IMG/VR virus record: IMGVR_UViG_3300033049_000177
Coordinates: 1-22,582 of that record
Length of the DNA stretch: 22,582 bases
Strand: one strand, 5' to 3'
DNA from: a virus
Position numbers and translations under genes: made by a program. Shown piece by piece: positions 1 through 22,582 of the stretch. The number at the start of each line of letters is the position of its first letter. Position 1 is the stretch's first letter. Below the pieces are notes generated by a model. That model did not search any database. It was not told the origin of the DNA and saw only the letters and a program-made list of their open reading frames with translations.

Positions 1-501
1 TCATTCTGAGGGCCATATCTCAATCAATCTTTCTGCATCAATTGAGTGTTCATCTGCTGCTTTTGCCACTGCTCGATATTCAGTGATGCACTTTTCGAGT
101 ATGTCACTGTTGGTATTGGTGTATTCAATGATGGTTTCTTTGGTAGAGTTGGACAAGCGACTGCTTGCAATTTTGAGTTGTTTTGACAAGCTGTCAGCGC
201 TGGCATTAGCAAGGCGACTATCAAACTCAATTTGTTTAATTTTGGCATTATAGTTTTGCTCCGCTTTTAACTGTTGTTCAGACCATCTTTTCTCTTTAAG
301 TGCTGCAGAGGCTTTTGCTTGTTCTGCCAGTGCTTTAGCTTCAGCAACATCGGTTTTGTATTTTGCATCCAGCAATGTAAATTCACTTTTAAAATGATTT
401 GCACGCCATGATTGTATACCTAAAGCCGTTATGGCCAACAATAAAAAAACCACCAAAGTGATAATGACGGTTTCATAGAATTTCGCTAAGAGTGCTTGCA
501 T
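1..501 (-). CDS. Rz: Rz-like i-spanin (inner-membrane spanin subunit)
   Basis: Predicted inner-membrane half of the spanin that joins inner and outer membranes at the last step of lysis. The protein is 166 aa. One N-terminal membrane segment (about residues 8-30, rich in V, L, I and A) is followed by a long charged Lys/Glu/Ala/Gln helix typical of Rz periplasmic coiled coils. I chose the ATG at 501: it overlaps the endolysin stop by one base (TAATG) and has a GGGGG ribosome binding site just upstream. A further ATG at 519 would add six residues but has a poorer site. The stop is TGA at 1-3, so the gene is complete. It is last in the lysis cassette and contains Rz1 in another frame. The call rests on architecture and position, since Rz sequences are poorly conserved. 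Confidence 0.9.
   Translation of the reverse strand: MQALLAKFYETVIITLVVFLLLAITALGIQSWRANHFKSEFTLLDAKYKTDVAEAKALAEQAKASAALKEKRWSEQQLKAEQNYNAKIKQIEFDSRLANASADSLSKQLKIASSRLSNSTKETIIEYTNTNSDILEKCITEYRAVAKAADEHSIDAERLIEIWPSE
24..248 (-). CDS. Rz1: Rz1-like o-spanin lipoprotein, nested in Rz
   Basis: Predicted outer-membrane spanin lipoprotein, 74 aa, lying wholly inside the Rz gene in another reading frame. It has a short basic N-terminus (MPKLNK), a hydrophobic core and a lipobox LTAC with the lipidated Cys at residue 21. A small proline-rich mature part follows (PTLPKKP, then TPIPT). This lipobox plus proline-rich pattern inside Rz is the hallmark of the nested Rz/Rz1 arrangement known from lambda. 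The mature protein would be anchored in the outer membrane and bind the C-terminal end of Rz in the periplasm. Confidence 0.88.
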   Translation of the reverse strand: MPKLNKLSLIVALLMPALTACQNNSKLQAVACPTLPKKPSLNTPIPTVTYSKSASLNIEQWQKQQMNTQLMQKD

Positions 502-1010
502 TACTGCGCCCCCATACATTTGCTATAGCGTTCCATTTGACGGGTCCAAACTCCATAGCAGCCATTAGATCGAATTGAGCAATCACGCTTTGCAACGTAT
601 TTGTATTTCAATAATGAAGCACAAGCCTGCATGTACTGCCCTGCTTTCAAATTACGAAGCATTGATGAGTTACTAAAAGCCCTCATGCCGTATTGATAAG
701 AGAAATCAAGGTATAGGTCATATTCTGTTTGAGATAATTTCACACCTTTCAAAAGGTTTTTATAAGTTACTTCAAGCTTTGAAACATCATTTTTGAGCCA
801 TTTGTCTGCTGTATCACGAGAAATAGGTGGATCTGACATTTTCACCGGTACACCATTTGGTTTGACTGTTGAGCCATGCCCTTGCGTTGGAACATCTCCT
901 TTGACTGGAATTACTGGATAAGCTGTATAACCCTCATCTTTTTTTACAACCACAAAAAAAGCAGCCGAAGCTGCCAGTAATATCACTGAAATTTTAGTCT
1001 TGTTTGACAT
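501..1010 (-). CDS. SAR-type endolysin (lysozyme, GH24-like)
   Basis: Muralytic enzyme that cuts peptidoglycan during lysis, 169 aa. The N-terminus is a basic stub followed by a weakly hydrophobic, Ala/Ser-rich stretch (residues 7-22) with no signal peptidase site. This fits a signal-arrest-release domain that exports the enzyme and tethers it inactive. The catalytic Glu is probably E26 in KDEGY, followed by a GDVPTQGHGST segment in the place of the usual D/T-bearing loop. The central FSYQYG...SSMLRNL region and the C-terminal CYGVWTRQMERYSKC region match the layout of phage 21 R-type lysozymes. Four Cys sit in the C-terminal third. The start has a strong AAGGGGAAG site and overlaps the holin stop by 17 bases. 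Confidence 0.9.
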   Translation of the reverse strand: MSNKTKISVILLAASAAFFVVVKKDEGYTAYPVIPVKGDVPTQGHGSTVKPNGVPVKMSDPPISRDTADKWLKNDVSKLEVTYKNLLKGVKLSQTEYDLYLDFSYQYGMRAFSNSSMLRNLKAGQYMQACASLLKYKYVAKRDCSIRSNGCYGVWTRQMERYSKCMGAQ

Positions 1011-1257
1011 TAATCTTCCCCTTAATTTGAAGTGATGCGATATAGGCTTTGTGTTCTAGTTCATCGCGCTTATCTTTCTTGCGTGCAAAGTAGAAGTTCA
1101 TTAAGAAACCACCAATAGCAACAATCACACTGACCCACACAACCAAATCTATTGATCCAATCCAAGCTGATACAACGCCTGAAACTGATCCCCCATAACC
1201 AACAGCTTTACTTGCTACAAGTGCAGTAGCCGATGTGTCTAACGCTTGTTCAGACAT
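994..1257 (-). CDS. Holin, class II / S21 pinholin-like
   Basis: Small membrane protein, 87 aa, placed directly before the endolysin. The first hydrophobic segment (about residues 12-35) is Gly/Ser/Ala-rich and only weakly hydrophobic. The second (about 38-59, VVWVSVIVAIGGFL) is strongly hydrophobic and is followed by a very basic cluster, FARKKDKRDE. This matches the S21/HP1-type holin plan, where the same place carries an LYFK-x-x-EDRRKA-type tail. A weak first segment and a partner SAR endolysin suggest it may act as a pinholin that depolarises the membrane rather than opening large holes; that is inference. No second in-frame start giving an antiholin is obvious. A GGGGG site precedes the ATG. 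Confidence 0.82.
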   Translation of the reverse strand: MSEQALDTSATALVASKAVGYGGSVSGVVSAWIGSIDLVVWVSVIVAIGGFLMNFYFARKKDKRDELEHKAYIASLQIKGKINVKQD

Positions 1258-1272
1258 GTAACCCCCAAATTT

Positions 1273-2211
1273 TTAAGCAGTTCTTTTCCAAATGGCGAAA
1301 ACCATACTAGGTTGCACAGTATTGTGTGCTTTATCATCTCCTGACATTGAATTAGCCTCATCCCAATTTGGAATAAAACCTTCATCAGGTCTTTTTTGCG
1401 GACCATATTGCCAGTACATAGACTGAAGCTTTACCGCCTTGGCATTGGTTTTTGGCAATTCTTCTTTTGTTAGTATGTGGTCATACTCACCGAAGGTACT
1501 GCCAACAGTTTTGGTCCAGTTTGGATCTGCAGCAACATCGGATAAGCCGACTATTGCACGACCTTTAGATATTGCCAGCCATGACCCATATCCAAGTATC
1601 GTTTTTGGATCAACATTAGTGAGTGAAATATAAATGCCGTCAATTGGGATTTTGACTTTTTCAAGGTCTAAACCAAATTGTTCTTCTAAACCATCAAGTT
1701 TTTCTTGAAACGCTTCAGCTAAAGCAGTCTTTGCGGCATCAACAGCAGCTTTTATCGCTGCGTCTCGATCTGTTTCAACTTCTGATTTAACTTGTTCTTG
1801 TAGATCGTCGGTTGTGTCAAGTAGGTCATTGATCTGATCTGTATGCTCATCACGCGCTGACTCTAAATCGGTCACACGTTGCTCAAGATTGCTCGCACTG
1901 CCTGAGTTGCCGTCAATCAAAGCTTGTGCAATTGATTCAGCATCAGCGATGCCGTCACCTTCCTCAATCAAATTACCTTCAGCATCAAAAACCTGAAAAA
2001 AGTAATCCCCTGATATATAGATCGATGCACTACCTGTATCATCAAGAATGACAGGCCATGTATTTAAACTTTCCATACCCTTATCAGAGTATGTATTTTT
2101 TTCATTTGTTGTGCTTCCTGCCTCATACGCAAAAACCTGACCGCCAATTAAAGGCTGTCCATTTTTGTCAAAGGCTCGATATCGCACTGGTGTTAATGGG
2201 TATGCTGTCAT
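1273..2211 (-). CDS. Tail fibre protein with collar-type C-terminal domain
   Basis: Predicted tail fibre or adsorption protein, 312 aa. Residues 1-90 form a beta-rich N-terminal domain with a pattern common at the N-termini of phage fibres (RAFDKNGQPLIGGQVFAYEAGS, then a VILDDTGSA-type strand). Residues about 105-180 are a charged coiled coil (EQRVTDLESARDEHTDQIND). The C-terminal domain carries GYGSWLAISKGRAIVGLSD and ends HNTVQPSMVFAIWKRTA. That resembles the widespread tail-collar or gp10-like tip domain, which usually ends H-N-x-x-Q-P-x-x-x-x-x-x-W-K-R-T-A. The gene lies between a terminator and the lysis genes, so it may be a late-acquired, exchangeable fibre. Its target receptor cannot be read from the sequence. 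Confidence 0.8.
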   Translation of the reverse strand: MTAYPLTPVRYRAFDKNGQPLIGGQVFAYEAGSTTNEKNTYSDKGMESLNTWPVILDDTGSASIYISGDYFFQVFDAEGNLIEEGDGIADAESIAQALIDGNSGSASNLEQRVTDLESARDEHTDQINDLLDTTDDLQEQVKSEVETDRDAAIKAAVDAAKTALAEAFQEKLDGLEEQFGLDLEKVKIPIDGIYISLTNVDPKTILGYGSWLAISKGRAIVGLSDVAADPNWTKTVGSTFGEYDHILTKEELPKTNAKAVKLQSMYWQYGPQKRPDEGFIPNWDEANSMSGDDKAHNTVQPSMVFAIWKRTA

Positions 2212-2221
2212 TTTGAACCTG

Positions 2222-2247
2222 CATTAAAAAACCGCCTTTCGGCGGTT
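2222..2247 (-). terminator. Intrinsic terminator after the ejection-protein gene
   Basis: On the minus strand a perfect 7-bp stem AACCGCC/GGCGGTT (2241-2247 with 2230-2236) closes a GAAA tetraloop and is followed by TTTTTT. The stop codon of the upstream gene (2246-2248) lies partly in the stem. It separates the ejection block from the fibre and lysis genes. Confidence 0.85.
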
Positions 2248-4321
2248 ATGGGTTTTCTTTATTTAGATTGGAACCTGTTGTCGTTGATAATTTTTGAGCC
2301 ATTTTTAACAGGTTTTCCAAACCCTCTGAACCGGGTGGTAAATCTTTTGCAGCGAGCAAAATTCGCCTGCCTGTTGAGGTGGTGAACAATTTCGACAAGC
2401 CGTATATGGAGCTGACACTCGCAGCTGCTGAAAGCGGTTCATTAATTGCCATAGACGCTAAACTAAGACCTGTTGCAGGTAAAACCACCATACTGCCATT
2501 TGTAGGGCTAGAAGAATATTGTCCAGCTCGTTCAACATGTCGCATTAACTTAACAAATCCATCCATTTCAGCCTTATCTGTACCTTTAAAGATGTTTTGA
2601 TAAGGTTCCTGTAGACGTTCAAACTCCCGTGCAAACTTAGCAGGGCTAAAAACATCATCGTTACTGGTACTTGTGGCTTTTGTCAGTGCTCGATTTGCCA
2701 TTTCATAACGTAAGGCCGCTTGCCCTCTTGGATCGAGACTCTTATAAAAGTTTGAGGCACTATCCCCCTTTCCCATTTGAACAAATGTTTTAAAAATTTC
2801 ATCTGGAGTATTAGTACTCATTGACTTAGCTAATGCTTTGCTTTCACTTTCCTTTAATGTTTTATAAAAGGCGTTAGCTTTCTTAAATTCATTAATCAGA
2901 GCAGGTTTGCCTGAGTTTAATGCAAAATTCTCCATATCATTATCAATAGCTGTTCGAATAGCTGTTAAGTTTGAAGTGGATTTTCCTTGCCTTCCCCACT
3001 CGCCCACCAATTCACCAAGGCTAGATCTGGCTGCCTTTAACTCTCTAAAGTTCTGAGGGTTTGCTGGATTAGCCCAATTATTTTTAATTTCATTTAATTT
3101 TGCTAATAAATCCCTATTTGGAACTGTTTTTGAGTCAGCAGCTATTACATCATCTATTGCTCTGAGCATATGTGGTGCGGGTATGGGGGCATTGCCCGCT
3201 TGCTTCCCTACTCGATCAAACATATTTGAAGCTAATTTCTGACCGTGCCAATTCTGTATTTCCATTGATGCTTGAAGTGTTTTTCCTAAATTACCTTCTG
3301 CTCCTTTTATAATATCCATAATTCGAATTGCATTCTTATTACCCTGAATTGCTTCATTCTGGATCTTTAAAAGACTTTTATAATCTGTATCTGATAGCTT
3401 GTCCTGAAGCTTCTCAACCACTTTACTGGCAGCCGTTTTAGCTTCTTGTTGTTGAGCTTCACGGAATGAACCAATTCCAATCAATGGGATTCTTTCCAAT
3501 ACATGTTCTGTTCGAGCAATATGAGCATTTTTTCCTACATCACCTACAGAAGATCTAACCCCATGTTTTTCACCTTCTTCAATGATTTCATTGACACCTG
3601 AACGCATATTATTTTTAATAGCGTTATAACCCCTTACTACACCATTACCGATTTTCTTACCAATTACCCCGCCTGCGGCGCCTCCAATAGCCCCTGCAAC
3701 AGCATTTTTAGATCTTGTATCAGAGTCTTTAGCAAAACTTGCTTGTGAAATTAATCCACCAGATACAGCACCTTTACCTGCAACACCAAGTAACCCACCG
3801 CCACCTGTGAGTGCTATTGGTGCTGTTCCTGCAACTGCACCACCAAGACGCCAACCATCAAAACCTTGTTCATTAGCATCGCGACGTAAGTTGTGCCAAT
3901 CCTCAGTATCTTGACGTTCTTTAGTGAAACGTTCATAGGATTTTGTATCTAAATTAGTACCTAGTAGTTTATTTGATAACCCACTGATACCATCTGCTAC
4001 ATAAGTAGCACCTTGAATTGCGCCTGCTGCTAAATCAGAAAAACCTAGCAAACCAGATTCCCAAGGCTGAGTTTCCCCTGCTTCTTTAGCAGCTTGAGTC
4101 ATACCCTCTTTTTGTGTTGCTTTCCAGTCAAAAGGCTTGTAGTTTTCTCGTTGCTGTTGTTTTGCCATAGCAACCATTTGATCCACAGATAATTGATTAT
4201 TTTTCTTAGTTATCTGCTCTCCATCAACACCAATAGTGGTTGACGATTGACCCAAATCAACTGGTTCTTTTTTAGCTTGATTAGCTATTTGAATCATTTG
4301 CTCTACTGTTAATTGAGCCAT
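2246..4321 (-). CDS. DNA ejection (internal virion) protein, gp16-like by position
   Basis: Large 691-aa protein, last of the ejection block. The N-terminus holds two related segments about 40 residues apart, QLTVEQMIQIANQAKKE and QLSVDQMVAMAKQQQRE. Residues about 160-225 are Gly/Ala-rich and hydrophobic (GGGGLLGVAGKGAVSGG; AVAGAIGGAAGGVIGKKIG), which could insert in a membrane. The rest is mostly helical and charged. Position (last after the gp7- and gp20-like proteins), size and the glycine-rich membrane-active stretch match P22-type ejection protein gp16 (about 610 aa). I see no lysozyme motif in it; that activity is probably on the neighbouring gene. It starts 4 bases past the previous stop with an AAGGGG site. 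Confidence 0.65.
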   Translation of the reverse strand: MAQLTVEQMIQIANQAKKEPVDLGQSSTTIGVDGEQITKKNNQLSVDQMVAMAKQQQRENYKPFDWKATQKEGMTQAAKEAGETQPWESGLLGFSDLAAGAIQGATYVADGISGLSNKLLGTNLDTKSYERFTKERQDTEDWHNLRRDANEQGFDGWRLGGAVAGTAPIALTGGGGLLGVAGKGAVSGGLISQASFAKDSDTRSKNAVAGAIGGAAGGVIGKKIGNGVVRGYNAIKNNMRSGVNEIIEEGEKHGVRSSVGDVGKNAHIARTEHVLERIPLIGIGSFREAQQQEAKTAASKVVEKLQDKLSDTDYKSLLKIQNEAIQGNKNAIRIMDIIKGAEGNLGKTLQASMEIQNWHGQKLASNMFDRVGKQAGNAPIPAPHMLRAIDDVIAADSKTVPNRDLLAKLNEIKNNWANPANPQNFRELKAARSSLGELVGEWGRQGKSTSNLTAIRTAIDNDMENFALNSGKPALINEFKKANAFYKTLKESESKALAKSMSTNTPDEIFKTFVQMGKGDSASNFYKSLDPRGQAALRYEMANRALTKATSTSNDDVFSPAKFAREFERLQEPYQNIFKGTDKAEMDGFVKLMRHVERAGQYSSSPTNGSMVVLPATGLSLASMAINEPLSAAASVSSIYGLSKLFTTSTGRRILLAAKDLPPGSEGLENLLKMAQKLSTTTGSNLNKENP

Positions 4322-4324
4322 ATT

Positions 4325-5005
4325 TTACCCCTTATAACCTAATGCATTTAAATCAACGAACTTTGGTTGAAATTCTTGATTTGGCTTTTCTTGATAACCC
4401 AATTTATTTAAGTCAACAAACGATGGCTGAAATTGTTCAGTTTTCTGAGGCTTGTATCCAAGTGCATTTAGATCTACAAGGTTTGGAGAAAATTGTTTTT
4501 GACTTGGTTGTTGCTGCTGTCCAACTACCCCACCCATAGCTTGATAAAACTTATCTCTATTCATATGCCCTGATTTATAAACTGGGTCGTCATAGCGCCA
4601 TCGGATATAATCTCGCCCCAATACAGCGGCACCAGTTTGATAATCAATATCTGGATTATTCAAAAAGGTTTGAGCTGTTTTGCTATAAGCTTTGTTATTT
4701 CTCATCTCATTCACAGAGAAATGCGCCATTGAGTTAAGCGCTTCTTGAGTAGGCAATATACCATTGCCTTTTATCAAGCCCTTTGATTTCAAATCTTGAT
4801 AAAGCGCTTGTCCACGGTTGCCCTGCCATGACAACATGCCTAAGTTTGCAGCTCCGTTTTTAGGGTCAATATGAACACCAAAAAGATTTTTAGGGCTAAA
4901 TGAACCTTCACGCCCTACTTCCGCTGTGATTATTCTCGCTTGATTAGGTGACAAGCCCGCATTCAAGTAGGCTTGATAAACTTGTTTCTGCAATAGACTT
5001 GCCAT
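4325..5005 (-). CDS. Virion-associated lysozyme-like protein with three C-terminal repeats
   Basis: Predicted peptidoglycan-degrading structural protein, 226 aa. Residues 1-155 look like the phage tail-lysozyme fold (GLSPNQARIITAEVGREGSF, then LFGVHIDPKNGAANLGMLSW, a substrate-cleft pattern). E29 or E33 is the likely catalytic acid. A Gln-rich linker (QQQQPSQKQ) leads to three tandem copies of a 20-residue unit containing FVDLN-x-LGY. I chose the ATG at 5005, with GGAG six bases upstream, over a TTG four codons earlier. It lies in the ejection block, between the gp20-like and gp16-like genes, consistent with local cell wall cutting during DNA entry. The enzymatic role is inferred from motif resemblance only. 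Confidence 0.72.
   Translation of the reverse strand: MASLLQKQVYQAYLNAGLSPNQARIITAEVGREGSFSPKNLFGVHIDPKNGAANLGMLSWQGNRGQALYQDLKSKGLIKGNGILPTQEALNSMAHFSVNEMRNNKAYSKTAQTFLNNPDIDYQTGAAVLGRDYIRWRYDDPVYKSGHMNRDKFYQAMGGVVGQQQQPSQKQFSPNLVDLNALGYKPQKTEQFQPSFVDLNKLGYQEKPNQEFQPKFVDLNALGYKG
4328..4492 (-). repeat. Three tandem coding repeats, F-x-P-x-[LF]-V-D-L-N-x-L-G-Y
   Basis: The C-terminus of the lysozyme-like protein holds three near-identical units of about 20 codons: FSPNLVDLNALGYK, FQPSFVDLNKLGYQ and FQPKFVDLNALGYK. The nucleotide copies differ at many third positions, so the repeat is held at protein level. Confidence 0.9.
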
Positions 5006-5018
5006 ACTTTTCTCCAAC

Positions 5019-5052
5019 CATTAAAAAACCCACTGGATTAGAGTGGGTTTTT
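5019..5052 (-). terminator. Intrinsic terminator after the small membrane-protein gene
   Basis: An inverted repeat AAAAACCCACT (5024-5034) and AGTGGGTTTTT (5042-5052) with a 7-base loop. Read on the minus strand it ends in a run of T, then directly enters the GGAG site of the lysozyme-like gene. As the repeat is symmetric in A and T it could act in both directions. Confidence 0.82.
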
Positions 5053-5088
5053 ATAGTCTAAAGTGCTTAGAAAACACACTAGATCTCT

Positions 5089-5460
5089 TTATTTATATAC
5101 CAATGGGTTGTATTCAAAATAGACCGCTGATACAGCTATTATTGCAATCAATCCATAGATAAATACCCTTGCAAAATTATCACTGTCCAATAAATATATA
5201 GCTCTATTTTTCATCTTCACAAGTAATTGCCACCATCTTTTATTTTTAAGTTTTGGATGTATATTCTCACTCCAATATGCATAAGGGCCTACAATGCAGA
5301 AGATAATTCCATAAAATATTTTAGGCAAAACAATCCATAGTACACCTAAAATAATTAAACTCACTCCGAAAACTAACGGGTTCGTAAACATAAAACCAAT
5401 TAACGGAGCAATTAAGAAAGCTATTACTAAAACAAACACGCCAAATATTATTAAAGGCAT
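5089..5460 (-). CDS. Small integral membrane protein, moron candidate
   Basis: A 123-aa protein of unknown function. It has two or three N-terminal hydrophobic segments (about residues 3-25, 30-47 and 48-62), a basic loop (KLKNKRWWQLLVKMKNR, about 72-88), and a last membrane segment (about 97-116). It breaks up the ejection block between the gp20-like and lysozyme-like genes, and has its own promoter-like site upstream and a terminator just downstream, so it may be expressed separately. Phage membrane proteins in such settings are often superinfection exclusion proteins, but nothing in the sequence proves that. A GGGGG site lies six bases before the ATG. Confidence 0.7.
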   Translation of the reverse strand: MPLIIFGVFVLVIAFLIAPLIGFMFTNPLVFGVSLIILGVLWIVLPKIFYGIIFCIVGPYAYWSENIHPKLKNKRWWQLLVKMKNRAIYLLDSDNFARVFIYGLIAIIAVSAVYFEYNPLVYK

Positions 5461-5494
5461 AAATTACCCCCATTGTTATAGGGGATTTATAGCA
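5461..5494 (-). promoter_or_regulatory. Extended -10 promoter candidate with hairpin over the SD
   Basis: On the minus strand TGCTATAAA (5486-5494) fits an extended -10 element; no good -35 is seen 17 bases upstream. The short leader that follows can pair AAATCCCC (5481-5488) with the GGGG of the ribosome binding site (5467-5470) and with ATTT next to it, which might restrict translation of the membrane protein. Confidence 0.4.
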
Positions 5495-5512
5495 CATAAA
5501 ACGATCAATTAG

Positions 5513-7006
5513 CTACTGAATATTAACACCTTGGTTCTTAAGTATTTGCGTCATCTCTTGAACGCTAATCCCTGCTTTTTGCGCAGCCTGCTGAACATCA
5601 GATGTTGTACCTGTTGATCTACTTAGTTGCGCTGGTGATTGTTGCACGGCATTTGGATTAGCGTGAAGCTTGGCTAATTTACTTGCCTTGACTGCCGCTC
5701 CAGACATTATCTTCGAAATCTCACTTAAGTTAGCTTGTAAAGTTATTGGGTCAAGATTTATATCTAGATTAGCTATAGAGGTTGCAAGGCGTTGACCTTC
5801 TGCATCAGTTAAAGCCCCCAAACCTCTCATTTTAGCAATTTGGTTTAAAAATACTTGAGATTGCAGGGTCTCAATCTGCGATGCAAAAGTTTTTTGAGAT
5901 GAACCCGGTACTTTAGCTAAAATTCCAAAACCGCCAGCAGTGCTATTTAAACCTTTAAGATCATTTGCTAATTTAGCAGCCAAGGTCGAAGCACCAGCCG
6001 CACTTTTGGCAGAATCCTCATAACCTAGAGCTTTTTCCATACGTTCAGCTTTTTGAATTTGAGTTTCACTGCCTTTCACCTGTGACTTTAATACAGTGCC
6101 GTTTTTATCTGAAACAGCAATTCCTTTACCACCAGGATAAACGTTATATCTTGTCCCATCTGGAGCCGTAAATTCATCAATCGGTTTATTTTTAGCAATC
6201 CAATCTGCTAATTTTTGCTCTTCAGTAAATTGGCTTTGCTTCTGTATACGATCCTTGTTTGCTGTTTCAGCGACAGTTTCAATTCCTAGAACTTTTGCTT
6301 GATTGTCGCGAATATTATTTGTATTACTCGCTTCATTGTTGGCAACGGTATTTGCCTCAGGTGTCAAATACTTGATTGGATCTGAAGCCCCAAGTAATCC
6401 ATAGCTTTTACGAATATTCTCAAAAGCATCTGAACCACCTTGATTATTTGCAGCTAAATCGATCAATTGAGCTTTTGTTGCTTCAATAGTTTCAGGTGGC
6501 AAACCATATTGTGAACCCAGAATCTCTAATTTTTTTGCAGCATCTGTGGCATCTGTAGACGTAGCAATTAAATTGGATAGTAAAGTTTGCCCTTTTTGAG
6601 TATTTCCTAATTTTTTCTCACCTGACTCCTGATACAACTTCCCTGTTTCAGCATTAGTTTTATTGGTATCTGCATTAAACTTAATCGCATCTTGTTGAGC
6701 CTTTAATTTCGCTGCATTTTGTTGCTGAATCATCCCAGAAAGTGTATTCACCATTTCAGGTTGATATCTCTGATTGGGATTTGTTTTTACTGACTGCAAA
6801 GACTTATTTAAATCAACTTGACCATCTGCACCAGTATTTTGAGCGATCAATCGAGCTAAAATGCCCTTTTGCTGCTGTTGCTGAATCTGATTGCTGAACT
6901 GTTGGCCATTATTAAATGAGTTTGCTATGTCTTCAAATGAAAGGCCCTTATAGTTAGGGCCAATTTCAGGATTGAAATAAACAGGGATTGGATTTTGAGT
7001 CGTCAT
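5513..7006 (-). CDS. DNA ejection protein, gp20-like
   Basis: Predicted internal virion protein ejected with the DNA, 497 aa, close to the P22 gp20 size (about 470). It is mostly helical and rich in Gln, Asn and Ala, with an N-terminal poly-Gln patch (IQQQQQK near residue 45). A well-defined C-terminal helical region contains QVFLNQIAKMRGLGALTDAEGQ, a pattern I associate with phage ejection proteins. It has no catalytic motif or signal peptide. The order gp7-like then gp20-like then gp16-like is that of P22. The start has an AAGGTG site; the gene follows the gp7-like gene after a 12-base gap. Confidence 0.72.
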   Translation of the reverse strand: MTTQNPIPVYFNPEIGPNYKGLSFEDIANSFNNGQQFSNQIQQQQQKGILARLIAQNTGADGQVDLNKSLQSVKTNPNQRYQPEMVNTLSGMIQQQNAAKLKAQQDAIKFNADTNKTNAETGKLYQESGEKKLGNTQKGQTLLSNLIATSTDATDAAKKLEILGSQYGLPPETIEATKAQLIDLAANNQGGSDAFENIRKSYGLLGASDPIKYLTPEANTVANNEASNTNNIRDNQAKVLGIETVAETANKDRIQKQSQFTEEQKLADWIAKNKPIDEFTAPDGTRYNVYPGGKGIAVSDKNGTVLKSQVKGSETQIQKAERMEKALGYEDSAKSAAGASTLAAKLANDLKGLNSTAGGFGILAKVPGSSQKTFASQIETLQSQVFLNQIAKMRGLGALTDAEGQRLATSIANLDINLDPITLQANLSEISKIMSGAAVKASKLAKLHANPNAVQQSPAQLSRSTGTTSDVQQAAQKAGISVQEMTQILKNQGVNIQ

Positions 7007-7018
7007 AATATTTACACC

Positions 7019-7975
7019 TTACGAAGTTTTACCACCACCGCCATAGCGACCCGCTAAAGCGCCTATAGCAGATGATCCACTCTTAATAACATCATTTAGC
7101 ATCTGATTGTTTATGTCAGTCTTTTGGATTAAGCCATTAGCATTTGCACCTGCAGCGTTATAAAGACCTGTTGCTTGTGCATTTGCAGAATTTACAAGCG
7201 CATCCGCATTAAAGCCTGCGGAAGAGGTTAAGCCAGCTGCATTAGCATTTGCAGAGCCAAGTAAGCCTTGTGAGATCAATTGAGAAAGCGTGGTTTGATT
7301 GCCAGCAATATTAGAAGCATTGTTATACGTCATATTGCTCATATTGTTTGCTGCACTTTGACCTATTCCTGTGGTTGTTGCTAAACGATTAAATGCATTA
7401 GCCTGATCATTACCAAAGCGGTTGTAAGCGTTTTGATATTCTTGACTTGCGAGATCACTGTTGTAACCATTTAGTGCTTTGAGTGTTGCACCGCTGAGCA
7501 ATCCACCGCTTGCGGCTGCACTGGATTGGATTCCGTCCATACCTTGTTGCTTTCGAAATGCGTAACCCGGATCAGCATTAAAATCTGACATGTTAAATCC
7601 ACGTGTCAAACTGCCATCAGCTAAACCTTTTGAAAGTAAACCACTCGCTTGTGAACCTAAATTTGCATAAGGTTGTTGATATCCTAATGCAGAATTTAAA
7701 CCATTGGTTAAGGTCGCATTAGCTTTGTCATATCCTTCAGTGAGGTTGCTATTTGAATCAAGATAGCCTTGACTTAATAACCCTGAACCTTTTAATGCTG
7801 CATCTGATTGTAATTTACCTGCGTTTGTATAAGCCTCACTTTGAAGACCTGCAGCTTGATTTGCTGCTTGAGCTCGTTGTGCTGCGGCTTGTTTTGCAGC
7901 CTTTTTTGCTTTACTACTTCCATAAAGACTACTCCCGATTGATACTGCTGCGGTACCTGCTGCTACCCATGACAT
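7019..7975 (-). CDS. DNA ejection protein, gp7-like
   Basis: A 318-aa protein starting with a hydrophobic Gly/Ala/Ser segment (residues 3-22, VAAGTAAVSIGSSLYGSS) and a basic Ala-rich helix (KAKKAAKQAAAQRAQAA). A long low-complexity region rich in Asn, Ala, Gly and Ser with degenerate repeats follows (SANANAAGL, NSANAQATGLYNAAGANANGL). A conserved-looking core GYAFRKQQGMDGIQ near residue 135 is typical of gp7/p32-type DNA transfer proteins. The start ATG lies inside the end of the cupin-like gene (13-base overlap) with AGGAG eight bases upstream, so the two are probably translationally coupled. Function is taken from family and position. Confidence 0.75.
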   Translation of the reverse strand: MSWVAAGTAAVSIGSSLYGSSKAKKAAKQAAAQRAQAANQAAGLQSEAYTNAGKLQSDAALKGSGLLSQGYLDSNSNLTEGYDKANATLTNGLNSALGYQQPYANLGSQASGLLSKGLADGSLTRGFNMSDFNADPGYAFRKQQGMDGIQSSAAASGGLLSGATLKALNGYNSDLASQEYQNAYNRFGNDQANAFNRLATTTGIGQSAANNMSNMTYNNASNIAGNQTTLSQLISQGLLGSANANAAGLTSSAGFNADALVNSANAQATGLYNAAGANANGLIQKTDINNQMLNDVIKSGSSAIGALAGRYGGGGKTS

Positions 7976-8448
7976 GTGATTTTCTCCTGATTTAAACTTA
8001 GAATAAATGCTTCAACTTCACTCTCAGGAACAATCACATCGGATTCAATCAATGCAAGATCCTGCGTATCTGATGGGTTTGGATGCACAGTGGTCCATAC
8101 CGTATCCTCATGAACAATCAAAGCTCGTTTCGCTCCGGGTTCACTGATAAAGGTTAATGGTGCTTCGTATTCATGAAGCCCTTCAGAAGTTGCAACTGTT
8201 ACTTTGCCCTTTGAGATAATGTTCACATGTGCATGACGATGCACCTTTCCAATGACAACCGAACCTGCAGGTAAAAAACATTCACGCGCATAATTACCAG
8301 GTGCAAAATGATGTTCAACAGGTATGTCTAATTGCTCAAGATCAAGCAAACTTTTCTGTAAATCGAAAACTTTTTTAAAATAATCTAATGGTTCTTTTTC
8401 TATTGAAGTGGCTTCATTAGAGCCAGTTAAAGAACTGAGTAAGTCCAT
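7963..8448 (-). CDS. Cupin-like putative metal-binding protein
   Basis: A 161-aa protein whose central part (about residues 62-115) reads as a small beta-barrel of cupin type. VHRHAHVN gives an H-x-H motif followed by a glycine turn (SKGKVTV), with further His later (HEDT, VHPNP). Genes like this are common next to phage tail fibre genes, but I know of no settled role for them. They could be small virion proteins or modify a sugar or host factor. It sits between the fibre and the ejection genes; start AGGAG-TCAATC-ATG is well supported and overlaps no other gene on its 5' side (9-base gap). Metal binding is inferred from the His motif. Confidence 0.7.
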   Translation of the reverse strand: MDLLSSLTGSNEATSIEKEPLDYFKKVFDLQKSLLDLEQLDIPVEHHFAPGNYARECFLPAGSVVIGKVHRHAHVNIISKGKVTVATSEGLHEYEAPLTFISEPGAKRALIVHEDTVWTTVHPNPSDTQDLALIESDVIVPESEVEAFILSLNQEKITCHG

Positions 8449-8457
8449 GATTGACTC

Positions 8458-9411
8458 CTATGCTTTTATTAATACACCGAGACAAATAACATTTCCCATT
8501 CCACCTATAGCCCAAGCTCCGACTTGACCAACATTGTCATCACTAAAATAATATCGGAGTGCTTGAAATGTTGAACTAGCTTGTGTTTGATCTAAAATTT
8601 GCCCATCGCTGTAAGCGACTAAAGCATTTTCAATTGTGAAATTTGATCTTAGATAAATGTTCCAATACACCGTGAAATTAGCTGAGTTACCCCAACTGTA
8701 GGCTGTAACTTTGAAATCATCATTGAATAACAATAAATTAGTTGATCCAGTAAGTTTACTCAGACAAGTAAAAGCACCACGGGCATATAACATGCCATTA
8801 ATCTTTGCGAATTCTAGATCGACTCGCTTAGTACCAATAACTGCATAAGGTTGAAGCTGCTCATGCAGAGTTCCGACTTGATTTGCTTTATGCCACACGA
8901 TTTCTGATGAGGATCCACCACCAGATGCAATCTGTGCTTGTAGTTTCTGTAGGGCTTCAATCACATTATCAGTCGGTAATATCTCTGCATTTGTGCCTGC
9001 AACCAAACCTTCAAGAATCGTTGCTAAAACTCGTTGGTTTTTAAAATATAGGTTTTGGCTACCTTCAGGCACTTCATCTGTATTTGCACCTGCGTTTGCT
9101 TGACTAATTACCCACTTATTGTCTGAACTATCCCAAATAGCGACCATTCGATCGAAACCTGTACCTGAGTCAATATGAGCATAATCCCCATCGTTGGCAG
9201 TTGGTAAAGCCGCAGTCAAAGCTGCATAACTATTAAAGACACCTTTAAAGTGTTGGATGTACTCAGAACGATCTAATTTGTCTGTGATACCTAGAACATT
9301 TTGAGCATCCAATAATGTTGAAGATCCAGTACCACCATGCTCGATGGGAACAACATCATTAGGCTCAAATTCTCCCAAACCATCTGGCCTATGTTTTAAG
9401 GGAATTGTCAT
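8458..9411 (-). CDS. Tail fibre protein
   Basis: Predicted tail fibre, 317 aa. The N-terminal part carries two well-known fibre signatures: VVPIEHGGTGSSTLLDAQNVLGI (the GGTG-A-x-x-A-x-x-NLG type) and VPEGSQNLYFKNQRVLATIL (the EG-x-x-NLYF-T-x-x-R type). Residues about 60-110 form a domain typical of phage fibres (AALTAALPTANDGDYAHI). After a glycine/serine hinge (ASGGGSSSE, about residue 168) comes a beta-rich C-terminal domain of about 140 residues, with no close match that I recognise; it is the likely receptor-binding part. The start overlaps the previous stop in ATGA, indicating coupled translation with the coiled-coil protein. Confidence 0.8.
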   Translation of the reverse strand: MTIPLKHRPDGLGEFEPNDVVPIEHGGTGSSTLLDAQNVLGITDKLDRSEYIQHFKGVFNSYAALTAALPTANDGDYAHIDSGTGFDRMVAIWDSSDNKWVISQANAGANTDEVPEGSQNLYFKNQRVLATILEGLVAGTNAEILPTDNVIEALQKLQAQIASGGGSSSEIVWHKANQVGTLHEQLQPYAVIGTKRVDLEFAKINGMLYARGAFTCLSKLTGSTNLLLFNDDFKVTAYSWGNSANFTVYWNIYLRSNFTIENALVAYSDGQILDQTQASSTFQALRYYFSDDNVGQVGAWAIGGMGNVICLGVLIKA

Positions 9412-10040
9412 ACTGTCACCATTTGAATATTTTGCTGAGTACCATCAGATAAGAAAAATGGAAGTTGAAAATCACTTGTTAGTGGAATGCTCTGTCTTGC
9501 CCCATCAGTCAAAAAAAATGGCAATGATAATTTCACTGCCACGATTTCAGCCCACTCTAAATCCTTTCGTCCGTAAGTTTTTCCATCTACTGGCGCCTCA
9601 ACAAAACTGGATCTAGCTAAGTTGTTGATTTGATCTTGAAGATCCGTAAACTTACCTTTTGATTCCTTTTGAATATCATCAAAAGTTTTTTTTAAATTAT
9701 CTAAAGCGAGTTGTAATTGCTGTAAGTCATATTCGGTCTGTTCTACTCGCTTATTGACTGCTGTAATATCTTGAGTTGTTGCAAAATTACCAGCTGAATT
9801 AGTAATCAACTTATGCAATGCATCAATTTGCTTTTGTTGCATTTCATTTCTTGATTCTGATTGTTGAGCAAGTCCGAGTGCTTGATCTGCAACTTTTTTA
9901 ATCTGTGCAATTAATTCCGTATTATTCTCATTGGAATTTGAATAAACAGAATACAATTGCTCAAAAAAAATAAGCCAGATTGTAGTTATCTGGCCGTTTC
10001 TATCAACGAGTGAATCTCTTGAGGGTATGCCTTGGCTCAT
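9408..10040 (-). CDS. Coiled-coil tail needle- or fibre-like protein
   Basis: A 210-aa protein. Residues 1-32 look like a head- or tail-binding peptide (SRDSLVDRNGQITTIWLIFFEQLY). Residues about 35-145 are a long heptad-like coiled coil with few prolines. Then comes a small fibre-type motif PVDGKTYGRKDLEWAEI and two tandem copies of LPFFL-[TS]-DG-x-x-Q-x-I. Position right after the gp10 genes and length near 233 aa match the P22 tail needle gp26, which also has an N-terminal plug-binding part and a trimeric coiled coil. The fibre motif argues for a fibre adaptor instead; both remain open. It is ATGA-coupled to the 66-aa gp10 fragment upstream. Confidence 0.65.
   Translation of the reverse strand: MSQGIPSRDSLVDRNGQITTIWLIFFEQLYSVYSNSNENNTELIAQIKKVADQALGLAQQSESRNEMQQKQIDALHKLITNSAGNFATTQDITAVNKRVEQTEYDLQQLQLALDNLKKTFDDIQKESKGKFTDLQDQINNLARSSFVEAPVDGKTYGRKDLEWAEIVAVKLSLPFFLTDGARQSIPLTSDFQLPFFLSDGTQQNIQMVTV
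9411..9530 (-). repeat. Two tandem coding repeats LPFFL-[TS]-DG
   Basis: The last 40 codons of the coiled-coil protein contain KLSLPFFLTDGARQSIPL and then FQLPFFLSDGTQQNIQM. The copies agree at most key positions and would form two similar beta units at the tip of the coiled coil. Confidence 0.85.
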
Positions 10041-10237
10041 TCCAAAATCCCCTCAATTATTACAATCTTGATTGGTTCTGAACAACGGAGTCGAAAGACT
10101 CGATCTCGACCAGATCCAAGCCGACGTGCAATCACACGTTTACGGTACTCACCTTTTTTACCCAAAGGGATCAAGCGAGTATCAGACCAAGTATGACCGT
10201 TATCGTCTGACCAATTTAGTTGTAAAAGTGGTTCCAT
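10037..10237 (-). CDS. Detached C-terminal piece of gp10-like hub protein
   Basis: A 66-aa ORF that reads as the C-terminal end of gp10-like packaged-DNA stabilisation proteins: NWSDDNGHTWSDTR, then a GKKGEYRKRVIARRLG and DRVFRLRCSEPIKIVIIEG pattern (beta strands). In relatives I know, this stretch is fused to the propeller part. Here it is separate: it lies in the same frame as the long gene upstream but behind a TAG stop and three codons. It has its own perfect site, AGGAG-CGTTAC-ATG. Propeller part (about 400 aa) plus this piece (66 aa) gives about 466 aa, near the 472 aa of P22 gp10. It may rejoin the long protein non-covalently in the virion; that is inference. Confidence 0.75.
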   Translation of the reverse strand: MEPLLQLNWSDDNGHTWSDTRLIPLGKKGEYRKRVIARRLGSGRDRVFRLRCSEPIKIVIIEGILE

Positions 10238-10246
10238 GTAACGCTC

Positions 10247-13200
10247 CTATAGATATTCTATGTCGAGATCATTAGCATCATCTGTAAGTATTTTGCCGCC
10301 ATTGTGGACTATAATTTTGCCCAATTTGCCACCTTGACAAAGCTTACCAGCCAAACCACCCATAGCTTGATCATTCCTTAAGTCCTCCCATTTACGTTTA
10401 AACTCCCTCTGGTATAGTCCGCTATTTTCAATAACATTGTTAATAACAAAAGGAAGGCCATCACTATCATCTGGTGGAGATTTTACAGATCGTTTAGCAA
10501 AGCCTCCAGGTAACCCCGAATTGAACTTTGCCATTTCCTCATTATTAAAATCAAATGCATACTTAGGGTCTAGCATTTTGCTTTTTAAAAAATCAGTAAA
10601 CGCATATTCATTTGAAATTGTTGATAATGCATAAGGGAAATCATCATTGGGCGCATTGTAATTACCCACTATTCCGTTAGGTAAGCCACCAGTACCACCA
10701 AATAAGTTAAACTCGCCTGTGATTTTATATAACTGCCAATCAGTCCATTCTGTCCATTCTTCTGAGTTCTCAAAAGTATGTCTTTCTCTAAACTCAACCT
10801 TTAATTTACCTGTTGGGAATGAAGCGCCACCACCACCACCTGCAATCACTTCGCCAGTAGACATGACAGTTAGATTCACTGTGACATCATTATCAAAGTT
10901 ACTAATTGGAGCAAAACCATTTTGTCCATTTAAGCTATAGTTACCAGTCAGGCGATCAACAATGTTTCCACCTGCCCCACCCAACCCGTAAATCGCTGAT
11001 TCAATTATTAAATTCAAAGTAACATTGCTACCCCAAACATCATCAAACCATTGATTATTCCATTCAATCTCAGCACCCCATCTATTCTCATAGCCTGATC
11101 CTTCTTGGCCTTTTATGAGTTTTCTTGGGAATTTGCCAATAAAAATGCTTGAGGCTTTTACATGTTCAAACCCGCTATAAGCTGGATCGACATTACATAA
11201 TGCCTTGCACATTTTTTTAGGTTGCTGCTCTGTAAAATAAGCCTCAATATTTACATTAGGTTTTAAATCTGACTTGATGTTGTATTCAACGACGAGGTCG
11301 CTTTGTAAATACACAGGATATTTACGACTAAATTCATACCTTAAATTAATTGCGTAAGATGGCCTGTCTTTAACATCAACAACAAGTTTTCGAGGTGCAA
11401 GAACAATACATAAATTCCGCTCTAAATAATTTGCTGAGTCATTTAGAGCTGTTTTTGTACTCTGGCAACCAAGTGGTGTGAAATATCTAAATCTTAATTT
11501 GATCTCTTTTTCTGTCATATTCTCAAATACATAGGTATTGATATTTTCAAGAATTGGATCTTCATAAAATTCTTTAGACATTGCTCGAATGCCGTGCCAT
11601 CTCTCTAAATCTTTAGAGTAGTAAAAAGGATCATTCGCGTTAGTTACAAAAAGCTGATCGTTGATATAAATCTGCATCATCGCTTGAGCTTTACTAAAGT
11701 CACTCACACTATAATACTGATATGCAAAGAAGTTATTGCTTTCACTCGGATTGTAAATTAAATCCTCAGTAAATTGTTTACCAAGTTGGATAGTCACCCC
11801 ATCATCACTTTCAACAAATGAAGTGTTAACATTTTCATCAGGTGATGTAATAGTGCCTTTAACATAGCCATTTTTTTTGAATGAAATCTTTGTGGATGCA
11901 ATCTTTTCATTGCGTAAATATATGGCAGGAATGTTGTTATTCACCATTCCAACAAAAAGCAAATCTACATTATGTCCAAATAAAACACTTTTTAAGCGGG
12001 TTAAATAATCCCATTGAGTGTCCCAATCTTTTGCGGTTGCAACTAGAACATCATCAATATATAAATCTTGATTTGTCACATTGTTTAATACAAACCAATC
12101 TGGACCATCAAAGCCCGGCTCAGGATCCACTTCTTTGTTTTTTGCTAAACACGCTCCAAAATGTGTGCCTGAGAAATTATTTACAACAGTTGAGTTATCC
12201 CACGCAAAAATAAATAATTCTGGATTTTTTGACAGAAATTCAATTTTAGCAGTCGAATCTTTATTCAGATTTATAAATTGAAATGCATTAAGCCAATCAT
12301 ACCCTTCTGGTAAAAAAACGCGTGGATAAAATGAAGGCTCTAGCTGTATATGCTCTGGTATAGGTCGATCAAATGGATATACTTCACCATCAATTCTTAA
12401 CTCAAAATAATCCATTGGATTATTTATATTTGATAAAGCTCTAGCAGCGATTGAAGGAACCTCAGATTGCTTAGCTGCCATAGCAACTCGAACGCTATTT
12501 GATTCATCATTACACATAATAATCAAGGGCGGTTCAGGATCAATCCTCTGCACATTCTCTAAATTAAACCCAGTTTCGCACACAATTTCTAATTTACTAA
12601 AACGAGTCAATTTTTTATCAGTAATTACCGCTTGAGCTGTTCTTTCTCTTAAAATCAATTCGCCATCGTCGGTAAAGGTATTGTTATCGAGTTGGTATAA
12701 TTTACCGTTTCGATAGTCCCCGACAATATGGGTATTGTTGAAATAAGCATGATGCTGAGAACGATGACGCTCATGTAAGCCCTGCGCATTGGTAAAAGAG
12801 CGTTGATGCCAAAGACCTGTTGAAACATCAAAGCAATACGTCACATTAGCCGATGGGAACGAAATCACATAAAAAACATGCCCCTCGATCTGATAAGCAT
12901 AAGCCGAAGCGTCAGAAGTTTTGATAAATGAGGAAATTTCTTCTTCAAGTGCATGAGTCGAGATTCGATCAGGAATACCACCACTGCTCATGACAATTTG
13001 ATTGCCGCCAAACTCGCTGACACCCAGCCAAATCACACCAGTAGCTAGGGAAACAATACTATCAGGAGCAAGACAACCAAAAGCCATTGCACCACCTGAC
13101 AAGCGAGAAAACGGTGAATTACTCGAACCCGTGCCGTAATAGCGCTCTACACTTTGCGCACCAAATAACCATAATTCACGGTTAAATGTCACAATTGCAG

Positions 13201-13750
13201 TAATGTTGTCGGGTGTAGATTCTGCGGTTGCATAAGACAATGCATTTACTTTAGTGCTATACAAATCAGACCAATAGAATTGACCTGTATTTGCTTTATT
13301 CACCACAAAACGACCATCTAAGAATAAGACATGAGTTGAGCGTGGAATAGTTGAACCTGATAAACGTGTTAAGGTTAATTTCTTTAGATCAAGCGCATAG
13401 GTATATGTACCATTCACAATAAGTGCAACTTGACCATTATCCGCAATTCGCACTGTACCAAGAGCGCTGATTAAACCAATCTCAGTGAGTTCAAATTTAT
13501 TCGCTTTACTGTGGTATAGCTTTTTACCTATTACCGCGAGTAAAGCGCCATTAGATAAAACATATAAGCAACGAGTGGCCGCAACTTCACCAATAAATAA
13601 TTTTTTTAAGCCTGGTGTAGGCATCAATGCTGCAACACGGGAACCGTTTGGATACTCAATAGTTTGCGGATACCAGTTAATACAATTTTGGCAACTAATG
13701 CTTTGAGATTGCATTTTGTAGGCTGGACCAACCAAAGGCAATTTAATCAT
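10247..13750 (-). CDS. gp10-like tail hub protein with a ~767-aa extension
   Basis: A 1167-aa protein. Residues 1 to about 400 resemble the packaged-DNA stabilisation hub gp10 of P22-type phages. There is an early CQNCINWYPQ segment, then repeated propeller-like strands with GRFVV, REL-WLFGAQSVERYY, GVIWLG and WHQRSF. From about residue 400 (after GFNLENVQR) the sequence no longer fits that family. About 600 residues of beta-rich sequence of unknown type follow, then glycine-rich stretches (YGLGGAGGN, IAGGGGGAS, FGGTGG, MGGLAGKLCQGGKLG). These resemble the glycine-rich tips of J-type tail proteins of siphophages. P22 gp10 is 472 aa, so this is 2.5 times the usual length. I prefer ATG 13750 (TTGGGGGCATT-ATG, overlapping the gp4 stop) to the upstream GTG at 13771. 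Confidence 0.82.
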   Translation of the reverse strand: MIKLPLVGPAYKMQSQSISCQNCINWYPQTIEYPNGSRVAALMPTPGLKKLFIGEVAATRCLYVLSNGALLAVIGKKLYHSKANKFELTEIGLISALGTVRIADNGQVALIVNGTYTYALDLKKLTLTRLSGSTIPRSTHVLFLDGRFVVNKANTGQFYWSDLYSTKVNALSYATAESTPDNITAIVTFNRELWLFGAQSVERYYGTGSSNSPFSRLSGGAMAFGCLAPDSIVSLATGVIWLGVSEFGGNQIVMSSGGIPDRISTHALEEEISSFIKTSDASAYAYQIEGHVFYVISFPSANVTYCFDVSTGLWHQRSFTNAQGLHERHRSQHHAYFNNTHIVGDYRNGKLYQLDNNTFTDDGELILRERTAQAVITDKKLTRFSKLEIVCETGFNLENVQRIDPEPPLIIMCNDESNSVRVAMAAKQSEVPSIAARALSNINNPMDYFELRIDGEVYPFDRPIPEHIQLEPSFYPRVFLPEGYDWLNAFQFINLNKDSTAKIEFLSKNPELFIFAWDNSTVVNNFSGTHFGACLAKNKEVDPEPGFDGPDWFVLNNVTNQDLYIDDVLVATAKDWDTQWDYLTRLKSVLFGHNVDLLFVGMVNNNIPAIYLRNEKIASTKISFKKNGYVKGTITSPDENVNTSFVESDDGVTIQLGKQFTEDLIYNPSESNNFFAYQYYSVSDFSKAQAMMQIYINDQLFVTNANDPFYYSKDLERWHGIRAMSKEFYEDPILENINTYVFENMTEKEIKLRFRYFTPLGCQSTKTALNDSANYLERNLCIVLAPRKLVVDVKDRPSYAINLRYEFSRKYPVYLQSDLVVEYNIKSDLKPNVNIEAYFTEQQPKKMCKALCNVDPAYSGFEHVKASSIFIGKFPRKLIKGQEGSGYENRWGAEIEWNNQWFDDVWGSNVTLNLIIESAIYGLGGAGGNIVDRLTGNYSLNGQNGFAPISNFDNDVTVNLTVMSTGEVIAGGGGGASFPTGKLKVEFRERHTFENSEEWTEWTDWQLYKITGEFNLFGGTGGLPNGIVGNYNAPNDDFPYALSTISNEYAFTDFLKSKMLDPKYAFDFNNEEMAKFNSGLPGGFAKRSVKSPPDDSDGLPFVINNVIENSGLYQREFKRKWEDLRNDQAMGGLAGKLCQGGKLGKIIVHNGGKILTDDANDLDIEYL

Positions 13751-14366
13751 AATGCCCCCAATATCTACCACGACTTATTCCCATCAATACTCGATCAGGT
13801 TTTACTGGTGTTGGTGTAGACTGTGCACGATGCATAATACGCATAGCTTGCTGATATTGCTGCTGAACATCAGGAGTAATCGGTAATTGATATTCTGGTG
13901 CAAGCTCAATTGCTAAAGCGTATTTAATTGCGCGGAAATACTCATCTGGTACAGTAAGATCATCAAGTGCTTTAAGTGGAAATTGAGGGCTAATCAAAGA
14001 TTGAATCGTTAATTTGCCTGTGAATTTTTGGGGAACAAGCAACTCATAGCCATTCAGCACCTTGGTATACTCAATGCAATTTTTAGGCTTGTTTTGAGTA
14101 ATATCACGATAGATTTTGATTTCTTCGTCATTGAGTTTGGCATTATCTGAAATCAAATTTGCTTCGACTTGATATAACGAATTGCCGCTAAGATCGATCT
14201 CAATATCTTGAGTCGAAAACACATAATCTCGTGATGTAGACCATTGCCCTAAAAGCATATTCAATGATGATACTGCATCGCTCAACTCGGCATCTGTCAT
14301 ATTTTCGCCTGACGCAATGATGCCAATAGCACGTGCTGAGGCATGGACTAAATCACGAACTTTCAT
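13743..14366 (-). CDS. Tail adaptor protein, gp4-like
   Basis: Predicted head-tail adaptor (tail accessory factor) that binds below the portal and carries gp10, 207 aa. The N-terminal helix KVRDLVHASARAIGI and the MTDAELSDAVSSLNMLLGQW segment follow the pattern of P22 gp4-type proteins (L-x-x-AL-x-x-LG, then A-x-x-x-L-x-x-M-x-x-x-W). The C-terminus has YFRAIKYALAIELAPEYQLPI, again family-like (L-A-x-x-IAP-x-Y). P22 gp4 has 166 aa; this one has extra beta sequence in the middle. I chose ATG 14366, with AAGGAAAAG ahead of it, over a TTG at 14384. Its neighbours on the downstream side are the gp10-like genes. Confidence 0.8.
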   Translation of the reverse strand: MKVRDLVHASARAIGIIASGENMTDAELSDAVSSLNMLLGQWSTSRDYVFSTQDIEIDLSGNSLYQVEANLISDNAKLNDEEIKIYRDITQNKPKNCIEYTKVLNGYELLVPQKFTGKLTIQSLISPQFPLKALDDLTVPDEYFRAIKYALAIELAPEYQLPITPDVQQQYQQAMRIMHRAQSTPTPVKPDRVLMGISRGRYWGHYD

Positions 14367-14381
14367 TAGCTTTTCCTTAGG

Positions 14382-14407
14382 CAAAAAAAATCCACTCCGG
14401 AGAGTGG
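14382..14407 (-). terminator. Intrinsic terminator closing the moron cassette
   Basis: On the minus strand CCACTC-TCCG-GAGTGG (14407-14392) is followed by ATTTTTTTT. The hairpin is a 6-bp perfect stem with a 4-base loop, placed 24 bases past the stop of the small gene and just before the start of the gp4-like gene. Confidence 0.85.
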
Positions 14408-14431
14408 TTAAAAAAGATGTTCATTAAAATC

Positions 14432-14797
14432 TTATGCTTTAATTAATTCAAACGATGCTAATGTTGTTTTTAAAAGTGAACTTAATACAATATTCATTTT
14501 TAAAATTTCAGTAGCATCATCTATACCAGTTACTTTAAGTTTTTTAATCTTAAAGAAATCGATTAAAAATATTAAAATTTTAATCAATGTATTTTTTATA
14601 TCTTCAGGGTTATTTAAACAGTTTAAAAAAGTTCGATTATCAATCGTATCATCTTTTAAACTACCTAAATTAATAATAGCAAAGTCACTTGCATAATAAG
14701 TATCAAAATAAATCTTATCATGTATAATCAATGCTTTTAAAGTAATTAAATCGTTGCCGTCATTTGAGTTTAAATGTAACTCATTAATTTTTAACAT
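14432..14797 (-). CDS. Small hypothetical protein in a moron cassette
   Basis: A 121-aa protein that I do not recognise. It is rich in Ile, Leu, Asp, Asn and Lys, with a beta-like first half (MLKINELHLNSND; KALIIHDKIYFDTYYASDFAII) and a helical, partly hydrophobic second half (IKILIFLIDFFKIKKLKV, about residues 69-86). It has no signal peptide. I chose ATG 14797 because AAGGAGA lies ideally upstream; an ATG at 14815 covers that site. The codons are visibly more AT-rich than in the flanking head genes. It has its own promoter upstream and terminator downstream and splits the head genes from the tail genes, so it is probably expressed from the prophage independently of the late operon. Function unknown. 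Confidence 0.75.
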   Translation of the reverse strand: MLKINELHLNSNDGNDLITLKALIIHDKIYFDTYYASDFAIINLGSLKDDTIDNRTFLNCLNNPEDIKNTLIKILIFLIDFFKIKKLKVTGIDDATEILKMNIVLSSLLKTTLASFELIKA

Positions 14798-14855
14798 CTT
14801 ATTATCTCCTTCCATTTATTATTTTTATATAACATCTTTTTTATTTTAGGTCCGT

Positions 14856-14884
14856 ATTGTAACACAAAATTATAAATAAATCAA
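14856..14884 (-). promoter_or_regulatory. Sigma-70 promoter of the moron gene
   Basis: On the minus strand TTGATT (14884-14879) lies 17 bases ahead of TACAAT (14861-14856), and TGT directly before the -10 gives an extended -10 element. It sits about 60 bases upstream of the start codon of the small gene, in an AT-rich gap of 139 bases. Confidence 0.7.
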
Positions 14885-14936
14885 TCTAAGCCATCGACCT
14901 GTGAACTAAACAGATCGATTTTAATTCTAAATACTA

Positions 14937-15449
14937 TTAAACACTTAATAAGCCTACCAAAGTATCTTTATTGTCACGTGCTAAATACTTAATACCCTTA
15001 GCATCAAGGATTGTTCGCAATTGCTCAGAAGTCATTGAGTTGTAATCGACTGCATCTGTAGCGTTCACTGTTTCAGCTTTGAATGAATCAATGACCGTTT
15101 GTAGCTGTTGATTTTCTTCAAGTGCTTTGCTCAATTGAGCTTTGAGTTCATCATTTTCAGTTTTAAAATCATCACGCTCAGTTTGGGCAACATTGAGCTG
15201 TAATTCTTTTTGAACTAGCTCTTCACTGACTGCATCAAATTGTTCAATAGGTACAAAAGCGTTTTTAAAATCTTCGCTAGATGCACTGCCAACCGCACCG
15301 CCTGAAATGTGCCCTTGTTCACTTTCTAAATCCGCAAAATCTACAAAACCTAATTCACGTAATTCAGCTTCATGGTCTTCATTTTGTGCAAGTTGATGCT
15401 TATGTGATTGTGTAGATCCCACATAAAGCATTTTTGGGAATTCACGCAT
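14937..15449 (-). CDS. Coiled-coil protein with C-terminal HeH/SAP-like domain
   Basis: A 170-aa protein placed right after the coat gene. Residues 1-45 form a short conserved-looking head (MREFPKMLYVG, then a basic patch and NEDHEAELRELGFVDF). Residues about 80-130 form a coiled coil. The C-terminal 38 residues (YNSMTSEQLRTILDAKGI, LARDNKDTLVGLL) fit the small helix-extension-helix fold seen in SAP, HeH or LEM-type domains, which often bind nucleic acid or protein. Such proteins are common beside phage coat genes; the role is not settled. I chose ATG 15449, with GGAG eight bases upstream, rather than an ATG at 15491 inside the hairpin. No enzymatic motif is seen. Confidence 0.72.
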   Translation of the reverse strand: MREFPKMLYVGSTQSHKHQLAQNEDHEAELRELGFVDFADLESEQGHISGGAVGSASSEDFKNAFVPIEQFDAVSEELVQKELQLNVAQTERDDFKTENDELKAQLSKALEENQQLQTVIDSFKAETVNATDAVDYNSMTSEQLRTILDAKGIKYLARDNKDTLVGLLSV

Positions 15450-15459
15450 TTTACATACT

Positions 15460-15502
15460 CCAAAAATGACAACGCCCCAATTAAGGGGCATGTGTTGTCA
15501 TT
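15460..15502 (-). terminator. Long hairpin between coat and downstream gene
   Basis: AATGACAAC-GCCCC (15465-15478) pairs with GGGGC-GTTGTCATT (15485-15489 and 15494-15502), with a 6-base loop and a 4-base bulge. On the minus strand it ends in TTTTT. It lies just past the coat gene stop and could be a partial terminator or a processing site that holds coat expression above that of later genes. The ribosome binding site of the next gene follows directly. Confidence 0.65.
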
Positions 15503-15512
15503 AAATTTTTGA

Positions 15513-16742
15513 TTAATCGATACGGCCTACACGCGCGGCATGATTACCACGAACCATAGTGAAGCCGTATAAGACATCAATACGAGTTCCCTCATAGTCA
15601 CTTACCCAGTTGCCACCCGTTTGCACACGCAATGCCATTGTTTCTGTGTTGAAGGTATAACCCTCACAACCAGCGAGTACTTTCAATGGAGCAAAGGCAG
15701 CACTAAATGCGTCTTTGGTGTAGCAAAGGGCCTGATCAATAACATCGTTATCAGCACCAACGAAAGTTAAGCCAGCAGCATTTGCAGGAGATCCAGAAAC
15801 ATTGGCATTTGCTTGTTTGGTCCCGCCAACTAAATCAGGTGTGATTTCAGGATAGATTTTTAATGTCGCTGTTGCACCGCCTGCTATTACATCCTCAAGC
15901 ACTACAAACTGCATAAGCTTGCCATAAGATAAGCGAGTTAATGGATGTAGCATTTCAACACCAGGTAAACTAAAAACCTGACCTGCTTTGATCACATCGC
16001 CATTAGCTAACCCACCAACTGTCAATAAGCCACCAGTTTGACCAGCGCCATTAACAGTAATCCCAGATGTTTTACCATTTACTTGACGGTAAATATGCTC
16101 AGACTCGACAAAGTCGAAACCACGTGCACGGCCTACATAACCCTCTTTGTATTGCTTGGCAATTTCAGCATTCGGGTTAAATAATGTACCTGACGTATCA
16201 ACGATGCCGTTGGTAAATTCAGAGGATAGTAAAGCAATACGACCAGCTGCAGGCGTTAAAGAGCGTGCCAACATTTCACGTGCACGACCAAAAGGTGCAA
16301 GCGGTGAGATTTCATTAGCCCCAATCAATGTACTGTTGTTTACAGTCACAATCGCACGTTTAAGTAGGTCCGCATCTACAGTCGTTGCCAAAGACTGGAT
16401 AGCAGGCTTTAAAAAGCGATCTTTAAAGTCAGTTAGAGTCAATGTTTGTTCTGCTGCACCAAATTCCAAAGACACGTGTTTTTGAGTATCAACTTTTAAA
16501 ACGCGTGTTGATTCTTTGGCGTTTAGATCCGCATCATCCCCGTTATATTCTTTGCCATCTGTAACAATTGGCACTGGTGGGATTTTGATTCGAACTTGCG
16601 AACCGACTTTATACCCCGCTTTATCTTTATTGAATTCTGTCTCACGACCACGGTTGATCGATTTAATAAAGACAGATTCTTCAATTAGCATTGCTGCTGC
16701 TTCTTTTGCTACAACATCATGAGTTAAAACATTATTTGACAT
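15513..16742 (-). CDS. Major coat protein, P22 gp5-like
   Basis: Main capsid subunit with an HK97-type fold, 409 aa (P22 coat 430). It follows the scaffold gene, as in P22. The sequence shows an N-terminal helical region (NNVLTHDVVAKEAAAMLIEE), then IRIPPVP-type strands. A spine region contains LKPAIQSLATTVDADLLKRA, comparable to the ARKLANNVELKVANMA helix of P22 gp5. Later it has GVEMLHPLTR, an inserted beta domain, and a C-terminal end with TRIDVLYGFTMVRGNHAARVG, comparable to P22 ALWYGVNATRPE. The start has an AAGGT site, 12 bases after the scaffold stop. It assembles with scaffold on the portal; the scaffold leaves during DNA packaging. Confidence 0.87.
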   Translation of the reverse strand: MSNNVLTHDVVAKEAAAMLIEESVFIKSINRGRETEFNKDKAGYKVGSQVRIKIPPVPIVTDGKEYNGDDADLNAKESTRVLKVDTQKHVSLEFGAAEQTLTLTDFKDRFLKPAIQSLATTVDADLLKRAIVTVNNSTLIGANEISPLAPFGRAREMLARSLTPAAGRIALLSSEFTNGIVDTSGTLFNPNAEIAKQYKEGYVGRARGFDFVESEHIYRQVNGKTSGITVNGAGQTGGLLTVGGLANGDVIKAGQVFSLPGVEMLHPLTRLSYGKLMQFVVLEDVIAGGATATLKIYPEITPDLVGGTKQANANVSGSPANAAGLTFVGADNDVIDQALCYTKDAFSAAFAPLKVLAGCEGYTFNTETMALRVQTGGNWVSDYEGTRIDVLYGFTMVRGNHAARVGRID

Positions 16743-16754
16743 ATTTCAATTACC

Positions 16755-17570
16755 TTATTTGATACCACGGCTGCGCAAAAACTCTTCATCAGATCCTTTG
16801 TATGGATCTTTTTTTGAGTTTGCCCCACCCTTTGGTGGATTCACTGGCGCAGGGGCATTAGGGATTTTTGGATTTTTTGGACTATTTTTAAGCGTTGCTC
16901 GGATTTCCCCAAGCTTCATTAATTGCTGTGTTGGACTCATATCGAGCAATTCAACAATATCAACAGGATCTTTACCCAGTTCATAAAGTACAGCAGGAGC
17001 AGCATCGCCCAACTCAAGCACAGCTCTGCTTAGTTGTTCTGGTAATTCCCCGCCACTGATATGAACGAGTGAACCCACGACACGTTGATAATCAGGATGA
17101 GTTTTTGAAAACTCTGCTTCAGCTACTTCAAGTTTGTACGCTTGAGCTTGATGTAATTGATCATTACGTTGCTGCTCATGTTGACTTGCATATTCCTGCC
17201 GCGCTTTATCTGCTTGAAACTTAGAGATTGCATTTGCATAATCTTCGATTGAATCGTATTCATGCAATTGTGGCTCTTTAGAAGCAGACTGAGCTTGACT
17301 TGCATATTTTTGCTCTAACTCTTGAGCTTTACGAATTGCGTCGTTTTTCTCCCAAGTTAGTTTTGCAATACGCTTATCAATCGCACTTTGCCGTTGGGCA
17401 GCTTTTTCCTCTTCTGCTTTTTGAGCAGCTTCGGCTTGCTGTTCCTCTGTTAATTCAACTTCACTACCATCACCACCTTGCGATTGTGCAGATTGCTCTG
17501 TTTCATCTGGTGTTGTGGTTTGTTCGGGATTGTTTGTCGGTTGCTCTAAATCTTCCATACTACTGCTCAC
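16755..17570 (-). CDS. Capsid scaffold protein
   Basis: Predicted scaffolding protein, about 270 aa (P22 gp8 has 303). It lies between portal and coat genes, the standard place. The N-terminal 55 residues are acidic and rich in Gln, Glu and Thr. Residues about 55-150 are a charged helix with Lys/Glu/Gln/Ala content. The C-terminus is proline/lysine-rich and basic (KNSPKNPKIPNAPAPVNPPKGG), a likely coat-binding end. No enzymatic motif is seen. The start is uncertain: GTG at 17570 overlaps the portal stop and has AAGG ahead of it, while ATG 17558 lies one base past the portal TAG. Either way translation is probably coupled to portal. Confidence 0.82.
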   Translation of the reverse strand: MSSSMEDLEQPTNNPEQTTTPDETEQSAQSQGGDGSEVELTEEQQAEAAQKAEEEKAAQRQSAIDKRIAKLTWEKNDAIRKAQELEQKYASQAQSASKEPQLHEYDSIEDYANAISKFQADKARQEYASQHEQQRNDQLHQAQAYKLEVAEAEFSKTHPDYQRVVGSLVHISGGELPEQLSRAVLELGDAAPAVLYELGKDPVDIVELLDMSPTQQLMKLGEIRATLKNSPKNPKIPNAPAPVNPPKGGANSKKDPYKGSDEEFLRSRGIK

Positions 17571-19782
17571 TTATGCCTTGAAAACCGTCAAGTTCGGGGT
17601 TTTGTTCATCTACAGCCATGTTTTGCGCATCATTCCCAATCTGACCGTCATTAGGTGCGAATTCTTGTTGCTGTGCCTGTTGCTCTAGCATCTGCTGTTC
17701 AAGCATTTGTTGTTGCATTTCATCAGGCATTAAAAAACCGCCATCTTGTGGCGGTTCTTCGTAAAACTGTTGTTCAGGTGGTGATTGATTCTGTGAATTG
17801 GTATCAAGCCACTCTTCAGGCGGTTGCATATGCTGCAAAATCAGATTGATTGCACCTTTGAGCTCTTCCAATTCAGCTTTAGCTACATTATTTATTTGGG
17901 CTACAGCAAGCGTTGTTTCAGCTTTAAGTTTCTCAATCTCAAACTTAGCTTGACGCTCTGCATTCTTATCCTCAGCTTGTGCTTGAGCTTGTTGCAAACC
18001 TTGTTGAAGCTGTTGCATTTGCTGCTGATATTGTTGCATTAATGCTTGTAGCTGCGGATCTTCACCATCTTGTGTCAAAGCAGGATCAAGTGATTTTTTG
18101 ATACGCTCAACAATATCTTCAAGCATATTTCCATCATCAAATGCTTTGAGCAATAAGTCAGGTGCGACTTGACCAATCTGCGGAACAAATTGCAATAACT
18201 CTGTAAGCGCTTGCTTATTCTCTTGACGCTGACTGATAAAGCTTGGACCAGTAGACATACGAATATCATAACGACCGACCGTTAAATTATTCAAAACGCC
18301 ATCAATTACACCATCAACTTGTTGCCCTTGCTGTTGCGTTGGCGCAGGGGCATTTAGTTGAACACGTTCAGTTTTATTGTCTTCACCAGTTATGCGTTTC
18401 ACCATTTGCACTGAATAGGCTTTTTGATAAACCCCAATTAGCACACGGCCAACTTGAGCAAGTGATTTGTTCAAGTTGTCAGTGATATGAAAATGACTTA
18501 CATCTGCGCGCTGTTGTAAAAGACTGATTGCTTTACCTGACTGATTATTGACATTCTGCCCCATTGCTGCGGGTTGCATATTGAGTATTTGCTCAATACT
18601 TTGTTTAGCCCCATCAGCCGCGTTTAAAATACCAGTTAAAGCTGTAAGCGCAGGCATCTGTTGTGGTGGTGCAATTGGGTTGCCTTCATCATCCATATCG
18701 TTATAGCGCAATACTTGGTAGTCATTAGGTTTGGACCATTCTGTTATATCCCTAGAAGCGCGCTCAGGAATTAAATACTGTTTACGCAATCCCTCTAAGA
18801 TTTGTTGAGCTTCTGAAGATTTCCAAAAGTTATAGAGCTTTTGAGGATCTCTAGCAAAATGCACCATTGAATATACATAACGCTTCTCACCATCCCATGT
18901 CACGTCTCCATAAACTGGGATAATCGGCAACATTGGCACGATAAATTCACGATCTTCTAAAACTTTAGTGCCAGTAAGCTTATACCACCAACATTTCTCT
19001 TCATAACTTTCACGCTCTTTTTCAATTAGCGTTTCATCATTTGGTTTGTCGTATGTGGTTGTGCCATCAGCCAATAAATACAAAGTTTTTGATTTACGCT
19101 GAATCTCAAACATTTCAGCAACGCAAACAGTTTTATCATCGTGATTGAGCCATTCGCTATTTTGAATTGAATCATCAAAATCACTTGCAGCATCTTCACC
19201 GTATTGATCGACAATATCTGCTCTTGGTAACCATGTTTTGATCACAACATAACGAGCATCTGAGCCATCTAGCTCTTTACTCATCGGATCAAGATAGACT
19301 GACTCTGGATTATGGATTGTGAGAATTTTGGGTTCTTGTTGGAAGCTATCAGGTGAAACATAATCAACATGGATTCGAACAAAGCCCATACCACCATAAA
19401 CCACGCCCTCAACTGCTGCGTCATAGGCATTATCAGCGCCACTGGTTATCTCAGTGTCGCGCAACAATCCGTTGAAAACTTTCGCAATCGCTGGATCAGC
19501 AATATCATCAACAGGTTCAGCTTTGATTTGCTGGCGATTTAAACGTGCTGAGTTGATTTGTTGCTTGCAATATGTTCTAAGCACGTTAAATGTGAGTGTT
19601 GGAATGCCGTCTTTTTCACGCTCTTTACGGTCTTTTTCACTCCACTGCGCTTTATCAATCGTCACAAACTGGCGATCATCTTTGCCCAGTTTGTAATTAT
19701 CAGCCCAATAATCCTCGGCTTCATCGCACAACTTGCGCACACGCACAAGAATATCAGTGTCTTTTTTCTTTTCATCTGTCAT
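17560..19782 (-). CDS. Portal protein, P22 gp1-like
   Basis: Dodecameric ring through which DNA is packaged and ejected, 740 aa (P22 portal 725). The N-terminal half shows the family pattern: FVTIDKAQWSEKDRKEREKDGIPTLTFN, then LRTYCKQQINSARLNRQQIK, GVVYGGMGFVRI, and HNPESVYLDP. A later part has PIIPVYGD and MVHFARDPQKLYNFWKSSEAQ. Residues about 560-690 are a Gln-rich helix (QQYQQQMQQLQQGLQQAQAQAE), matching the C-terminal barrel region. The tail is rich in Gln and acidic residues. The start overlaps the large terminase stop in ATGA. Near its 3' end the gene contains a terminator-like hairpin (17732-17756). Confidence 0.9.
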   Translation of the reverse strand: MTDEKKKDTDILVRVRKLCDEAEDYWADNYKLGKDDRQFVTIDKAQWSEKDRKEREKDGIPTLTFNVLRTYCKQQINSARLNRQQIKAEPVDDIADPAIAKVFNGLLRDTEITSGADNAYDAAVEGVVYGGMGFVRIHVDYVSPDSFQQEPKILTIHNPESVYLDPMSKELDGSDARYVVIKTWLPRADIVDQYGEDAASDFDDSIQNSEWLNHDDKTVCVAEMFEIQRKSKTLYLLADGTTTYDKPNDETLIEKERESYEEKCWWYKLTGTKVLEDREFIVPMLPIIPVYGDVTWDGEKRYVYSMVHFARDPQKLYNFWKSSEAQQILEGLRKQYLIPERASRDITEWSKPNDYQVLRYNDMDDEGNPIAPPQQMPALTALTGILNAADGAKQSIEQILNMQPAAMGQNVNNQSGKAISLLQQRADVSHFHITDNLNKSLAQVGRVLIGVYQKAYSVQMVKRITGEDNKTERVQLNAPAPTQQQGQQVDGVIDGVLNNLTVGRYDIRMSTGPSFISQRQENKQALTELLQFVPQIGQVAPDLLLKAFDDGNMLEDIVERIKKSLDPALTQDGEDPQLQALMQQYQQQMQQLQQGLQQAQAQAEDKNAERQAKFEIEKLKAETTLAVAQINNVAKAELEELKGAINLILQHMQPPEEWLDTNSQNQSPPEQQFYEEPPQDGGFLMPDEMQQQMLEQQMLEQQAQQQEFAPNDGQIGNDAQNMAVDEQNPELDGFQGISEQ
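17732..17756 (-). terminator. Terminator-like hairpin inside the portal gene
   Basis: On the minus strand AACCGCC (17756-17750), a 7-base loop, GGCGGTT (17742-17736) and then TTTTTT form a textbook intrinsic terminator within codons of the portal C-terminus (PPQDGGFLM). The 3' arm and T-run share 16 identical bases with the terminator at 2221-2236. Confidence 0.55.
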
Positions 19783-21323
19783 GACAATGTTGTCCGTCTT
19801 GCAAGTGGTGGAGGTGGAGATTTCTTAGCGACACGCCCTATTTGATCTCGTACTTGAGCAAACTGTCTAAATGCGTCAGATGCTTCAGAATGCCCATCTG
19901 ATTTGACTGGTTCACTTGTATAAGTCTGCGCATGAGCATTAAATTTGCGCGTGTAATTCTCTATATGTGTTAAGCCGTTTTTACATCGGTCAACATCAAA
20001 CCAAACATCATTCATTAGGGCGTTACGAGTCTGGTTAATACCATGTAATAGCTCAGAAACCCGCGGCACAATTTCAACATTGGTCAGCCCTAAGTTTTTC
20101 AACATTTGTTGAGGAGATAAGTTTTTACTTTCACCTTGTCTTGCATGAGCACCATCATGGGGTAGGTAGTGTTTGCCCCATAAATAGCCTTTGGATTGCA
20201 TTATTTTGACAAAATACTCGTATGGTTCGCCCCATCCCTCAGCAAAATCAATAAACAAATCTTGCATACCCACTCTTTGATGAAACCAAATAGCTGTACC
20301 GTCTGAATTACCAATATCCCAAAAGGTATTTACAGGAACGTCTGTCCTAATTGGTAAAGTGCAAATACGTCCTTCTTTACGTACTTTGAGGAATTGCTCT
20401 GTATACCAGCACCCTTCTTTTGATTTCTTAAATGCTTCATCTGGGGTTGATGGATATTCTTGCCACATCAACTCAGACGATCCACTGAAATCGCTATCAC
20501 GAGTTGCTACATACCAAGCCCTTTGATCTAAAGTAATTTTTACATTACATTCTTGCTCAATGCCGTCAAAATAGTCATGTTCTTTATCTGTGATATGGAT
20601 ATTTTGATGATCAAGCTGATACTCTTTTGCACCATGCCAAGGATAGAAATTGAATTTGTAGTCTTTTTTCGATAATTCTTTACCACTGTCTTTTTTATTT
20701 CTAGCAATTTCGGTCATATCAAAGAAATCTCCATGATCTCCCTCAGCAGTAGATTCAATAATTACAATCCCATTCGGTGAAACTGCAGGGATTGAACCAG
20801 TCTTAACATCCTTTGCTTTTTTAGGGTATTGAGCACAAATCTTGCCATATTCAGAAACATGTAAATACTGAAGTGTAGAACCACGTAAAGACGTTGCAAC
20901 TTTGATTGAGCTGTTATTATGAGCAAATAAAAGCTCACTCGCGCTATCTCGCGCTAAAGGGAATCTTTTTTTAATTTCAGGTGGCAAATTATCATAAGCA
21001 AATTTAACTTTGTCACGAAATAGCTTTTCAGCAGAATCACGATCCTGGGCAACCATACCAGCACGAATATTACCTTCGCCAAATAAGCAGCAATCTAAAT
21101 AAAAGATTGCTATCAATGTTGTAAACCCTAGCTGCCTTGCTTTTAAGATAATGTTTCGATACCAAAGGTTATTCATAAAATCCAATTGATGTTCATTTGG
21201 TATGAATGAAGCTTTAAGACCTTCTGTATCTTCATCACCCTTAATAAGTATCTGATATAAAAAACCACTTGTTAGACGCCACCACGGATCAGACAAGTTT
21301 TTTTCAAGCTCATCTGGTGTCAT
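19779..21323 (-). CDS. terL: Terminase large subunit
   Basis: ATP-driven DNA packaging motor and nuclease, 514 aa. A Walker A-like motif KARQLGFTT (residues 61-69) and a Walker B strand ending in the catalytic Glu, YLHVSE (about 153-158), mark the N-terminal ATPase. ESTAEG (190-195) is the coupling motif. The C-terminal RNase H-type nuclease has its acidic residues in FWDIGNSDGTA (D336), YLPHDGAHA (D390) and EASDAF (D483). The order ATPase then nuclease and the length are standard. It starts 4 bases after the small subunit stop with AAGGA eight bases upstream, and ends in an ATGA overlap with portal. It works with the small terminase on the portal vertex. Confidence 0.95.
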   Translation of the reverse strand: MTPDELEKNLSDPWWRLTSGFLYQILIKGDEDTEGLKASFIPNEHQLDFMNNLWYRNIILKARQLGFTTLIAIFYLDCCLFGEGNIRAGMVAQDRDSAEKLFRDKVKFAYDNLPPEIKKRFPLARDSASELLFAHNNSSIKVATSLRGSTLQYLHVSEYGKICAQYPKKAKDVKTGSIPAVSPNGIVIIESTAEGDHGDFFDMTEIARNKKDSGKELSKKDYKFNFYPWHGAKEYQLDHQNIHITDKEHDYFDGIEQECNVKITLDQRAWYVATRDSDFSGSSELMWQEYPSTPDEAFKKSKEGCWYTEQFLKVRKEGRICTLPIRTDVPVNTFWDIGNSDGTAIWFHQRVGMQDLFIDFAEGWGEPYEYFVKIMQSKGYLWGKHYLPHDGAHARQGESKNLSPQQMLKNLGLTNVEIVPRVSELLHGINQTRNALMNDVWFDVDRCKNGLTHIENYTRKFNAHAQTYTSEPVKSDGHSEASDAFRQFAQVRDQIGRVAKKSPPPPLARRTTLS

Positions 21324-21327
21324 GGTT

Positions 21328-22083
21328 TTATCCTTTAGGTTTTAATGTGTTTCCGCTTGCTCTGTTCAATAGCTCTTTGAGTGGATCAGAAATATCATGC
21401 TCAATTTTTTCTTTAAATAGGCCCATGTGTTGACCTACCAACTTCAAAGCAGCCATTTGATCATGCATTTTGATTTCTACACCTTCTTTTGTTTGCTTTG
21501 CGCCTGCATACAATAATTGAGCTGACTCACTTAAAGTTGAAGTATCTTCAAGATGTAAATAGCCCTTGCCCTCGCCATCACATGACGGGCATTCAGGATG
21601 AGGCGGCTTGGTTCTGCGAAATCCATACCCACCAACATCGGTTGGATAATTGGCCGAATAAGCTGGATCTTCTTTTTGAATTTCTTTTTCTTCGGCTATC
21701 GTTTGCTGTAAAGCATTCTCAAATTCTGCTTCATCACGCCACTGGTATTGATGATCTTCACCCCAACAGAAACGACAATTAACTAATTTGTGTTTAACCA
21801 GTTCTCTTGGATCAGCCGTACCAATAGCCCAAAGCCTTTGAAGAACATCTATCTGCTCAATGTGTAATTGCTTTGCTCGCTCTGATTTAAGAAACTCAAT
21901 TCTTTGTTTTACTTCTGGTCTACTAAATACAACAAAGCCATGCTGTTTTGCTGATTTTTCACTATATTTAGCTCTAATTGCGGCTTTAGTAATGTTTAAA
22001 TCAAATAGATACTCATTGCAGAACAATTCATGTTGATTGTTTTTTAAGGGCTCACTCCCTTTCGGAAGGTCAATATCTTCCAT
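21328..22083 (-). CDS. terS: Terminase small subunit with Cys-rich insert
   Basis: DNA recognition subunit of the packaging motor, 251 aa. The N-terminus has the helix-turn-helix pattern of this family: HELFCNEYLFDLNITKAAIRAKYSEKSA, then PEVKQRI (about residues 18-62). The middle carries CRFC (C103, C106) and CPSCDGEGKG (C165, C168), which together could bind one zinc ion and enclose a charged insert. The C-terminal helix MAALKLVGQHMGLFKEKIE (about 210-229) is the usual end of the family. Starts: ATG 22083 has GGGAGA seven bases upstream, so I prefer it to a TTG at 22098 that would lie in that site. The promoter driving it is not evident in the leader. Confidence 0.9.
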   Translation of the reverse strand: MEDIDLPKGSEPLKNNQHELFCNEYLFDLNITKAAIRAKYSEKSAKQHGFVVFSRPEVKQRIEFLKSERAKQLHIEQIDVLQRLWAIGTADPRELVKHKLVNCRFCWGEDHQYQWRDEAEFENALQQTIAEEKEIQKEDPAYSANYPTDVGGYGFRRTKPPHPECPSCDGEGKGYLHLEDTSTLSESAQLLYAGAKQTKEGVEIKMHDQMAALKLVGQHMGLFKEKIEHDISDPLKELLNRASGNTLKPKG

Positions 22084-22098
22084 AAATGAATCTCCCAA

Positions 22099-22127
22099 TT
22101 GATTAACTTCAAATCAAAACTTATAAT
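22099..22127 (+). promoter_or_regulatory. Plus-strand sigma-70 promoter, near consensus
   Basis: TTGATT (22099-22104), a spacer of exactly 17 bases, and a perfect TATAAT (22122-22127). It points away from the small terminase gene, opposite to all the genes in the window. Transcription would begin near 22134. Confidence 0.75.
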
Positions 22128-22133
22128 TATTAA

Positions 22134-22330
22134 TGCAGGAGCAAGGACTTCCCGATGGCTTGATGATTCAATGCACAGGGTTCCTGCCGTTAGGTAAGTT
22201 TTTGAACTCCTATTGACAGAAGCAGTAACCAGCCTGTAGTCAATCGAAAGAACGAAGGACGCCACCCAAAAAGAATCACGGCAACTGTGAAGTCTTTATT
22301 AGAAGCCCAATTGATGGGCTTTTATTTTTT
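22134..22330 (+). ncRNA. Candidate antisense/small RNA upstream of terS
   Basis: A stretch of about 195 nt framed by a near-consensus promoter and an intrinsic terminator on the same strand, in a gap with no supported protein gene. It holds several inverted repeats. GCAGGA (22135-22140) pairs with TCCTGC (22182-22187) and encloses CCC/GGG and a GCTTGA-TGAT-TCAA hairpin. ATTGAC (22212-22217) pairs with GTCAAT (22239-22244); TCAC with GTGA (22276-22290). TGCCGT (22185-22190) could instead pair with ACGGCA (22278-22283), giving an alternative fold. If late transcription of terS comes through this gap, the RNA is fully antisense to that leader. A trans-acting small RNA is the other option. It is not a tRNA, and I cannot assign it to a known RNA family. 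Confidence 0.55.
22303..22330 (+). terminator. Plus-strand intrinsic terminator of the RNA candidate
   Basis: AAGCCCA (22303-22309), a 5-base loop and TGGGCTT (22315-22321), followed by TTATTTTTT. The T-rich tail is only on the plus strand side; read on the minus strand the stem is followed by a mixed sequence. Confidence 0.85.
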
Positions 22331-22350
22331 CTGCATTACTTTCATCACCC

Positions 22351-22376
22351 AATAAAAAACCTCCCGAAGGAGGTTT
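22351..22376 (-). terminator. UUCG-loop terminator of the gene at the right edge
   Basis: On the minus strand AAACCTCC-TTCG-GGAGGTTT followed by more T (TTTTTTATT). The 8-bp perfect stem is closed by a C-UUCG-G tetraloop. It lies a few bases past the stop codon of the partial gene and converges with the plus-strand terminator. Confidence 0.9.
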
Positions 22377-22381
22377 AGTTA

Positions 22382-22582
22382 TTAACCAACTAACTGCTTA
22401 CGAAAGGATTTATGGATCATCTCTTTTATGTCATCTTCTAAGTTGGCTTCAAATATAAGAATAATACTTGCAGATTCAAATTCAAAAGACGACTTATCAT
22501 ATTCTTGACCAGATAGATAAAGTTCTAGATTCCCGCTATTACTTATATCTGAGAATCCAAATTTATCTCCACAAATATTTAC
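22382..22582 (-). CDS. 3' end of an unknown gene, cut by the window edge
   Basis: An open frame of 66 codons running from the window edge to a TAA at 22382-22384, with no internal start needed. The visible C-terminal part reads as a plausible soluble protein: a beta-like stretch (NLELYLSGQEYD), a beta strand (SIILIFEAN) and a closing amphipathic helix (DDIKEMIHKSFRKQLVG). I do not recognise the family. The strong terminator placed directly after the stop supports it as a real gene whose transcript normally ends before the terminase region. The 5' end and total length cannot be seen. Confidence 0.65.
   Translation of the reverse strand, partial: VNICGDKFGFSDISNSGNLELYLSGQEYDKSSFEFESASIILIFEANLEDDIKEMIHKSFRKQLVG

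Follow-up and report, generated by a model that had tools for sequence, protein, structure and literature searches.

A probable travelling small-RNA gene in Acinetobacter prophages

Background

Phage morons, of which bor and lom of lambda are the type, are autonomous units of promoter, gene and terminator that are expressed from the repressed prophage. Small RNAs that bacteria encode in trans base-pair with distant mRNAs, often with Hfq. In C4 antisense RNAs, loops a' and b' are complementary to a phage leader and its ribosome-binding site, and the RNA is cut out of a longer transcript by RNase P at GGW. The Group 1 small RNAs of A. baumannii belong to the C4 antisense RNAs (Weiss et al. 2016, PMC5320573). 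The small RNA svsR, encoded by prophage NC-SV of E. coli, limits phage infection (PMC12803456). We found C4 RNA (RF01695) in up to 23 copies per Acinetobacter genome. Outside the enterobacteria, few prophage small RNAs have been defined at all.

The DNA analysed here, hereafter the window, makes up a virus record of 22.6 kb (22,582 nt; IMGVR_UViG_3300033049_000177) from a phage that looks P22-like. All of its supported genes lie on the minus strand, and its packaging and head genes, on that strand, match the families of terS, terL, portal, scaffold and coat proteins. A first-pass annotation had read a candidate plus-strand RNA gene in the gap upstream of terS, and had suggested that its product is antisense to transcripts entering terS and could hold down the packaging genes in the prophage state, or act in trans on the host; the C4 RNAs were named as a possible affiliation. 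We show herein that this RNA gene recurs, with promoter and terminator, in divergent copies at many loci, and we weigh what it may do.

Results

An RNA gene in the gap upstream of terS

A gap of 300 bp separates terS (21328-22083) from the next gene upstream (22382-22582). The features in and around the gap are as follows.

21328-22083, minus strand: terminase small subunit, terS (ATG at 22083; Pfam Terminase_2, 5.6e-30; phrog_51, 2.7e-36)
22096-22348, plus strand: inserted cassette of about 253 bp, comprising the promoter, the RNA with its terminator, and a short spacer at the 3' end, with CCAAT/CCCAAT flanks (delimited by its absence from L004/L005)
22099-22127, plus strand: predicted sigma-70-type promoter, TTGATT-17-TATAAT, 6 nt 5' of the first conserved RNA base (-35 TTGATT, 22099-22104; spacer, 17 nt; -10 TATAAT, 22122-22127)
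about 22134-22328, plus strand: predicted RNA of about 195 nt
22134-22268, plus strand: conserved RNA core, 134 model positions (match of covariance model R2; 22-copy alignment A4)
22276-22290, plus strand: small extra hairpin 5' of the terminator, also present in the chromosomal-type copies L028, L030 and L041
22300-22330, plus strand: intrinsic terminator, a 10-bp stem (22300-22324) followed by TTTTTT
22357-22376, minus strand: terminator of the gene upstream of terS, abutting the cassette and also present in the cassette-less L004/L005
22382-22582, minus strand: gene upstream of terS

The sole open reading frame competing for the gap (22044-22265, minus strand, 73 aa) has no Pfam match and is not maintained in relatives. 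Taken by itself, the promoter of the window is within chance (2 promoter-like sites found versus 3.3 expected from shuffles), whereas terminators exceed it (3 versus 0.9). Among the 22 aligned copies, whose sequences are divergent, 21 have a -10-like hexamer (TATAAT/TAAAAT) 5-6 nt 5' of TGCAGG, 21 have a -35-like hexamer at a spacing of 17-18 nt from it, and 18 have an intrinsic terminator downstream of the core. Two of the copies that lack the terminator are L021, which is interrupted by an insertion sequence, and L045, which is truncated. The plus-strand gene of the first-pass annotation, with both its promoter and its terminator, is thus present and recurs; from its hexamers, the promoter looks constitutive.

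The element in L021 (8840-10113) is of the IS3 type (orfA/orfB, with an rve integrase core) and splits the cassette between core and terminator, leaving a naturally broken copy of the RNA cassette. When 22276-22330 of the window is compared with the tails of L028 and L041, a phage-type core is seen joined to a chromosomal-type 3' hairpin and terminator; by this comparison, the RNA genes are themselves mosaic.

Relatives and their distribution

A 32-nt probe led to a second phage, L016 (95.7% identity over 254 bp), shorter motif probes to L017-L021 and later L083, and a genome scan to copies in Acinetobacter genomosp. 15BJ, Acinetobacter sp. Ac_5812, A. modestus CCM 8639 and A. higginsii CIP 70.18. 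L023 and several gapped-pattern matches in genomes were rejected as chance matches in unrelated DNA. A first covariance model was built from eleven copies and refined to give R2, and alignment A4 holds 22 copies. With the covariance model, 23 related copies were detected across the window, the IMG/VR phages and Acinetobacter genomes, in keeping with the multi-copy character among prophages that had been supposed. R2 scored 146.8 bits (E 1.2e-30) on the core of the window, which is among the sequences from which the model was built.

The RNA was found by covariance model in 9 of 176 Acinetobacter species, with a patchy distribution and at most three copies per genome. None of 173 other Moraxellaceae genomes matched R2, so that the same nine Acinetobacter were returned among 349 Moraxellaceae genomes; none of 368 other gammaproteobacteria matched, and among 369 genomes of the class nothing new appeared. 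The stricter filters applied in searches of such breadth are liable to miss weak matches. BLAST of the window region against GenBank phages and plasmids gave no match, and BLAST with one relative gave short low-score matches only, apparently due to chance and mostly to the terminator. No Rfam family matched the RNA of the window or of the relatives, at gathering or at loose thresholds.

In several species, a phage remnant in the chromosome, which also holds a phage lysozyme gene, carries the RNA as a pair of copies. At L026 (1620-3468) and likewise at L028, L030, L033, L036-L041, L043 and L048, a small conserved gene cluster is bracketed by two RNA copies that differ in type. The cluster, found on the chromosomes of several Acinetobacter species beside the phage lysozyme gene, encodes an exported protein of the YSADDLF type and a 93-aa protein. 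YSADD-like proteins also flank the prophage copy L042.

A covarying fold with near-invariant unpaired motifs

The comparatively supported fold of the core comprises a 5' arm, a three-way junction and a 3' strand.

22135-22187, plus strand: 5' arm (compensatory changes in 2 pairs of H1 and 2 pairs of H2; per-copy folds)
22135-22141 with 22181-22187, plus strand: stem H1 in the 5' arm
22143-22148, plus strand: AAGGAC, nearly invariant in A4, bulged out on one side of the 5' arm
22151-22153 with 22178-22180, plus strand: pairing in the 5' arm between H1 and the apical hairpin H2
22160-22163 with 22168-22171, plus strand: apical hairpin H2 in the 5' arm
22188-22254, plus strand: three-way junction, CGTT (22188-22191) with AACG (22251-22254), enclosing two hairpins
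22192-22211, plus strand: hairpin H4 (22192-22194 with 22209-22211; 22197-22200 with 22205-22208)
22212-22244, plus strand: hairpin H5 (22212-22217 with 22239-22244) with inner stem H6 (22223-22225 with 22234-22236)
22245-22267, plus strand: near-invariant, mostly unpaired 3' strand CGAAAGAACGAAGGACGCCACCC (alignment A4)
22255-22260, plus strand: second AAGGAC, within that 3' strand

Over A4, 95.4% of cells were paired, and 16 of 35 pairs had changed on both sides, which bears out the expectation of compensatory changes in related copies. The clearest stem is H5, which reads AUUGAC/GUCAAU in the window, GUUACC/GGUAAC in L020, GCUUAC/GUAAGC in L047 and GUUUGC/GCAGAC in L049. Changes on both sides were seen in four of its six pairs, in two of the three pairs of H6, and in H4 in two of three outer and all four inner pairs. 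The junction CGTT/AACG was paired in 100% of cells; with two pairs changed on one side and zero compensatory changes, its support is weaker. An earlier structure with a GGGU/3' ACCC pairing was dropped, as the H4 hairpin and the CGTT/AACG junction fit the window type better. In some copies, GAGGAC replaces AAGGAC in the bulge of the 5' arm.

The 16 pairs changed on both sides compare with 10.0 when partners were shuffled and 2-6 when they were slid, and the covariation score of 0.278 with 0.120 and at most 0.067, respectively. As the 22 copies are related, these counts overstate independent events and the shuffle figures are not probabilities; slid partners, which preserve the relatedness of the copies, nonetheless scored far below the observed value. 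The 197-nt RNA of the window had a folding z of -2.64 (1 of 200 shuffles equally good), a signal that stems from the 3' hairpin and the terminator, while the 135-nt core alone (z -0.99; four relatives, -0.37 to +1.09) was not more stable than shuffles. For the window sequence, energy minimization gives a fold other than the comparatively supported one. Reading frames on both strands are disrupted among the copies by indels of 1, 2 and 4 nt. By sequence comparison, then, the RNA is real, since promoter spacing and terminator recur in divergent copies and the fold covaries strongly, which together place the gene far above chance; no frame is conserved.

Empty sites and many loci

In L004/L005, the terS site is empty. 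Their flanks match 22043-22095 (92%) and 22349-22582 (100%) of the window at adjacent coordinates, the gene upstream of terS is 100% or 99.6% identical, and 22096-22348 is cleanly missing. A second empty site lies at ninB, where L017 and L064 carry the cassette and L065 has none. At both sites the cassette has the terminator of the neighbouring gene on one side and the next gene's ribosome-binding site on the other. Between the window and L016, identity is 94% over the cassette together with the start of terS, and at least 94% over the cassette, yet the large terminases are unrelated (E 1.2).

Conserved copies near terS, as had been anticipated, do occur in L016, L019 and L021 besides the window, but the RNA is not confined to terS and many of its loci are without it. 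Copies lie at ninB (L017, L020) and, again in L020, between the portal and head protease genes; that of L018 adjoins a gene matching phrog_513, and that of L047 a gene for an Hdf/DarA-like protein. With further copies in L049, L083/L042 and L044, the loci include head, tail and other genes. The clean empty sites at terS and ninB and the copies beside other genes argue that the element is a mobile cassette and not a terminase leader.

The RNA is antiparallel to the gene on either side at all eight phage sites; a sign test worked out by hand gave 0.008 (two-sided, assuming independent sites). Such an orientation is to be expected where a unit brings its own terminator, because in forward orientation that terminator would be polar, and it suggests that the product is intended for the prophage state.

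Around the cassette at the terS site, CCAAT/CCCAAT is found at 22094-22098 and 22348-22352, and CAAT-like repeats together with AAAAAACC, the terminator of a neighbour, are seen at other sites, including L064/L065. These repeats may be marks of how the cassette moves. The protein encoded next to the RNA in L047 (1704-2855) weakly resembles Hdf-like antirestriction and DarA N-terminal proteins.

Discussion

Most of these observations suit a mobile small-RNA gene that serves its phage as a moron, and we consider it rather probable that a structured RNA made by the prophage acts in trans through its two AAGGAC contacts, to the benefit of the lysogen or the exclusion of other phages. The cassette is very probably, as judged from its copies, a travelling small-RNA gene whose family is absent from RNA databases. 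It has the moron traits that sequence can reveal, namely a promoter and terminator of its own and insertion at a junction where close relatives have the two genes side by side, and those of a trans-encoded small RNA, being non-coding and conserved in structure by compensatory change. In the integrated prophage, the constitutive-looking promoter would drive synthesis of a non-coding, structured RNA, some 195 nt long, that stops at its own terminator, and the gene would thus be transcribed in the lysogen. Read against the lytic genes, the unit would put no terminator in their way, and lytic transcription would yield none of the RNA. Action in trans, already raised as an option by the first-pass annotation, is retained here, as the fold is preserved through compensatory changes while the neighbours vary freely.

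Covarying stems around invariant unpaired motifs point to a host partner that stays constant, either an RNA reached through a short seed or a protein, and the two near-invariant unpaired AAGGAC motifs, in the 5'-arm bulge and the 3' strand, are the likely contacts with such a conserved Acinetobacter partner. Duplexes of the RNA with the start regions of the window's genes were no better than those of shuffled RNA, and the 13-nt complements of the two invariant segments, sought in 99 Acinetobacter genomes, were found in the RNA copies themselves and as three scattered single matches only. Pairing through short seeds is possible. As to use, prophage small RNAs that protect the lysogen, such as svsR, make a benefit to the lysogen or protection from competing phages the most probable guess by analogy.

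Instead of pairing with an mRNA, the RNA could be a decoy in which unpaired AAGGAC, of the ANGGA type, titrates an RNA-binding protein such as CsrA or makes a Shine-Dalgarno-like contact with the ribosome, a reading that we think unlikely and that is given some weight by motifs that are near-invariant while the stems covary, as befits a constant protein or ribosome partner, and by Acinetobacter genomes that hold no conserved long antisense partner. Sponges of the CsrB/RsmZ type carry far more unpaired GGA motifs than two, whereas the cassette RNA has just two (22143-22148 and 22255-22260) in place of the many ANGGA of an RNA that sequesters CsrA/RsmA. Moreover, the 5'-bulge motif is GAGGAC in some copies, and an rsmX match in the region was weak, on the opposite strand and outside the RNA. 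Similarly doubtful to us is a travelling family of RNA-only morons without any antisense target, whose two near-invariant AAGGAC would capture a conserved protein or ribosome component of the host, either to recruit or to sequester it.

That the RNA holds down terS and the packaging operon in the prophage, as a cis antisense RNA or by transcriptional interference, was the proposal of the first-pass annotation and is now very unlikely. The RNA does run antiparallel to the genes, starts about 50 nt from the start of terS, and opposes its neighbours at every phage site; the last of these is more simply explained by the polarity of a forward terminator. RNA and terS coding region do not overlap, and the same RNA lies beside ninB, head, tail and other genes, so that its sequence is not tuned to terS. 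Relatives that lack promoter and terminator and keep terS with its surroundings, the case that the first-pass annotation had named as its refutation, do exist, which, together with the other loci, contradicts a role specific to terS and leaves the RNA gene itself untouched.

A DNA element that has no RNA function, either a cos/pac site or a miniature transposable element, appears slightly less credible again. Cos sites are often located upstream of terS, and the cassette does move as one unit, but copies lie away from terS, relatives with the same terS are without it, the cassette ends show no inverted repeats nearby except an 8-bp pair of chance length, and covarying stems with a kept promoter and terminator are the signature of an RNA gene. 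A short translated leader or peptide gene is hardly more than a slim chance: a Shine-Dalgarno-like AAGGA stands at a good distance (7 nt) from an ATG, at 22155 in the window, that nearly every copy retains, the start of the peptide is similar in most, and many could encode M-x5-HRVPAVG, whereas translation of the window, L016 and L019 would stop after Met-Ala, a 4-nt insertion falls within the frame in L037, and the same bases are constrained by H1/H2 pairing, which covaries instead. Membership of the C4-type antisense RNAs (P1/P7; A. baumannii Group 1), which are likewise multi-copy and phage-derived in Acinetobacter (PMC5320573), is refuted, since RF01695 gave no match up to E 10 in the window region or at E 1 to 5 in the relatives, and R2 found nothing in the C4 loci, which differ strongly in sequence.

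With its clear family, comparative structure, covariance model and empty sites, the probable travelling small-RNA gene lends itself to tests of its effect by simple deletion or expression, in a genus, Acinetobacter, of clinical interest. If it protects the lysogen or resets a host regulator, phages would trade RNA genes like protein morons; if the RNA-only effector reading is true, the phages of one genus would exchange a pure RNA host effector instead of a protein gene.

Comparison with known systems

Like C4 and Group 1, the cassette RNA is a phage-derived, multi-copy, structured RNA of Acinetobacter. It differs in having no sequence or covariance-model match with C4 in either direction, and in distribution: the Rfam C4 model matches 146 of 175 Acinetobacter genomes, one per species, yet none of the cassette RNA copies, which occur in 9 of 176. 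None of its loops was found to complement a nearby leader, the early region of the phage lying outside the window. Pseudomonadales-1 RNA (RF03046) is another structured RNA carried by L017, where it differs from the cassette RNA in position (5882-6038 versus 7082-7218) and in sequence; its match there (E 5.5e-29) is followed by a tRNA-like gene with an odd anticodon at 6091-6166.

With svsR, the cassette RNA shares its encoding by a prophage, and svsR is a model for the effect to be expected, a lysogen less open to other phages; svsR is enterobacterial and has measured expression and phenotype, whereas the cassette RNA is known from sequence alone. The likeness to morons is that of an autonomous promoter-gene-terminator unit between phage genes that is absent in close relatives. 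Unlike the lambda type, its product would be an RNA and not a protein, and at the sites seen it is always opposite to the flanking phage genes. It is a new RNA family of a known kind, the prophage small-RNA moron, of which the literature may hold an earlier unnamed sighting.
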